NCBI RefSeq assembly: GCF_001936335.1 | Contig: NZ_CP018888.1 | Location: 1,364,001-1,428,000, forward strand | Direction of reading: 5' to 3' | Origin: Amylolactobacillus amylophilus DSM 20533 = JCM 1125 | Lineage (GTDB): Bacteria; Bacillota; Bacilli; Lactobacillales; Lactobacillaceae | Length of the DNA: 64,000 nucleotides | Part shown: positions 1-64,000 of the stretch, piece by piece | Layout: each line of letters starts with the position of its first letter | Position numbering within the stretch: the first letter of the stretch is position 1 | Notes under the pieces: model-generated | Told to the model about the DNA's origin: nothing | What the model saw: the letters and a program-made list of their open reading frames with translations, nothing else | Database searches by the model: none | Made by a program: the position numbers and the translations under genes

Positions 1-585
1 GCTAGTACTGGTTTTTCAGGATTTGCATCTGCATTTGTCAAACTTTGGATTTCTGATAAAATGGTATATTCTTTTTTGCCGCTTACTATTATTTCATTGA
101 ATTTCTATTTACAGATGTTACGTCAAAGTATTATTAATTATACAAATGCGTACGGACTTTACTGGTACGAACGTTGGAAAACGCTTTTTGAAGCCGGCGT
201 TAATTTAATAATTTCATGGTATTTGATTAGAAATACAAACTTAGGTATATCTGGAGTTTTACTTGGTACAATTGCTAGTAATTTAATTGTAAATTATATT
301 TGGGAATCACATATTGTTTTGAAATATGGACTTCATACTGAGGAAGGGCGTTTTTTGAGACTTTATGCTGGTTTTATATCTGTTGGATCTATAATAATTG
401 TGGGAACAACGAGTATCATTAATTATTTTGCTGGGCCATACTTATGGCGTAGTATTCTTGTTACTATTTGTGCTGAGATTTTTGCCGTTGTTGCATATAC
501 ATTAGTCACTATTTTTTTCTATCCGAAAGCAATTGAAAAAATTGATTTCAAACGAATTTTTTGTAACACTTTTAAACATTTTTAA
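1..585 (+). CDS. Wzx-like polysaccharide flippase, 5'-truncated
   Basis: The reading frame is open from base 1 and ends in TAA at 583-585, so only about 194 C-terminal residues are visible and the real start lies outside the window. The protein is highly hydrophobic, with about four or five membrane segments separated by short polar loops, as in MATE/Wzx (polysaccharide biosynthesis protein) transporters that flip undecaprenyl-linked repeat units across the membrane. The call rests on hydropathy, on the residue pattern in the first 60 codons and on its position 28 bp before rmlA. It is A+T rich, as surface polysaccharide genes often are in this group. The exact substrate cannot be read from the sequence. 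Confidence 0.7.
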   Translation, partial: ASTGFSGFASAFVKLWISDKMVYSFLPLTIISLNFYLQMLRQSIINYTNAYGLYWYERWKTLFEAGVNLIISWYLIRNTNLGISGVLLGTIASNLIVNYIWESHIVLKYGLHTEEGRFLRLYAGFISVGSIIIVGTTSIINYFAGPYLWRSILVTICAEIFAVVAYTLVTIFFYPKAIEKIDFKRIFCNTFKHF

Positions 586-612
586 GATTATAATAACGGA
601 GGTATTTTAATC

Positions 613-1488
613 GTGAAAGGTATTATTTTAGCAGGTGGTTCAGGAACACGGCTTTATCCAATTACACGAGCAATTTCTAAGCAATTGATTCCAATTTATG
701 ATAAACCAATGATTTACTATCCACTTTCAACATTGATGTTGGCAGGTATTCAAGATATTCTAATTATCTCAACGCCTAAGGATCTTCCAAGATTTGAAGA
801 ACTCTTTGATGACGGTTCAGACTGGGGTCTTAATATTTCGTACAAAGTGCAAGAAAAGCCAAACGGTCTTGCTGAAGCTTTTGTCCTAGGTGCTGATTTT
901 ATTGGCAACGATTCAGTCTGTTTAATTCTTGGTGACAATATTTTTTACGGTGGTGGACTCTCTAAAATGCTGCAAGATTCTGCTGCTAAAGAGACTGGTG
1001 CAACCGTATTTGGTTATCATGTTAATGATCCCGAAAGATTCGGCGTGGTCGATTTCGATGAAAATATGCACGCTAAGTCAATTGTTGAGAAGCCAGAAAA
1101 TCCTGCAAGTAACTATGCTGTTACTGGTTTATACTTCTATGATAACGACGTGGTTGATATCGCGAAGAATATTCAACCATCTCCACGTGGTGAACTTGAA
1201 ATTACTGATATTAACCAAGAGTATTTACGTCGAGGACAATTAGACGTTCAATTACTTGGACGTGGTTTTGCTTGGTTAGATACTGGCACTCATGAATCCT
1301 TGCAGTCGGCATCAAGCTTTATAGAAGCTATCCAACACCGTCAGAATCTACAGATTTCATGTCTAGAAGAGATTGCCTACAGAATGGGCTACATCACACT
1401 CGAAAAGATGGTTGAGTTGGCTCAACCACTTAAGAAAACTGAATACGGTCAGTACTTATTAAAACTAGCAGAACGAGAAGGTAAATAA
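613..1488 (+). CDS. rmlA: Glucose-1-phosphate thymidylyltransferase
   Basis: First step of dTDP-L-rhamnose synthesis: joins glucose-1-phosphate and dTTP to give dTDP-glucose. The 291-residue length is normal. The nucleotidyltransferase signature [11 protein letters not shown] is at residues 8-18, followed by [18 protein letters not shown] and, further on, GDNIFYG, all diagnostic of RmlA. The start is GTG at 613 with a GGAGG site at 599-603. It is the first gene of the rmlA-C-B-D run and is separated from rmlC by one base, so they are almost certainly cotranscribed and perhaps translationally coupled. The product feeds rhamnose into the exopolysaccharide whose flippase gene lies just upstream. 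Confidence 0.96.
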
Positions 1489-1489
1489 A

Positions 1490-2062
1490 TTGGTTAAAGT
1501 TATTGATACAACATTACAAGACGCAAAGATTATTGAAACAGATGTTTTCGGTGATCACCGTGGATTCTTTACAGAATCATACACGGCTGATAAGTTCCAT
1601 GAAGCTGGAATCGATATTGATTTTATTCAAGACAATCAATCATTATCTGTTGAACCAGGTGTCTTAAGAGGACTTCACTTTCAACAAGCCCCACATGCTC
1701 AAACTAAGTTATTGAGAGCGATTACTGGTGTAATCTACGATGTTATTGTGGATATTCGTGAAGGATCACCAACCTATGGTAAATGGGAAGGATTTATCCT
1801 AAGTGAATTTAACCACCGTCAATTACTTGTACCAAAGGGTTTTGCCCACGGATTTGTTACCTTAACACCTAACTGTAATGTTGCCTACAAGTGCGACGGT
1901 TATTATGTACCTAATGCCGATGGTGGTATTGCCTTCGATGATCCTGATTTAGCAATTGATTGGCCAATGCCTCTCGAACATTTAGTTCTATCAGATAAGG
2001 ATAAAAAACATCCTAATCTGAAGGATGCAGACGTTCATTTCGTTTATGGCGGCAATTACTAG
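1490..2062 (+). CDS. rmlC: dTDP-4-dehydrorhamnose 3,5-epimerase
   Basis: Third enzyme of the rhamnose pathway, a cupin-fold epimerase acting on dTDP-4-keto-6-deoxyglucose. The 190 residues match the family. Typical RmlC stretches are FTESYTADKF near residue 27, a QDNQSLS segment, and the GVLRGLHFQ motif around residues 56-64 that holds the catalytic histidine. The start is TTG at 1490, directly after the rmlA stop; the site AGAAGG lies inside the end of rmlA. rmlB follows 9 bp later behind AGGAGG. The order A-C-B-D is common in lactobacilli. Confidence 0.95.
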   Translation: MVKVIDTTLQDAKIIETDVFGDHRGFFTESYTADKFHEAGIDIDFIQDNQSLSVEPGVLRGLHFQQAPHAQTKLLRAITGVIYDVIVDIREGSPTYGKWEGFILSEFNHRQLLVPKGFAHGFVTLTPNCNVAYKCDGYYVPNADGGIAFDDPDLAIDWPMPLEHLVLSDKDKKHPNLKDADVHFVYGGNY

Positions 2063-3100
<1,038 letters not shown>

Positions 3101-3121
3101 GATACAAGGGATGGCCTATTA

Positions 3122-3961
3122 ATGGAAATATTGATTACTGGCGCTAATGGCCAGCTTGGAACGGAACTGAGACATCTACTCGATGAACGTAATGTAGGAT
3201 ACACGTCTGCGGGTTCAAAGGAGTTAGATATTACAGATGCTACTGCAGTTAATGAGTTTTTCGCGGCAAACGAGCCAAAGATTGTTTACCATTGTGCTGC
3301 TTACACTGCTGTTGATGCGGCGGAGGAAGAGCCTGGTAAAACACTCGACGAGAAGGTTAACGTTGATGGCACAATAAACATTGCCAAGGCTGCAGAATCT
3401 GTTGGAGCAACTCTTGTTTACATCAGTACTGATTATGTTTTTGATGGTACTCGCTCAGAATTGTACTCAGTGGATGACACACCTAATCCTAGAAATGAAT
3501 ATGGTCGTACGAAGTATGAAGGTGAGTTAGCAGTACAAAAGTATGTCTCAAAATACTACATTATTCGAACATCATGGGTGTTCGGAGAATATGGTAAAAA
3601 TTTCGTTTACACCATGCTTAATCTCGCTAAGACACATGATTATCTGACAGTTGTGAATGATCAAATTGGTCGCCCCACATGGACAAGAACTCTGGCTGAG
3701 TTTATGACCCACGTTGTCGATAAGCATTCAGACTATGGTGTTTATCAGCTTTCAAATGATGATTCATGTAGTTGGTATGAATTTGCGAAGGAAATCCTGA
3801 AGGATACCAACGTTGAGATAGCGCCTGTTACCTCAGAGGAGTACCCACAGAAGGCTTATCGCCCAAGACACTCCATCATGGATTTAAGCAAAGCAAAGGC
3901 AACAGGTTTTGAGATAATCAGCTGGCAAGAGGCTTTGGAAAAGTTTAAAAAGAAGATATAG
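3122..3961 (+). CDS. rmlD: dTDP-4-dehydrorhamnose reductase
   Basis: Last enzyme of the pathway, which reduces the 4-keto group with NAD(P)H to give dTDP-L-rhamnose. It has 279 residues. The GANGQLG nucleotide-binding loop is at residues 7-13. STDYVFDG near residue 101 and EYGRTKYEGE (YxxxK) near residue 127 are the catalytic segments of the RmlD family. It ends the rhamnose operon: a strong hairpin with a T-run follows within 5 bp of the stop codon. Base composition returns to that of the core genome through rmlC-D, unlike the A+T-rich flippase before and the accessory genes after. Confidence 0.95.
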   Translation: MEILITGANGQLGTELRHLLDERNVGYTSAGSKELDITDATAVNEFFAANEPKIVYHCAAYTAVDAAEEEPGKTLDEKVNVDGTINIAKAAESVGATLVYISTDYVFDGTRSELYSVDDTPNPRNEYGRTKYEGELAVQKYVSKYYIIRTSWVFGEYGKNFVYTMLNLAKTHDYLTVVNDQIGRPTWTRTLAEFMTHVVDKHSDYGVYQLSNDDSCSWYEFAKEILKDTNVEIAPVTSEEYPQKAYRPRHSIMDLSKAKATGFEIISWQEALEKFKKKI

Positions 3962-3965
3962 AGAT

Positions 3966-3995
3966 AAAAACACACTAGAGGATAGTGTGTTTTTT
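3966..3995 (+). terminator. Terminator of the rml operon
   Basis: A perfect 11-bp stem, AAAAACACACT (3966-3976) with AGTGTGTTTTT (3984-3994), has a 7-base loop and ends in a T-run. It starts 4 bp after the rmlD stop. An upstream GTG at 3987 that would extend the next gene lies inside this hairpin, which is why the ATG at 4011 was preferred for that gene. Confidence 0.88.
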
Positions 3996-4010
3996 AGTAA
4001 GGTTAGGATT

Positions 4011-5627
4011 ATGAAGAACAAAGTTTATATGTGGTTTGGTAAGTATCGAAATTTGAAGAATAATTTTTTAAAATTGTTGATCAGAGTTAAAAATAAAACA
4101 AATCATTTTGCTAAGCTAAATCCCAAATGCTTATGGTGTATTTGCATACTATTATTGTGTTTTGTGACTGTGCGGTTTTATAAAATACTTAATCTGCTTA
4201 TTAGTGAGTACGTCTCTTTCAGTGGTATGGGTATATTTGCAGGTTTGATATTGGCTATGTTGTTTCCGGTAGTTACAGCAGTTTATGAATCGGTTAATGA
4301 CGATGAATTTAATCGTACAATTATTGGTATTAAACTGTTTAACATACAATTTCTTTATACCGGTCTACTGATTATTGGTTTACCATTCATATTTTGGAAG
4401 ATTACTATAGCTAGATTGTTCTTATTCACTTTATATTTAGTAGGATGCTGCTACTTTTTAAATATCATAATTCGTGCGTATAAATGGAACAATGATTGGG
4501 ATGAAAATCCAAACGATGGAATAAGAACCATTTGGCGTGATGAAGTATTGGAAATGTCAAAATTAAGTTCAACCAAAAGAATTGTACTTTGGCAAAGTTA
4601 CCTTTTTGAAATCGTCAGGAAGGAACTTAATCAATTGAGTAGAGTTTGGCTTCAACATTTTGATTCACTTTATAAAGATGAAAAGATCGATAGATACCAG
4701 GTATCTGACATCACCATTGGATTCTGGAATAAGAATAGAAATAAGTTGCAATTTCGTTTCGAATACGACTTCATATCAATGGCTATTCAAATATATCTTT
4801 ACGACTTGAACTCAACCGGGATTAACAAAAGTGGTTCAATTTGGCTAAAATTTTTGAAGGAAGAATATGGAAATTTTTCAAATAAGCAATTTTTGTTAGA
4901 TGATTATTCTCGAGCATTAGTTGATCAAATAAAAAATTCTCCTCAACAAAAAGGGCTAGAGGAGATAACTGGTATATTATTCAAATTGTTGTATAGGCAT
5001 TATTCAGATAATATCGGTTTTGTTTATTTTCCAAACAACTGGAAAATATCATCTGAAACCCTCCTCAATAATTCTAGAGATGGTTTTGTACAAAGAGTGT
5101 TTCTTCAAAATTTTTTTGAAAAGACTTATATTACGCTAGTTCGTGATGACAAAAATCAATCACAGGTTCTTGCTAGTCTAAATTACTTATCATTTGAAAT
5201 TTTTAGAGGAATAGATTCCATTTATTTCGGATATTTGTTTGAAATATTCATGTGTGTTTATAACTATGAAGTAAGTACTAATAAAGAAATACTTGATTTG
5301 TTGATGAAACGTAGAATTTTTGGTGTCAGTCAGTTTGATGATGGGGTAATGAAGCCGATTTCTGAAAGACAATTAAAAACTAATATGATAAACAATCGTA
5401 TATTGAGAAGAGAGGAAAGCTTTAAAATCATTAATCTATATATTAATGACCAGAATTTATTTTCAGATAGACCAGAAAAGACTAGTAAATTAATACAATT
5501 ACTAGAAAAGCTGAATCTTGAGCAGATTGATGATGAAAATGAGAAGGAATTCATCCGACAGAGACGGGATGATTGGCTTAAGATACTCAATTTATCGTTT
5601 GAGACTACTGAAAAGATTAAAAAGTAA
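4011..5627 (+). CDS. Unrecognised membrane protein, about 538 residues
   Basis: Function not recognised. The first 50 residues are basic. Four hydrophobic segments follow at roughly residues 40-60, 75-92, 110-130 and 132-152, and then a long soluble region of about 380 residues rich in aromatic, Lys and Asn residues, with no motif that I can name. The layout suggests a membrane-anchored cytoplasmic domain. The start is taken as ATG at 4011 because the frame's upstream GTG sits inside the rml terminator; the ribosome site is weak (TAGGA). Composition is clearly more A+T rich than rmlB-D, pointing to accessory DNA. A hairpin with a T-run follows the stop. It could belong to a defence or surface system, but nothing in the sequence proves this. 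Confidence 0.6.
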   Translation: MKNKVYMWFGKYRNLKNNFLKLLIRVKNKTNHFAKLNPKCLWCICILLLCFVTVRFYKILNLLISEYVSFSGMGIFAGLILAMLFPVVTAVYESVNDDEFNRTIIGIKLFNIQFLYTGLLIIGLPFIFWKITIARLFLFTLYLVGCCYFLNIIIRAYKWNNDWDENPNDGIRTIWRDEVLEMSKLSSTKRIVLWQSYLFEIVRKELNQLSRVWLQHFDSLYKDEKIDRYQVSDITIGFWNKNRNKLQFRFEYDFISMAIQIYLYDLNSTGINKSGSIWLKFLKEEYGNFSNKQFLLDDYSRALVDQIKNSPQQKGLEEITGILFKLLYRHYSDNIGFVYFPNNWKISSETLLNNSRDGFVQRVFLQNFFEKTYITLVRDDKNQSQVLASLNYLSFEIFRGIDSIYFGYLFEIFMCVYNYEVSTNKEILDLLMKRRIFGVSQFDDGVMKPISERQLKTNMINNRILRREESFKIINLYINDQNLFSDRPEKTSKLIQLLEKLNLEQIDDENEKEFIRQRRDDWLKILNLSFETTEKIKK

Positions 5628-5680
5628 GCTTAGACTATTATCCTATATAATTCGAAAAGTTATATCCATCTACATAAATA

Positions 5681-5720
5681 ACGTTATAATTACATTGTAA
5701 TTTAATTATTACGTTTTTTT
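5681..5720 (+). terminator. Terminator after the 4011 gene
   Basis: The stem ACGTTATAATTA (5681-5692) with TAATTATTACGT (5703-5714) has one mismatch and is followed by seven T. It is A+T rich and therefore weaker than its neighbours, but correctly placed 50 bp after the stop codon. Confidence 0.65.
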
Positions 5721-5760
5721 AAAAGTAGTCAAGTATATATCGAATAGGAGAGTGAGTAAT

Positions 5761-6294
5761 ATGTGGGACTTTTTAGGTAATTTGTTGGGAGCCTTACTAG
5801 GAACGGGACTTGCGTTCTACTTAGGTACTATTTCAGAGAAGAAATCAAGAAACAATCAACAAAAGGAGAAGTTAAAACGATTAAAGAATGAAATAAGTAG
5901 AAGTATTTATGTAATGAGTGATACCGACTTAAGTCCGGCTCATTTTATTGTTAATGCTCCAAAAATAGGAATATTAGTGAAGGATATGCAGTCAAAATTC
6001 AATGAAATTGAATCTTCCAATAATACTTTTGCAGATGAACTAATTATTTCTAATTTTTCCTTCGAAGGCCAACAGGAATCATGGCTCGAATTTAGAAATC
6101 AATATATTTCTAAATTTATGAGTTCTTGTGAAAAATACTTTAATTCTGTCAACAGATCTAAGTCAATTAAAGATCCTGTGGAGTCGAAAAAAATCGTAGA
6201 TGAATCGGCAACTGCACTGTGTGGTGCAAAAAAAAATCTAAATAAGAAACTTGATAAATATCTGGAATCTTTGAAATTTATTGATAATTTATAA
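5761..6294 (+). CDS. Unrecognised single-pass membrane protein, 177 residues
   Basis: No family recognised. It opens with MWDFLGNLLGALLGTGLAFY, a glycine-rich membrane segment (residues 1-22), then a strongly charged, probably helical region rich in Lys and Glu (residues 27-50), and ends in a soluble domain. This is the shape of a membrane-tethered cytoplasmic protein. GTG at 5752 is in frame, but the GGAG at 5747-5750 would be only one base away, so ATG at 5761 is preferred. It is A+T rich like the preceding gene and bounded by a terminator upstream and a 110-bp gap downstream, so it may be its own transcript within the island. Confidence 0.55.
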   Translation: MWDFLGNLLGALLGTGLAFYLGTISEKKSRNNQQKEKLKRLKNEISRSIYVMSDTDLSPAHFIVNAPKIGILVKDMQSKFNEIESSNNTFADELIISNFSFEGQQESWLEFRNQYISKFMSSCEKYFNSVNRSKSIKDPVESKKIVDESATALCGAKKNLNKKLDKYLESLKFIDNL

Positions 6295-6404
6295 ACAAAA
6301 TTTTTAAAATTAGCATATTTCGCGTGTTCTGAATATATTGATAGTAATCAGCCTTTGCGAAGCATATACTTACCTTAATTAGGAATGGTAGGAGGTGAAT
6401 AATC

Positions 6405-7556
6405 ATGGCAGAGACATATAGAGTCCCAGTTAATTGGGATGTTGTTAAATGGGCAATCGAAAATGGTGAGAAGAGCTACACGGAGTTGAAAAACAAGTTC
6501 AGGTTAGATTCTTGGATGTCGCCGAAGTCTGATCGTGATTATCCAACCTTCAAACAGTTGCAGGAATTTAGCAAAGATACTAGAACTCCATTTAGCTACC
6601 TTTTTAAAGATAAAGTTCCAGTCGAGGAACATGAATTTGTCAAATACCGTACAATTGATAATTCATCTGTAAAGCCTAGTCGTAAACTCATTGATACAAT
6701 CTATGCAATGCAAATTAGACAAACTTGGATGAAAGACTATCTTCAAAGTGAAACGCTCACTGCGTCTTTTAAATACTTACATTTTATTAAGCTGGGTACA
6801 GATCCAGAAGAGGTAGCAGATAAGATAACCAAGATTTTAGGTTTACCAGAGGGTAAGAAACGATACTCATTGGATTCTGGGCGATACTTTAATTTGCTAC
6901 GAAATAGTATCAGCAAACTTGATATTATGGTAATGCAGAATGGCATAGTAGGATTAAATACCCACAGAGTGTTAGAGGTTGAGGAATTCAGAGCATTTGC
7001 ACTGATTGATGATACAGTACCATTGATATTCCTAAATGGCGCGGACAGCAAGACAGCTAAGATATTTAGTCTAATACACGAACTTGTGCATGTGTTACTG
7101 GGAGAAAATGAAGTACTCAATGTCGGACTCGATGTTGATATCGCTCAAGAACGTTGGATTAATTCTGTGACTGCAAATATCTTACTACCTAGAAAAGAAT
7201 TTTTGGCAAGTCTGAATGACGAGGAATCTGCCGAGGATAATCTTGTAGGACTTTCTAGAAAATTTAATACTAGCCTTTTAGCAACTGCAATTAGAGCAAG
7301 AGAACTTCATATTTATGGAGATTCGTTGATTGGTTGGGCAAAGGAACTACAAGAAAATAATATGGTAATCAAAAATAAACCTAAAAGAGGAAATTTCTAC
7401 AATAATGTAGCATCCAAAGTGGATCCGTACTTTGCAAATGCTGTAATCAGTGAAGAATCTAGTGGACGATTGGGATTGAGTGAGGCAGCAGAGTTGATTG
7501 GGACATCACTAAAAACGTATAAGCTGACTGCGGATAAAATTTTAGGATTGGAGTAA
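6405..7556 (+). CDS. ImmA/IrrE-type metalloprotease antitoxin-like protein
   Basis: A 383-residue protein with a central zinc protease motif HELVH at residues 225-229, the mark of ImmA/IrrE (COG2856) peptidases. The first 70 residues look like a degenerate helix-turn-helix (XRE-like) region of the kind joined to this domain. The start at 6405 has an ideal AGGAGGTG site. The stop is 4 bp before the PIN-domain gene at 7561, so the two form one unit. Such pairs of XRE/ImmA protein with DUF4411 PIN protein are known as probable toxin-antitoxin modules, with this protein in the antitoxin/regulator position. Regulation of its own promoter is inferred, not seen. Confidence 0.8.
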   Translation: MAETYRVPVNWDVVKWAIENGEKSYTELKNKFRLDSWMSPKSDRDYPTFKQLQEFSKDTRTPFSYLFKDKVPVEEHEFVKYRTIDNSSVKPSRKLIDTIYAMQIRQTWMKDYLQSETLTASFKYLHFIKLGTDPEEVADKITKILGLPEGKKRYSLDSGRYFNLLRNSISKLDIMVMQNGIVGLNTHRVLEVEEFRAFALIDDTVPLIFLNGADSKTAKIFSLIHELVHVLLGENEVLNVGLDVDIAQERWINSVTANILLPRKEFLASLNDEESAEDNLVGLSRKFNTSLLATAIRARELHIYGDSLIGWAKELQENNMVIKNKPKRGNFYNNVASKVDPYFANAVISEESSGRLGLSEAAELIGTSLKTYKLTADKILGLE

Positions 7557-7560
7557 TCGG

Positions 7561-8061
7561 ATGGAATATTTACTAGATTCAAATTCCCTTTTTGATGCTC
7601 ATGAGAAATGGTATCAACCACAAGTATTTAATTCACTATGGGATTTTATTGGCAGTAAAGACTGTATTAAGATGGGACAGTTTGTATTTGAAGAGGTTCA
7701 GTATCCTGAAGATTTAGTTAACTGGACTAAGAATTCGTTTAAAACAAGATTACTTATACCCGATGCTTCAGTTGTCAATGAATACAACAAAGTAATGGAT
7801 TGGATAAAACAGAGTGGCTATTGGGCTACAAGCGGGATTGCTGAATGGGAGATAGTCGAAAAAGCAGATCCTTGGCTAATTGCTACTGCAATGGCGAAAA
7901 ACCTCACAATAGTTACTTTGGATGGGATAGGTAGATCTTTGTTGCCACAAGTTGGTATGAAGGTGAAAAAAGAACCGAAGATAGTTGCAGTAGCTCAGCA
8001 TTTTAACGTGAAGACAATTGCAATATATGATCTTCTTGAGGTATTACACTATTCCGCATAG
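7561..8061 (+). CDS. PIN-domain ribonuclease toxin-like protein (DUF4411)
   Basis: 166 residues in the PIN fold. Acidic positions expected for the metal-dependent nuclease site are visible: D6 in LLDSN, E44/E45 in FVFEEV, D103 in ADPWLIATA and D121 in TLDG. The overall pattern (N-terminal YLLDSN, central KADPWLIA, then VTLDG) is that of DUF4411. In the pair with the upstream ImmA/IrrE gene it is the likely toxin, cutting RNA. ATG at 7561 is reached by the same transcript; the ribosome site GGAG lies at the end of the upstream gene. A hairpin terminator follows at 8131. All four acidic positions are present, so it appears intact. Confidence 0.82.
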   Translation: MEYLLDSNSLFDAHEKWYQPQVFNSLWDFIGSKDCIKMGQFVFEEVQYPEDLVNWTKNSFKTRLLIPDASVVNEYNKVMDWIKQSGYWATSGIAEWEIVEKADPWLIATAMAKNLTIVTLDGIGRSLLPQVGMKVKKEPKIVAVAQHFNVKTIAIYDLLEVLHYSA

Positions 8062-8130
8062 GTTAACCATCCACTTTCCTTGATCCACATCAATTACTAA
8101 CCACGAGCACCCCATAATCCACCAATAATT

Positions 8131-8166
8131 AACGTTCTCGTCCGCGATGAGGACGTTATTTTTATA
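8131..8166 (+). terminator. Terminator of the ImmA/PIN pair
   Basis: A 12-bp stem from 8131-8142 with 8146-8157 (AACGTTCTCGTC with GATGAGGACGTT, containing two G-T pairs) and a three-base loop, followed by ATTTTTA. It lies 70 bp after the PIN gene stop and isolates the island from the PTS operon. Confidence 0.75.
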
Positions 8167-8224
8167 TAATACTCCATATTATACTTAATATACTAATTAT
8201 TTATCTAACCAGACCAATACCGAA

Positions 8225-8238
8225 GATAAGCGCTTACA
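8225..8238 (+). promoter_or_regulatory. cre-like site (CcpA) before the mannose PTS operon
   Basis: GATAAGCGCTTACA matches the catabolite-response consensus TGWAARCGYTWNCW at 12 of 14 positions. It sits about 90 bp upstream of the -35 element of the man operon. CcpA binding there is inferred from the match; position upstream of a promoter can mean activation or looping repression. Confidence 0.5.
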
Positions 8239-8326
8239 TCACTAGTTAATTAATCATTATTTATTATAACAATTAAACGTTATTAAAAAACGAAGTTATA
8301 CTTGCTTTTATAAGCCGCACTTTTAA

Positions 8327-8355
8327 TTGCACATCGCAAAAAACTAAATTATAAT
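8327..8355 (+). promoter_or_regulatory. Sigma-A promoter of the mannose PTS operon
   Basis: TTGCAC at 8327-8332, a 17-bp spacer, and a perfect TATAAT at 8350-8355. The predicted start is near 8362, giving a leader of about 45 bases before the IIAB gene, which has an AGGAGG-class site at 8395-8401. The same area contains a poor sigma-54-like match, discussed among the rejected items. Confidence 0.75.
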
Positions 8356-8406
8356 GGGGTAGACGCAGAGTGAAAGCGTACACAGTTTATAAAAGGAGGA
8401 GAAAAA

Positions 8407-9378
8407 ATGGTCGGAATCATTTTAGCGAGCCACGGTGAGTTTGCCAAAGGCATCTTGCAGTCTGGCTCCATGATTTTCGGTGAACAGGAAAAAGTACAAG
8501 CCGTTACTTTTATGCCTAATGAAGGCCCTGATGATCTGAAAGCACACCTCGAAGCGGCTATTGCTAGCTTTGAACCGGATGATGAAGTACTTTTTCTCGT
8601 GGATTTATGGGGTGGATCTCCATTCAACCAAAGTAATGGGATCTTTGAACAACACAAGGATAAGATGGCCATCGTGACCGGATTAAACTTGCCAATGCTG
8701 ATTGAAACATATTCAGCGAGAATGACGATGAACACAGCGAAGGAGATTGCTGCTCACGTCACAGTGGAGGGTAGAAACGGTGTGAAGGTTAAGCCTGAAG
8801 ACCTCGAGCCTAAGGCTGCAGCACCTGCTGCTACCAAGAAGGCCGCTACCGGTGGTAAGCCTGGTAAGATGAGTTATGCACTTGCCAGAATTGACTCACG
8901 TCTCTTGCATGGACAAGTTGCCACAACTTGGACTAAAACGACTGGTGCAACACGGATTATCGTTGTTTCAGATGCCGTTGCTAAGGACGAGTTAAGAAAG
9001 AACTTGATCAAGCAGGCTGCTCCAATGGGTGTAACAGCGCACGTTGTGCCTATGGCACAAATGCTGAAACTTGCACAAGATGACAAACACTTCGGTGGCG
9101 AACGTGTTCTGCTCTTGTTCGAGAACCCAGAGGATGCATTGACTGCAATCGAGGGTGGCGTGGACTTGAAGTCCGTTAACGTTGGTTCGATGGCGCACTC
9201 AGTTGGTAAAGTTCAACCAAACACAGTGCTTGCTTTTGACCAAACAGACGTTGACACATTCCGCAAGATGGAAGAGATGGGTGTCAAGCTTGATGTCAGA
9301 AAGGTGCCAAGTGATTCAGCCGCTAATATGGATGATATCTTGAAGAAGGCACAAGCTGAACTCGACAAGCAAAAATAA
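8407..9378 (+). CDS. manX: Mannose/glucose PTS enzyme IIAB (fused)
   Basis: A fused IIA-IIB phosphotransfer protein of the mannose family, 323 residues, cytoplasmic. The IIA domain (about residues 1-125) carries the phosphorylated histidine H9 in ILASHGEFA. A linker rich in Ala, Pro, Lys and Gly (about 130-153) joins it to IIB, whose phosphohistidine is H168 in RIDSRLLHGQV. It takes phosphate from HPr and passes it to the sugar carried by ManY/ManZ. It is the first gene of an operon with manY 32 bp downstream. Mannose PTS is the main glucose route in many lactobacilli. Regulation by the cre-like site upstream is inferred. Confidence 0.95.
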   Translation: MVGIILASHGEFAKGILQSGSMIFGEQEKVQAVTFMPNEGPDDLKAHLEAAIASFEPDDEVLFLVDLWGGSPFNQSNGIFEQHKDKMAIVTGLNLPMLIETYSARMTMNTAKEIAAHVTVEGRNGVKVKPEDLEPKAAAPAATKKAATGGKPGKMSYALARIDSRLLHGQVATTWTKTTGATRIIVVSDAVAKDELRKNLIKQAAPMGVTAHVVPMAQMLKLAQDDKHFGGERVLLLFENPEDALTAIEGGVDLKSVNVGSMAHSVGKVQPNTVLAFDQTDVDTFRKMEEMGVKLDVRKVPSDSAANMDDILKKAQAELDKQK

Positions 9379-9410
9379 TTTGTCAGGAGACAATTGGAGG
9401 ATAAATAATT

Positions 9411-10220
9411 ATGGATTTAAACGCAATTCAAATTATCTTAGTCATTCTCGTTGCGTTTCTTGCTGGTATGGAAGGTATTCTTGATGAATTCCACTTCCAC
9501 CAACCAGTAATTGCGTGTACGTTAATCGGCTTAGTAACAGGTCAATTAATCCCTTGTTTAATCTTGGGTGGTAGCTTACAAATGATCGCTCTTGGCTGGG
9601 CAAACATTGGTGCTGCCGTTGCTCCCGATGCTGCTTTAGCATCAGTTGCATCTGCTATTATCTTGGTCCTTGGTGGTCAAGGTGAGAAGGGTGTCCAAAC
9701 TGCTATTGGTATCGCTATTCCTTTGGCTGTTGCTGGACTATTACTTACTACTATCGTCCGTACTTTAACCACTGGTGTTGTGCACATCATGGATAAGGCT
9801 GCTGAAGAAGGTAGTTTCCGGAAAATCGAAATTTGGCAATTAATCGCGATTGCTATGCAAGGTATCCGTATTGCTATTCCTGCAGGTTTGATTCTTGCAA
9901 TCGGTGCTGGCCCTGTTAGCTCAGCATTGAACGCAATGCCTGCATGGTTGACTGACGGTCTTGCCGTTGGTGGTGGTATGGTTGTTGCCGTAGGTTACGC
10001 AATGGTTATCAACATGATGGCTAACCGTGAAGTATGGCCATTCTTTATCATTGGTTTCGCTTTAGCAACAGTTACAGATCTTACTCTTATCGCTCTTGGT
10101 GCAATCGGTGTGTCTCTTGCCTTGATTTACTTGGCATTGCAAGGCAGAGGCGGTTCATCAGACAACAGCGCAGCTGCTAACACAGGTGACCCAGTTGGCG
10201 ATATCATAGACAATTACTAG
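9411..10220 (+). CDS. manY: Mannose/glucose PTS membrane component IIC
   Basis: 269 residues, about eight membrane segments, opening with MDLNAIQIILVILVAFLAG and the GMEGILDEFHFHQP segment typical of mannose-family IIC proteins. Together with ManZ it forms the sugar channel. The C-terminal tail is short and polar. The start ATG at 9411 has GGAGG at 9394-9398 (12 bp away, with GGAGGATAAATAATT between). Gap to manZ is 18 bp. Confidence 0.95.
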   Translation: MDLNAIQIILVILVAFLAGMEGILDEFHFHQPVIACTLIGLVTGQLIPCLILGGSLQMIALGWANIGAAVAPDAALASVASAIILVLGGQGEKGVQTAIGIAIPLAVAGLLLTTIVRTLTTGVVHIMDKAAEEGSFRKIEIWQLIAIAMQGIRIAIPAGLILAIGAGPVSSALNAMPAWLTDGLAVGGGMVVAVGYAMVINMMANREVWPFFIIGFALATVTDLTLIALGAIGVSLALIYLALQGRGGSSDNSAAANTGDPVGDIIDNY

Positions 10221-10238
10221 GATGAAAGGAGAATAACA

Positions 10239-11156
10239 ATGGCTGATAACAAAAGAATTACTTTAACCAAAAAAGACAGAATTTCAGTTTGGTTGCGTTC
10301 GAATTTCATTCAAGGTTCTTGGAACTATGAAAGAATGCAAAACGGTGGTTGGGCATACTCAATGATCCCAGCACTTAAAAAGCTGTACAAGACTAAAGAA
10401 GACCGTGCCGCTGCTTTGAAGCGTCACCTTGAGTTCTTCAATACTCACCCATACTTAGCATCACCTATCATCGGTGTTACACTTGCCCTTGAAGAAGATC
10501 GTGCTAATGGTGCACCTATCGATGATGTTACTATCCAAGGTGTTAAGGTTGGTATGATGGGACCTCTTGCTGGTATTGGTGATCCCGTATTCTGGTTCAC
10601 TGTAAAGCCAATCATTGGTGCTCTTGCAGCAACAATGGCTATGAGTGGTAACATCTTAGGACCTATCTTGTACTTCGTTCTTTGGAACGTTATTCGTTTA
10701 GGTTTCATGTGGTACACACAAGAATTTGGCTACAAAGCCGGTTCACGTATCTCAGAAGATTTATCTGGTAACTTACTCCAAAACGTTACTAAGGGAGCTT
10801 CAATCCTTGGTATGTTTATCCTTGGTTCACTGGTTAACCGTTGGGTTTCAGTTAACTTCACTCCAGTTATCTCAACTTCGCCTTTGGCAAAGGGAGCTTA
10901 CATCGAGTGGGATAAACTTCCAAAGGGTGCAGCTGGTATTAAACAAGCCTTAGAGCAACAAGCTGCAGGCCTTTCACTCGGTTCAGATAAAGTTACAACC
11001 TTGCAAGAAAACTTGAACTCATTGATTCCAGGTTTCGCAGGATTACTTTTAACTTTATTCTGCATGTGGTTACTGAAGAAGAATGTTTCACCTATCGTGA
11101 TCATTCTTGGACTATTCGTAGTCGGTATCGTTCTTCACGTATTGCACGTAATGTAA
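10239..11156 (+). CDS. manZ: Mannose/glucose PTS membrane component IID
   Basis: 305 residues. The soluble N-terminal part contains the family signature around SWNYERMQNGGWAYSMIPAL (residues 27-46), followed by the EFFNTHPYLASPIIGVTLALEE-type segment and GPLAGIGDPVFW (about 109-120). The C-terminal end has membrane segments. It pairs with ManY as the sugar-translocating unit; this membrane pair is also the usual receptor for class IIa bacteriocins. The gene is followed by a hairpin with a T-run before manO. Confidence 0.95.
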   Translation: MADNKRITLTKKDRISVWLRSNFIQGSWNYERMQNGGWAYSMIPALKKLYKTKEDRAAALKRHLEFFNTHPYLASPIIGVTLALEEDRANGAPIDDVTIQGVKVGMMGPLAGIGDPVFWFTVKPIIGALAATMAMSGNILGPILYFVLWNVIRLGFMWYTQEFGYKAGSRISEDLSGNLLQNVTKGASILGMFILGSLVNRWVSVNFTPVISTSPLAKGAYIEWDKLPKGAAGIKQALEQQAAGLSLGSDKVTTLQENLNSLIPGFAGLLLTLFCMWLLKKNVSPIVIILGLFVVGIVLHVLHVM

Positions 11157-11177
11157 TTCTAGATTAATCAACAACTT

Positions 11178-11230
11178 GAAGATTGCCTTTTGGTGCGATA
11201 ACATTAGCACGTAGGCAATCTTCTTTTTTT
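11178..11230 (+). terminator. Hairpin and T-run between manZ and manO
   Basis: An 11-bp perfect stem (GAAGATTGCCT at 11178-11188 with AGGCAATCTTC at 11213-11223) has a further inner pairing GGTGC/GCAC and is followed by seven T. It should end most man transcripts, leaving manO to read-through. No separate clear promoter for manO is seen between this hairpin and its start. Confidence 0.85.
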
Positions 11231-11244
11231 GAAAAGGATAGACA

Positions 11245-11625
11245 ATGGTTCAATCAATAAACACCAAAGTAGATTTAGTTGAAAAGGCGACATCCCATAC
11301 GGCAATTGCTGAATATGGCAAGATTATGATTGGTGATAAGGGATTCGAGTTCTTCAACGATAAGAACGTCCAGAAATACATTCAGATTCCGTGGGATGAA
11401 GTTGATCTAGTCATCGCTTCGATTCTGTTCAAGGGTAAATACATTCCTAGATACGCATTGAAGACGAAGAGTAGTGGTACATACAATTTCTCTTCAAAGG
11501 ACCCAAAGAAAGTGCTGCGTGCAATTCGCGAGTACATTCCAGCAGACCGAATCGTTCGTTCACTCAGCTTCTTTCAGGTGCTGAAGCGCGGTTTGAAGAA
11601 TATTTTCATGGGAAAAAGAAAGTAG
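11245..11625 (+). CDS. manO: ManO, DUF956 family regulator-like protein
   Basis: 126 residues of the DUF956 family, which is regularly found as the last gene of mannose PTS operons in lactic acid bacteria. The protein is small, basic at its C-terminus (RGLKNIFMGKRK) and lacks obvious membrane segments or a helix-turn-helix; its molecular role is not established. It lies 89 bp after manZ behind a terminator-like hairpin, so its level is probably lower than that of the PTS components. ATG at 11245 follows AAAAGGATAG. Its last four codons are the first bases of a 112-bp tandem repeat array. Confidence 0.85.
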   Translation: MVQSINTKVDLVEKATSHTAIAEYGKIMIGDKGFEFFNDKNVQKYIQIPWDEVDLVIASILFKGKYIPRYALKTKSSGTYNFSSKDPKKVLRAIREYIPADRIVRSLSFFQVLKRGLKNIFMGKRK

Positions 11626-11974
11626 TGACAAAAGATGGTTAGCTTCTGAGCACTTACGATGACACTAAAGCGTGGAACGCTTGAAGTGGCAAGTAAGGCG
11701 GAGGAAGTTATCTTTTGAAACACAGTTAAGAAAGTAGTGACAAAAGATGGTTAGCTTCTGAGCACTTACGATGACACTAAAGCGTGGAACGCTTGAAGTG
11801 GCAAGTAAGGCGGAGGAAGTTATCTTTTGAAACACAGTTAAGAAAGTAGTGGCAAAAGATGGTTAGCTTCTGAGCACTTACGATGACACTAAAGCGTGGA
11901 ACGCTTGAAGTGGCAAGTAAGGCGGAGGAAGTTATCTTTTGAAACACAGTTAAGAAAGTAGTGGCAAAAGATGG
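11616..11974 (+). repeat. Tandem array of a 112-bp structured repeat (3 full copies plus a fragment)
   Basis: Copies begin at 11616, 11728, 11840 and 11952 (the last broken off after about 23 bases), each 112 bp and nearly identical (one A/G variant separates copies 1-2 from 3-4). The first copy begins inside the last codons of manO, and each copy repeats those bases. Within a unit, CAAAAGAT (11629-11636) can pair with ATCTTTTG (11710-11717), AGCTTCT with a block ending GGAAGTT, CTTAC with GTAAG, CACT with AGTG, and AAGCGT with ACGCTT around a GGA loop, forming one long branched hairpin of 89 bases. No protein is encoded. The array fills the gap between manO and pgi. Confidence 0.95.
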
Positions 11975-12024
11975 TCAGGATCCACACTCTTAGCCGTTGA
12001 TTAGTCACGTCCGTTTCTTGCATT

Positions 12025-12053
12025 TTGCCGGTAAAATGGTTAAAGTATACAAT
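12025..12053 (+). promoter_or_regulatory. Promoter of pgi
   Basis: TTGCCG (12025-12030), 17-bp spacer, TACAAT (12048-12053). It lies 27 bp before the pgi start and downstream of the repeat array, so pgi has its own promoter. Confidence 0.6.
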
Positions 12054-12080
12054 GTTAAAACAAATTTTCGGAGGAAAAAA

Positions 12081-13421
12081 ATGACACATATTAAGTTTGA
12101 CCAATCGAAATTAACCCCCTTCGTTCATGAGAACGAACTACCTGAGATGCAACAGCTTGTTACTGCGTCTGACCTTGCATTAAGAGAGGGGACAGGAGCT
12201 GGTAATGACTTCCGGGGCTTCATCGACCTCCCTGTTGATTATGACAAGGATGAATTTGCTCGGATCAAGGAAGCTGCGAAGAAGATTCAATCCGATTCTG
12301 ATATCTTGGTTGGTATCGGTATTGGGGGCTCATACTTGGGTGCTCGTGCAGCAATCGACTTCCTGAATGGCGCATTCTACAACTTTGCGGCTGATCGGAA
12401 GCATCCACAAGTTATTTTTGCTGGTAACTCAATCTCTGGGTCATACCTCCATGACTTGATTGAACTGATTGGCGACCGCGACTTCAGCTTGAACATTATT
12501 TCTAAATCCGGTACAACGACAGAACCTTCAATCGCTTTCCGGATCCTGAAGGCTAAATTGGTTGAGAAGTACGGTAAGGAAGAAGCCAACAAGCGGATCT
12601 ACGCTACGACTGATCGTGAGCGTGGTGCTTTGAAGACAGAAGCCGATGCAGAAGGTTATGAAGAGTTCGTTGTGCCTGACGATATCGGTGGTCGCTTCTC
12701 AGTACTCTCAGCTGTTGGTCTGTTGCCAATCGCCGTTGCCGGTGCCAACATTGATGAATTGATGCACGGTGCAGCCCAAGCACGCCTAGACTATGCTGAC
12801 CCTGCATTAGAGAAGAACGAAGCATATCAATATGCGGCTCTAAGAAATATTTTGTACCGTAAGGGTTACACCACTGAGTTATTAGAAAACTACGAGCCAA
12901 CATTGCAATACTTCGGCGAGTGGTGGAAACAACTGATGGGTGAATCAGAAGGTAAAGACCAAAAGGGAATTTACCCTTCAAGCGCAAACTTCTCAACCGA
13001 CTTACACTCACTTGGACAATACATCCAAGAAGGGCGGCGGAACTTGATGGAGACCGTCATCAAGGTAGAAAATCCCCGTCATGATCTGACTGTGCCTGCT
13101 GAGGAAGAGAATCTTGATGGCTTAGCATTCCTTGAAGGTAAGACGATGAACTACGTGAACGAGCAAGCATACCAAGGCGTTGTGCTCGCCCATACCGACG
13201 GTGGTGTGCCTGTAATGACCGTCTCGATTCCTGACCTGTCAGAATTCACATTGGGTTACCTGATTTACTTCTTCGAAATTGCAGTCGGTATCTCAGGTTA
13301 CCTGAACGGTATTAACCCATTCAACCAACCTGGTGTCGAGGCATATAAGAAGAATATGTTTGGTCTACTCGGTAAGCCTGGCTATGAAGATTTAACGAAC
13401 GAATTGAAGAAACGCATTTAG
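12081..13421 (+). CDS. pgi: Glucose-6-phosphate isomerase
   Basis: Interconverts glucose-6-phosphate and fructose-6-phosphate, next in line after glucose uptake by the PTS upstream. The 446-residue length fits the short bacterial (Bacillus/Lactobacillus) form. Signatures include [11 protein letters not shown] (about residues 76-86), SKSGTTTEP (about 140-148), and the C-terminal [12 protein letters not shown]. The frame is open further upstream, but ATG at 12081 is preceded by GGAGG at 12070-12074 and matches the usual N-terminus (MTHIKFD), so it is the start. A small gene follows 30 bp after the stop. Confidence 0.97.
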
Positions 13422-13451
13422 TTTTTTGAAATTAGATTGTGAGGACTTTAA

Positions 13452-13688
13452 TTGGAAAAAGTAGTAACTAAGGATCGCTATGACTATGAGGCCTGGTCTA
13501 ATCAGGTATTAGACGGATTGGTTTTCGAGTATCGGTTAAGTGAGGTCGAGGCAATAAGCGTCCTCAGCCATCAGAAAACACTAGTGAATAAGTTGTTCAA
13601 TGAGTTTACGCAGAATCCGGAATTTTCATTCTCGGAGACACTCGATCGGCTCATGGACGATGATTTAGAAAATGACTGCTACAATTAA
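13452..13688 (+). CDS. Small protein of unknown function, 78 residues
   Basis: No family named with confidence. It is an acidic, soluble, probably all-helical protein (EAWSNQVLDGLVFEYRLSEVEAI...). The start is TTG at 13452 with GAGG at 13441-13444, seven bases away. It lies 30 bp after pgi and before a clear terminator, so it is probably the last gene of the pgi transcript. Being bounded by good signals makes it a likely real gene. Confidence 0.6.
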   Translation: MEKVVTKDRYDYEAWSNQVLDGLVFEYRLSEVEAISVLSHQKTLVNKLFNEFTQNPEFSFSETLDRLMDDDLENDCYN

Positions 13689-13692
13689 AGAG

Positions 13693-13722
13693 AAAGATGT
13701 GATAAAATTATCACATCTTTTT
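13693..13722 (+). terminator. Terminator after pgi and its small partner
   Basis: Perfect 12-bp stem AAAGATGTGATA (13693-13704) with TATCACATCTTT (13709-13720), four-base loop, T-run. Confidence 0.88.
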
Positions 13723-13765
13723 AATTTGCTTAAATTAGGAGAAATTCTGCAAGACTGAGGTCATA

Positions 13766-14266
13766 GTGCACATGAACAAACAATTCAAACGTCTGGTGGA
13801 TGGTTTCCTAATCGCTCTGGTGGCAATACCAATTCTCCTGGTTATCGCATTAATCGTCGCGGCAGTCTTGTTGCTTGGTGGTACAACGGCGACCATTGCC
13901 GTGGGTGTTGTCTTATTGATTCTGCTCCTAGTTCCCGTCATCATCGTGGTGACACTTGTCGTGGTGTATTTCTATACCAGCAGGACACAGAAAATTAGGG
14001 TCAACACACCAGAGCAGAAGTATCACTTCGTCTTTCATGATGTGATTAAGATGCGGGACATGTTGAGGGTAATCTGGCAGTTTGTTAAAGAAGAGCGGCA
14101 AACGGGGAGTTCCTGGTCGCGGGCAATTCGCCGTGGTTACCTGCATTTCGTGAACACTGAGTTCAAGGATTACTTCGGTGAATTGATCAAGGTTAACTAT
14201 GGACTCGATGCATATGATGCATTCATGGCTGCCCGGCTGTCTGATTTAGAAGTCAGCTTCAGTTAA
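13766..14266 (+). CDS. Two-pass membrane protein of unknown function
   Basis: 166 residues. Residues 10-40 and 44-72 form two long membrane segments, followed by a soluble basic tail (about 90 residues) with aromatic residues. No recognised domain. GTG at 13766 has GAGG five bases upstream; ATG at 13772 is also possible with an eleven-base spacing. It lies in the same direction as pgi but behind a terminator, so it has its own promoter, which I could not place. Confidence 0.6.
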   Translation: MHMNKQFKRLVDGFLIALVAIPILLVIALIVAAVLLLGGTTATIAVGVVLLILLLVPVIIVVTLVVVYFYTSRTQKIRVNTPEQKYHFVFHDVIKMRDMLRVIWQFVKEERQTGSSWSRAIRRGYLHFVNTEFKDYFGELIKVNYGLDAYDAFMAARLSDLEVSFS

Positions 14267-14352
14267 CGACAAACTATATTTTCTGGTATTTTTCATTTAA
14301 TTGTGTAGAATAGAAAGAAAATATCTAGCTAAATTTAGTTTGGGGGATTTGT

Positions 14353-15009
14353 GTGAAGGAAATCGAAGTTTATTTCGTCCGCCACGGCGAGACTATGTAT
14401 AATTTAATGCGGAAGATGCAGGGCTGGTCGGACACGCCGTTGACCGAACGGGGAATCCCGGTGCTTGAAGCGACTGCGCAAAAGCTTCAAAATACCCACT
14501 TTGACGCCGTTTATAGTTCAGACCTGAAACGGGCTGTGGATACAGCGAAGATCATGCTGACGGCAAATCATGCCACGGATACACAGATTATCGAGAGCAG
14601 GAATCTCCGTGAGGTTTTCTTTGGCTCGTTTGAGGGCGAGAATGAGGAGGAGACCTGGGAACGTGTCGGGGCCCCCTATGGTATTAAGACGATCGCTGAA
14701 TTTCGGGATCATTATTCACCGGATTTCTTGCGTAATGCCACCAAAGAAGCCGATGTACGTCATTTGGCAGAGAATGCCCAGGAGGTCAAGGTGCGACTGC
14801 AGGCGGGCTTACAAGAGATTTATCAGGCCAGCGCGGACCACTCACGCATTCTCGTAGCGACCCATGGTGGCGTCATTAAGGACTTGGTTAGTAAGAATTC
14901 ACCCGCTGGCTCGCCCTACCACACCCAGTTCCCGAAGAATGGTAGTGTTACTAAGACACGGCTAACGGGCCAAAACATCATTATTGATGATTATAATCTA
15001 TTACCATAG
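14353..15009 (+). CDS. Histidine phosphatase family protein (phosphoglycerate-mutase-like)
   Basis: 218 residues with the RHGET motif at residues 10-14 (catalytic histidine H11), a second arginine in SSDLKRAVDTA, an acid in REVFFGSFEGE and the second histidine in VATHGGVIKD (about residue 175). This is the branch-1 histidine phosphatase fold, usually an acid phosphatase or a cofactor-dependent mutase relative; the substrate is not predictable. GTG at 14353 follows GGGGG at 14342-14346. The gene ends 13 bp before a repeated RNA cassette whose minus-strand terminator may also serve this gene from the other side. Confidence 0.85.
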   Translation: MKEIEVYFVRHGETMYNLMRKMQGWSDTPLTERGIPVLEATAQKLQNTHFDAVYSSDLKRAVDTAKIMLTANHATDTQIIESRNLREVFFGSFEGENEEETWERVGAPYGIKTIAEFRDHYSPDFLRNATKEADVRHLAENAQEVKVRLQAGLQEIYQASADHSRILVATHGGVIKDLVSKNSPAGSPYHTQFPKNGSVTKTRLTGQNIIIDDYNLLP

Positions 15010-15013
15010 GTAA

Positions 15014-15111
15014 CAAAAAAGAGCCTTAATCATAAAGATTAAGACTTAACAAACTTTCCACGAAATCATCACAGACAGAGGATCTCACTCAGAACTCTGC
15101 CTTTTTTCGTG
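15014..15111 (-). ncRNA. Candidate antisense RNA, copy 1
   Basis: Minus-strand promoter TTGACA (complement of 15142-15147), 18-bp spacer, TTATAT (complement of 15118-15123). Predicted start near 15111; the transcript would end at the hairpin CTTAATC-GATTAAG followed by CTTTTTTG at about 15014. The RNA of about 98 bases would hold two hairpins. It is the paralogue of the copy at 15367-15462 and could act on the same target. The end also lies just after the phosphatase gene stop at 15009. Confidence 0.45.
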
Positions 15112-15160
15112 TCCAAAATATAACACGGCACCAGAGCTCGCTGTCAACTAAAGTATATTT
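15022..15160. repeat. Direct repeat copy 1 of an antisense-RNA cassette
   Basis: About 139 bp, closely similar to 15374-15510 (offset 352 bp). Both copies hold, in the same order, a minus-strand terminator hairpin (CTTAATC/GATTAAG), a plus-strand hairpin with CTGCC and six T, a small CGTGT/ACACG stem, and a minus-strand promoter TTGACA. The plus-strand hairpin of this copy is weaker than that of copy 2. Confidence 0.9.
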
Positions 15161-15255
15161 ATCAGACCAAGATGGTAAAGAACTATTTTTGCGTAGTTAT
15201 ATATGTGATGGCTAGTGGGACCACTCCAGCAACAGAAAGTAAAGGAGGCGGTGCC

Positions 15256-15330
15256 ATGAGCAGAATGGGAAGTGAGAGAGTGAGAGTTGGATTCTTTCAA
15301 CTTTTTGAAATTGTTGAAGACACTAGTTGA
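15256..15330 (+). CDS. Possible 24-residue peptide with strong ribosome site
   Basis: ATG at 15256 is seven bases after a near-perfect AAAGGAGG (15241-15248), the best ribosome site in this gene-poor stretch. The frame gives MSRMGSERVRVGFFQLFEIV and stops at 15328-15330. It overlaps, one frame away, the amphipathic reading frame at 15287. It may be a leader or toxin peptide, or the two frames may be parts of one gene broken by an indel. Confidence 0.3.
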   Translation: MSRMGSERVRVGFFQLFEIVEDTS

Positions 15331-15490
15331 TGGCCTAAAAGCCCTTGATTGGTTGATTAAACTAATCAAAAAAAGCCTTAATCATAAAGATTTAGACTTA
15401 ACAGCTTTCCACGAAATCATCACAGGCAGAGAATCCCTCACGAATCTCTGCCTTTTTTCGTGTCCAAAGTATAACACGAGGCCAGAGTAA
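15287..15490 (+). CDS. Candidate short amphipathic peptide (type I toxin-like position)
   Basis: A TTG-initiated frame whose first 35 residues include FLKLLKTLVDGLKALDWLIK, an amphipathic, net-positive helix like those of membrane-active peptides. After that it runs into the repeat copy 2 and becomes unlikely protein. No ribosome site fits the TTG directly. It lies opposite the 3' end of the antisense RNA at 15367-15462, where the toxin message sits in type I toxin-antitoxin loci. Coding status is uncertain. Confidence 0.25.
   Translation: MDSFNFLKLLKTLVDGLKALDWLIKLIKKSLNHKDLDLTAFHEIITGRESLTNLCLFSCPKYNTRPE
15367..15462 (-). ncRNA. Candidate antisense RNA, copy 2 (type I antitoxin-like)
   Basis: Minus-strand promoter TTGACA (complement of 15493-15498), 18-bp spacer, TTATAC (complement of 15469-15474); predicted start near 15462. 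The RNA of about 96 bases passes through the complement of the plus-strand terminator and ends at a hairpin followed by seven T near 15367. It is fully antisense to the 3' part of any plus-strand message coming from 15241 onward, the geometry of Fst/TxpA/Lpt-type antitoxins. Known families were not matched by sequence. Confidence 0.5.
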
Positions 15491-15510
15491 ACTGTCAACT
15501 AAAATATATA
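15374..15510. repeat. Direct repeat copy 2 of the antisense-RNA cassette
   Basis: About 137 bp, near-identical to 15022-15160. This copy has the stronger plus-strand hairpin and the better minus-strand -10 (TTATAC). Confidence 0.9.
15425..15458 (+). terminator. Plus-strand terminator within repeat copy 2
   Basis: GGCAGAGA (15425-15432) pairs with TCTCTGCC (15445-15452), followed by six T. It would end a message from the peptide region at 15256-15400 and lies across the start of the antisense RNA. Confidence 0.75.
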
Positions 15511-15529
15511 TTTCTTTACCCAGCATATT

Positions 15530-15775
15530 CTATTTTTGAAGTGTTTCTTTACGCTCCAAGTATTCGTCCTTTTTAATATGCCCCTCTGCATAGAGCTCAT
15601 CAATAATATCCAGCGGCCTGTTTTGCAGGGAGCGCGGCTGTTTTCCGCGGGAGAATAACACGCCAAGCAGCACAATAATTAGGATAATGAAAGTAGCCAG
15701 CAACCACCAGGATGGGCCATTGCCAAAGGAATTCATCATGTGAGTTCCCCAGTAACCAAATCTGTTACCACACAT
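15530..15775 (-). CDS. SHOCT-domain membrane protein
   Basis: 81 residues. A short glycine-rich head, one membrane segment (WWLLATFIILIIVLLGVLF) and a C-terminal SHOCT domain of about 28 residues (PLDIIDELYAEGHIKKDEYL). SHOCT is a short helical hairpin of unknown role often attached to membrane segments. The frame extends upstream to 15853, but ATG at 15775 has AAGG about eight bases away and is the better start. It lies between the antisense-RNA cassette and pit, pointing away from pit. Confidence 0.78.
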   Translation of the reverse strand: MCGNRFGYWGTHMMNSFGNGPSWWLLATFIILIIVLLGVLFSRGKQPRSLQNRPLDIIDELYAEGHIKKDEYLERKETLQK

Positions 15776-15958
15776 TATTTCACCTTCTTTAACGGTATTA
15801 TACACCCGGTAATGGCGAATGCCAATCAATTCAATTTGACGGTTGAATTGCATATTTTGAGTGCAAATTATTCAAAAATTTAACGAGACGGCGGGGGGAA
15901 AATAAGTTATGATAGCTACGGCAGTATTTTCTGACATTTTGAGTTAATAGGAGTAAAT

Positions 15959-16972
15959 ATGAATATCGCTTTAATTGTTACCATTGCGCTGGTGATGGGC
16001 GTCGTGTTCGTCAATGGTTGGACCGATGCACCGAATGCCATTGCTACCGCAGTTTCAACTCGCGTGTTGCGCCCGAATGTGGCGATTTGGATGGCTGTCG
16101 TCATGAACTTCTTGGGGGCGCTCGTGATGACCTTCTTCAACGCCAAGGTGGCCGAGACCATCAGCAACATCGTGAGTTTCGATGGGGCCGGTAACGCCAG
16201 TCAGGTTGCCCTGTCTGCCGCGCTATTTGCTATCGTGACCTGGGCGGTCGCTGCATGGTGGTTTGGCATTCCTACGAGTGAATCACACGCGCTCGTTGCT
16301 GGGCTCACCGGTGCCGCAATGGCTCTTGGTGGCTTGAACGCCGTCAATGTGGACGAATGGTGGAAGGTCATCATTGGCCTTATCGTCAGCACTATCCTAG
16401 GCTTTGGTGGTGGCTATTTGATTACTAAGCTCATCATCTGGATTTTCCAGGGAGTCAACCGGATCTTCGCCAACAAAATTTTTACTGGTGGGCAGGCGTT
16501 TGGCGCCGCAGCCATGGCGTTTCTCCACGGCGCCCAAGATGGGCAGAAGTTCATGGGTGTCTTCATGTTGACCCTCTTCTACAACGGCCTCGTCGAGAAG
16601 AGCGGTAACGGCTTTGCCATTCCCATCTGGGTTATGGTGCTCTGTTCCGTGACCATGGGAATCGGTACGAGCGTCGGCGGGATGCGCATCATTAAGTCCG
16701 TCGGCATGGATATGGTGAAGCTGCAGAAATATCAGGGTTTCTCAGCCGACGTGGCGGCAGCAATCACGCTGCTACTATCCTCAATCTTCGGTATTCCTGT
16801 GTCGACGACACACACTAAAACAACGGCAATCATGGGTGCTGGTGCAGCCAAGCGCCTCTCGAGTGTCGATCTCACCGTTGTGAAGAACATGGTACTCGCC
16901 TGGGTACTCACGTTCCCTGGGTGTGGGATTATCGCTTTTTTGATGGCAAAATTATTTATGGCAATTTTTTAG
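15959..16972 (+). CDS. pit: Low-affinity inorganic phosphate transporter (PiT family)
   Basis: 337 residues with about ten membrane segments. Two inverted halves each carry the PiT signature: GWTDAPNAIATAVSTR at residues 19-34 and FLHGAQDGQKFMG at about residue 186, the latter being the PiT D-[GQ]-QK pattern. It imports phosphate with cations. ATG at 15959 follows AGGAG at 15949-15953. A PhoU-like gene follows by 10 bp, the usual partner. This pair and its neighbours are richer in G+C than the accessory regions. Confidence 0.93.
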   Translation: MNIALIVTIALVMGVVFVNGWTDAPNAIATAVSTRVLRPNVAIWMAVVMNFLGALVMTFFNAKVAETISNIVSFDGAGNASQVALSAALFAIVTWAVAAWWFGIPTSESHALVAGLTGAAMALGGLNAVNVDEWWKVIIGLIVSTILGFGGGYLITKLIIWIFQGVNRIFANKIFTGGQAFGAAAMAFLHGAQDGQKFMGVFMLTLFYNGLVEKSGNGFAIPIWVMVLCSVTMGIGTSVGGMRIIKSVGMDMVKLQKYQGFSADVAAAITLLLSSIFGIPVSTTHTKTTAIMGAGAAKRLSSVDLTVVKNMVLAWVLTFPGCGIIAFLMAKLFMAIF

Positions 16973-16982
16973 GAGGAACGAG

Positions 16983-17606
16983 ATGGCAAGAAAGAAAGGC
17001 TATGACTACTTTGGTGCAATGGAACACCTGGCAAAGGACACGGTGCGTGCGAGCCAGATTCTACACGAGATCATTAACGAATATGACCTAGACACGCTCG
17101 CGCAAAAGAGCGAGGAGATTCACAACATCGAACGGGAGAGCGACGAGGTTGTGAAGGAGGTCATGAAGGAGCTCTACGTGTCGTTTATCACGCCACTTGA
17201 CCGGGAGGATATCGTGCAGATTATCGACCGGCTCGATGACATCATGGACGGGATTAACGGTCTCACATATGAGTTCTACTATTTGAATGTCCAACAGATG
17301 GCGCCAAATGCGGTGCAATTCTTCGAATTAATTACTCAAGCAGTTGCGGCTGTGCAGGAGGCAATCAAGGAGTTCCCACACTTCAAGAGTTCAAAGACGC
17401 TAATGAGTAGAATTGAGGAGGCCAATAAGATTGAGTCGCGGGGGGATCACCTGTACACCGAGGATCTGGCCCAACTTTTCCGCACAGAGAAAGACCCAAT
17501 CGATGTTGTACGCTGGAAGAAGATTTTCTTCAGCTTCGAGTCGGTGTTAGATAGCTGTGAGGATGCCGCCGACATTATCATGGGCCTAATCATTAAGAAT
17601 AGTTAG
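16983..17606 (+). CDS. DUF47 (PhoU-like) partner of Pit
   Basis: 207 residues, all helical and charged, of the DUF47/PhoU_div family, which forms a four-helix metal-binding bundle. The acidic repeats EEIHNIERESDEV and EEANKIESRGDH correspond to the two PhoU-like E(x3)D motifs. These proteins sit next to pit and are thought to control phosphate flux; the exact action is unproven. ATG at 16983 has AGGAGG at 16971-16976, overlapping the pit stop, and a terminator follows at 17613. Confidence 0.88.
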   Translation: MARKKGYDYFGAMEHLAKDTVRASQILHEIINEYDLDTLAQKSEEIHNIERESDEVVKEVMKELYVSFITPLDREDIVQIIDRLDDIMDGINGLTYEFYYLNVQQMAPNAVQFFELITQAVAAVQEAIKEFPHFKSSKTLMSRIEEANKIESRGDHLYTEDLAQLFRTEKDPIDVVRWKKIFFSFESVLDSCEDAADIIMGLIIKNS

Positions 17607-17612
17607 CAAGTT

Positions 17613-17643
17613 GAAGAAGTCCATTCCCGGGCTTCTTTTTTTA
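17613..17643 (+). terminator. Terminator of pit and DUF47
   Basis: GAAGAAGTCC pairs with GGGCTTCTT across a short loop, followed by seven T, directly after the DUF47 stop. Confidence 0.8.
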
Positions 17644-17646
17644 TGC

Positions 17647-17682
17647 AAAAAAATAACCCACACATGAAAGTGTGAGTTATTA
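17647..17682 (-). terminator. Terminator of the tRNA pair
   Basis: On the minus strand AATAACTCACACTT... folds back on GTGTGGGTTATT (17652-17682) and is followed by seven T at 17647-17653. It is 18 bp downstream of tRNA-Gln. Confidence 0.85.
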
Positions 17683-17699
17683 AGCTGGTGTGACCCAAA

Positions 17700-17772
17700 T
17701 TGGGATACTCGGGATCGAACCGAGACATTATGGATTCAGAGTCCACTGCCTTACCAATTTGGCGATATCCCA
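17700..17772 (-). tRNA. tRNA-Gln (anticodon CUG)
   Basis: 73 bases. Acceptor stem TGGGATA/TATCCCA, D arm GCCAAATTGGTAAGGC, anticodon stem GTGGA/TCCAT with loop CTCTGAA (anticodon CTG, reading CAG), T arm CTCGG/CCGAG around TTCGATC, discriminator A. The CCA end is not encoded. The U1-A72 pair usual in tRNA-Gln is present. Confidence 0.95.
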
Positions 17773-17778
17773 GTAAAA

Positions 17779-17850
17779 TCACCCGTACGGGAATCGAACC
17801 CGTAACTCCACCTTGAGAGGGTGGCGTCTTAACCATTTGACCAACGGGCA
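17779..17850 (-). tRNA. tRNA-Glu (anticodon CUC)
   Basis: 72 bases. D arm with GGTCAAATGGTTAAGAC, anticodon stem CCACC/GGTGG with loop CTCTCAA (anticodon CTC, reading GAG), T arm ACGGG/CCCGT, discriminator A, no encoded CCA. The first acceptor pair is T1 with G72 (a wobble), where tRNA-Glu usually has G1-C72. Six bases separate it from tRNA-Gln downstream, and both share one promoter and one terminator. Confidence 0.93.
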
Positions 17851-17864
17851 AAAGTACAAGTAAG

Positions 17865-17894
17865 ATTGTATAAAAGAATACGGTACTATGTCAA
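17865..17894 (-). promoter_or_regulatory. Promoter of the tRNA-Glu/tRNA-Gln pair
   Basis: TTGACA (complement of 17889-17894), 18-bp spacer, TACAAT (complement of 17865-17870). The predicted start is about eight bases before tRNA-Glu. It begins 8 bp after the stop of the minus-strand gene at 17902. Confidence 0.8.
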
Positions 17895-17901
17895 GGGGTA
17901 T

Positions 17902-18228
17902 TTACTCAAAACTTAATTCAACTAATAATAAATCACGATTGGACACATCACTCGTCGTCACCCAGACGTCTTTATACGTGCTCTTCGACTGGGATGAGAC
18001 CTTGTTGAAGAAGTAGATAAAGAGGTCCGCGTTGGCATTGACAAAGCTGCGGTCTAGGCGCTCAACGTGAAGGCGCATCACCGGAAAGAGGGTCACGTCG
18101 ACATTGAAGTCGGCAAATTTCTTGCTGAACGCGAAGGTTAGCTGGTTGGCGTATTCCGTTGGTTCCTGAATGACCTTTGCGCTATTGTCCCTGATAAATT
18201 CCAGCACGGGTAAATATTTATTGTCCAT
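17902..18228 (-). CDS. Unrecognised protein, 108 residues
   Basis: A soluble protein of mixed helix and strand with no motif I can name. It starts MDNKYLPVLEFIRDN and ends LLLVELSFE. ATG at 18226-18228 has a GGTGG-type ribosome site. It faces away from the tetR promoter and ends just before the tRNA promoter. Confidence 0.6.
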   Translation of the reverse strand: MDNKYLPVLEFIRDNSAKVIQEPTEYANQLTFAFSKKFADFNVDVTLFPVMRLHVERLDRSFVNANADLFIYFFNKVSSQSKSTYKDVWVTTSDVSNRDLLLVELSFE

Positions 18229-18322
18229 GTTCTCACCACCAATCTCCTGTTGCTGTAATAATTATAGCGTTTCCAGCTTCTTTATGAAAGCCGTTTGCGG
18301 TGGAAAAAGCAGTATTTTTTCG

Positions 18323-18377
18323 TTGCATCAGTGTCTGAGAAGGGTATAATGACAAATTGTCATATGACAGATTGTCA
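18323..18377 (+). promoter_or_regulatory. tetR promoter with two tandem operator palindromes
   Basis: TTGCAT (18323-18328), 16-bp spacer and TATAAT (18345-18350). Directly after and touching the -10 lie two 13-bp inverted repeats, TGACAAATTGTCA (18350-18362) and TGACAGATTGTCA (18365-18377), centred 15 bp apart. This is the expected layout for a TetR protein that represses its own gene. Confidence 0.8.
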
Positions 18378-18397
18378 CAATATGGAAAGGAAAGCTC

Positions 18398-19042
18398 ATG
18401 CCAACAAAAACTTTTTTCGGACTGGGAGAAGAGAAGCGGGAACGGATTGTCGCAGCTGCGACGGCGCAGTTCACGACCAAGAAATTCTCTGATATCTCAA
18501 TTAATGAGCTCATCAAGCAGGCAGGGATCCCCCGTGGTAGTTTCTACCAATACTTCCTGAGTAAAGAGGATTTATTCTTCTACTTAGCTAAGGAGAAACA
18601 AAAGGAGCTGCTTCTTTTGTGGCAGAAGCAGTTACAGGAAGCTCACGGCGACCTGTTCTTGGCCTTTCAGACCTTCGCCAACAAGGAGATTGATTGGCAG
18701 ATTAATGACGCGGACCAGATGTTCTTCCGGAACATGTTCGTTTTCATGGGCGACCACAAGGCGTCACAGTGGTTTGAAGGTGATAGCAAGCCACATAACC
18801 ACCACCATTTCACCCACTTCGGGCTCGACCTTATTGACACCAGTAAACTACGTGTGAAGGATGAATCGGAGCTTGAGCTTTTATTCCAAATTATGATTGG
18901 CCTGTTAGTACAAATTGGCCGTTCAAAGCTCATCGACCAGGACAACCAGGTTGACCAACTGAATAAGAACTTCAGACTAAAGGTAGCCTCCCTCGTCCGG
19001 TGGCTGAAATACGGCGTTTTAAAGGAGGAGAGTAACAAGTGA
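18398..19042 (+). CDS. TetR family transcriptional regulator
   Basis: 214 residues. The N-terminal TetR helix-turn-helix is at about residues 10-55 (IVAAATAQFTTKKFSDISIN, then GIPRGSFYQYFLSKEDLF), and a larger ligand-binding domain follows. It probably binds the two palindromes over its own promoter. ATG at 18398 has AAAGGAAAG upstream. Its stop codon overlaps the start of an ABC-exporter remnant, so it once controlled an efflux pump; the effector is unknown. Confidence 0.9.
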   Translation: MPTKTFFGLGEEKRERIVAAATAQFTTKKFSDISINELIKQAGIPRGSFYQYFLSKEDLFFYLAKEKQKELLLLWQKQLQEAHGDLFLAFQTFANKEIDWQINDADQMFFRNMFVFMGDHKASQWFEGDSKPHNHHHFTHFGLDLIDTSKLRVKDESELELLFQIMIGLLVQIGRSKLIDQDNQVDQLNKNFRLKVASLVRWLKYGVLKEESNK

Positions 19043-19224
19043 TCAAATTAAGTAAATCACGTTGGCCATTATTCAAGTCACTCCAGAAGAAGACGGATAA
19101 TCTCAACCTGATTTTCCGTGAAGGTCTAACTGGCGTGCGGGTAATTCGTTCCTTGCTGGTCTTTACAATAGTCAATTTGCGGGTAACGCAGAAATCTAAT
19201 TTATCTAAAACGTTATGGCTGTAA
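19039..19224 (+). pseudogene. Remnant of an ABC exporter gene
   Basis: GTG at 19039 overlaps the tetR stop by 4 bases, as for a coupled gene. The 61-codon frame begins MIKLSK and then reads PLFKSLQKKTDNLNLIFREG followed by LTGVRVIR, which is the conserved coupling-helix region of ABC exporter membrane domains, normally about 200 residues into the protein. Both the first membrane segments and everything after this motif, including the ATPase, are missing. This is an internal and terminal deletion of a multidrug-type exporter. The remaining C-terminal residues look random. Confidence 0.75.
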
Positions 19225-19245
19225 AAGCAGACCATAGCGTTTTTT
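19207..19245 (+). terminator. Terminator of the tetR unit
   Basis: AAACGTTATGG pairs with CCATAGCGTTT around a 12-base loop and is followed by T-rich sequence. The hairpin starts within the last codons of the remnant. Confidence 0.8.
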
Positions 19246-19295
19246 AGTCCACTTAGGTAAATTATGCTATTCTATTTACAGAGGTTTAAAACTAG

Positions 19296-20309
19296 ATGAT
19301 TGAATATTTTGCCACACAGAATCTAATTGAAAAAATGGTGACGGCGCGGATTGTTCCGGGTGTGAACTACGCATTCATTAAGGGCCAACAGGTGTTCACA
19401 TCAACCGTGGGTTTCTCGACCTGGGTACCGGAAAATGTCCAACTGAGTCCATTTGCCCAGTATGATTTAGCCAGCCTCACCAAGGTTCTCGGCACCACCA
19501 CGGTCTTTCTTCAACTCTACGAGGAAGGACAACTCAACTTTTCTGAGCCGTTACAGCAGTTTATTCCGACGTTTAAGGACCACCGGGTACGGTTATCCCA
19601 CCTGTTGACGCACACGTCTGGTATTCGTGGCTACATCGAACACCGAGATGAATTGAGCGCACGGGAATTAATTGAGGCCATTATCAACTTACCCGTGACA
19701 GACGAATTTGACGAGAAGGTGCGCTATTCAGACACAAATTTCATTCTGCTCGGGTTAGTACTCGAGGTAATCTTCGATAAGCCGGTCTGGCAGGTGATTA
19801 CGGAGCAGGTGATTAGACCGATGCACTTGCAGGCTACCACATTTTACCCAGATAAAAAAAATAGTGTACCAACGACGATGCGAGAGGATGGTACGCTGAT
19901 TCAGGGTGTGGTCCATGACCCGAAGGCACAGGTTTTGAAGGAGCATTGCGGCTCAGCGGGATTGTTTAGCGACCTGAACGACCTAGTGGTGATGGCACAG
20001 GGATACTTGGGCTTGAACCGGGATATTTTACCGCTGCACCAAGAGACCGTTGCTGAGTTGTTCAAGCCTAAAACGCGGCCAACGATGGATTTTCGCAGTT
20101 GGGGTTTCGACATGGTCTTTGATCCAATCGACCAACACGCGATTATCCTGCATACTGGCTATACCGGCACCTTGGTTGTCTTTGACAGGCTAATGCGGAC
20201 CGGGATGATCCTGTTGACGAATCGGGTTCATCCAAGCGGTAACAATCAAATATTCATCACGGCGCGCCAGAAGATCATTGCGAGCTTCTTGGATGAAAAT
20301 AAGCGTTAA
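19296..20309 (+). CDS. Serine hydrolase of the beta-lactamase/PBP4* class
   Basis: 337 residues, no signal peptide visible, so probably cytoplasmic or membrane-associated. The class C serine motif SLTK is at residues 60-63 (S60 nucleophile, K63), YSDTN at about residue 149 is the Y-x-N-like second motif, and LHTGYTG near residue 285 is the third (HTG replacing KTG). The family includes peptidases, esterases and transesterases; substrate not predictable. ATG at 19296 follows AGAGG at 19280-19284. A strong hairpin follows the stop. Confidence 0.85.
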   Translation: MIEYFATQNLIEKMVTARIVPGVNYAFIKGQQVFTSTVGFSTWVPENVQLSPFAQYDLASLTKVLGTTTVFLQLYEEGQLNFSEPLQQFIPTFKDHRVRLSHLLTHTSGIRGYIEHRDELSARELIEAIINLPVTDEFDEKVRYSDTNFILLGLVLEVIFDKPVWQVITEQVIRPMHLQATTFYPDKKNSVPTTMREDGTLIQGVVHDPKAQVLKEHCGSAGLFSDLNDLVVMAQGYLGLNRDILPLHQETVAELFKPKTRPTMDFRSWGFDMVFDPIDQHAIILHTGYTGTLVVFDRLMRTGMILLTNRVHPSGNNQIFITARQKIIASFLDENKR

Positions 20310-20345
20310 AAAATGCAGCTTTCCAATTTGGAAAACTGCATTTTT
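20308..20345 (+). terminator. Terminator of the serine hydrolase gene
   Basis: AAAAATGCAG pairs with CTGCATTTTT, and TTCCAA with TTGGAA inside it. It ends in five T and may also serve in the opposite direction. Confidence 0.85.
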
Positions 20346-20354
20346 ACTTATCTT

Positions 20355-20647
20355 CAGCTGCGTGCGCTAGTACTCAAAAGCTAACCGTGGGTGTACACGC
20401 TCTGCTTTGAAACGCGTTAGCACCCACAACTTTTTCCGTCTAGCTTCTCAGCTCTCACACCACTGCGTGGCGTTTCAGCTGCGTGCGCTAGTACTCAAAA
20501 GCTAACCGTGGGTGTACACGCTCTGCTTTGAAACGCGTTAGCACCCACAACTTTTTCCGTCTAGCTTCTCAGCTCTCACACCACTGCGTGGCGTTTCAGC
20601 TGCGTGCGCTAGTACTCAAAAGCTAACCGTGGGTGTACACGCTCTGC
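20355..20647 (-). repeat. Tandem array of a 121-bp structured repeat after murT (2 full copies plus a fragment)
   Basis: Read in the direction of murT (minus), the array begins directly at the murT stop. Copies start, on the plus strand, at 20355 (partial), 20476 and 20597, with a period of 121 bp. Each full unit is closed by CACCCAC pairing with GTGGGTG (20542-20548 with 20629-20635; 20421-20427 with 20508-20514). Inside, on the minus strand, lie the blocks GGTTAGCTTTTGAGTAC and GACGGAAAAAGTT, of which AGCTTTT and AAAAGTT can pair. The same blocks occur in the manO array at 11616-11974. No coding capacity is seen. Confidence 0.93.
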
Positions 20648-22006
20648 TTATTCCATTCCGGCTGCAATCACCTTTTCATCAGCTAACTTCTTGCGTAAGG
20701 CGAGCATCGCCGTATACGTCGATAGGATGTAAACTTTCTTCGTTGGGGCCTTTTTCACAGTCTCTAAGACACTGTTAAGCGAGTCTGTCACCTGCATCTG
20801 CGCTGGGTCAAAACCAGCGACTTCCAGGCGCAAGGCCATATCGTGGAATCGTTCGCCCCCGACGATCACCTGCTTAATCTTTGTTCGCTCTAACAACTCG
20901 AAGTTGCCATCCCAGATCCAACTGGTATCGATGCCATCCGCATGTTGAGCGTTTAATAGGGCGACAAGGCTGAAGTCGTCCTCTTCCTCGTTTATCAGGT
21001 CGACGATTTCGTTCAGCCCAACTGGATTCTTCACCAAAATGAGGTTGATGTTGTGGCCATTATAAGTAATCAATTCCTGGCGTCCAAACAGACGTTGGCT
21101 GTTGCTGAGTGCCTGCATGATTTTGGCAGCGGGTACGTCGAACTCTCGCGCCACACTGTAGGCTGCAAGTGCATTATGGATATTATACTTACCACCGATC
21201 GGCATCGTAATTTCCTGGTGCTCAATCGCGAAGTTAATGGTATTTGGCGTGAGCTTGCCGATGTTTGTAACCTGGTGAGTTAACGCCGGCCGTTTGAAAC
21301 CGCAGTTGACACAGAAGTAGTCCCCCAGGTTAGCGTAGCTGAGTGCGTGGTAGTGGAGGATATGGTTGCAGACGGGGCATAAGACACCATCCGTGTTGGT
21401 CGGGGCCTTGAAATCAGCTGCCTGGTCAGCATCCTTAGTCGAAACACCGTAGTAACAAATGCGGTTTGGTAGCTCGCGAGAACTGAAGATGCTGGCGTCA
21501 CCGTTTGCAACCACCAGCGCATCAGGCGCGAGCTTAATCCCAGACACAATCTTGTCGTAGGTCGTATAAATCTCCCCGTAGCGGTCCATCTGGTCGCGGA
21601 AGAGGTTGGTCAACACGAAAGCCTTTGGTTGAACGATTGCCGTGATTAATGGCACGTTCGCTTCGTCAACCTCGAGTACGGCGATTCTTCTCTTCGTCGT
21701 CTTGACTTTTTTGTGGCTCAAGAACGCCGTTGTGATTCCTTGTACCATGTTCGAGCCCGAGGGGTTCGTTAAGACGTCATCATACTCCGTCCTTAGTGCT
21801 TCAACCAACAGACTAGTCGTCATCGTCTTCCCGTTCGTGCCCGTGACGATAATCAGTTCATAATCACGCGCCAAGTCGGCCAGGACGTTCTCGTCTATCT
21901 TCGTGGCCAAGACGCCGGGGTACGATGTGCCACCATTCCTGAATTTGTGGAGGTACCAGAAGGAACCTTTGCCCACCACTGTAGCAATTTTAGCTTTTAT
22001 TGTCAT
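20648..22006 (-). CDS. murT: Lipid II isoglutaminyl synthase, MurT subunit
   Basis: 452 residues. Mur-ligase type ATP site TGTNGKTMTTSLLVEAL is at residues 56-72. A four-cysteine insertion (CPVC ... CVNC, about residues 205-230) and a C-terminal DUF1727 domain are features of MurT. With the amidotransferase GatD it amidates D-Glu of lipid II to D-isoglutamine. Here no gatD follows: the next sequence is a tandem repeat array and then a convergent gene. ATG at 22006 is preceded by AAGGATGAGAG. It is divergent from tdk. Confidence 0.9.
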   Translation of the reverse strand: MTIKAKIATVVGKGSFWYLHKFRNGGTSYPGVLATKIDENVLADLARDYELIIVTGTNGKTMTTSLLVEALRTEYDDVLTNPSGSNMVQGITTAFLSHKKVKTTKRRIAVLEVDEANVPLITAIVQPKAFVLTNLFRDQMDRYGEIYTTYDKIVSGIKLAPDALVVANGDASIFSSRELPNRICYYGVSTKDADQAADFKAPTNTDGVLCPVCNHILHYHALSYANLGDYFCVNCGFKRPALTHQVTNIGKLTPNTINFAIEHQEITMPIGGKYNIHNALAAYSVAREFDVPAAKIMQALSNSQRLFGRQELITYNGHNINLILVKNPVGLNEIVDLINEEEDDFSLVALLNAQHADGIDTSWIWDGNFELLERTKIKQVIVGGERFHDMALRLEVAGFDPAQMQVTDSLNSVLETVKKAPTKKVYILSTYTAMLALRKKLADEKVIAAGME

Positions 22007-22147
22007 GTTCTCTCATCCTTTATTACATCTGCATTTTAATATAACATAAGATTGTCTCAAAACGCCTAATTTGAAATTTTTTTGTATATTTTTTAGCTCC
22101 AAGACCTTATACTTAAAAACAGTGTATAAAAGGAATGGTGAATTGAT

Positions 22148-22729
22148 ATGGCCCAATTATTTTTCCGCTACGGGACGATGAATAGTGGTAAAAGCATCGA
22201 AATTTTGAAGGTTGCGCATAACTATGAGGAGCAGAACAAAACAATCATCCTCATGACCAGTGCGGTGGATACGAGAACGGGTGTGGGTATTGTGAGCTCG
22301 CGGATTGGCCTGCAAAGAGACGCGATTCCGGTGGCTACCGAAACTAATATCTTTGATCTGGTTCAAGAAACTGATCCAAATGCCGCCTGTGTCTTGATCG
22401 ATGAGGCACAGTTCTTGAATAGGAAGCATATCTTACAGTGTGCTAGAATTGTGGATGAAATGAACATTCCGGTGATGGCGTTTGGGCTGAAGAACGATTT
22501 TAGGAATCACCTGTTTGAGGGCAGTGAGTCCCTGTTACTCTATGCCGACAAAATCGAAGAGTTGAAGACTATTTGTTGGTTCTGTCGGCGAAAGGCGACG
22601 ATGAATCTGCGTGTGCACGAGGGCCAACCGGTTTATGAGGGCAAGCAGGTCCAAGTCGGTGGTAATGAATCATACTATCCAGTTTGTCGCCAACACTATT
22701 TTCACCCTAATCTAGCTCAGAAAGGATAA
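22148..22729 (+). CDS. tdk: Thymidine kinase
   Basis: Salvages thymidine to dTMP. 193 residues, type II thymidine kinase. The P-loop GTMNSGKS is at residues 9-16, VLIDEAQF at about 82-89 is the Walker B/active-site region, and FGLKNDF follows. Zinc-binding cysteines are seen in CWFCRRKA and VCRQHY near the end. ATG at 22148. prfA follows by 5 bp, as in many Firmicutes. Confidence 0.95.
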
Positions 22730-22734
22730 TTAAC

Positions 22735-23817
22735 GTGGACAAAATTTTTGAACAATTACAAGGTTTGGTTGATCGCTACGACGAAATCCAGGAACTGATG
22801 TCTGACCCCGAGGTGATCAATGATACCAAGCGCTATATGGCTTTGACCAAGGAAGAGGCCGACATGCGCGAGGTTGTGGCCAAGTTTCGCGAGTATAAAA
22901 ACGCCGAGCAATCTATTAACGATAATGAGGAGCTAATTGCCGAGAACGAGGACGATGAACTCGTTGAGATGGCAAAGGCTGAGCTCACAGAAGCTAAGGA
23001 GAATAAGGAACGGCTGGAGGACGAAATCAAGTTGCTGATGCTGCCGAAGGACCCAAATGATGACAAGAACATCATTATGGAGATTCGTGGTGCTGCGGGC
23101 GGCGATGAGGCCTCACTTTTTGCCGCGGATTTGCTCAGAATGTACGAAAAATACGCAGAAAGAGAGCACTGGAACGTCGAGCTGATTGATGAAGTGACAA
23201 CGGAAGTCGGAGGCTACAAGCAGGTAGCCATCATGATCACCGGACAAAATGTCTACTCTAAACTGAAGTTTGAAAACGGCGCCCACCGGGTGCAACGGGT
23301 ACCATCGACTGAGTCCCAGGGGCGGGTCCACACGTCAACTGCGACCGTGGCCGTGATGCCGGAGTATGATGAGGTGAACATCGAAATCGACCCCAAGGAT
23401 ATCAGAACTGACGTTTACCGAGCATCTGGTGCCGGTGGACAACACATTAATAAGACTAGCTCTGCAGTCAGAATGACCCACCTGCCAACGGGAATTGTGG
23501 TGGCGATGCAAGACCAACGTTCCCAACAACAAAACCGGGAGAAGGCGATGCAGATTTTGCGTTCCCGGGTGTACGATTACTATGAGAGTGAGAACCAGTC
23601 TGAGTACGATGCCAACCGGAAATCTGCCGTCGGTACCGGTGACCGTTCGGAACGAATCAGGACGTACAATTATCCGCAGAATCGGGTGACTGACCACAGA
23701 ATCGGCCTGTCATTGAACAAGCTGGACCGCATTATGAATGGTGACTTGGGCGAGGTGATCGATGCGCTCATTGTCTACAGTCAGGCTGAACAATTGGAGC
23801 AACTCCAAGATGACTAG
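22735..23817 (+). CDS. prfA: Peptide chain release factor 1
   Basis: 360 residues, recognises UAA and UAG. The GGQ catalytic motif ([15 protein letters not shown]) is near residue 233, and the codon-recognition PxT-type segment precedes it. GTG start at 22735 after AAAGGATAA. The prmC start ATG lies inside its last codons, so synthesis of the factor and of the enzyme that methylates its GGQ glutamine is coupled. Confidence 0.97.
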
Positions 23818-24700
23818 GAAAAGCATCGAAGCGGCAATAGCACACGCAGTTGCGTTAGCAAAAGAGGCTAACCCGGCAATCTTGCCCGCTGATATTGCTT
23901 TTTTGGTTGGCGAGCGCTTAGGACTCACCCCGTCACAGCTGCGACTACATGGACGTGAGCTACTATTACCCGCCCAGATGCAGCAGTTAAATGCTGACGT
24001 GGCCGCGCTCATTAACGGCCAGTCTTCCCAATACATCCTTGGTTACGCTTGGTTTCTTGGCGAGCAAATTAAGGTTAATGAGCACGTCCTAATTCCACGG
24101 TTTGAGACCGAAGAATTAGTTGCGTGGGTAGCGGCAGATCTTAAGCTACGGCAAGTGACGAAGCATGTTGATGTCCTTGATCTCGGCACGGGTTCGGGGG
24201 CAATCCTTGTAGGTCTTAGCACCTTGCTGAACGAAGCAGTTGTAAAACACGCGCTTAAATTACGGCTCAGTGCTAGCGATATCTCGGGGGATGCGCTGGC
24301 AGTTGCACGCAAGAATTTCAAGCAGCATAATTTAGCGGTGCAGACAATTTCGGCTGACGTCTTGCAGGGGCTCGGTAAATTCGATGTGATTGTCTCAAAC
24401 CCGCCGTACATCATGGATGAAGAGGCTGCTGTTATGGATGCCTCTGTGCTATTGAACGAACCCCATCTGGCCCTCTTTGCGGGTGTTGATGGCCTTGATT
24501 TCTACCGGCGTTTTACCGCCCAGGTAGATGCACACCTGAGCGAGAACGGCTGTTTCTACCTCGAGTTTGGCTACAGGCAGAAACAGCTGTTGGCCGACCT
24601 CTTGACGGCAGAATTACCGAATTATACGTTCGAGTTTAGGCAAGACATGGAGGGGCATGACCGCATGGTGCGGGGAATTAAACATGAAACGAAGGATTAA
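23810..24700 (+). CDS. prmC: Release factor glutamine methyltransferase
   Basis: Methylates the glutamine of the GGQ motif of release factors, using S-adenosylmethionine. 296 residues from ATG at 23810, which overlaps the prfA stop by 8 bases and has GGAG ten bases upstream; a longer in-frame start at 23762 lies deep within prfA and is unlikely. The AdoMet motif [13 protein letters not shown] and the substrate-binding NPPY ([11 protein letters not shown]) are both present. Confidence 0.95.
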
Positions 24701-24782
24701 GAACAACCCCATCTTCTTATATAATGTTGCTTTGTAGTTTTGAACTAGTTGAACTGATTTTTGATGTGGAAAAGAGTTTGGA

Positions 24783-25781
24783 ATGGAAACGAAAATATTT
24801 AACAGTAACGAAATTGAGCAGGCAGTGAAGCACCTAGAAGCCGGAGAGCTGATAGCCTTTCCGACGGAGACCGTCTACGGTTTGGGAGCAGATGCTACAA
24901 ACGCGGTGGCGGTGGCTAAGGTCTATGAGGCTAAGGGTCGGCCCAGCGACAATCCGTTGATTGTCACGGTGGCCGACGAGGCAATGATGGCGCAGTATGC
25001 GCTTGAAATTCCGCTAAAGGCACAGCAGCTCATTGATGCTTACTGGCCTGGCCCTTTGACCATCCTGTTAAACGTCAAGCCGAACACTCTACCGACCGTC
25101 GTGACCGGTGGTTTGAAAACGGCGGCCTTTCGTAACCCAGCGGACGAGCTAACGCGGCAGTTGATTGAAAAACTTGGCCGACCAATCGTCGGCCCGTCGG
25201 CGAATACCTCAACGAAACCTAGTCCGACGACCGCAAACCACGTCTACCACGACCTGCGTGGTAAGATAGCCGGAATCGTTGATGGAGGCACCACTGAGAT
25301 AGGGCTCGAGTCGACCATTGTCGACTTGACCGTCGACCCCGCGGTGATTCTGCGTCCGGGTCAGATTACACCAGCGGAAATTTCCGCTGTAATTGGTGAG
25401 ACCACTGACTACAACCACAATCAGGTTGGCGCAAAAGAGGTACCGAAGGCACCGGGCATGAAGTACAGGCACTACGCACCTAAGGCGCAAGTGGTGGTTG
25501 TCGATCGGGTAGCGGACTTCGCCCAAATTGATTTTACTGATCCCACTGTAGCGCTAGTGGCACTGGCTGAAGTTATCGCAAAATATTCAACTCCAAATTC
25601 ATTTTCTTTAGGTGAATCGGTCGCGACGGCCGCGCATAATCTTTTTGCTGCACTACGTTTCTTTGACGACCAACCAAATATCAAAACCATCTACGTTCAA
25701 GGATTTAAGGCAGGGGAGATTGCGCCCGCTTACATGAATCGCCTCAATAAATCAGCTGCAGGTAAACATTTTAATGTTTAA
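24783..25781 (+). CDS. Threonylcarbamoyl-AMP synthase (Sua5 type)
   Basis: 332 residues. N-terminal YrdC domain (about residues 1-200; FPTETVYGLGADATN near residue 26, then KGRPSDNPL) makes threonylcarbamoyl-adenylate from threonine, bicarbonate and ATP for the t6A base of tRNAs reading ANN codons. The C-terminal Sua5 domain (about 215-332) is preceded by the linker PGMKYRHYAPKA. It lies 82 bp after prmC. Known in Bacillus as ywlC. Confidence 0.93.
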   Translation: METKIFNSNEIEQAVKHLEAGELIAFPTETVYGLGADATNAVAVAKVYEAKGRPSDNPLIVTVADEAMMAQYALEIPLKAQQLIDAYWPGPLTILLNVKPNTLPTVVTGGLKTAAFRNPADELTRQLIEKLGRPIVGPSANTSTKPSPTTANHVYHDLRGKIAGIVDGGTTEIGLESTIVDLTVDPAVILRPGQITPAEISAVIGETTDYNHNQVGAKEVPKAPGMKYRHYAPKAQVVVVDRVADFAQIDFTDPTVALVALAEVIAKYSTPNSFSLGESVATAAHNLFAALRFFDDQPNIKTIYVQGFKAGEIAPAYMNRLNKSAAGKHFNV

Positions 25782-25883
25782 TCTGCTTTTTTTATGAACT
25801 GGTATGCTAGAATAGTTTTGAATTACGGCGCTAAAAATATCAACAAGAATTAAGTTCGTACATGAACGAGTGGAGGTTTGTCA

Positions 25884-27128
25884 ATGGATTATAGGGAACA
25901 GGATCAAGAATTATGGGCAGCAATTGGGCGCGAAGAAGAACGCCAACAGCATAACATCGAGCTGATTGCCTCCGAGAATATTGTGTCGAAGGGTGTGCTT
26001 GCAGCCCAAGGCAGCGTCTTGACGAACAAGTACGCGGAAGGCTACCCGGGCCACCGTTACTACGGTGGGACCCAGTTCGTCGATCAGGTGGAGACACTAG
26101 CGATTGAACGCGCTAAGCAGCTGTTTGGTGCAGAATATGCTAACGTGCAGCCTCACTCTGGTTCTAGCGCAAACATGGCCGCATACTACGCGCTACTCGA
26201 GCACGACGATGTGGTCCTCGCCATGGACCTTTCCGCTGGTGGTCACCTCACTCACGGTGCTGATGTGAGTTTCTCGGGGAAGACCTACCACTTCTACCAC
26301 TACGGGTTAGACCCTCAGACCGAGTTGATCGATTACGATGAGGTTTCGCGTATGGCGCAGGAGGTCAAGCCCAAGCTGATCGTGGCTGGTGCGAGTGCCT
26401 ATTCGCGGGCGATTGATTTCAAACGTTTCAGGGAAATTGCTGATTCTGTTGGCGCAAAACTCATGGTCGACATGGCGCACATTGCCGGTTTGGTGGCCAC
26501 GGGCGAGCACGAGAGCCCCGTCCCTTACAGCGATGTTGTAACGACAACCACACACAAAACCCTGCGTGGACCACGTGGCGGCCTGATTTTGGCCAAAGCC
26601 GAATATGGCAAAAAAATCAATTCTGCCATCTTCCCCGGAATTCAGGGTGGGCCACTAGAACACGTCATTGCCGGCAAGGCTGTGGCTCTTGGAGAAGCCC
26701 TACAACCAGAATTCAAGACTTACATTCATCAAGTTGTATTGAACGCGCGGGCGATGGCTTCGGTCTTTGCAGACGCTAATGACGTGCGGATGATTTCTGG
26801 TGGCACAGACAACCACTTGATTTTGCTAGATATCCAGCAGACGGGCCATAACGGTAAGGAAATTCAGGATTTACTCGACTCGGTCGACATCACGCTCAAC
26901 AAGAACCAGATTGTGCATGATCCATTTGGACCGTTCAAGACCGCCGGTGTCCGCATTGGCACACCAGCCATTACGACACGTGGCTTCAAGGTGGAAGAGA
27001 GCCGTGAAGTAGCGCACCTGGTGCTCGATGCCATCCGTAGTTTTGACGAGCCGGACAAGCTGGCCGAGATTAAGGAACGGGCGCATGCGCTTACAGCAAA
27101 ATTTCCGTTAGATTATGAGTGGCATTAA
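25884..27128 (+). CDS. glyA: Serine hydroxymethyltransferase
   Basis: PLP enzyme converting serine to glycine and loading tetrahydrofolate with a one-carbon unit. 414 residues from ATG at 25884; GGAGG at 25872-25876 gives seven-base spacing, better than the upstream in-frame TTG at 25878. The PLP lysine is in [14 protein letters not shown] (about residue 225). IASENIVS near the start and the [11 protein letters not shown] segment are typical. Confidence 0.96.
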
Positions 27129-27175
27129 AGCGAAACTCTGCTAGAATAGATATGGCTTAAAAATAGGAGGGTGCT

Positions 27176-27805
27176 ATGAGTAAATTTACTGTCTTGGATC
27201 ATCCGTTAATTCAACATAAATTAACGATTATTCGCGATAAGAATACGGGTACGAAAGAGTTCCGGCAAATCGCCAACGAGATTGCAGGCTTGATGGTGTA
27301 TGAGATTACCCGCGATTTACCACTGAGAGATGTGGAAATTGAAACACCGATGGGCAAGACTATCCAGAAGGAGCTCGCAGGTAAGAAGTTGGCGATTGTG
27401 CCAATTCTGCGTGCCGGACTTGGGATGGTTGATGGTGTGCTGGAATTAATTCCAGCAGCCAAAGTTGGCCATGTGGGGATGTATCGCGACGAAACAACCC
27501 TCAAACCACACGAATACTTTGTCAAAATGCCGCCCGATATCGATCAGCGTGACCTGATTATTGTCGACCCAATGCTCGCAACCGGTGGATCCGCAAACAT
27601 GGCGATCGAGGCCTTGAAGAAGCGCGGTGCTACATCCATTCGTTTGGTTGTGTTAGTGGCAGCACCTGAAGGGGTGCAGGCCGTGCAGGCAGAACACCCT
27701 GACGTGGATATCTATGCAGCAGCAGAGGATGAATACTTAACCGATTCAGGCTATATTTTCCCTGGACTCGGAGATGCCGGCGACCGCCTCTTTGGCACAA
27801 AATAG
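27176..27805 (+). CDS. upp: Uracil phosphoribosyltransferase
   Basis: Makes UMP from uracil and PRPP. 209 residues. PRPP-binding motif [11 protein letters not shown] at about residue 128, and the uracil-binding C-terminus with [16 protein letters not shown] at 27176 behind AGGAGGG at 27166-27172. A short hairpin starting at the stop codon ends the tdk-to-upp run before the atp operon. Confidence 0.97.
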
Positions 27806-27826
27806 TCTCTTTTGAGGCTGTTTTTT
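27804..27826 (+). terminator. Terminator after upp
   Basis: Short stem AGTCTC with GAGGCT (27804-27809 with 27814-27819, one G-T pair), loop TTTT, then six T. It overlaps the upp stop. Confidence 0.7.
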
Positions 27827-27836
27827 AATTTTTAAA

Positions 27837-27850
27837 AGTATACGCTTACA
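27837..27850 (+). promoter_or_regulatory. cre-like site before the atp operon
   Basis: AGTATACGCTTACA matches the CcpA consensus at 12 of 14 positions and lies 22 bp upstream of the -35 element. It shares the half GCTTACA with the site at 8225-8238. Confidence 0.4.
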
Positions 27851-27871
27851 TAAAATAATTTTAATCTTGCT

Positions 27872-27900
27872 TTGTATTTCCGATTTTTTGGTGTTATCAT
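27872..27900 (+). promoter_or_regulatory. Promoter of the ATP synthase operon
   Basis: TTGTAT (27872-27877), 17-bp spacer, TATCAT (27895-27900), about 40 bp before atpB. Confidence 0.55.
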
Positions 27901-27946
27901 TTTGTTTGTATTTGATGTTATTTGAATAAAGAAGGGGGGTCGCAAA

Positions 27947-28898
<952 letters not shown>

Positions 28899-28924
28899 GA
28901 GATCGGTAGAAAGAGGGGCACGAA

Positions 28925-29427
28925 ATGATCCTTCAACCTTTAGCAGGTATGGCGCTTGAACTGGGTGATATGCTCTTTTATCTTTTGACCTTCGCAATCC
29001 TCATGATTTTAGTGGGGAAATTTGCCTGGGGCCCAGTCACTGCCATGATGGAGAAGCGGCGTGAGCAGGTTACTTATGACCTCGATCACGCAGCGGATTT
29101 GAACAAAAAAGCAACTGAGCTTGTGGCGGCAAAGACACAAGCATTACAGAATTCTAAGAACGAAGCCGTTGAGATTATCGCGAACGCGAAAACAAACGGT
29201 GAGAACCATAAGCAAAAGCTGTTGAACGATGCGGACAAGGAAGCTGCAGAGATACGCGAGAAGGCAAATGTCGCAGCAGTGAAGGCTAAAGAGGATGCTC
29301 TAAAAGAAGCTCGGGCACAGGTCGCTGATCTTTCAGTGACGATTGCCGAGAAGCTGATTCAAAAAGAGTTGTCTGAAGCAGACCAATCCGAGTTGATCGA
29401 CTCCTTCATAAAGGGGCTTGAGAAATC

Positions 29428-29431
<4 letters not shown>
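28925..29431 (+). CDS. atpF: ATP synthase Fo subunit b
   Basis: 168 residues: one N-terminal membrane helix (about residues 14-32) and a long charged coiled coil that forms the peripheral stalk. Overlaps atpH by 4 bases (ATGA), implying coupled translation. Confidence 0.95.
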
Positions 29432-31493
<2,062 letters not shown>

Positions 31494-31512
31494 TGTTAGG
31501 AGTTGATTATTT

Positions 31513-32475
31513 GTGGCAGAATCACTACTTGAATTAAAACGAAAAATCACTTCGACCCAGAAAACGGGGCAAATCACTAGTGCCATGCAAATGGTATCAG
31601 GTGTGAAGCTATCACAAACTGAGAAGCTTGACAAAGGCTATACTGTCTATAACGACAAGATCCGGGCTACCGTTACGCATCTGATGGCATCAGAGGTCTT
31701 CAACCAATTGAAGAACCGTGAGGACTTCGATGGTGACTATTCTGAGATTGATATCACTGACTTATTTGATCTTGGCAACCTGAATGTTTTGATTAAACCA
31801 AGGGCTGAGATTAAGAAGGTCGGCTACCTCGTTATCACGGGTGACCGCGGACTGGTTGGCTCTTATAACAGTTCAATCATTAAGAATATGATGTCATTGG
31901 TCCAAAATGCCCGTGACCGTGGTCGTGAGCCGGAGATACTGGCTGTCGGTAGTATCGGCGCCCAATTCTTCAAGAAGCAGGATATCAATGTTGTTTACGA
32001 GTACAGAGGCATCAGTGATGTGCCGAGCTTTAACGAGGTGCGGGAGATTGTCACGACCGCTGTTAACATGTATCTAAATGGGGTTTATGACGAGCTGTAC
32101 GTTTGTTATACGCACCATGTGAACACCATTTCCTCGCAGTTTCGTGCGGAGAAAATGCTGCCAATTTCGGACATTGATATTACGGAGGCCGTGGATGACG
32201 ACCAGCCAACAGGGCGTGTCGACTATCTGACCGAGCCCTCGTTAGACTCCGTTTTGCAGGCTATTCTTCCTCAATTTGCCCAAAGTATGATTTTTGGTGC
32301 GATTCTGGATGCCAAAACTGCGGAGCATGCTAGTTCAATGACTGCGATGGACAACGCGACGAAGAATGCGAAGGACGTTGTCAGTTCGTTAACGACGAAA
32401 TTAAATAGAGCCAGACAAGCGCAGATTACAACCGAAATCACCGAGATTATCGGTGGTGCAGCTGCACTTGAATAA
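31513..32475 (+). CDS. atpG: ATP synthase F1 subunit gamma
   Basis: Central rotor shaft, 320 residues. N-terminal ([20 protein letters not shown]) and C-terminal helices ([20 protein letters not shown]) form the coiled coil. It is about 30 residues longer than the Bacillus form; the extra stretch is at about residues 60-95 before [10 protein letters not shown], as in other lactobacilli. GTG start at 31513 after AGGAG. Confidence 0.95.
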
Positions 32476-33915
<1,440 letters not shown>

Positions 33916-33923
33916 GTGAGTAG

Positions 33924-34361
33924 ATGGATAACGAAACTAAACTAATTACCGTATCCATTGTGACCCCAAACGGTGTGCAATATGAACATCATGGTCAGAT
34001 TGTGGTTCTTGACGCCATTGATGGTGAACTCGGAATAATGGCGGGGCACGAGCCCATCGTTACGCCACTGAATATCGGTTCTGTCCAGGTTAAGAGAATC
34101 CACAGTCATGACGAACAAACCGACGAAATAGCCGTTAATGGTGGTTACGTCGAGTTTAGCAATGATGTGGCAACGATTATCGCCGATAGTGCAGAACGAG
34201 CACGAGATATCGATATTAACCGGGCAGAATCTGCTAAGGAACGCGCGGTACGTCATATTGAAGAGGCGAAGAAGAAACACGATGTGAGTTCTCAAAAGAG
34301 AGCCGAGGTCGCACTTCGTCGTGCAATTAATCGAATCAACGTGTATAGTAGCAAGAAATAG
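33924..34361 (+). CDS. atpC: ATP synthase F1 subunit epsilon
   Basis: 145 residues: N-terminal beta sandwich (ETKLITVSIVTPNG, then GELGIMAGHEPIVTPL) and a C-terminal two-helix domain that can block rotation. Last gene of the operon, with a terminator directly on its stop codon. Confidence 0.95.
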   Translation: MDNETKLITVSIVTPNGVQYEHHGQIVVLDAIDGELGIMAGHEPIVTPLNIGSVQVKRIHSHDEQTDEIAVNGGYVEFSNDVATIIADSAERARDIDINRAESAKERAVRHIEEAKKKHDVSSQKRAEVALRRAINRINVYSSKK

Positions 34362-34384
34362 CGAACACTTAGTTCGCTTTTTTT
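34361..34384 (+). terminator. Terminator of the atp operon
   Basis: GCGAAC (34361-34366) with GTTCGC (34372-34377), five-base loop, seven T. Confidence 0.85.
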
Positions 34385-34398
34385 CTTAAGGAGAAAAA

Positions 34399-34632
34399 AT
34401 GCAAACAGCAGGAATTCACGCAGGGATTGTCATTCTCATTTATCTGATTACAGTAGGAATGTCATTCAAGGCTTTGTCGGCAATCAAAATTGAAAACTTG
34501 ATTAAACCAAACCACGTTTTCGAGGCACAGCTATTCATCCTTTTTAGCTCACTGGCTCTTGGCTATCTGGTTGGTAACTTACTGATAGCAATCATGGATC
34601 AATCGCTCAGCCTCCGGCTACTCTTCTTTTAG
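34399..34632 (+). CDS. DUF1146 membrane protein (YwzB-like)
   Basis: 77 residues with two membrane helices (residues 6-24 and 46-66). Members of this family sit between atpC and the mreB-like gene in Firmicutes; the function is not known. ATG at 34399 has AAGGAG at 34388-34393. A long T-rich palindrome (TTTTTTCTTAAG...) follows the stop and may end its transcript. Confidence 0.85.
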   Translation: MQTAGIHAGIVILIYLITVGMSFKALSAIKIENLIKPNHVFEAQLFILFSSLALGYLVGNLLIAIMDQSLSLRLLFF

Positions 34633-34721
34633 CATTGCTTTTTTCTTAAGAAAAAAACGAAGCACGAAAAAAAAACTGAGATATGGTATAATTTCAACGA
34701 CAAACATCTGGAGGATATATA

Positions 34722-35717
34722 GTGGCACGAGATATTGGAATAGATTTAGGGACTGCAAACGTATTAATCAACATGGCCGGTAAGGGCATTGTTCTAAACG
34801 AGCCCTCTGTGGTCGCAATCGATACAAACAACGGCAGCGTGGTGGCCGTGGGTACGGAAGCCTACAAGATGGTTGGTAGAACGCCAGGAAACATTAAAGC
34901 AATTCGGCCGTTGAAGGACGGTGTTATCGCTGACTTCGATGTGACTGAGGCGATGCTGTCCTATTTCATCGAGAAATTGAACGTTAAGGGATTCATGGCT
35001 AAGCCAAGTATCCTCATTTGTGCACCCACAAATGTCACCTCGGTCGAGCAAAAGGCAATTATCCAAGCTGCCGAGAAATCTGGTGGTGGTAAGGTCTACC
35101 TCGAATTTGAACCTAAGGTTGCGGCAATTGGCGCCGGTTTAGATATCTTCAAACCACAGGGTAACATGGTCATTGATATCGGTGGTGGGACGACAGATAT
35201 CGCCGTCCTCTCGATGGGGGAGATTGTGACCAGTCGCTCCCTGACTTTTGCCGGTAACAAGATGGATCAGTCAATCGTGGCCTACATCAAGAAGAACCAT
35301 AATCTACTGATTGGTGAACGAACCGCTGAAGCAATTAAGAAGGCCATCGGTAGTGCCTTTGAGGCAGATCCTGATGCAAATATTCAGGTCCGTGGCCGGG
35401 ATATTCGTGACGGCTTACCAAAAGAGGTTACTGTCACCGCTACAGAGGTGCAGGAATCACTAACAGACGGCCTGATGACCGTCGTTGCTGGCGCGAAGGA
35501 AGTACTAGAAAAGACTCCGCCAGAATTGTCGGCTGACATCATCGATCGGGGAATTATGCTCACTGGTGGTGGCGCGTTACTCAAGCACCTAGACCAGTTA
35601 ATCGCCCACCACCTTCAGGTACCAGTGCTCACGGCCGACAATCCGTTGGATGCCGTGGCACTTGGGACTGGGGTATTACTGGAGAATATTGCTAGCCACC
35701 GCAAGCGCAGGGGATAA
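34722..35717 (+). CDS. mbl: MreB-like rod-shape protein (Mbl)
   Basis: 331 residues, bacterial actin. Phosphate-1 loop DLGTANVLI at residues 6-14, connect/phosphate-2 segment [11 protein letters not shown] near residue 150, and the adenosine motif GGGALL near residue 284. It is the second of two MreB paralogues here (the other at 52813, in mreBCD), so it is named Mbl by position after ywzB. GTG start at 34722. A good TATAAT with a TGG extension is at 34687-34692. It starts a run of envelope genes to rodA. Confidence 0.9.
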   Translation: MARDIGIDLGTANVLINMAGKGIVLNEPSVVAIDTNNGSVVAVGTEAYKMVGRTPGNIKAIRPLKDGVIADFDVTEAMLSYFIEKLNVKGFMAKPSILICAPTNVTSVEQKAIIQAAEKSGGGKVYLEFEPKVAAIGAGLDIFKPQGNMVIDIGGGTTDIAVLSMGEIVTSRSLTFAGNKMDQSIVAYIKKNHNLLIGERTAEAIKKAIGSAFEADPDANIQVRGRDIRDGLPKEVTVTATEVQESLTDGLMTVVAGAKEVLEKTPPELSADIIDRGIMLTGGGALLKHLDQLIAHHLQVPVLTADNPLDAVALGTGVLLENIASHRKRRG

Positions 35718-35721
35718 ATAA

Positions 35722-35901
35722 ATGAAGTTGTTTGATGAAGAGCGGGTGCTCGTCTATTTGTGGCGGATTTTACGCGGCATTGGTTGGGCACTGCTAACCG
35801 TCCTAATCGGGATGTTCATTGGCTTTATGGTTGCGGGACAGAATCCATTTCTGATCTTTTGGCCACCGACGTGGTTCCACGTCATAGAGTTTTTGAGTTA
35901 A
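35722..35901 (+). CDS. epuA: EpuA-like small membrane protein
   Basis: 59 residues. Cytoplasmic head [19 protein letters not shown], one membrane segment (about residues 21-40) and an aromatic tail ([15 protein letters not shown]). This is the EpuA family, often annotated as RNA polymerase subunit beta although it is a small membrane protein. ATG at 35722 lies 4 bp after mbl; no other start competes. Function not established; position with mbl and yidD suggests the envelope. Confidence 0.75.
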
Positions 35902-35905
35902 GCAG

Positions 35906-36202
35906 ATGAAGAAAATACTAATTAAGCTTGTACGGGGCTATCAGCGCTTTATCTCGCCAGCCCTACCAAAGAGCTGTCGCTACTATCCAACCTGTTCACA
36001 ATATATGATTGACGCTGTTACGGCGCGGGGAGTATTCCTCGGGCTAATCCAGGGAACTGCGCGAATTTTGCGCTGTAATCCCTTCGTCCGTGGGGGAGTC
36101 GACCCTGTGGGAGACCATTTCACGATTTTTAGGAACCCCCATCCGGAAGATTATACAGACGAAATCGTTGCAAGATATATTCAAGGCAAAAAAGAGAAAT
36201 AG
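35906..36202 (+). CDS. yidD: Membrane protein insertion efficiency factor YidD
   Basis: 98 residues. The YidD signature is nearly complete: [27 protein letters not shown] and then [15 protein letters not shown]. An amphipathic N-terminal helix associates with the inner membrane near YidC. ATG at 35906, 4 bp after epuA. Confidence 0.95.
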
Positions 36203-36211
36203 GGAAGAACA

Positions 36212-36445
36212 ATGTCTAAGGGAATCAAAAATATTAATATCGAAGTAAATGAACTAACAAATAAAAAAGTTCCGAGTTGGGAAGTTGTCATTCCAAATGT
36301 GCGGATGCTTGGCATCATCGAACAAAAAGAGAAGAATTTCCACACAACAATGCAGTCTAATCAACAGATGATTGTTTCTAAGACGTTAGAAGCCGCCATC
36401 AACGATTTGATTAGCTACTACAATTTACACGAAAATAAGCGTTAA
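36212..36445 (+). CDS. DUF2969 family protein
   Basis: 77 residues, soluble; family of short lactobacillal proteins found before ftsW/rodA. Function unknown. ATG at 36212 follows AGGGAAGAA; rodA starts 12 bp after its stop. Confidence 0.82.
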   Translation: MSKGIKNINIEVNELTNKKVPSWEVVIPNVRMLGIIEQKEKNFHTTMQSNQQMIVSKTLEAAINDLISYYNLHENKR

Positions 36446-36457
36446 GCAAGGTAGTCT

Positions 36458-37654
36458 ATGGCAAAAGTAGAAAATAAATCAAGTATTATTGATCGGCTCG
36501 ACTTTGGAATCATTGGCTCGATTATTCTGCTGGCAATCACAAGTATGTACACAATTTGGGTTGCTGCCATGAACGATCCCAGTATGGGTAGTCCGAAACG
36601 AACCGTACTTGTTCAGGCAATCTGGTATATCATGAGCGCCATCATGGTCATCATCGTGATGCAATTTGACTCCGATCAGTTGTTCAAGATTGCGCCACTG
36701 GCCTACGGTATTGGCATTGTCTTACTGATTGCTGTGTTATTTCTTTATAATCCGGCCGTCTTTGCGGAGACAGGTGCCAAAAGCTGGTTCCAACTGGGAC
36801 CGCTCACGTTTCAACCTTCCGAGGTGATGAAGCCGGCGTTCATCCTGATGCTAAGTCGGGTTGTATATCAGCATAACCGCGAGTACGCGGAACATACCAC
36901 TAGAACCGATTGGCTCCTCGTTTTGAAGATGATCCTTTGGTTAGCCCCAATCGCGGTCTTGTTGAAACTCCAGAATGATTTCGGTACGATGCTCGTGTTC
37001 TTCGCGATTACTGCTGGTGTTCTGCTCGTTTCCGGGATCACCTGGCGGATCATTGCGCCACTATATGGCGGTGTGATTCTGCTAGGGGGTACGGCTATTG
37101 CACTTGTGACCACGCAATTTGGTCAGAATATCCTCCGGAGTCTCAACTTCCGTGCCTACCAGTTCGAGCGGATTAATTCATGGCTTAATCCAGCAGGTGA
37201 CACATCTAGTGGTGCCTACCAACTATGGCAGAGCATGAAGGCCATCGGGTCCGGTCAACTTTTTGGTAAGGGCTTCAACAATACCGTCGTTTATGTACCG
37301 GTACGGACATCAGATATGATTTTCTCTGTGATTGGCGAAAATTTCGGCTTTATCGGCGCATGCCTGTTGATTCTGTTGTACTTCTACCTGATATTTCAGA
37401 TGGTGAAAGTGACCTTTGATACGAAAAACGATTTCTACTCGTACATCTCGACAGGAATCATCATGATGATTCTCTTCCATGTGTTTGAGAATATCGGAAT
37501 GAGTATCGACCTGTTACCGCTAACGGGGATACCGTTACCGTTCGTTTCACAGGGAGGGTCGGCATTACTGGGAAACATGATTGGTATTGGCATGATTCTC
37601 TCAATGAGGTATCATCATAAGAGTTATATTTTTAGTGGAACAGGAGCGTTTTGA
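36458..37654 (+). CDS. rodA: FtsW/RodA/SpoVE family glycosyltransferase (RodA)
   Basis: 398 residues, about ten membrane segments. SEDS-family peptidoglycan polymerase of the elongation machinery. Typical motifs: GAKSWFQLGPLTFQPSEVMK (about residue 106), KLQNDFGTMLV (about 170) and the C-terminal LPLTGIPLPFVSQGGSALL. Linkage to mbl supports RodA rather than FtsW. Confidence 0.93.
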   Translation: MAKVENKSSIIDRLDFGIIGSIILLAITSMYTIWVAAMNDPSMGSPKRTVLVQAIWYIMSAIMVIIVMQFDSDQLFKIAPLAYGIGIVLLIAVLFLYNPAVFAETGAKSWFQLGPLTFQPSEVMKPAFILMLSRVVYQHNREYAEHTTRTDWLLVLKMILWLAPIAVLLKLQNDFGTMLVFFAITAGVLLVSGITWRIIAPLYGGVILLGGTAIALVTTQFGQNILRSLNFRAYQFERINSWLNPAGDTSSGAYQLWQSMKAIGSGQLFGKGFNNTVVYVPVRTSDMIFSVIGENFGFIGACLLILLYFYLIFQMVKVTFDTKNDFYSYISTGIIMMILFHVFENIGMSIDLLPLTGIPLPFVSQGGSALLGNMIGIGMILSMRYHHKSYIFSGTGAF

Positions 37655-37656
37655 TA

Positions 37657-37950
37657 ATGGACACAACAGATTTTTTTTGGCAGGAAGAAACAGCGGAGGG
37701 CACGAGAATTGGACTTAACGATGCCGGCCGCCAGGTACTAGGTAAGGTGAAGTTTGTCAGCCTGCCAGAGACCGACACAAAGGTGGAGCAGGGAAAGCAC
37801 CTATTTGACGTCGAAGCGGAGAAGACGGTGCTAGACATTGATTCACCACTTAGCGGTCAAATTGTTGCACGTAACGAGGAAGTCGAGGACAATCCCGATT
37901 ACCTCGATTTAGCTGATCATGCCAAGAACTGGCTCTTTTTAATCAAATAG
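37657..37950 (+). CDS. Glycine-cleavage H-like lipoyl protein
   Basis: 97 residues with the GcvH fold. The lipoyl-lysine position is kept: K56 in AEKTVLDIDSPLSG, eight bases of protein before the conserved Pro as in classic GcvH. No other glycine-cleavage gene (P, T or L) is in the window. Stand-alone GcvH-like proteins in Firmicutes serve as lipoate relay carriers or have other, less clear roles. ATG at 37657 (an in-frame TTG at 37651 is possible). Confidence 0.82.
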   Translation: MDTTDFFWQEETAEGTRIGLNDAGRQVLGKVKFVSLPETDTKVEQGKHLFDVEAEKTVLDIDSPLSGQIVARNEEVEDNPDYLDLADHAKNWLFLIK

Positions 37951-37958
37951 GTGATTTT

Positions 37959-38921
37959 TTGGAAGAACAAATAGAAGATTTACGAACACAAGTTGTACAT
38001 TTATTTGAGGAATTTAATCAAGGTAACTACTATAACGATCTGCTGGATCGTTTTTTTGCTTTACAGAATTCAGTTGAGTTCGCAGAGGAGAGTAGTAGCG
38101 TCCGGCTGCCCCGCGTGCAGGGTGCAGCCAAAAAGCGGTTTGATAGCCTGTTGCAGTCGATCGACGAAGACACGACCGTTCTGACGAATGATGATTGGGC
38201 CTTTCTGCTGCGTTTTAATGGCAATCGTGATCCGTATATTCGGGATCAGCAACTATTTTTTCATTTCTTTCAGGCTGTGCAGCGGCACATTATCACTAAG
38301 GAACAGGTTAATTTCATTATTCAGACGCTTCTCGCTGACGACAAAATTTTCTGGCATATCTTGGAGCCGGAAAACGATGGTATTTATACGCGCTCGTTTA
38401 GCTGGCTGATGTTGTCTGCTTTAGTGGTTGAGGACCAAAAGTACTACCATGCACTCAAGCAGACCGACTATTATGAGATTCTGACGCAGGCTGTAACCTA
38501 TCTCTTGTTAGAACGAGACGGGCGAGGATTCGTGCCAGATTTTGGTTGGGCCCATGCGTTACTACATATGGCTAATCTATTTGAGGCGTTTAACTTCACC
38601 GACTTACCGCGTGCACCGAAGATGTTCTTCTTTAACGCAATCTTCTTTGCCTACTTTAGAAACAATTATGCACTCAGTTATGGCGAGGATCAGCGTTTAG
38701 CTGGTGCAATTACCGTCTTGACGGGCCGTGACCAGGTTTATGTCGATTACGTACTGACGGTCTTTGAATACTGGAATGAAAACTACCACCGGGTAAATAT
38801 TCCAAATGATTTCGAATTCTGGAATGCATTCTATAACCAGTTAAGGCTGTTCAACTCACTTCTATTGTTGGACGATCTCCCGGAGGAGATTAGAAATTTC
38901 ATCGAGAACGACCTACGTTAA
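37959..38921 (+). CDS. DUF2785 family protein
   Basis: 320 residues, all-helical, rich in Phe and Tyr. The segment GFVPDFGWAHALLHMANLF fits DUF2785. Function unknown. TTG start at 37959 behind AGGTGA. Ends the operon at a strong bidirectional terminator opposite usp. Confidence 0.78.
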   Translation: MEEQIEDLRTQVVHLFEEFNQGNYYNDLLDRFFALQNSVEFAEESSSVRLPRVQGAAKKRFDSLLQSIDEDTTVLTNDDWAFLLRFNGNRDPYIRDQQLFFHFFQAVQRHIITKEQVNFIIQTLLADDKIFWHILEPENDGIYTRSFSWLMLSALVVEDQKYYHALKQTDYYEILTQAVTYLLLERDGRGFVPDFGWAHALLHMANLFEAFNFTDLPRAPKMFFFNAIFFAYFRNNYALSYGEDQRLAGAITVLTGRDQVYVDYVLTVFEYWNENYHRVNIPNDFEFWNAFYNQLRLFNSLLLLDDLPEEIRNFIENDLR

Positions 38922-38936
38922 GTTTTAACTACATAC

Positions 38937-38968
38937 AAAAAGACGAGCAAAATTTGCTCGTCTTTTTT
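38937..38968. terminator. Bidirectional terminator between the DUF2785 gene and usp
   Basis: AAAAAGACGAGC pairs with GCTCGTCTTTTT around AAAATTT; A-run on one side and T-run on the other, so it works for both convergent transcripts. Confidence 0.88.
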
Positions 38969-38990
38969 TGTAACGATGAATATATTCTGA

Positions 38991-39443
38991 TTAGTCCTCT
39001 TTCAGTGGCTGACGCACCACAAGTACGTCTGTCTCAGCAGTGCGGGTGACGTATTCGGTCACACTACCAATTAATAGGCGCTCAACTGCGTTTAAGCCGG
39101 TTGCACCGACCATAATCAAGTCGATGTTGTGTTTCTTCGGGTAGTCATGGGCAATAATTGATTTCGGTGAGCCAAATTCAATCTGAAAATGAGCCTCTTT
39201 AACGCCGGCATCTAGAGCTTTATGGTAGTATTCCTCCATCTTAGTCTTCGCATCCTGACTCACTTGTTCCACCATGGCTGAATCAAAGCTCGAGACATTT
39301 TGAAAAGCGCGTGTATCAATCACATGGAGAATCTCGAGTGTGGCGTCATTTCTTTTAGCGACGGCGACAGCCTTGTCGAAAGCCATATCTGCTTCCTTCG
39401 AGCCATCTACGGCAATTTGAATATGTTGGTATTGTTTTAACAT
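38991..39443 (-). CDS. Universal stress protein (UspA family)
   Basis: 150 residues. The ATP-binding GATGLNAVERLLIGSVTEYV loop (G-x2-G-x9-G-S) is near residue 115, and the N-terminal IQIAVDGSKEADMAFDKA holds the first Asp. ATG at 39443 fits the GAGAGGTGA site. It is the last gene after the 6S RNA and a small membrane protein. Confidence 0.9.
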   Translation of the reverse strand: MLKQYQHIQIAVDGSKEADMAFDKAVAVAKRNDATLEILHVIDTRAFQNVSSFDSAMVEQVSQDAKTKMEEYYHKALDAGVKEAHFQIEFGSPKSIIAHDYPKKHNIDLIMVGATGLNAVERLLIGSVTEYVTRTAETDVLVVRQPLKED

Positions 39444-39499
39444 ATAATTCACCTCTCTTTACTCTATTTTAACAAATAAACGAGTAGGAAGGGTAATAT

Positions 39500-39784
39500 T
39501 TACTTATTTAAATATTTGGTTAGCCTGAGAGTAAAGAAAAAGATGACTATGACCGAGGCAAATAGGGTGATGAAATTGTATTGTTTAGGCAGGAGAAAGA
39601 CGATGAAAATGCCGCCGACTGCGACGGCTAATAGTGCAATTGCGACAACTGTCAGCAGTTTTTGTAAAGATTGATTTGCATCGACGTTAAAGATGATAAA
39701 CTGCTTGTGTAGTCGGGTGAGGAGGTAAACGGCTAAGAAGGCCAGAAATGCGATATAGATTAGGATAACAGCTTTTAATAACAT
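39500..39784 (-). CDS. Small membrane protein before usp
   Basis: 94 residues from ATG at 39784 (TTG at 39796 also in frame). Three membrane segments: residues 1-22, 44-64 and 70-88. No family assigned. In lactobacilli a hypothetical gene of this kind and usp follow the 6S RNA, so the order here is the known one. Confidence 0.65.
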   Translation of the reverse strand: MLLKAVILIYIAFLAFLAVYLLTRLHKQFIIFNVDANQSLQKLLTVVAIALLAVAVGGIFIVFLLPKQYNFITLFASVIVIFFFTLRLTKYLNK

Positions 39785-39814
39785 GATAAATTCCAATCGT
39801 TAGGTTTTACAAAG

Positions 39815-40034
39815 AAAAAAGCAGCTTGCGCTGCTCCTTAGTTTACTATAGTAATCCGAATTGACGATGGCACCATTGACGTAGTTGAACCCGCAAGTTC
39901 TAAAAATGAGCCGTTTCCCTACAAATATGGATCCTAGACCAGCTAGTATTCCGATTTAATAGTTCTAACTAACTCTCACGTCGATATATTCGATCGGTCA
40001 ACTGTACTTCGGCTTCTCAATCAACTCAGACTAT
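39815..40034 (-). ncRNA. ssrS: 6S RNA (Lacto-usp type)
   Basis: A gene-free stretch with its own promoter (TATAAT complement at 40041-40046) and a terminator (GCAGC/GCTGC at 39821-39834 with A-run on the plus strand, i.e. U-tail on the minus strand) gives an RNA of about 215 bases. It lies between rarA and the hypothetical gene plus usp. In Bacillus the 6S-1 gene is also beside rarA, and the Lacto-usp motif, recognised as lactobacillal 6S, is defined at this position. The identity is from position and size; the fold was not computed. Confidence 0.65.
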
Positions 40035-40040
40035 ACATTA

Positions 40041-40068
40041 ATTATAACAATAAATGGTGAGTTGTAAA
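40041..40068 (-). promoter_or_regulatory. Promoter of the 6S RNA
   Basis: TTTACA (complement of 40063-40068), 16-bp spacer, TATAAT (complement of 40041-40046). Confidence 0.7.
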
Positions 40069-40135
40069 CAAAAAAGGTTGGTGCAATTCTTGATTAGAGA
40101 ACGCTACCAATTGGTTAATGAAAGGTATACAATAG

Positions 40136-41452
40136 TCAATCATTTTTTGCCTGCTTATGTTGCTTGAGACCGGCTTGTTGCATCTGACGGAGCTTCTTAT
40201 ACTGCTCTCTTAGGGCAATCTCATATTTACTATTGCCTTTAGGAGTAAAGTAACTAGCATTTAGCAGCTTATCCGGTAGATATTGTTGGGCAACCCAATC
40301 GTTCGGGTAGTTGTGTGCGTATTGATACGAGACACCGTGGTTAAGTTTCTTTGCGCCGGAATAGTGCGCATCCTTCAGAGAATCCGGTATTGAGCCGACA
40401 TCCTTACTACGCACGTCCGTTAGCGCAGCGTCGATTGCTGTCATGGCAGAGTTGGTTTTAGGAGATAGGGCCAGCTCGATCACGGCATTTGCTAGTGGTA
40501 TCCGGGCTTCAGGAAAGCCTAATTGATTTGCCGCATAGATAGCGTTAATGGCGTGACTTGCGGCTGCCGGGTTTGCTAGTCCGATGTCTTCGTAGGCGAT
40601 GACTGAGAGGCGGCGGCTAATTGACACCAGGTCACCGGATTCGATTAACCGCGCCAGGTAGTGAAGCGCGGCATCGACATCCGAACCCCGAATTGACTTC
40701 TGAAAAGCGGAGATGAGGTCGTAGTGCCCGTCACCCGAGGCATCGAAATGTTGAATTTTCTTCTGGATAGAGTTAGCAATGTCTGACTGCTCAAGTAGTA
40801 GAGGCTCGTCTTCAGCGGGCGCTTTCTCAATGCGGGTAGACATCACGGCCAATTCCAGTGCGTTGAGCGTTGCTCGAACGTCGCCGTTAGCATTCTCAAT
40901 TAGCAGTTGCTCGGCATCCTTCGTTAACTCAACGTGATATTTACCCAAGCCGTGATCAACGTCTGTTAGAGCGCGGTCCACCGCAATCTTAATGTCGGCG
41001 AATTCGAGTGGCCTCAATTCAAAAATCTGGGTTCTAGACCGAATTGCCGGGCTAGTACTGATGTACGGATTTTCTGTCGTGGCACCGATGAGAATAATCT
41101 GGCCTGATTCAAGCAGAGGGAGGAGAAAGTCCTGCTTAGTTTTATCTAAGCGGTGAATCTCATCCAGTAAGAGAATTACGGTACCACTCATCTTGCCTTC
41201 CTCGGCCACAATTTTTAAATCTTGTTTCGAGTCGGTAGCGGCATTTAATTTTCTAAACGCGTATTTAGTCGAGCCGGCAATTGCGCTTGCAATGCTAGTC
41301 TTGCCAATTCCGGGTGGTCCGTACAGGATCATCGATGAGAGGAGCTTGGCCTCGACCATGCGCCGAATAATCTTTCCCGGTCCCACCAGGTGCGTTTGAC
41401 CGACGACTTCGTCCAGGTTAGTTGGGCGCATTCTGTATGCTAAAGGTTGCAT
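40136..41452 (-). CDS. rarA: Replication-associated recombination protein A
   Basis: AAA+ ATPase acting at stalled forks, 438 residues. Walker A GPPGIGKTS near residue 45, Walker B LLLDEIHR near residue 95, and the RarA C-terminal tetramerisation domain including YEDIGLANPAA. Also called MgsA/YrvN. It follows the YueI-like gene by 43 bp and is followed by the 6S RNA promoter. ATG at 41452. Confidence 0.95.
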   Translation of the reverse strand: MQPLAYRMRPTNLDEVVGQTHLVGPGKIIRRMVEAKLLSSMILYGPPGIGKTSIASAIAGSTKYAFRKLNAATDSKQDLKIVAEEGKMSGTVILLLDEIHRLDKTKQDFLLPLLESGQIILIGATTENPYISTSPAIRSRTQIFELRPLEFADIKIAVDRALTDVDHGLGKYHVELTKDAEQLLIENANGDVRATLNALELAVMSTRIEKAPAEDEPLLLEQSDIANSIQKKIQHFDASGDGHYDLISAFQKSIRGSDVDAALHYLARLIESGDLVSISRRLSVIAYEDIGLANPAAASHAINAIYAANQLGFPEARIPLANAVIELALSPKTNSAMTAIDAALTDVRSKDVGSIPDSLKDAHYSGAKKLNHGVSYQYAHNYPNDWVAQQYLPDKLLNASYFTPKGNSKYEIALREQYKKLRQMQQAGLKQHKQAKND

Positions 41453-41495
41453 TTTTTGCCTCTAATTCATCAAAGTTATGTGGTTCGTTACGTGC

Positions 41496-41888
41496 TTATT
41501 GTGCTGGGTATTTGGCGGCAAAATCAATCTGTTCTTCGTTGATGGCCGTTGGTGCTACAACAAGTAATCCAGTGGCCTCCGGCTCAGTTCTCGCGGTGTC
41601 ATCACTAACTAGGCGAAATTTGGTGTCTTTCTTGCTGGCAGTCATGATGACTTGGTTTAGGAGGGTTGATTGCTGCTGCTTTCCATTGATCAGGATCTGG
41701 TAGTGGGCAAAGTCGGCGAAGTGCCGGATGAATCTAGCTATGGTTTGTTTATCCTGCATTTCGGCGACTGTTAAGCGCACGAAGACGCGCTCGCGCAGGC
41801 TACCGAGGTACCGCCTGTGCTCATCTATATTTAGCTCGGGTTGGCCGTGCATAGCTTGTTCCAAGCGATCGTTGACGTTTTCTCCCAT
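41496..41888 (-). CDS. YueI-like protein (DUF1694)
   Basis: 130 residues from ATG at 41888, which has AAAGGAG ten bases upstream; the frame is open for 33 codons more but that part covers a terminator region. It contains the LRERVFVRLTVAEMQDK segment typical of YueI-like proteins. Function unknown. Probably cotranscribed with rarA. Confidence 0.8.
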   Translation of the reverse strand: MGENVNDRLEQAMHGQPELNIDEHRRYLGSLRERVFVRLTVAEMQDKQTIARFIRHFADFAHYQILINGKQQQSTLLNQVIMTASKKDTKFRLVSDDTARTEPEATGLLVVAPTAINEEQIDFAAKYPAQ

Positions 41889-41958
41889 GGTTTCTAACTC
41901 CTTTTGCAAAAGTTTGATAGTTGTCTTAGATTTAATTATATCATGGAAGCAACTAAAC

Positions 41959-41983
41959 AAAAAAACCTTCCCAAGAGGGAAGG
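41959..41983 (-). terminator. Terminator of rpsD
   Basis: CCTTCCC (complement strand) with GGGAAGG around a four-base loop and seven U. It lies 28 bp after the rpsD stop. Confidence 0.85.
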
Positions 41984-42010
41984 CCAACTTTGCAGTTTCT
42001 TTCGAATTGA

Positions 42011-42622
42011 TTAAAGTTTCTTGTTGTAGAATTCAACAACTAGGGCTTCATCAATTTCAGGCTCTAATTCGTCACGTTCAGGTAAACGAGTTAATGAACC
42101 AGTTAATTTGTTATCGTCAAAAGTAACGAATGATGAACGTGAAGCAGTTGCTTCAAGTGCATCTTTGATTTGTGCTAAGTTACGTGAGCGTTCACGCACG
42201 CCAATTTCCTGGCCAACCTTCACTTCATATGAAGGAATGTCGACGCGCTTGCCATCAACGGTGATGTGACCGTGATTTACAAGCTGACGAGCTTGTTCAC
42301 GAGTAGTTGCAAGACCTAAACGATAAACAACGTTATCAAGTCTTTGTTCAAGCAAGACCATGAAGTTGTTACCATGCTTACCGTGGCGAATCTTACCAGC
42401 TTTGATAAAGAGGTTCACGAATTGACGTTCAGTCATTCCGTACATCCAACGAAGCTTTTGTTTCTCGCGTAATTGTAAACCGTATTCTGAATTTTTGCTC
42501 CGGCTATTTGGACCGTGATCGCCAGGTGCATATGCACGACGAGCAAGTTCCTTACCAGTGCCTGAAAGTGACAAGCCTAAACGTCTTGAACGTTTCCAAC
42601 TTGGACCAGTATATCTAGACAT
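42011..42622 (-). CDS. rpsD: 30S ribosomal protein S4
   Basis: 203 residues; primary 16S rRNA binder and start of small-subunit assembly. The S4 RNA-binding domain ([21 protein letters not shown]) is at about residues 107-127, and the N-terminal [15 protein letters not shown] is standard. It stands alone, as in other Firmicutes, with a long leader. ATG at 42622 has GGAGG ten bases upstream. Confidence 0.97.
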
Positions 42623-42789
42623 ATATGTATATCCTCCATTTTGTTTTGGAGTAAAATATCACACAGAGTTCAACATTCGTGCATCTAAAGTTGTGTTTTC
42701 ACCTCGTACAGCCGCGGGTTACTTATCGAACTAAAACCGCCTTTAGATGTTGACGTTCTTGTCACTCTTCGCTGCAAATATTTTACACT
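42623..42789 (-). promoter_or_regulatory. S4 autoregulatory leader of rpsD
   Basis: A leader of about 165 bases without a gene. CTTTAGATG (complement strand: 42682-42690) and CATCTAAAG (42741-42749) form a 9-bp stem enclosing about 50 bases, with further pairing. In Firmicutes S4 protein binds such a leader to repress its own synthesis. The identity is inferred from position and structure. Confidence 0.55.
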
Positions 42790-42795
42790 CGTTCT

Positions 42796-42823
42796 ATTAT
42801 ACGACAAAGTGTGCCAGATGCAA
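42796..42823 (-). promoter_or_regulatory. Promoter of rpsD
   Basis: TTGCAT (complement of 42818-42823), 16-bp spacer, TATAAT (complement of 42796-42801). ezrA on the other strand has an extended -10 (TGCTATAAT, ending at 42905). Confidence 0.7.
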
Positions 42824-42937
42824 GTTAAAGTTCTGTTGCAACACATAATTTTTATTGGACAAAATTTGGAATTCAGTAAGGAATTACGAGATTATTTGCT
42901 ATAATAAGGAATAGTTAAACATTGGGGGACAAACTAG

Positions 42938-44650
42938 ATGTCGTTACCACAAACAATTATCATCATCAGCTTAGTGCTGTTAATACTCATCGTCTTGATC
43001 GGAGTTGTAGTATACAATAGTCGCTTAAGACGCAAAATAGAGCAGTTACAGAGTGAATTACTAGAACTGAATTTTGCGCCGATCGAGGACCAAATTACGC
43101 GGCTCAATGCAATGTCACTCTCGGGTGAAAGTCTGTCTACATTCACGACCTGGCGGCTAGTTTTTGAGAAAGTTAAGAAGACTAAACTACCGGAATTAAC
43201 GCAGCAACTTACTGATGCGGAAGCCGATAACGGTCATTATAGCATTTTCTCAACACGAAGATTAGTCAATAGTGTAAATAAAGAGCTGACGGAATCAAAG
43301 GATGATTTGGTCAATACAGCAGCCGTGTTTGAGCAGTTATTGCAGAGTAACCGGGAGAACGAAACGCAATTGAATACCCTGTTAAATAGGTATCAGACCA
43401 TGAGAAAAGCCGTTCTTTCTAACTCTTTTAAGTACGGCGTGGCGCTTGATCAGTTAGAAGATAAATTGACCGAGATGGAGACTGATTTCGACACCGTCAA
43501 GAACCTAAGCAGTCAGGGAGATCATGTTGAGGCTAAGCGTGTACTGACAAGGCTCAATGCGTCTTTAACAACGCTAGACGATATTTTGCCGGTCCTTGAA
43601 CGTGCAGAACAAGAATTAAGCGACGAATTCCCGGCTCAATTAAAGGAAATAACTACTGCCTATAAGGACATGCTGGCAGATAAGTATAACTTCCCTGGAA
43701 CGGACATTTTGGAGGAGATTAAGCGGCTGCAGGAGGATTTGCAAAAAGCACGTAACCTCCAAACTAACCTTGATGTTGGTGAGTTGCAGGAGAGCAATGA
43801 ACTGGTTTCTAATCAAATAGATGGTTTATATGAACGACTTGAACGCGAGATTAAAGCGAGGAAGGTGGTTGATAAAGAGACTGACCTCCTTGTTAAGCAA
43901 TTCAGCCAATCAGAGCTCGAGAGTACTAAGCTAATTAAGAAACTTGATCACATAGATCAGAGCTACCAGTTAACGCATGGAGAACTCCCGGAGGCTAATC
44001 AGTTGGCAGACGAGGTTAAGCAGATGTCCGCTGACTTTACGACCGACCAAGAAAGAGTAGCTGCAGGTAAGGCGGTCTTCTCAAACGTGCAGGTTGATTA
44101 CGAACGCATTACGAAACGTTTAATTGCAATTCAGAAAAGACAGCAGGAAATCTCGACCGACGTGGATGGGCTGTATGAAGCCGAGCGAATCGCTAAAGGC
44201 TCACTCGATAATTTCGCCCAAGAAGTCAGTCTGATTAAGCGAAAGATTGACAGGCAGGCATTACCGGGTTTACCGACGAATTTTATTGATTTCTACCAGG
44301 TGGTTGTGAACGAAATTGGTGAACTAAACACCGAGTTAGAACGGGTGCGCATTAATCTTGAGTCAATCTCCAACAAGTTAATTCTGATTCAAGAAGATGT
44401 TAACCGCTTAAATAGTGAGACTGCCGAGATTACGAGTTCGGCAAATTTGGTGGAGTTGACCGTTCAATATGCGAACAAGTACATCGGTGACGGTAGAATT
44501 AAGGAGGCAATAGCCGAGGCAATGCGCCAGTATCAACAAGAGTATACGTATAAGCGGGCGCTTGATACCATTGCCACTGCGCTTGAGGAAGTCGAGCCAG
44601 GAGCGTTCAACCGGATTGAGCACGATTATTATGCGCAGAATGATAAGTAA
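42938..44650 (+). CDS. ezrA: Septation ring formation regulator
   Basis: 570 residues. One N-terminal membrane helix (about residues 5-26, PQTIIIISLVLLILIVLIGVV) and a long coiled coil, the bent spectrin-like rod of EzrA, which binds FtsZ and limits ring number. Typical length for the family. ATG at 42938, divergent from rpsD. Confidence 0.93.
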   Translation: MSLPQTIIIISLVLLILIVLIGVVVYNSRLRRKIEQLQSELLELNFAPIEDQITRLNAMSLSGESLSTFTTWRLVFEKVKKTKLPELTQQLTDAEADNGHYSIFSTRRLVNSVNKELTESKDDLVNTAAVFEQLLQSNRENETQLNTLLNRYQTMRKAVLSNSFKYGVALDQLEDKLTEMETDFDTVKNLSSQGDHVEAKRVLTRLNASLTTLDDILPVLERAEQELSDEFPAQLKEITTAYKDMLADKYNFPGTDILEEIKRLQEDLQKARNLQTNLDVGELQESNELVSNQIDGLYERLEREIKARKVVDKETDLLVKQFSQSELESTKLIKKLDHIDQSYQLTHGELPEANQLADEVKQMSADFTTDQERVAAGKAVFSNVQVDYERITKRLIAIQKRQQEISTDVDGLYEAERIAKGSLDNFAQEVSLIKRKIDRQALPGLPTNFIDFYQVVVNEIGELNTELERVRINLESISNKLILIQEDVNRLNSETAEITSSANLVELTVQYANKYIGDGRIKEAIAEAMRQYQQEYTYKRALDTIATALEEVEPGAFNRIEHDYYAQNDK

Positions 44651-44738
44651 AAAAAATTGCTGAAAGCAAGTTTTTGGGCTATACTTTCACAAGTTATAAT
44701 ACGACCAGTAGGTCGTTTTTTTGTTGGGAGAGTTGAGA

Positions 44739-45905
44739 ATGATTTACTTTGATAATAGTGCGACAACAAAGATTGATCCTAGTGCACTAGAGACCTACCA
44801 GAAGGTGGCACAAGATATTTGGGGCAATCCATCTAGCTTACACGAGCTCGGTGATCAGGCGTTCCAAATGCTGGAAACTGCCCGCAAACAAGTAGCCAGT
44901 CTGTTAGGATTTAAGCCACATGAGATTTTCTTCACCAGCGGTGGTACGGAAAGTGATAATTGGGCAATTAAGGGTACGGCACTTGCTAAACGGGAATTTG
45001 GGCGGCACATCATCACCAGTAGTGTCGAACACCCAGCGGTAATGAACTCGGTGCTCCAACTGGAACAATTGGGCTTTGAAGTCACAATTCTTCCGGTTGA
45101 TGCTTCTGGGCGGGTTAGTGTGGCAGACCTGAGGCAAGCAATCAGAAAAGATACCATTCTGGTCTCGATTATGGCGGTCAACAATGAGATTGGGGCAATT
45201 CAGCCCATCCAGGAGATTGGTGACTTATTGGAAGATTATCCTACCGTGCATTTTCATGTTGATGCAGTTCAGGGACTAGGGAAGAATCTTTGGCAGAAAA
45301 TCTATCATCGAAGGATTGACTTGATGAGTTTCTCCGGGCATAAGTTTCATGGACCACGCGGGATTGGTATCCTCTACAAGAAAGAACGGCGCCAAATTGC
45401 GCCGCTCATGACTGGTGGGGGGCAAGAGCGTGACCTGCGATCAGGCACGGAGAATACACCGGCGATTGCGGCGATGGCAAAAGCCCTCCGATTACTACTG
45501 ACTGACGAACCTGAGAAGGCAGAGCACCAGCTAGCCATTAAGGGAAAGATTTATGATTACCTGAAAGATAAGCCAGGAATCCAAATATTCTCCCCACTGA
45601 CTGATGATTTCTCACCACATGTGTTATGTTTCTCGCTTGTAGGGATTCGGGGAGAGACTGTCGTGCATACGCTTGAAAGTAAGGGGATTTACTTCTCAAC
45701 CACGAGTGCTTGCTCAAGTAAAAAAGGAATTGAGTCAAGCACACTGAAGGCGATGCAGGTACCAGAGAAAGTGGCCACTAGTGCCGTGAGACTCAGTTTC
45801 GACGAGAACAATACCATGGCTGAAGCTGATGAGTTTATCGCCACATTTGAACCAATCTACCAGCATTTTTATGCGATTAATCATCACGGTAACGAGGCTA
45901 AATAA
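44739..45905 (+). CDS. Cysteine desulfurase (NifS/IscS type)
   Basis: 388 residues from ATG at 44739. PLP lysine in SFSGHKFHGPRGIG (about residue 200), N-terminal MIYFDNSATTK, and the mobile catalytic cysteine in STTSACSSKKG (about residue 327). It delivers sulfur to the ThiI enzyme encoded 26 bp downstream, so the pair most likely makes 4-thiouridine in tRNA (the role of NifZ in Bacillus). Confidence 0.93.
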   Translation: MIYFDNSATTKIDPSALETYQKVAQDIWGNPSSLHELGDQAFQMLETARKQVASLLGFKPHEIFFTSGGTESDNWAIKGTALAKREFGRHIITSSVEHPAVMNSVLQLEQLGFEVTILPVDASGRVSVADLRQAIRKDTILVSIMAVNNEIGAIQPIQEIGDLLEDYPTVHFHVDAVQGLGKNLWQKIYHRRIDLMSFSGHKFHGPRGIGILYKKERRQIAPLMTGGGQERDLRSGTENTPAIAAMAKALRLLLTDEPEKAEHQLAIKGKIYDYLKDKPGIQIFSPLTDDFSPHVLCFSLVGIRGETVVHTLESKGIYFSTTSACSSKKGIESSTLKAMQVPEKVATSAVRLSFDENNTMAEADEFIATFEPIYQHFYAINHHGNEAK

Positions 45906-45931
45906 TACAGACTAAAGTAGGAGTTAATTAA

Positions 45932-47152
45932 GTGGAATACACAGAGATTATGGTGCGCTACGGCGAGCTTTCGACTAAGGGTAAGAATCGCAAAGATTTT
46001 ATCGGCCGGCTAAACGGCAACGTCACGAAGGCCCTGCGCGCTTACAAAGATACAATTAACATTCAACCAAAGCGTGATCGGATGCACATTATTCTAAATG
46101 GTGCACCTTTTGACGAAATCGATCATATTCTTGGTAAAGTGTTTGGCATTCAGACATATTCACCCGCAATTAGGATTGAACGCGATATTGAGTTGGTGAA
46201 GCAGACGGCCCTAGAACTGATGCAGGCAACATATGAACCGGGAATGACCTATAAGGTGAACACGAGACGGTCGGATCATGGATATGAGTATGACACGAAT
46301 CAGATGAACCTCCTCATTGGTGACTACTTGAGCGAACAGATGCCTGAAATGAAAGTTCAGATGCGAAACGCCGACCTCGTCTTGAGGATTGAGGTGCGCC
46401 ACGATGCAATTTATCTGTCCAATCAATTGATTCACGGTGCTGGTGGTTTACCAGTGGGCACCGCCGGCAAGGGCGTGATGATGCTCTCCGGGGGAATTGA
46501 CTCACCGGTAGCCAGCTACTTGGCTATGAAACGTGGCGTGGAGATTGAAATGGTGCACTTCTTCAGCCCACCCTACACAACCAAAAAGGCGCTGGCAAAG
46601 GCTCAGGAGCTGACGGGGAAGCTCGCTAACTACAGCGGTAAGATTAACTTCATCGCCGTGCCTTTTGCTGAGATTCAAGAGACCATTAAGGCAAATGTAC
46701 CTGAAGGCTACTTGATGACGATTCAACGCCGCTTCATGCTGCGGCTCACGGATATTATTCGTGATCAAAGAGAGGCACTCGCCATTTTTAACGGCGAGGC
46801 GATCGGGCAGGTGGCCTCCCAGACTCTTGAAAGTATGGCCGCAATTAATGACGTGACCAACACGCCCATCCTGCGGCCGGTAGCAACGATGGACAAAACA
46901 GAGATTATCAAAATTGCGGAGGAGATTGACACATTTGATCTTTCGGTGATGCCGTTTGAGGATTGTTGTACAATCTTCGCTCCACCGCGTCCAAAGACGA
47001 GACCAAACCTAGATAAAGCGCGACACTATGAGCAGATGCTTGATGTCACTGGTCTCATCGAGCGGGCACTCTCGGGCATTGAGATTACCCCAGTTTACCC
47101 AGAGCAACAGTTCCTCAATGATGAAGAAGATTTTGCCACAAGTCTGCTCTAA
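45932..47152 (+). CDS. thiI: tRNA 4-thiouridine synthetase
   Basis: 406 residues. N-terminal ferredoxin-like and THUMP domains (about residues 1-170) and a C-terminal PP-loop ATPase ([17 protein letters not shown] at about residue 188). It lacks the rhodanese extension of the enterobacterial form. GTG at 45932. It follows the cysteine desulfurase and precedes the valS T-box by about 50 bp. Confidence 0.94.
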
Positions 47153-47166
47153 TCGAACAGAAAAAT

Positions 47167-47195
47167 TTTACATTGCGCACTATTTCGAGTAGAAT
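47167..47195 (+). promoter_or_regulatory. Promoter of the valS leader
   Basis: TTTACA (47167-47172), 17-bp spacer, TAGAAT (47190-47195). Confidence 0.7.
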
Positions 47196-47202
47196 TTCAC
47201 TA

Positions 47203-47433
47203 TAAGCTTTGAACAAGAGAAGTTCGGCACCAACAGAGAGAAACGTAGCTGAGAAGTTTCATCACCGAACGCAGTAGCTTGGGAGCTGGTTTACTGAGTT
47301 TAGTAAGTAAACCCGGGACACCGTTATCGATTTAAGTGAAGCCGCCTATTGAGATTAATTACGGCAATGGGTGAGCTTAATTTAGGTGGTACCGCGGTTA
47401 ATTCGTCCTAGACATTTGTCTAGGACTTTTTTT
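47203..47433 (+). promoter_or_regulatory. T-box riboswitch of valS
   Basis: Leader of about 230 bases. The T-box AGGTGGTACCGCG is at 47384-47396; its TGGT matches a tRNA end with discriminator A. The terminator is GTCCTAGAC/GTCTAGGAC (47405-47413 with 47418-47426) followed by seven T. In stem I, GTTCGG pairs with CCGAAC, and the 3' side then reads GCA GTA GCTT, so the specifier is most likely GTA (47274-47276), a valine codon. Uncharged tRNA-Val would favour antitermination. Confidence 0.93.
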
Positions 47434-47448
47434 ATTGGAGGATGAACC

Positions 47449-50088
47449 ATGACAGATTTAGCACCGAAATACAATCCGACTGAAGTTGAGGCCGGTCGGT
47501 ATGAGCAGTGGCTTGAAGAGGGTGTTTTCAAGCCATCGGGCGATAAGAAAGCCAAACCATACTCAATCGTTATTCCACCGCCGAATGTGACAGGAAAGCT
47601 GCACTTGGGTCATGCGTGGGATACGACTATTCAGGATACATTAATTAGGATGAAACGGATGCAGGGTTACGACACCCTGTATCTTCCAGGAATGGACCAT
47701 GCCGGAATTGCGACACAAGCTAAAGTTGAGGCAAAAATGCGGGCCGAGGGTAAGAATAGGCACGAGATGGGCCGCAAAAAATTTGTGGAACAGGTCTGGG
47801 CGTGGAAGGACGAGTATGCCGCATTCATTAAATCACAATGGGCTAAGCTCGGATTGTCACTTGACTACGAGCGGGAGCGTTTCACACTTGATGATGGACT
47901 TTCAAAGGCCGTGCGGAAGGTTTTCGTCCAACTCTATAACGAAGGATTGATCTATCGCGGTGAATACATCATCAACTGGGATCCACAACTTCAGACAGCG
48001 TTGTCCGATATCGAGGTTATTCACCAGGATGACCAAGGAGCCTTCTATCACGTCAATTATCCGTTTGTAGACGGTAGTGGCAGCATTGAGATTGCCACCA
48101 CCAGGCCGGAAACGATGTTTGGTGATACTGCGGTTGCTGTAAATCCGGATGATGAACGCTACAAGGCACTCGTAGGCAAGGAAGTTCTGTTACCGCTCAC
48201 CGATAGGAAGATTCCAATCATTGCTGACCAACACGTTGACATGGAGTTTGGTACTGGTTTAGTTAAAATCACGCCGGCACACGACCCCAATGACTTCTTG
48301 GTTGGAAATCGGCATAACTTGGCCCGCATCAACGTGATGAACGATGACGGTACGATGAATGAGAATGCCGGCGAATTCAACGGGATGGACAGATTTGCTG
48401 CCAGAAAAGCAATTGTGCAGAAACTGGACGATGAGGGCTACCTGTTGCGGACGGATCCAATCGTGCATAGTGTTGGTCACTCTGAGCGCTCCGGTGTACA
48501 GGTTGAGCCACGGTTGTCCACGCAATGGTTCGTGAAGATGAAACCATTAGCTGAGGCTTCATTAGCCCACCAAAAAACCGACGATAAGGTTAACTTCATC
48601 CCAAATCGGTTCGAACATACATATGAACAGTGGATGGAGAACGTCCACGATTGGGTAATCTCGCGGCAATTATGGTGGGGCCACCGAATCCCAGCCTGGT
48701 ATCATAAGCAAACCGGTGAGGTTTATGTCGGCGAAGAAGAGCCAAAGGATATTGAGAACTGGACGCAGGATAATGATGTCCTAGATACCTGGTTTTCAAG
48801 TGCCTTATGGCCATTCTCAACAATGAACTGGCCTGATACTGATGACGCCGATTTCAAGCGTTACTTCCCGACCAATACGCTAGTGACTGGTTATGATATT
48901 ATCTTCTTCTGGGTCTCTCGGATGATGTTCCAGAGTCTGAAGTTCACCGGTAAGAGTCCTTTTAATGATGTTGTGATTCATGGTCTTATTCGAGATGAAC
49001 AAGGCAGAAAGATGAGCAAATCCCTCGGAAACGGAATCGATCCGATGGAAGTCATCGAGAAGTACGGTGCAGATGCATTACGCTGGTTCTTGATGACCGG
49101 CTCAACCCCGGGACAGGACACACGCTTCAGTTATGATAAGATGGACGCTGCCTGGAATTTCATCAATAAAATTTGGAATGCCAGCCGGTTCGTGATTATG
49201 AACCTGGAAGAAGATGCTGTACCGGCTAGGAAGCCTGATACGACCAAATTTGATTTGTCGGATCGCTGGATTTTTAGCCGCTTGAACCAGACAATTGCGG
49301 ACGTAATTCGGCTCAGTGACTCCTTCGAATTTGGCGAGTCAGGGCGGATAGTCTACAATTTCATCTGGAATGATTTCTGTGACTGGTACATTGAGATGAG
49401 TAAGGTTGTTCTGAACGGCACAGATGAGGAAGCAAAAAGCAATAAACAAGCTAACCTAATTTACGTCCTCGACCAAATTCTGCGTCTGGTTCACCCAACG
49501 ATGCCATTCGTGACCGAGAAATTATGGCTCTCAATGCCGCACGAGGGTAGCAGCCTGACTGTTGCTGCCTATCCAGAAGTTGATGCTAACTACCAAGACG
49601 ATGCCGCAGAGAAAGAGATGAACTTCCTGATTGAGTTGATCAAGGCGGTAAGAAATATTCGAGCTGAGGCAAACGCGCCGATGTCTAATTCCATCGATCT
49701 TTTAATTCAGGTTGACTCGAATAAAGAGGCCGCAATTATCGAGCACAATACTGACTACCTAGCTAATTTCGTTCACCCAAAGAACCTCAAGGTGGCGACT
49801 GAAATTGAAGCACCAAAATTAGCCAAGAATGCTGTGGTCAAAGGTGCACAGGTATTTGTACCACTTGAGGAGTTGGTCGATTTAGGTGAAGAAATTGAGA
49901 AGCTCCAGCGGGATCAGGCCAAGCTAAAGGCTGAGATTGCACGGATTGACAAGAAGCTAGGTAACGCAGGCTTCGTTTCTAAGGCACCAGCAGCAGTGGT
50001 TGACGAACAGAAGACTAAGCGTGCCGACTATGAGTCTCAGCTAGAGGCGGTCGACGCACGAATTGCAGATTTGAAGGACAATCAATAG
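47449..50088 (+). CDS. valS: Valyl-tRNA synthetase
   Basis: 879 residues, class I synthetase. HIGH motif [13 protein letters not shown] at about residue 45, KMSKS motif [11 protein letters not shown] at about residue 521, and a C-terminal coiled coil ([20 protein letters not shown]). ATG at 47449 with GGAGGA eight bases before. folC begins on its stop codon. Confidence 0.97.
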
Positions 50089-51380
50089 TGGATAAGAAAC
50101 TTAGCAATGAGGCAGAGGCCATTAAATACATCCACCAATTACCACGATTACATCGCAAGAATGACTTGAGCTATGTTAAGCGGGTGCTGGCGTATTTTGG
50201 TAATCCGCAGGACCAGATCAAGACTGTTCACATTACGGGAACGAACGGTAAAGGCTCGACGTCTTATTATCTAAATAATCTACTGCAAAAATCCGGGTTC
50301 AAGACCGGGCTTTTTGTGTCTCCATTCATTACCGAGTTCAACGAGCGTATCCAACTGAATAGTCAAAACATTCCAAGCGCCGAGCTAGTGAAATTGACTA
50401 ACCTAGTCCAAAACGCAGTGGCAGCAGTTTCCCAGGAAGATTCATTTGAGCTAACCGAGTTTGAGTTTATTGTGGTGTTAGCGTTCATCTATTTTGCAAA
50501 AGAGCGCGTAGATATCGCCATCATCGAGGCTGGAATCGGCGCAAAGCATGATAAAACGAATGTTTTAACACCAGTCGTTTCACTCATTACATCGGTCGGT
50601 TTGGACCATGAGCAATTGATTGGTCCAACACTACTAGACATCGCGGCGGAGAAGAGCGGCATCATTAAGCAGAATGTCCCAGTGGTGGTCGGCGAGTTAA
50701 GCCCAGATGTCTTGAAGCTGATTAAGGCGACGGCAAAGCGAAACGCTGCCCCTCTGTCTGTCTATGGGCAGGATTTTACGACCAGCGAGAATGCGCACGA
50801 CCACACATTTAGCTATTCGAATCAGGCTACTGCTAGCACGCTTCATTTCCTGCCACGCCCGGACGTGGAACAGATAGATGTGGCACTTGCTGTGACGGCC
50901 TTCGGGATTATTGGTGCGCAACTGATGACGTCCGAGATTGAGGAAAGTATTAACCAGACTTTGGTGCCGGGTCGATACCAGACTGTTCTAAACGAGCCAC
51001 TCGTGATTGTTGATGGTGCGCACAACGTGCAAGCGATGACTAATTTCTACCGCTATCTCTTGGGCTTGGTCAAAGGGGATGCAACAAAGATTCACTTCTT
51101 GGTGACGATGATGCGGGATAAGGATGTCCGTGAAGTCCTTGATGTAATTGCTGCTGCTGATGTGACGCTCACCACGATTGCTAGTCCTCGTGCCGCCCAA
51201 AAAACGGATTACGCTGAGTTGGCAATTGATAAGCTACCATTTGAGTCAGATTTCAGACTCGCATATGAAAAGCTTAGGCAAAAGAGTCATGCAGATGATA
51301 TCATTGCTGTAACGGGTTCGTTTTATTTTGTAACGGATTTTTTACGAGAAATTAAAGAGGCGAGGAAGAGTAGCAGATGA
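50088..51380 (+). CDS. folC: Folylpolyglutamate/dihydrofolate synthase
   Basis: 430 residues, Mur-ligase superfamily. ATP loop TGTNGKGSTSYYL near residue 48. Adds glutamates to folates (possibly also makes dihydrofolate). GTG at 50088 overlaps the valS stop by one base. The next gene overlaps its stop by four bases. Confidence 0.94.
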   Translation: MDKKLSNEAEAIKYIHQLPRLHRKNDLSYVKRVLAYFGNPQDQIKTVHITGTNGKGSTSYYLNNLLQKSGFKTGLFVSPFITEFNERIQLNSQNIPSAELVKLTNLVQNAVAAVSQEDSFELTEFEFIVVLAFIYFAKERVDIAIIEAGIGAKHDKTNVLTPVVSLITSVGLDHEQLIGPTLLDIAAEKSGIIKQNVPVVVGELSPDVLKLIKATAKRNAAPLSVYGQDFTTSENAHDHTFSYSNQATASTLHFLPRPDVEQIDVALAVTAFGIIGAQLMTSEIEESINQTLVPGRYQTVLNEPLVIVDGAHNVQAMTNFYRYLLGLVKGDATKIHFLVTMMRDKDVREVLDVIAAADVTLTTIASPRAAQKTDYAELAIDKLPFESDFRLAYEKLRQKSHADDIIAVTGSFYFVTDFLREIKEARKSSR

Positions 51381-52045
51381 GAGTAGATGGCATAATTGAT
51401 GATTTAAACGGCGTAATTTTCGATATGGATGGGTTGTTGGTTAATTCCGAAGAATTATATGAGAAGGCTAATCAAATTGCTGCGCGAAACGCTGGGCTTG
51501 ACTTACCCGCAGATTTCTACGAGACGCTGTCGGGTTCCTCCCTACTTGGCGTTCAGGCCTTCTTCGACGAACACTTTGATAGCCAGGAGGCCATCGATGC
51601 CTTCATCAAGGAGACGGACGACATGGTTTGGCAATGGGTCCTAGAGGGCCAACTTAAACTACGACCCGGTGTGCAAGAGGCGTTAGAGTTGTTCCGTCGT
51701 AGTGGTGTCAAGATGGCGGTGGCCTCGAGTAATTACGAGAACTTCGTGCAGAAGTTTCTTACGGTGACCGGTATTAGCAAGTACTTCGAGTTCTATCTTT
51801 ATTATGGTGCTGTGCCGAATCCAAAACCTGCCCCGGATATATATCAATTGGCCCAAGAACGATTGGGTATTCCAACTGAAAAATTGCTGATTTTCGAGGA
51901 CTCAACAACAGGCGTGCAGGCGGCGAAAAATGCCGGTATCAAGGTGATCATGGTGCCATTTATCACTCGCCCAACCGCACAAGATCAAATCGACGCGAGC
52001 AGAATTATGCCAAGTTTCTATGAATTTATTGATTTAGTAAAATGA
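51377..52045 (+). CDS. HAD-family phosphatase (beta-phosphoglucomutase-like)
   Basis: 222 residues. HAD motif I FDMDGLLVNSEE (nucleophile D16 or so), motif II VASSN, motif III with PKPAPDIY, motif IV FEDSTTGVQAAKNAG. Substrate not predictable. ATGA overlap with folC. Confidence 0.88.
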   Translation: MRVDGIIDDLNGVIFDMDGLLVNSEELYEKANQIAARNAGLDLPADFYETLSGSSLLGVQAFFDEHFDSQEAIDAFIKETDDMVWQWVLEGQLKLRPGVQEALELFRRSGVKMAVASSNYENFVQKFLTVTGISKYFEFYLYYGAVPNPKPAPDIYQLAQERLGIPTEKLLIFEDSTTGVQAAKNAGIKVIMVPFITRPTAQDQIDASRIMPSFYEFIDLVK

Positions 52046-52090
52046 TTTTGCCCTTAATTTTCGTATTTTAATATGAAGGGTGGTTTATTC

Positions 52091-52717
52091 ATGTTAAAAA
52101 ATATCGAGGATTATCAAATTAATCTCCAAAGCGATGGGGAGCTACTACTGAACATCGAGCAGAAATTGGTGGGACTGAAGATTAACAATTTTGCTGAATT
52201 GAGTGATTTCTTTATCCAGCATAAAATCAGCAGTCTCACAGATTTACACGAGTATGTTCGTTCGAAGAAATGTGACTTAGAGCTAACGTTGCTCCTGGGC
52301 CAACTACTAGTACGTGTGCAACAGATCAAACACGGTACGCTGAGTAAGTTTTATTCAAGCGTGCAGGTTGGTCATTACCTGGTCGACCTGTTTAACGGTG
52401 AGAGCCAGGAACAGTTACTGGCAATTTACTTGGACACGAAGAACCGCGTCCTGGCACAGAAAGTGATTTTCAAAGGAAGCCTAAATAAGTCGGTGGCTCA
52501 TCCAAGGGAAATTCTAGAACCAGCAATTAGGTTTCATAGTGCAGCCATTATTATTGCCCATAATCATCCGAGTGGGGATACTGCTCCGTCAAAGGAAGAC
52601 GTGGACTTTTCGACGAAATTACGCGATGCCTGTTCAATCATTGGCATCGAGTGCCTGGACCATTTCATCGTCGGTGAGGGGACGTACCTCAGTCTGCGTG
52701 AAGCAGCCTTAATTTAA
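52091..52717 (+). CDS. radC: RadC-like JAB domain protein
   Basis: 208 residues from ATG at 52091. C-terminal JAMM motif IIAHNHPSGDTAPSKEDVD (HxH, then S and D). The name comes from an old DNA-repair allele; the true function is unclear. Ribosome site AAGGGTGG. It sits just before mreB as in many Firmicutes. Confidence 0.9.
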   Translation: MLKNIEDYQINLQSDGELLLNIEQKLVGLKINNFAELSDFFIQHKISSLTDLHEYVRSKKCDLELTLLLGQLLVRVQQIKHGTLSKFYSSVQVGHYLVDLFNGESQEQLLAIYLDTKNRVLAQKVIFKGSLNKSVAHPREILEPAIRFHSAAIIIAHNHPSGDTAPSKEDVDFSTKLRDACSIIGIECLDHFIVGEGTYLSLREAALI

Positions 52718-52812
52718 ATATTCCTAAAATAATCAGAATCGCTCAGGTGAGTCTAAAATATATGATATAATGATGGGCGACATTAAAGCTGATTAATTAA
52801 GGAGAGATTTCC

Positions 52813-53814
52813 GTGTTCGGATTAGGATCAAAAAACATTGGTATCGACTTAGGTACCGCAAATACACTAGTTTATATTGAGGGCAAGGGAATTGTCCTGC
52901 GTGAGCCATCTGTCGTTGCTAAGAATACGCAATCGGGAGAGGTGATTGCTGTCGGTTCTGAGGCAAAGGAAATGATTGGTAGAACGCCAGGAAGTATTCG
53001 GGCAATCCGTCCAATGAAGGACGGCGTTATCGCTGATTACGACACAACTGCTGCCATGATGAAATACTTCATGGAGAAGACGATTGGTAACAGTAAGCCT
53101 TTTGTGATGGTTTGTGTGCCAAGTGGTGTAACTGAGGTAGAGAAGCGGGCAGTTATTGATGCAACTCGGGTTGCTGGTGCGCGTGAGGCGTACGTAATTG
53201 AAGAGCCTTTTGCGGCAGCGATTGGTGCCGGGCTACCGGTAATGGAGCCAACTGGCTCCATGGTTGTTGATATCGGTGGTGGTACCACAGATGTTGCTAC
53301 TATTTCGCTTGGCGGCATCGTTTCATCGCGCTCTACCAGAATGGCTGGTGACAAATTCAACGAGGCAATCATCACTTACATCAGGCAGAACTTCAACCTC
53401 CTTGTTGGTGAGAGAACAGCTGAGGCAATTAAGATTCAGATTGGTTCTGCATCAGTAGAACAGGCTGATGAAATTGAGAGCATGAATATCCGCGGTCGTG
53501 ACCTTCTGACAGGATTACCTAAGTCAATCGACGTTGCAGCCGTTGATGTTGCAAAGTCGATTCATGAGGTTGTAGAGGATATTATTGTTGCCATCAAGGA
53601 AACGCTTGAAGAGACCTCGCCAGAGATTGCTGCCGATGTGATCGACCACGGTATCGTGCTCACAGGTGGTGGGGCGCTTTTGAAACACCTACCAGAGGTT
53701 ATCTCTGATGCAACGAAGGTTCCAGTCTTCATCGCACAAGATCCGCTTGATTGTGTTGCAATTGGAACGGGCGAGTCTTTGAAAAATATTGACGTTATTC
53801 GTAAAAGACATTAA
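52813..53814 (+). CDS. mreB: Rod shape-determining protein MreB
   Basis: 333 residues. Actin motifs [15 protein letters not shown] (residues 10-24), [16 protein letters not shown], and [18 protein letters not shown] at 52766-52771 lies about 42 bp upstream. GTG at 52813. Directs lateral wall synthesis with MreC, MreD and RodA. A terminator-like hairpin follows its stop, before mreC. Confidence 0.96.
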
Positions 53815-53839
53815 AAAAGCCGGCTCACGCCGGTTTTTT
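53813..53839 (+). terminator. Hairpin between mreB and mreC
   Basis: CCGGC/GCCGG stem with flanking A and T runs (six T). It would lower mreC/mreD relative to mreB. Confidence 0.75.
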
Positions 53840-53859
53840 GGTGAGGAATAATAAACCTT

Positions 53860-54720
53860 ATGAAAAAGTTTCTAAAAAATAGAAGATTATTAATTATTTT
53901 GTCAACCTTTATTCTCGCTTTGATTATTTTAGCAGGCTCTGTTTCTTTGCGTTCTAGTAGGGAGACGCCTTTCTTTGGCCAGCGTTTTAGTAACAATACA
54001 ATTGGTATTGCCGCTAAAGTCGTTAACTGGCCATTTGAAAAGCTTAACCAGGGAATAGAAAGCATGCACGACCTGCTTGAAACCTATCAGGAAAATAACT
54101 ATCTACAACAGAAGATCGATGACTTAGCGCAAACGAAAGTGCGTAATAGTAATCTTGAGAAAGAAAATAAGGAATTGAAGGCTACGTTGGATCTGAAAGC
54201 CAGCCTGACAGATTATACCCTGATTCTTGGGTCAGTCACCTCTCGCGCACCAGGTAGCTGGTCTGATATCGTGGTGATTGATCAAGGCTTAAATAGTGGC
54301 CTGAAGAAGAATATGGCCGTCATGTCGGGTGCGGGTTTGGTAGGTCGTGTGATTGAGGTCAACGATACCAATGCAAAAGTTGAATTGATTACGACGACTA
54401 ACAAGTCTGCGAGCCGCTTTGCAGTCGAGCTTAAAGACAGTGAGGGGGACTATGCTCACGGAATTATTACAGGCTTTGATACGAAAAGCGGGAATTTGTT
54501 GCTATCTCAGGTGGCAAATAGCAAGTTAATCAAAAAGGGAACCAAGGTTTATACTAGTGGACTAGCTGGTCGCTCACCAAAGGGCCTCCTCGTCGGAACC
54601 GTCAAGAAGACAACGAGAGATTCATTTGGTCTGACGGATGTGATTCAAATTAAGCCAGCGACCGATCTGAATAATTTCTCAGTCGTTTCGGTTGTAGAAC
54701 GAAAGGTGAGTGGTGATTGA
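53860..54720 (+). CDS. mreC: Rod shape-determining protein MreC
   Basis: 286 residues: one N-terminal membrane helix (residues 9-28), a coiled coil (about 65-110), and an outside two-barrel domain that contacts cell-wall enzymes. Family segments SWSDIVVIDQGLNSGLKKN and AGLVGRVIEV are present. Confidence 0.94.
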   Translation: MKKFLKNRRLLIILSTFILALIILAGSVSLRSSRETPFFGQRFSNNTIGIAAKVVNWPFEKLNQGIESMHDLLETYQENNYLQQKIDDLAQTKVRNSNLEKENKELKATLDLKASLTDYTLILGSVTSRAPGSWSDIVVIDQGLNSGLKKNMAVMSGAGLVGRVIEVNDTNAKVELITTTNKSASRFAVELKDSEGDYAHGIITGFDTKSGNLLLSQVANSKLIKKGTKVYTSGLAGRSPKGLLVGTVKKTTRDSFGLTDVIQIKPATDLNNFSVVSVVERKVSGD

Positions 54721-55259
54721 TGCTTAATTTTCGCTGGAAGAATTGGGTTGTCCCACTCTACCTTCTGCTAGCGCTGTTACTCGATGGTACTTTTAGTTTG
54801 AATTTCCAGCAGATAGTCCACAATACGCATGTAAATGCCAGCTTAAATCTCACCATGATTGGATTTGTCTTGCTAGCTTTAGATGACGACCAGAACAAGA
54901 AGATTATCTATCTCGGCCTGTGTTTTGGCCTGGTGAGTGATTGGTTCTACTACGGCTTTTTAGGATATAGCTTATTTCTCTTGCCACTAACAATCCTGGC
55001 GGTCCAATATATTTCAAAAGCGGTACCGTTCACGTTCACAGCCAGACTAATCGTGATTCTATTGGTAACCTTTTGCTGGCAAGTATACCAATTTATCCTG
55101 TACAATTTCTTTGGCCTAGGACAAGTAGGTTTACTAGATTTTATTACAAGCGGGTTACCATTCAGCCTCGTACTTTCACTAATCCTGACGATATTAACGT
55201 ATGCATTTTGGAATCACCTAATTTTGAAGTATCCATTTTTCCAGGTAAAAGTTAATTGA
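54720..55259 (+). CDS. mreD: Rod shape-determining protein MreD
   Basis: 179 residues from ATG at 54720, which shares its A with the mreC stop. Five or six membrane segments. Its stop codon lies inside the -35 element of the thiT promoter. Confidence 0.9.
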   Translation: MLNFRWKNWVVPLYLLLALLLDGTFSLNFQQIVHNTHVNASLNLTMIGFVLLALDDDQNKKIIYLGLCFGLVSDWFYYGFLGYSLFLLPLTILAVQYISKAVPFTFTARLIVILLVTFCWQVYQFILYNFFGLGQVGLLDFITSGLPFSLVLSLILTILTYAFWNHLILKYPFFQVKVN

Positions 55260-55284
55260 CTGCTGCCTAAAAAAACGCTATCAT
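55256..55284 (+). promoter_or_regulatory. Promoter of thiT
   Basis: TTGACT (55256-55261, overlapping the mreD stop), 17-bp spacer, TATCAT (55279-55284). Confidence 0.75.
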
Positions 55285-55293
55285 GTGGATGAA

Positions 55294-55395
55294 CTCATCA
55301 CAAAGGGGAGCCGATATTGGCTGAGAGTGATTAAAATCAGACCCTTCAAACCTGTTCGATAATGCGAGTGTAGGGATTGTGGTGGAGTAATTTTG
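55294..55395 (+). promoter_or_regulatory. TPP riboswitch
   Basis: The thi-box core is clear: GGGGAGCC, GGCTGAGAG, GACCCTT and AACCTG in order and at normal distances. It controls the thiamine transporter gene after it; with TPP bound the downstream terminator should form. Confidence 0.93.
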
Positions 55396-55405
55396 ACGAA
55401 CAATC

Positions 55406-55453
55406 AAAAACTCCTTCTTTGTGTTGAGTAACACATTTGAAAGGAGTTTTTTT
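55406..55453 (+). terminator. Riboswitch-controlled terminator holding the thiT ribosome site
   Basis: AAAAACTCCTTC pairs with GAAAGGAGTTTTT, with an inner GTGTT/AACAC stem and a T-run. The AAGGAG of thiT (55441-55446) is the 3' arm, so the same hairpin can block both elongation and translation. Confidence 0.85.
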
Positions 55454-56032
55454 ATGTCTAGAAGTACGACTAGTAAGTCATTGCTGACCCTTGTTGAGGG
55501 TGGAATTATTGTTGCTATCTGTTTGGTACTCCAATGGATTCCTAATTCAACGGGCGTGAGCTCTATTCAGTTCTCATACGGGCTGATTCCCTTAGCTATT
55601 TATGCAATCAGAAGGGGCACAATTCCGGCTGTAATCGCCGGCGGAATTTGGGGTACGCTTGATTGGATACGGACAGGTGGCGGTGTCACATTTGGACCAC
55701 AACAAATCATACTTGAATATCCTGTGGCCTTTGCCCTAGCTGGTTTCGTGGGTCTCGGTACATATCAAGTTGTTAAGGCAATTAAGCACGATAAGCTGAA
55801 TCGCGCCTATGGTTTGATGCTCGTTTATTTTGCAATAGGAACGTTTGCGAAATACTTGGCTCACTTTATTGCGGGCGGCTGGTTCTGGGGCACTTATGCA
55901 CCCAAATGGGCTAATCCGTGGGTTTGGTCACTCATCGTAAACGGGGGCTCAGCGGTTGCCAATATTATCTTGGCAGTAGTTTTGTTCGGAATTCTGATTA
56001 AGAAGTATCCTAAGCTATTCTTGACTAACTAA
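55454..56032 (+). CDS. thiT: ECF thiamine transporter S-component
   Basis: 192 residues from ATG at 55454; an earlier TTG at 55421 lies inside the terminator. Six membrane segments. It matches ThiT (LVEGGIIVAICLVLQWIPN near the start; GGIWGTLDWIRTGG and the C-terminal segment AHFIAGGWFWGTYAPKW contact thiamine). Needs the shared EcfAAT module from elsewhere. Its TPP riboswitch supports the substrate. Confidence 0.95.
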   Translation: MSRSTTSKSLLTLVEGGIIVAICLVLQWIPNSTGVSSIQFSYGLIPLAIYAIRRGTIPAVIAGGIWGTLDWIRTGGGVTFGPQQIILEYPVAFALAGFVGLGTYQVVKAIKHDKLNRAYGLMLVYFAIGTFAKYLAHFIAGGWFWGTYAPKWANPWVWSLIVNGGSAVANIILAVVLFGILIKKYPKLFLTN

Positions 56033-56040
56033 AATCAAAC

Positions 56041-56086
56041 AAAAAAACAGGATCAAAACCATTAGTAATTTGATCCTGCTTTTTTT
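56041..56086. terminator. Bidirectional terminator between thiT and the DUF4044 gene
   Basis: CAGGATCAAA (56048-56057) with TTTGATCCTG (56069-56078), A-run before and T-run after. Confidence 0.85.
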
Positions 56087-56201
56087 ATTGAAACATGCTC
56101 ATGATGGGTTGAATCAGAATTCCGGCCAATGTGATGATTGCCATAAGGACAGCCATGATGATAGTCAGAACTTGAATCTTTGATTTTTTTCGTTTGCTCA
56201 T
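56085..56201 (-). CDS. DUF4044 small membrane protein
   Basis: 38 residues: basic head MSKRKKSKIQ and one membrane helix to the end. DUF4044 proteins are a known lactobacillal small-protein family encoded just before DUF3397 and mraZ, as here (though on the opposite strand). ATG at 56201 with GAGG site at about 56213. Confidence 0.7.
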   Translation of the reverse strand: MSKRKKSKIQVLTIIMAVLMAIITLAGILIQPIMSMFQ

Positions 56202-56323
56202 TTATGAATACCTCGTTTTCATAAAGATTTTATCCTAAAGTCGAAGTAATTGCAATTTGAAAGCGATTTGTACTGTTTTTTTTCGGCGGATAGCGTAAAA
56301 TTCTTACCAGGGAGGTATTGTTG

Positions 56324-56659
56324 ATGAACCTATTTTTAATTCTGCTAATTCCGCTTGTGGGAATAATCCTGGCTGGAATCATCATGCAATTCACTGGACG
56401 TACGGTGCTTAAGGGATATGATATCCTGCCGTTATTTTTTCTAGCCACGATTGAAATGATCACGAACGTCAAGGAGTGGCCAACATATCTTCCATACGGC
56501 TTTTTGTATTTTTTTCTTTTTGTCATTGGCTTTAGCGTCTATACTACCGTCCATGACAAAAATATTTCGTTGAAAAAGACTCTGATAAGTTTGTGGCGTT
56601 ACTTAATTATTTGTTCTTTTTTCTGGTTACTAGGATTAATTATCCTGTTATTTATCTAA
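56324..56659 (+). CDS. DUF3397 membrane protein
   Basis: 111 residues, four membrane helices. Family DUF3397, placed before mraZ in lactobacilli; function unknown. GGAGG at 56311-56315 is eight bases before the ATG at 56324, which is preferred over two in-frame TTG codons. Confidence 0.82.
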   Translation: MNLFLILLIPLVGIILAGIIMQFTGRTVLKGYDILPLFFLATIEMITNVKEWPTYLPYGFLYFFLFVIGFSVYTTVHDKNISLKKTLISLWRYLIICSFFWLLGLIILLFI

Positions 56660-56687
56660 TTCAAATTAAAAATCAGTGTTTTTAATG

Positions 56688-56715
56688 AAAGCGTAGACTA
56701 ATCTACGCTTTTTTT
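56688..56715 (+). terminator. Terminator of the DUF3397 gene
   Basis: AAAGCGTAGA with TCTACGCTTT around CTAA and T-run. Confidence 0.88.
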
Positions 56716-56798
56716 ATGTCCTCCCCACCATGATAAACGCTGATATACCAGTGCTTTAGCTAGATAAATAAATAATATTATTTAATTTATAGAAAAAT

Positions 56799-56823
56799 GT
56801 GGTACGAAGTGGGGGAATGTGGT
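56799..56823 (+). promoter_or_regulatory. MraZ operator (three 10-bp-spaced repeats)
   Basis: GTGGT, GTGGG and GTGGT begin at 56799, 56809 and 56819, exactly one helical turn apart. This is the layout of the MraZ binding site known from Escherichia coli and mollicutes (TGGG-type repeats with 5-bp gaps). It lies about 30 bp before mraZ, so autoregulation of the division operon is likely. Confidence 0.7.
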
Positions 56824-56853
56824 AAATTAGATATATGGAAAGGGGTGAGGTCC

Positions 56854-57285
56854 ATGTTCATGGGTGAGTATCATCATAATATTGATGCTAAAGGCCGGCT
56901 GATCATTCCAGCTAAATTTCGCGAACAACTCGGTGAAGAAGCTGTATTTACTCGTGGCATGGACGGCTGTATCTTCGGTTATTCAAAGACTGGCTGGTCT
57001 AATGTGGAAGATAAGTTAAGCCAATTATCCCTAACTAAAAAAGATGCACGAGCTTTTACTAGAACGTTTTATGCGGGTGCAATGGAAGGCGAGTTCGATA
57101 AACAGGGTCGAATCAATATTAGTGATGTGCTGAGAAAGCATGCGGCATTGGTGAAGGAATGCGTGATTATCGGTGTTTCTGAACGAATCGAGATATGGTC
57201 CGCAGAACGCTGGAATGCTTTTGATGAGAATGCTGCAGCTAATTTTGATGAAATTTCTGAGAACTTGATGGATTTTGACCTATGA
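56854..57285 (+). CDS. mraZ: Transcriptional regulator MraZ
   Basis: 143 residues from ATG at 56854 ([16 protein letters not shown]), the family's usual N-terminus; GGGGTGAGG precedes it. Two SpoVT/AbrB-like domains ([13 protein letters not shown] and FDKQGRINI). Represses its own operon by binding the repeats before it. Overlaps rsmH by 4 bases. Confidence 0.95.
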
Positions 57286-58229
57286 CAGAATTCGAACATA
57301 CGAGCGTTCTATTACATGAAACGATTGATAATCTGGCACCAAAAGATGGTGGAATATACGTCGACTGTACATTTGGTGGTGGTGGTCACGCAGCGTATCT
57401 TTTGAGCAAGCTCACGAACGGAACTGTGATTGGTTTTGATCAAGATAGTTACGCAATTAGCGCAGCACAGGAGAAATTTCAAACTAATCTACGAGAGGAT
57501 CACCAGCCACATTTACAACTAGTCAAAGCTAATTTCAGTCAATTGGCACCGGAATTAGCCAAATTGGGCATAGATGGTGTCGATGGTATCTACTATGATT
57601 TAGGCGTGTCATCTCCCCAATTTGACCAACCTGAGCGCGGCTTTTCTTACCGTTTTGATGCGAAACTAGATATGCGAATGGACCGGGATCAGCGATTGAG
57701 TGCCTACGAGATCGTGAATGAGTGGGACTTCAATGAGCTGGTGCGAATCCTTTATCGTTACGGCGATGAGAAGTTTGCTAAACAGATTGCCCGTCAAATT
57801 GAAAAAGCTCGGGCGATTGCTCCGATTGAAACAACCTTTCAGTTGAGCGACTTGATTAAAGCAGCAATTCCGGCATATGCAAGAAGAACCGGTGGCCATC
57901 CGGCAAAGAAGAGCTTTCAGGCAATTAGGATTGCCGTAAATAACGAGCTAGGCGTCCTGTCGGAATCGCTCGAGGCGGCAATTAAATTGTTAAAGCCGGG
58001 CGGCCGGATCAGCGTAATTACTTTTCAAAGTGACGAAGACAGAATTGTTAAACAATTATTTAAGAAGTATTCAGAAGTAGATTTACCAAGAGGGTTACCG
58101 GTAATCCCAGATGATCTGAAACCGCCGTTGAAACTTGTAAATCGCAAACCGATTTTGGCGACTGAGGAAGAACTGGCCAACAACAAACGTTCACACAGTG
58201 CCAAATTACGGGTGGCAGAAAAGATTTAA
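57282..58229 (+). CDS. rsmH: 16S rRNA (cytosine1402-N4)-methyltransferase
   Basis: 315 residues (former MraW). AdoMet-binding segment [15 protein letters not shown] near residue 27, and the [20 protein letters not shown] signature near residue 107. ATG overlaps the mraZ stop. Confidence 0.96.
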
Positions 58230-58248
58230 TCTTAGAGGAGTCAAGATT

Positions 58249-58641
58249 ATGGCCGACAGTACAGCAAGAAAAAACTACCAATTTATGAACGAAGCAATCC
58301 CGGAATTTGAACCTAAAAAGGTTCGGGTTCAGGCGCCAAGAAGACAAGTTGTACTAAATCCTAAGCGAGTACCATACTCACGTGTTGAGAAAACATTGCT
58401 GACGGTGGGTTGTGTGCTTACTTTTGCGCTGATGTTTGTCCTAGTGACATTCAGTATCGGTGCAACTAATGCGCAGCGACAATTGCAAACGGTTAACACT
58501 GCGGTTGTGACCAAGCGAGGTCATAATAGTGATTTAGAACAAGAAAAAGGCGAATTGACAAGTACAGAAAGAATGAATAAAATTGCAAAACAACAGGGTT
58601 TGCAATTAATAGAAAGTAACATAAGGACTGTACAGAAATGA
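58249..58641 (+). CDS. ftsL: Cell division protein FtsL
   Basis: 130 residues from ATG at 58249 with GAGGAG six to eight bases before. Basic cytoplasmic head, one membrane helix (about residues 46-66) and a leucine-zipper-like outer part. Its stop overlaps the next start. Confidence 0.9.
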   Translation: MADSTARKNYQFMNEAIPEFEPKKVRVQAPRRQVVLNPKRVPYSRVEKTLLTVGCVLTFALMFVLVTFSIGATNAQRQLQTVNTAVVTKRGHNSDLEQEKGELTSTERMNKIAKQQGLQLIESNIRTVQK

Positions 58642-60806
58642 ACGCCAAAGATAAATTACAAAAAAATAAATCCAAAGCACACAACTATCGCTTCACTGTC
58701 GGGCGTTCTTTTCAAGTTGTAGTTGCTTTGGTTTTTCTTGTTTTTGTTGGGCGACTAATCTATATTGGTGTCTCTGACTATGTTAGTGGCGAGAACCTAG
58801 CGGAGCGGACTAATCAAAAGTACAGGCAGAACATTGTATTGAAGGCTAAACGTGGTACTATCTATGATCATAACGGCCAAATAATTGCTGAAGACTCCCA
58901 TGTTTACTCCATTTACGCGGTGCTCGATAAGTCTTATATTGATGCAAAAGAAAAGCCGCTGTACGTGGTCGATAAAGAAAAGACTGCCAAGCAACTAGCA
59001 ACCGTGTTAGAGCTGGATGAAGCCGCTATTTTGAAGTACCTTTCACCGAAGAAAAAAGCATACCAAGTAGAATTTGGTAACGCCGGGCAGGGATTATCAC
59101 TCCAGACGAAGAAGAAAATCCAACAGATGAATTTACCGGGTATTTACTTTAGTGAGAACCCCTCAAGACTCTATCCGAACGGTGATTTTTCATCAAACGT
59201 GGTTGGCTTGGCTCAAGTTGAGAAGACTAAACAGTCTGGCAGCGATCAGTTAATCGGCACAATGGGCATCGAGAAGTATTTTAACAAGCAACTTTCGGGT
59301 ACTGACGGCTTGAAGGAAGCGAAGATCGATTCTTACGGTTACGAACTACCGAATGACCAGAAAGTTTTGAAAAGAGCGACGGACGGGCAAGATGTTTATC
59401 TGACCATCGATACGAGGCTCCAGAATTATCTGGAAGACTTGTTAAATGAAAGCGTGACAAAGTATGCGCCTAAGGGTGTGACCGCCGTTTTGGCGGAGGC
59501 TAAGACTGGCAAAATATTGGCCGCTGCCCAGAGGCCATCGTTCAATCCTCAGACTAAGGTTGGGCTGGAGAGTTCTTGGCGTAACCGGCTGGTTGAAGAT
59601 AGTTACGAACCGGGTTCTGTCATGAAAGTCCTTACGTTAGCTGCCACGGTTGATAGCGGCCATTACAACCCGAATGAGTTGTATCAGTCAGGTTCGGTCA
59701 ACGTACTGGGTTCAACTATTCGTGACTGGAATTATTCTGGTTGGGGTTCGATCCCGTTCGCCCAAGCCTTTCCGCGTTCTAGTAATGTCGGGATGTTAAA
59801 ACTTGAGCAGAAGATGGGCGGTAAAGTGTGGGGTTCATACCTAGATCGCTTCGGTATTACGAAGAAGACCGGCGTGACCTTACCAGGCGAAACTGCTGGT
59901 GCCAAGCAATTCAAGTCTGTCTTGGATCAGGCAGTTACCTCATTTGGACAAGGTGTGAATGTCACGGTAATGCAGATGCTCCAGGCCCTCACAGCCATCG
60001 CAAATAAGGGGCAGATGATTAAGCCGCAATTTGTAGAAAAGATAACGAATCAAAACGGCAAACAGGTTCAAGGATATCAAGTGCATAAGGTTGGTACACC
60101 TGTCGTATCAGAGCAAACTACGAAAACAGTTCTATCAAGCATGCGGGACGTAGTTAATGCAGAATATGGTACCGGACAGGCATACAAAATGGAGGGCCAG
60201 GATTTGGCTGTTAAGACGGGAACGGCACAACTAGCTAAACCTAACGGTGGTGGTTACCTCTCAGGCAAAAATAACTACGTCTTTTCCGTTGTAGGACTAG
60301 CTCCTGCAAGTAATCCGAAGTACATTCTTTATCTAACGTACAAGCAACCGCAAAAGATGACACAAGCGGCAGAAACTATCATGAGTGAGATTTTTAAACC
60401 GCTAATGACGCGTGTCCTGCAAAATTATAGTGCAGGGGGTCTTCAATCAAAGGAGACTCAGTTCAATGTTCCATTAGTGACCAATTTACCGGCTGCACAG
60501 GCTGTCAGTGCTACTTCAAAAGCAGGTTTAGTACCCGTACTAATTGGCGATGGTTCAAAGGTCACGAAACAGAGTCAAGCGGCAAACATTAAGGTCAACG
60601 CCGGGGAGAAGTTGCTGTTGTATGCCGGTGGTAAGTTAAAGATGCCCGACATGATTGGTTGGTCTAGCGCTGAAGTTAATGCGTTTAATTCATTAACAGG
60701 CTTGAAGATTAAACAGTCGGGTAGTGGCTTAGTCACCACACAATCAGTTCCAGAGAATACAGAAATTACAACTGCTTCACAGATTACAGTGCAGCTGAAG
60801 GAGTAA
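58638..60806 (+). CDS. pbpB: Penicillin-binding protein 2B (septal transpeptidase)
   Basis: 722 residues: one N-terminal membrane helix (about 26-46), dimerisation domain, and transpeptidase domain with S327 in SVMK, SSN near residue 378 and KTGTAQ near residue 530. Two C-terminal PASTA-like repeats follow (about residues 590-722). Class B PBP that works with FtsW at the septum. Confidence 0.95.
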   Translation: MNAKDKLQKNKSKAHNYRFTVGRSFQVVVALVFLVFVGRLIYIGVSDYVSGENLAERTNQKYRQNIVLKAKRGTIYDHNGQIIAEDSHVYSIYAVLDKSYIDAKEKPLYVVDKEKTAKQLATVLELDEAAILKYLSPKKKAYQVEFGNAGQGLSLQTKKKIQQMNLPGIYFSENPSRLYPNGDFSSNVVGLAQVEKTKQSGSDQLIGTMGIEKYFNKQLSGTDGLKEAKIDSYGYELPNDQKVLKRATDGQDVYLTIDTRLQNYLEDLLNESVTKYAPKGVTAVLAEAKTGKILAAAQRPSFNPQTKVGLESSWRNRLVEDSYEPGSVMKVLTLAATVDSGHYNPNELYQSGSVNVLGSTIRDWNYSGWGSIPFAQAFPRSSNVGMLKLEQKMGGKVWGSYLDRFGITKKTGVTLPGETAGAKQFKSVLDQAVTSFGQGVNVTVMQMLQALTAIANKGQMIKPQFVEKITNQNGKQVQGYQVHKVGTPVVSEQTTKTVLSSMRDVVNAEYGTGQAYKMEGQDLAVKTGTAQLAKPNGGGYLSGKNNYVFSVVGLAPASNPKYILYLTYKQPQKMTQAAETIMSEIFKPLMTRVLQNYSAGGLQSKETQFNVPLVTNLPAAQAVSATSKAGLVPVLIGDGSKVTKQSQAANIKVNAGEKLLLYAGGKLKMPDMIGWSSAEVNAFNSLTGLKIKQSGSGLVTTQSVPENTEITTASQITVQLKE

Positions 60807-60809
60807 AAA

Positions 60810-61766
60810 ATGGGTCAAAGTTTAATTGCGCTAGTAAGTGGTTTTGTGATCACCGTGATGGTGCTACCATTGTTTATCGGCTACCTACGCATGCGAGACG
60901 AAGGACAACAGATTAGAGAAGAGGGACCGAAGTGGCACGCGAAGAAGGCGGGCACCCCGACGATGGGTGGTCTAGTATTTTCCATTGCCGCTATCGTATC
61001 GGCAACCTGGGTGGCAATTTGGCAGGGAGTGGCCAATAAGACCCTGTTGGTCTTAGTCATCGCATTTGTGGGCTTTGCCCTGATTGGCTTCTTCGATGAT
61101 GGCATTGGTCTAGTGCTGAAAAGAAATATGGGTTTGCGTGCGTATCAGAAGCTCCTTGCGCAGATAATTATTGCGGTGATTGTCATCTATATTCTGTTCA
61201 CGGATAAGTTTAGCTTCACGATTGACGTACCTTTCATCGGTTCGGTTGACAATATTTGGTTTTATGCATTATTCACGATTGTCTGGCTGGTTGGCTTCTC
61301 AAACGCTGTCAACCTATCCGACGGCATTGACGGACTTGCCGGTGGCTTAGCGATTATCGCATATGGGACATATGGGATTATCGCTTATCAGCAGCATAAC
61401 ATGATAGTGCTGTACTTTACGATGGCGGTGGTTGGTGCGTTGATTGGCTTTTTGATCTTCAACAAAAAACCTGCAAAGATTTTCATGGGTGATGTGGGTT
61501 CGCTGGCTCTTGGTGGTGGGATTGCCTTAATCAGTCTTCTGCTAAACCGGCCATGGTCGTTATTGCTCGTCGGAATTGTGTTCGTACTGGAGACGCTGAG
61601 CGTGATGCTACAAGTGACCTCGTTCAAGCTGACAGGGAAGAGAATCTTCAAGATGACGCCTGTGCACCACCATTTCGAGATGAGTGGCTTTAGTGAATGG
61701 CAAGTTGACCTGCTCTTCTGGTCTGTCGGTTTGGTTGCTGCAATTTTATACCTAGTTATTTTCTAA
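60810..61766 (+). CDS. mraY: Phospho-MurNAc-pentapeptide transferase
   Basis: 318 residues, ten membrane segments. Makes lipid I on undecaprenyl phosphate. Motifs: KKAGTPTMGG (about residue 46), FDDG (about 93), NLSDGIDGLAGG (about 170) and PVHHHFEMSG near the end with the HHH segment. Confidence 0.97.
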   Translation: MGQSLIALVSGFVITVMVLPLFIGYLRMRDEGQQIREEGPKWHAKKAGTPTMGGLVFSIAAIVSATWVAIWQGVANKTLLVLVIAFVGFALIGFFDDGIGLVLKRNMGLRAYQKLLAQIIIAVIVIYILFTDKFSFTIDVPFIGSVDNIWFYALFTIVWLVGFSNAVNLSDGIDGLAGGLAIIAYGTYGIIAYQQHNMIVLYFTMAVVGALIGFLIFNKKPAKIFMGDVGSLALGGGIALISLLLNRPWSLLLVGIVFVLETLSVMLQVTSFKLTGKRIFKMTPVHHHFEMSGFSEWQVDLLFWSVGLVAAILYLVIF

Positions 61767-61793
61767 ATTAAAAAGTAAGGTCGATTTGAAGGC

Positions 61794-63167
61794 ATGAAGG
61801 AAACTGAGAAGTATCTTAACCAAAAAGTTTTAATTCTGGGTCTGGCTAAGAGTGGCTATGCTGTGGCGAAGTTACTCTTGCGGCTTGGAGCAAGCATCGT
61901 GGTCAATGATCAAACAGACTTAAGTGATAATGCACAAGCGCATGAATTAGAAGAACAAGGGGTAAAGGTCGTCTCGGGCTTTCATCCAACCGAATTACTA
62001 GATGACAGCTTCTCGTTCATGGTGAAAAATCCCGGAATTTCGTATGACAATGTAATGGTCCAGAGGGCCAAGGAGCTTAATCTACCAATTTTGACCGAGC
62101 CTGAGATAGCTGCAGATGTGACAGAAGCGCGGATTGTTGCTATTACGGGGTCAAACGGCAAGACGACCACGACGATGCTTGCAACAGAGATAATCAACAA
62201 GGCCCTGCCTAATGGGAGAGCCTACGCAGTGGGAAATATCGGACGCCCTATCGCGGAGCTGGCTTTAGATGTGACTAAAGATGACGTCTTAGTGCTTGAA
62301 ATTTCCAGTTTCCAATTGCTGGGGACGAGGAACTTTCATCCTGCCGTGGCCGCCATTGTAGATATTTATCCGACCCATCTCGATTATCACAAAACCTTCG
62401 AGAATTATATCGCAGCTAAATTACTGATTACGAGCAATCAGACTAACACAGACTACTTCATCGCTAACTTCGATCAAAAGGAGATTTTAGAGAGAGAACT
62501 GGCCGATACCAAGGCACATGTGGTTACGTTCTCGATGGAGGACAAGACGGCCGATTATTATGCGGGTGAAACCGCGCTGTACGCGAATGGCGAAGCGCTT
62601 TTACCCGTGCAAGAGGTGAAGTTACCGGGGAGACATAATCTCCAAAATGCGCTAGTCGCAAGCGCAATTGGCCAGCTCTTCGGTGCAACAAAGAAGGAAA
62701 TTGCCGCTGTATTAACTACATTCAGTGGTGTCAAGCATCGAATTCAGTTCGTGACCGAGTTTAACGGTAGAAATATTTATAATGATTCTAAATCTACCAA
62801 TATAGAGGCGGCCACGGTGGCAATTAACAGCTTCAAGCAACCAGAGGTCCTAATCGCCGGTGGACTTGACCGTGGCTTCACATTTGAACAATTGAAACAG
62901 CCGTTGCAACAACACGTTAAGGCGGTGATTCTCTATGGTGAAACTAAATTTTTGCTAGCAGAGACAGCCAAAGATGCGGGTATTAAGGATATTAAGATTG
63001 TTGATACGTTAGAGCAAGCAGTGCCACAGGCATATGAGGCTAGCGAGTCTGGCGATGTGATTCTTTTCTCACCCGCCTGTGCTAGTTGGGACCAGTTCCG
63101 CACATTTGAGGAACGTGGTGATAAATTTATCGAGTACGTCGACAAATTGATGGAGAGGACAAACTAA
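61794..63167 (+). CDS. murD: UDP-MurNAc-L-alanine:D-glutamate ligase
   Basis: 457 residues. ATP loop ITGSNGKTTTTML near residue 117 and the N-terminal Rossmann LGLAKSGYAVAKLL. Adds D-glutamate to the stem peptide, the residue later amidated by MurT-GatD. murG starts on its stop. Confidence 0.97.
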   Translation: MKETEKYLNQKVLILGLAKSGYAVAKLLLRLGASIVVNDQTDLSDNAQAHELEEQGVKVVSGFHPTELLDDSFSFMVKNPGISYDNVMVQRAKELNLPILTEPEIAADVTEARIVAITGSNGKTTTTMLATEIINKALPNGRAYAVGNIGRPIAELALDVTKDDVLVLEISSFQLLGTRNFHPAVAAIVDIYPTHLDYHKTFENYIAAKLLITSNQTNTDYFIANFDQKEILERELADTKAHVVTFSMEDKTADYYAGETALYANGEALLPVQEVKLPGRHNLQNALVASAIGQLFGATKKEIAAVLTTFSGVKHRIQFVTEFNGRNIYNDSKSTNIEAATVAINSFKQPEVLIAGGLDRGFTFEQLKQPLQQHVKAVILYGETKFLLAETAKDAGIKDIKIVDTLEQAVPQAYEASESGDVILFSPACASWDQFRTFEERGDKFIEYVDKLMERTN

Positions 63168-64000
63168 TGCGAGTAATTTTTTCTGGTGGTGGTACAGGCG
63201 GCCACATATATCCAATACTGGCACTGATTAAGTGTATGAAAGAGGAGAATGTCCTGGATGAGGTGCTGTTTGTGGGCACGGAGCGGGGGCTTGAGAGCAA
63301 ACTCGTCCCTGCGGCAGGAATTGCATTTAAGACACTCAAGGTCCAAGGCTTTAATCGGAAGAAGATTATGACTAATGTGAAGACGGTTGAGCTATTCCGC
63401 GAAGCCACGCGCGATGCAAAGCAAATAGTGGCAGATTTTCGCCCGGACGTTGTTGTCGGTACTGGTGGCTACGTCTCGGCCGCTGTGGTTTATGCCGCCA
63501 CTAAGATGCATGTACCAACGATCATCCACGAGCAGAATTCGGTCGTGGGTCTAGCAAATAAATTCCTTGCCCATTTTGTCGACAAAGTCACCTATGTATT
63601 CGATGACGCTGCCAAACAGTTTCCTGAGAAGAAAAAGCTGGTGAAGACTGGTAATCCACGGTCACAAGAGGTGTTAATGCAGCTAACACCAACAGACTTG
63701 ACTAGGTTTAAGTTGAAAAATGGGTTACCTACTGTTTTAATCTTTGGCGGTTCACGCGGTGCAGAACGCATTAACCAGACAACGTTGGCTGCCATCCCTA
63801 TGTTAAATCAGAAACCATACCAAGTCATTTTTGCCACAGGTCAATCCTATTATAACGAGGTGAAGACCCAGTTAGCGCACGAGCTAATAAACGAAAATAT
63901 CTCAATCGTTCCTTATGTTAGTGATATGCCTGCATTGCTGCAGAATATTACGGCAGTGATTGCGCGCTCCGGTGCAACTACAATAGCCGAAGTTACAGCA
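63167..64000 (+). CDS. murG: MurG N-acetylglucosaminyl transferase, 3'-truncated by the window
   Basis: Frame open from ATG at 63167 (sharing the last base of the murD stop) to the end of the window, 278 codons. GT-B fold: SGGGTGGHIYP at residues 6-16, GTGGYVSAAVVYA near residue 96, HEQNS near residue 125, and FGGSRGAERIN near residue 194. Makes lipid II from lipid I. The C-terminal part, about 85 residues, lies outside. Confidence 0.96.
   Translation, partial: MRVIFSGGGTGGHIYPILALIKCMKEENVLDEVLFVGTERGLESKLVPAAGIAFKTLKVQGFNRKKIMTNVKTVELFREATRDAKQIVADFRPDVVVGTGGYVSAAVVYAATKMHVPTIIHEQNSVVGLANKFLAHFVDKVTYVFDDAAKQFPEKKKLVKTGNPRSQEVLMQLTPTDLTRFKLKNGLPTVLIFGGSRGAERINQTTLAAIPMLNQKPYQVIFATGQSYYNEVKTQLAHELINENISIVPYVSDMPALLQNITAVIARSGATTIAEVTA

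Follow-up and report, generated by a model that had tools for sequence, protein, structure and literature searches.

The window analysed here, a stretch of 64,000 nucleotides from the Amylolactobacillus amylophilus chromosome, contains a tandem repeat array between manO and pgi. Tandem Repeats Finder placed this array at 11616-11975 with a period of 112, 3.2 copies and 99% matches, in agreement with the first-pass annotation, which had described three 112-bp copies and a fragment. Set in the register of the wider family described below, the units start with AAGTAGTG, end with CACAGTT and are joined by the 4-nt linker AAGA. Units were scored with R1, a covariance model that we built from 12 copies in the same genome and that contains 27 base pairs.

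11245..11625, + strand: manO (DUF956) coding sequence, from the ORF list and a blastn match to plasmid records annotated 'DUF956 family protein'
11623-11625, + strand: TAG stop codon of manO, inside the first repeat unit
11620..11727, + strand: unit 1, R1 102.7 bits; 89-nt hairpin at 11629-11717, fold z -5.1
11732..11839, + strand: unit 2, identical to unit 1; R1 102.7 bits; folds
11844..11951, + strand: unit 3, one base different from units 1 and 2; R1 100.4 bits; folds
11956..11975, + strand: terminal fragment in register, 19-20 nt of the 5' end of a fourth unit, from the sequence and the array-end test (prefix 0-20 at +4 nt)

The first copy thus overlaps the end of manO, and the broken copy is the one most distant from the gene, both as originally described. 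Each unit had been said to fold into one long branched hairpin of 89 bases. The length holds, with the hairpin limits at C11629-G11717, but the branching does not: the fold is a single unbranched hairpin interrupted by internal loops and bulges. Its energy lies between -34.8 and -35.0 kcal/mol, whereas shuffled sequences average about -20 (z -5.1 and -5.0), and it passes the comparison with shuffled controls on which the first reading had been staked, none of 200 shuffles being as stable. The antisense strand folds worse (-25.7, z -4.2). The reading as neither protein coding nor CRISPR was upheld; a CRISPR array needs unique spacers between short repeats, whereas this locus has 112-bp units placed head to tail with 4-nt linkers.

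The other tandem repeat of the window, at 20353-20649 on the minus strand with a period of 121, is a member of the same family.

20531..20645, - strand: second array, unit 1, R1/R2 97.1 and 72.7 bits; 2 nt past the stop of a Mur-ligase-like gene
20410..20524, - strand: second array, unit 2, R1/R2 matches
20353..20403, - strand: terminal 51-nt 5' fragment, from the sequence and the array-end test
20309..20345, - strand: terminator-like hairpin with a T run behind the second array, from the sequence

Rfam matches in the window comprise three other RNAs.

39907-39995: Lacto-usp RNA
47200-47413: T-box leader
55294-55393: TPP riboswitch

Rfam RNAs of lactobacilli such as Lacto-usp are likewise structured, non-coding and present in the same genomes as the element, but none of these families matches it, even at E up to 5. 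A cmscan of Rfam 15, at the gathering threshold and then with E up to 1 or 5, returned no family that matches the element.

One structured family and its distribution

The family consists of elements of 108-125 nt with one conserved structure. From the base upwards this comprises an outer stem, a variable stem of 8-9 bp, a 4-nt GnTA bulge, a stem of 6 bp, an internal loop of GA opposite GnA, a 7-bp stem with a one-base bulge, and a variable apical hairpin. The consensus of the 5' arm reads AGAGTGTGA, the variable 8-bp stem, CG, the GtTA bulge, the 6-bp stem and TGAGCA-tTAac; after the variable apical hairpin it continues with gttAaGCGgA, the 6-bp stem, TG, the stem and gAACACGTTT.

The 12 distinct units of the A. 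amylophilus genome can be aligned over their full length, and their stems diverge in sequence yet all pair (for instance CAAAAGAT/ATCTTTTG, CACAAGCT/AGCTTGTG, GGTAAAC/GTTTACC and CACAGCAC/GTGCTGTG). Across these units 96.0% of cells in the 27 pairs are paired, both sides have changed in 19 of the 27, and the covariation score is 0.65 against 0.26 for shuffled and at most 0.15 for slid alignments. Among 137 units from other genomes 94.2% of cells are paired and 24 of 27 pairs covary, in an alignment that was fitted to the structure, so that the pair count leans towards it. The long variable stem closes at its inner end with a G·U pair in all 12 own units and in 126 of 136 others. Overall, G·U or U·G cells number 518 against 58 for A·C or C·A (106 against 51 once mostly-wobble pairs are removed), and therefore the sense strand is the strand selected to fold.

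Strand-specific G·U pairing, covariation and position together argue for an element that acts as RNA, although a single-stranded DNA intermediate is possible too, and they support the first-pass annotation in its reading of an RNA-structured element repeated in tandem in the manO 3' untranslated region. In a dispersed repeat such covariation could come from selection for spreading rather than from a host function. Compensatory changes in situ at orthologous copies were few, in a comparison of only a handful of copies with too few close pairs.

Homologous units, whose absence from every other genome was to count against the first reading, are present in many genomes. By blastn, related copies were found at 647, 865 and 930 kb of the 1.61-Mb A. 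amylophilus genome, and more divergent ones could be reached from these; R1 has 38 matches in this genome. Plain blastn with the manO unit against 100 relatives gave almost nothing beyond the own genome, and the spread becomes visible with a covariance model only. R1 matches occur in 168 of 397 Lactobacillaceae genomes and in 20 of 40 genera, with sparser matches in two further families in a sample of Lactobacillales; R2 additionally finds at least 8 copies in G828, a genome from another order of Bacilli, and a single copy in G070. Among the carriers are Levilactobacillus, Lactiplantibacillus, Lapidilactobacillus, Latilactobacillus, Paucilactobacillus, Companilactobacillus, Lacticaseibacillus and Furfurilactobacillus. 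Copy number ranges from 0 to at least 144, the latter in genome G004; the large searches scored between 9 and 150 candidates per genome, and copy counts are accordingly lower bounds. The element is thus a dispersed repeat, both genome-wide and family-wide, and not a feature of manO.

At 896068-896093 of the own genome (L016) a 5' half-element stands alone, without an adjoining full unit; it covers about 48 nt as far as GAGTACTAGCGA. On plasmids we found one match, in three Pediococcus damnosus plasmids (NZ_CP012271, NZ_CP012277 and NZ_CP012289) from beer or brewery; this copy is unannotated and has 76% identity to a Lactiplantibacillus element. The other blastn queries against plasmids and phages returned nothing, blastn being a poor detector of this family. 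Two IMG/VR contigs (L215 and L216) match the core pattern of the element exactly and may be mis-binned chromosome.

Open-literature searches, with subscription papers and repeat databases outside their scope, returned no description of this repeat family. About two in five of the sampled Lactobacillaceae genomes carry a family absent from Rfam and from the literature searched.

Position and orientation at gene ends

We examined 149 arrays, nearly all from outside the own genome, with gene boundaries taken from a simple ORF finder. In 112 of 140 cases the upstream gene runs in the direction of the element, and in 88 of 133 the downstream gene is convergent; three of the 149 arrays lie inside an ORF. 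Of 101 testable cases, 67 have the element starting between -9 and +15 nt from the upstream stop codon on the same strand; uniform placement in the same gaps would give 17.3 (maximum 31 in 20000 simulations). The mirror arrangement, in which a reversed element ends at a convergent stop, was seen once where 13.1 were expected. The loci in these statistics were mostly picked by match to the model or core, which may favour canonical copies but gives no reason to favour stops or an orientation.

The own genome has the same arrangement, with 15 of 18 arrays placed -6 to +28 nt from the stop codon of a long ORF that precedes them in the same direction; the remaining three are not behind a stop codon, which counts against reading the element as a 3'-UTR element of stop codons. 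Translations of the genes ahead of these arrays give RsmG, an RpiB/LacB-like isomerase, ribosomal protein S1, an ABC-F protein, an Asp23-like protein, a multicopper oxidase, a Mur ligase and others, which by this measure are functionally unrelated. In one operon the neighbouring genes for PTS EIIB and EIIC are each followed by a separate element (L252, 1045-1162 and 2610-2846, minus strand).

Strong intrinsic terminators are found within 160 nt downstream of 54 of 178 elements, against 5 of 182 and 8 of 182 controls, and the terminator stem starts mostly 19-29 nt (about 24 nt) past the element. These hairpins at gene ends, in sense orientation and often between convergent genes, could be taken for a class of transcription terminators in their own right. 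The element hairpin, however, has no T run of its own, the recognised terminator is a separate hairpin some 24 nt further on, and elements also lie within an operon, after PTS EIIB and ahead of EIIC; we regard this explanation as highly improbable. Behind several elements (L068-L070 and L074), 20-70 nt downstream, the terminator stems are GAGAnTGnGACATAA-like and resemble the 5' end of the element, and some terminators look as if they were internally deleted element copies.

The many copies that precede a terminator would also suit stable small RNAs processed from mRNA 3' ends and acting in trans, either as 3'-UTR-derived sRNAs or as protein sponges, as would the numerous copies per genome and the unpaired motifs conserved inside a variable stem. 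Stems that vary freely leave no fixed seed for base pairing with a target, however, and we consider such a role very unlikely.

Array growth and spread

Within arrays, the sequence just ahead of a later unit repeats that ahead of the first (64 matching bases against 20.5 by chance, a value reached in none of 2000 shuffles). Linkers are thus copies of the array's own upstream flank, and therefore arrays grow by duplication in place. The tandem, in-register, imperfect palindromes with bulges recall the attC recombination sites of integrons, yet there are no cassette genes between units, and the linkers, mostly of 2-10 nt, copy the local flank as in-place duplication predicts; an attC-like site is scarcely credible here. 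A 5' fragment closes the array in 10 of 18 cases in the own genome, in 0 of 16 in the sister species, and elsewhere in 10 of 117 and 6 of 29; since it is absent from the sister and infrequent elsewhere, it is not a family trait.

Between genomes the element comes and goes. Within the genus of G004, gene ends that are orthologous have it in some species and lack it in others, and where present its sequence and offset differ; other orthologous gene ends are likewise patchy, with presence and absence seen without a clean empty-site junction. One allele of the 647-kb locus, on contig G121:C18 (L264), is 98% identical and lacks the first of the two units, a gain or loss of 122 bp. That contig is 8.3 kb long, is assigned to another genus and, in the part compared, matches the own genome at 98% identity; it is perhaps contamination or a recent transfer. 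At another pair of loci, L165 and L210 from two species, hardly any difference is apparent between the aligned elements or the terminators downstream of them, although the upstream gene is 89% identical, for which concerted evolution, recent replacement or strong constraint are possible explanations.

We looked for the marks of known mobilisers. Target-site duplications were absent: the 128 single copies scored 58, where the null averaged 65. On this count we reject a MITE of the kind that has terminal inverted repeats and duplicates its target site. The Y1 transposase domain PF01797 is absent from the own genome (G000) and from its sister G001 (an assembly 65% complete), both of which carry many elements. 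It is present in several element-free genomes, and Y1_Tnp and carrier status do not track one another among the listed genomes, which sets aside a RAYT partner as the mobiliser. No reverse transcriptase (RVT_1) was found in the four carriers G000, G004, G121 and G554, and a retroelement mobilised by such an enzyme is likewise rejected.

These results bear on the reading of the element as selfish DNA: a non-autonomous mobile hairpin that a transposase or recombinase would recognise in its folded single-stranded DNA form, that lands by preference at stops or beside terminators, and that has no role for the host. Copy numbers from 0 to at least 144, patchy orthologous sites and the 122-bp unit gained or lost between 98%-identical alleles of the 647-kb locus would all be natural for such an element, and its conserved bulges resemble the bulge of the E. 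coli REP that its transposase needs (PMC8266576). A near-palindrome would be expected in either orientation, however, and reversed copies at stops are almost absent; the 128 single copies lack target-site duplications; and the two enzymes sought are missing, Y1 transposase from the own genome and RVT_1 from the four carriers, although the enzyme could be of another type or have been lost. We take this explanation seriously but consider it less likely than not.

Interpretation and comparison with known repeats

The element is one structured family that lies in sense orientation at the stops of unrelated genes, often ahead of a terminator, and that duplicates in place. The array behind manO is probably three tandem copies of a dispersed non-coding 3'-end RNA element that has a REP-like effect in cis and is mobilised in trans. 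On this account the element would be transcribed within the mRNA 3' UTR and fold within the ribosome footprint at the stop codon. By analogy with the REP sequences of E. coli, from which we infer a regulatory effect in the 3' UTR, it would affect the upstream mRNA in cis; the most likely mechanism is that it blocks 3'-to-5' exonucleases and delays termination or recycling. For its spread as a non-autonomous repeat it would depend on an enzyme provided in trans. A specific binding partner is suggested by the conserved internal loops, which may be the recognition site of either a host protein or the element's mobiliser. Many of these 3' ends are already protected by a terminator, which counts against a role as stabiliser.

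A more elaborate form of this account would make the element a portable 3'-UTR module that depends on the stop codon for its insertion or its survival, has a dedicated RNA-binding partner that senses translation termination, and is mobilised by an undescribed enzyme. We think this unlikely; if true, the number of genes concerned in a lactobacillus genome could reach a hundred or more. The strict phasing to stop codons and the orientation make the choice between a selfish and a regulatory element directly testable.

The BOX and RUP repeats of Streptococcus pneumoniae are also dispersed, intergenic and structured, and BOX has tandem inner modules in a boxA-boxB-boxC architecture, but by a comparison of architecture neither is known to have a single long bulged hairpin at stops. 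To our knowledge, the nearest described repeat in Lactobacillales is EFAR of Enterococcus faecalis, presumably the same as Efa-1. EFARs, which are modular, share with our element the character of small structured repeats dispersed in Lactobacillales, but differ, in a comparison of general features, in having about 170 bp and two stem-loops where the element has one hairpin. EFAR is listed among the MITEs of enterococci (PMC3733652), and Efa-1 is 163 bp long with 65 copies in E. faecalis (PMC2267715). The element may be related to EFAR.

The likeness in position is to the REP and BIME sequences. REP sequences are also found between the genes of an operon. In enterobacteria and pseudomonads REP and BIME are dispersed extragenic palindromes with conserved bulges, occurring in groups and in many cases within 15 nt of a stop codon (PMC12306157). 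As cited in that same paper, E. coli REP stabilises mRNAs (Newbury 1987), and where it lies within 15 nt of the stop codon ribosomes stall and translation drops (Liang 2015). A site close behind stops, frequent among REPs though not strictly defining, is shared by our element (67 of 101 cases, and 15 of 18 in the own genome). REPs are 20-50 nt long and have a conserved GTAG tag and a TnpA-REP (RAYT) partner (PMC8266576, PMC3733652), and their bulge in E. coli is required for the transposase (PMC8266576). The element lacks all three defining features: its units are 108-125 nt long with an 89-nt hairpin at manO, its consensus 5' end is AGAGTGTG or AAGTTGTG with GTAG in some copies only (manO among them), and the own genome has no Y1 (RAYT-type) transposase. 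It is therefore not classed as a REP sequence. By analogy, we infer that it works like REP at stop codons without being REP. If it acts on mRNA 3' ends, many bacteria of food and the gut would carry a common post-transcriptional module on a considerable proportion of their genes, a parallel to REP in E. coli reached through a different element and a different spreading enzyme.

What the first reader, a model, noticed from the sequence alone, without database searches (positions are those of the whole stretch)
20355..20647. A second array, after murT, shares the same conserved blocks with a covarying closing stem
Read in the murT direction, each 121-bp unit has GGTTAGCTTTTGAGTAC and GACGGAAAAAGTT; the manO unit has GGTTAGCTTCTGAGCAC and GGCGGAGGAAGTT. 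In both, AGCTTYT can pair with the purine-rich block ending AAGTT, and the flanking closing stem is complementary although its sequence is entirely different (CACCCAC/GTGGGTG against CAAAAGAT/ATCTTTTG). Both arrays start at a gene's stop codon, run in the gene's direction and end in a partial copy. Two independent loci with compensatory changes are strong evidence for a selected RNA (or single-stranded DNA) structure, perhaps a 3'-end stabiliser, a mobile REP-like element or a small-RNA source. I know of no named family with this pattern.
Basis: seen in the sequence. Interest (0 to 1): 0.82.

Follow-up and report, generated by a model that had tools for sequence, protein, structure and literature searches.

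The report
Mobile structured repeats at stop codons
The repeats after murT belong to a large, apparently unnamed family of about 120-base mobile DNA pieces, found in lactic acid bacteria and relatives, whose letters change freely while one folded shape is kept and which settle mostly exactly at the stop codon of unrelated genes.

Summary
The murT array (20353-20649, 2.5 x 121 bp, identical copies) and the manO array share one fold. A covariance model built on 22 units finds it in 183 of 398 sampled Lactobacillaceae genomes, 20 of 40 genera, and more weakly across other Lactobacillales. One genome is estimated at about 135 copies; one 592-kb Latilactobacillus curvatus record holds 62. Of 33 base pairs, 25 show compensatory changes (96.5% paired; 35-51% when slid). 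G.U pairs outnumber A.C mismatches 274 to 30, so the fold belongs to the gene-sense strand. Units sit at stop codons in sense orientation (median -3 nt), often completing the stop (T|AG AGTG): 23 of 34 L. curvatus arrays lie within 10 nt of an annotated stop, against about 4% by chance. Orthologous stops hold different units, decayed remnants or nothing; the murT site is empty in the one congener held. Best reading: a non-autonomous mobile repeat whose fold serves its own spread, landing in 3'UTRs. RAYT transposase and reverse transcriptase are absent from most copy-rich genomes tested. The mover, and whether RNA or single-stranded DNA is active, are unknown. No Rfam or literature match was found.

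The parts
20353..20649 (-). Array of 2.5 units of 121 bp after murT
   Evidence: TRF; two full units found by model R2 at 99.6 bits each
20528..20645 (-). Unit 1 (full); left end AGAGCG just after the murT stop, right end ACGCGTTTCAA
   Evidence: R2 match 1-118/118
20407..20524 (-). Unit 2 (full)
   Evidence: R2 match 1-118/118
20353..20403 (-). Partial third unit, cut in its apical part, followed by a terminator-like hairpin
   Evidence: TRF; sequence; weak R2 match 20296-20403, 18.2 bits
20629..20635 (-). Unit 1, outer helix P2, 5' strand CACCCAC
   Evidence: alignment to R2; covarying helix 1
20542..20548 (-). Unit 1, outer helix P2, 3' strand GTGGGTG
20619..20624 (-). Unit 1, helix P3, 5' strand AGCTTT
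   Evidence: helix 2, 100% of cells paired
20549..20554 (-). Unit 1, helix P3, 3' strand AAAGTT
20608..20612 (-). Unit 1, helix P4, 5' strand CTAGC
   Evidence: helix 3
20561..20565 (-). Unit 1, helix P4, 3' strand GCTAG
   Evidence: helix 3
20648..22006 (-). murT; its stop TAA is at 20650-20648
   Evidence: NCBIfam NF045635 E 5.9e-159; ORF
20308..20346 (.). Bidirectional terminator-like hairpin AAAAATGCAG...CTGCATTTTT between the array and the convergent gene
   Evidence: sequence
11616..11975 (+).
   Evidence: TRF; R2 units 11620-11730, 11732-11842, 11844-11954
11245..11625 (+).
   Evidence: ORF; sequence; no NCBIfam match

Best explanation
Each 110-125-bp unit is a copy of a non-autonomous mobile repeat family of Lactobacillales. 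It carries no gene. Its sense strand folds into one long imperfect hairpin: outer ends AGAGTG...CACGTTT, a closing helix of freely varying sequence, a 4-nt bulge (usually GGTT), a helix AGCTTY/RAAGYT, a conserved internal loop TGAG.A/.CGGA, a helix CTARC/GYTAG and a variable apical hairpin. New copies arrive preferentially at, or a few bases after, the stop codon of unrelated genes in the gene's own orientation, and often supply the last letters of the stop codon; arrays grow by added units and by tandem duplication. They are therefore expected to be transcribed as 3'UTR. Shown: covariation, strand asymmetry, dispersal, stop-codon placement, presence/absence and decay at orthologous sites. Inferred: that the fold is kept because it is needed to spread (as RNA or single-stranded DNA) and that an unidentified protein acts in trans.
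For: Covariation: 25/33 pairs with two-sided changes, 96.5% of cells paired versus 35-51% when slid, 0/500 shuffles. Strand: G.U 274 versus A.C 30 in 95 units. Spread: 183/398 Lactobacillaceae genomes, 20/40 genera; 76/295 genomes of the order sample, families f1, f2, f3, f5, f7, f9; 28 units in 400 kb of G115; 62 in a 592-kb L. curvatus record. Recent dispersal: 95-96% identical units at distant loci of G145. Gain/loss: rumA arrays A-B-C in G115 against A-C-D in G141, whose rumA is 97% identical, with empty sites in G188 and G165; empty ccpA, gltX and pepV sites and different unit sets at groL in sister species, with remnants at pepV (G026) and rpiA (G165); murT site empty in congener G001, and manO sites empty in seven relatives. 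Placement: 75 of 101 arrays with a sense gene upstream lie -20..+3 nt from its stop, against 2 of 72 in the mirror control; 23 of 34 within 10 nt of annotated stops, chance about 4%. Upstream genes share no function. Copies away from stops score as well as those at stops (p = 0.47).
Against: No mobilising enzyme identified; no target-site duplication or terminal repeat of a known IS recognised. No transposition was observed, only comparative gain and loss between species. Passive spread at insertion-tolerant sites does not by itself explain sense orientation and exact stop placement, so a host-level benefit remains possible.
Confidence: 0.75

Rival explanations
1. A host-serving 3'UTR RNA, for instance an mRNA 3'-end stabiliser or a ribosome-coupled termination element, kept by selection at each gene.
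For: Sense-strand fold, position right after the stop, sense terminators within 200 nt of 41/121 arrays against 6 and 12 in control stretches. The Efa and Ype repeats of other bacteria were suggested to stabilise mRNA (PMC1590033, unpublished data cited there).
Against: Not conserved at orthologous genes even within a genus; sites empty or decayed. Upstream genes unrelated. About a third of L. curvatus arrays lie elsewhere, several in divergent regions or antisense, with equally good folds.
Confidence: 0.2
2. REP/BIME-type elements moved by a REP-associated Y1 tyrosine transposase (RAYT).
For: Same life-style: mosaic arrays, intergenic, palindromic; GTAG REPs also often supply the TAG stop (PMC3733652).
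Against: No Y1_Tnp (PF01797) match in G000, G001 or G033, which are rich in copies, although the search finds it in other relatives. Units are about 120 bp, not 20-40 bp.
Confidence: 0.05
3. A retro-element of RNA type, copied by reverse transcription of the 3'UTR RNA.
For: Sense-strand fold and sense orientation after genes.
Against: No RVT_1 (PF00078) match in 8 of 10 genomes tested, including G000, G001, G033, G115, G141 and G085.
Confidence: 0.04
4. A MITE, the deleted remnant of a DDE-type insertion sequence, cross-mobilised by its transposase through terminal repeats.
For: Ends AAGAGTG/CACGTTT are imperfect inverted repeats; size fits MITEs; one plasmid copy lies near an IS30-type transposase gene.
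Against: No target duplication seen; much of the conserved sequence lies in the middle rather than at the ends; compensatory changes throughout are not expected of simple terminal repeats.
Confidence: 0.15

Closest known systems
REP/BIME elements with RAYT (enterobacteria, Pseudomonas)
   Same: High-copy intergenic palindromic units, mosaic arrays, next to coding regions, ends often supplying TAG stops (PMC3733652)
   Different: Unit 110-125 bp against 20-40 bp; sequence of the stems not conserved; no Y1 transposase in copy-rich genomes tested
EFAR / Efa-1 repeats of Enterococcus faecalis
   Same: Same order; 163 bp, structured, close to the 3' ends of genes (PMC1590033, PMC2267715)
   Different: R2 finds no unit in a 748-kb E. 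faecalis record; Efa-1 is described as two adjacent hairpins. The EFAR paper itself was not held, so sequences were not compared
YPAL, ERIC, NEMIS, RUP (small structured insertion elements)
   Same: Non-coding, transcribed, hairpin-forming, next to genes (PMC3733652)
   Different: Different bacteria; no homology tested; structure conserved without sequence across genera is not described for them in the papers read
STAXI motif (tandem structured repeats)
   Same: Tandem structured repeats for which single-stranded DNA was considered (PMC2864571)
   Different: Pseudoknots near DNA-binding protein genes; no Rfam match here

Membership tests
REP/BIME-RAYT | RAYT (Y1) transposase in genomes rich in the repeat | tested here: not met
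   PF01797 absent in G000, G001, G033
REP/BIME-RAYT | 20-40-bp palindrome with GTAG or CGTC tag | tested here: not met
   110-125-bp units starting AGAGTG
MITE | Target-site duplication | tested here: inconclusive
   No obvious duplication by eye around the loci printed; comparison with empty sites is between species, not strains
MITE | Terminal inverted repeats shared with an IS | not tested
   Short inverted ends exist; no IS-end library available
EFAR / Efa-1 | Homology to E. faecalis copies | tested here: inconclusive
   0 R2 matches in a 748-kb E. faecalis record, although short similarities to an array of G046 occur in Enterococcus plasmid records
Any Rfam 15 family | Covariance-model match | tested here: not met
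   No relevant match up to E = 1
Retro-element | Reverse transcriptase in the genome | tested here: not met
   PF00078 absent in 8 of 10 genomes

The most novel reading that the evidence does not exclude
A new class of mobile element that moves as a folded single strand (perhaps single-stranded DNA, given the recurrent GNA apical triloops) and is aimed at translation stop sites in the sense orientation by an enzyme not yet known, neither a RAYT nor a reverse transcriptase.
Probability: 0.2. Interest if true: 0.88.

Novelty: new variant of a known kind. Interest (0 to 1): 0.66.

Why it matters
If right, many lactic acid bacteria, including food species, carry a large and unannotated load of mobile repeats at gene ends: in one 46-kb L. 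curvatus stretch they make up about a quarter of the intergenic DNA. They would be added to the 3'UTRs of many genes, could alter expression in strain-specific ways, and would give a tractable case of an element under selection for shape rather than sequence. The stop-codon targeting and the missing mover are direct experimental questions.

Tried and rejected
RAYT association and reverse transcriptase association: absent in most copy-rich genomes tested. Rfam in three batches: chance matches only, plus tRNAs and a PyrR site. Presence in viral contigs and phages: none with the queries used. Plasmid neighbours as empty sites: mostly IS matches, uninformative. E. faecalis and E. raffinosus megaplasmid-size records with R2: none. 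Target-site motif: only an A-rich tract at -7 to -2. Ten literature searches found the kinds of element but not this family. A tiny conserved peptide in the unit was considered by eye and dropped because reading frames and stops vary between units.

Full report
OBSERVATION. The array after murT is real: 20353-20649, period 121, 2.5 copies, 100% identical, read on the - strand. It starts at the murT stop (TAA at 20650-20648) and its third copy is cut in the apical part, followed by a terminator-like hairpin shared with the convergent gene. The sister array is at 11616-11975. MurT is confirmed (NF045635, E 5.9e-159); the gene named manO has no NCBIfam match.

MORE THAN TWO LOCI. Motif GGTTAGCTTNTGAGNAC with at most one mismatch has 18 matches in the 1.61-Mb genome and none for the reversed control. 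RNAalifold gives 33 pairs, 25 with two-sided changes. Counted on that sequence-based alignment, 96.5% of cells are standard pairs, against 35-51% when the partner is slid by 1-3 columns; the covariation score is 0.642 against 0.242 shuffled, 0 of 500 shuffles reaching it. The structure came from the same alignment, so the percentage is somewhat flattered, but the gap is large. In 95 model-aligned units nearly every position of the closing helix uses all four Watson-Crick pair types.

STRAND. In those 95 units G.U pairs number 274 and A.C mismatches 30 (185 and 30 without G.U-dominated pairs). The folded strand is therefore the gene-sense strand. This holds for RNA and for single-stranded DNA, since G.T is the tolerated mismatch in DNA too (own knowledge). 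Of 195 units scored, 114 have an apical triloop and 83 of those are GNA. GNA triloops are known as exceptionally stable in DNA, not in RNA (own knowledge), so this is a hint towards single-stranded DNA; shared ancestry or a loop-binding protein could also explain it.

ANATOMY. Left end AAGAGTG, pairing imperfectly with the right end CACGTTT; closing helix of free sequence; 4-nt bulge GGTT and variants; helix AGCTTY/RAAGYT; conserved internal loop TGAG.A opposite .CGGA with one covarying pair inside (T-A or C-G) and a lone A; helix CTARC/GYTAG; variable hairpin. More distant members keep the outline while the sequence is replaced almost entirely, for example helices TAGCCCC/GGGGCTG.

DISTRIBUTION. 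Model R1 matches 183 of 398 Lactobacillaceae genomes and 20 of 40 genera; model R2 matches 76 of 295 genomes of an order sample, in six families, and one genus outside the order in a class sample. Counts per genome are capped in those searches. A spaced 400-kb sample of G115 holds 28 units, about 135 per genome. A 592-kb L. curvatus record holds 62. Copies also sit on plasmids of L. curvatus and Pediococcus damnosus, right after annotated genes. None was found in phages or viral contigs with the queries used. E-values from the models are rough by construction.

PLACEMENT. Of 125 non-redundant arrays, 101 have a sense gene on the left; in 75 its stop lies -20..+3 nt from the unit start (median -3; commonest +2, i.e. 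T|AG AGTG, where the element completes a TAG stop). Mirror control: an antisense stop close to the right end in 2 of 72. In the G115 sample, which was not chosen by score, 16 of 21 arrays start within about 15 nt of a sense stop. With deposited annotation, 23 of 34 L. curvatus arrays start within 10 nt of a stop (ccpA, rnhC, pepV, mutS, mutS2, gltX, groL, rpiA and others), against about 4% expected for a random intergenic site and strand. In one 46-kb stretch the arrays are 1954 of 7865 intergenic bases. The upstream genes have no common function. Arrays not at stops fold as well as the others (median 78.7 versus 82.25 bits, p = 0.47). A sense terminator follows within 200 nt in 41 of 121 arrays, against 6 and 12 in two control stretches.

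DYNAMICS. G145 has 95-96% identical units at loci hundreds of kilobases apart. After rumA in one genus, G115 has units A-B-C and G141, whose rumA is 97% identical, has A-C-D; G085 has other units; G188 and G165 have none. At groL five of six species are occupied by different unit sets or orders and one is empty; ccpA, gltX and pepV are occupied in L. curvatus and empty in several sisters; decayed remnants remain after pepV in G026 and after rpiA in G165. At several genes the stop is TAG where a unit is present and TAA where it is not, and the protein end is unchanged. For this window: the murT stop of congener G001 runs straight into a terminator, without a unit, and the manO stops of seven relatives have none. 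These comparisons support insertion, turnover and decay rather than long-term retention at a gene.

MECHANISM. The best-supported account is a non-autonomous mobile repeat. Compensatory evolution with no dependence on position suggests that the fold is needed for the element's own spread. A REP-type Y1 transposase is absent from G000, G001 and G033; reverse transcriptase is absent from 8 of 10 genomes. The enzyme, the active form (RNA or single-stranded DNA) and the reason for stop-codon targeting are open. An A-rich tract precedes the units, but no strict target motif was seen. A secondary effect on the upstream mRNA is likely from position alone but was not tested.

KNOWN KINDS. No Rfam 15 family matches. 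REP elements also supply TAG stops (PMC3733652), and Efa elements of E. faecalis lie near gene 3' ends (PMC1590033, PMC2267715), so the kind is known. The family fails the RAYT and size tests of REP, and R2 finds nothing in 748 kb of E. faecalis. The original EFAR paper was not available, so a distant kinship is not excluded. Only open-access papers were searched; an older description in a subscription journal is possible.

Noticed in passing
G000:C1 about 501600-501850 and 629200-632200 (L024, L008, L146): The same arrays contain units with a different core (GGTTAGTCCACG...GAGTGG and TTTAGACCACG...GAGTGGTTT) but the same outer architecture; only weakly matched by the models.
   Followed up: partly
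L103, L104, L105, L106, L109 (G145): These copies extend about 60 bp beyond the unit, ending in a terminator-like hairpin that repeats the closing-helix sequence TGACATAA, so an alternative pairing (a switch) is conceivable.
   Followed up: no
L311-L314 (family f17, genus g105, same class): Members in one genus outside Lactobacillales, some in tandem, with ends such as AAGGTGCG...CCCGTTTATC.
   Followed up: partly
L130 and L154: Convergent gene pairs carry one array each, on opposite strands, each right after its own gene's stop.
   Followed up: no
CP117684.1 200865-201119: An annotated hypothetical protein lies almost entirely on the opposite strand of an array and is probably spurious.
   Followed up: no
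CP117684.1 530689-530927: Array in inverted orientation whose right end overlaps the stop of a crcB gene.
   Followed up: no
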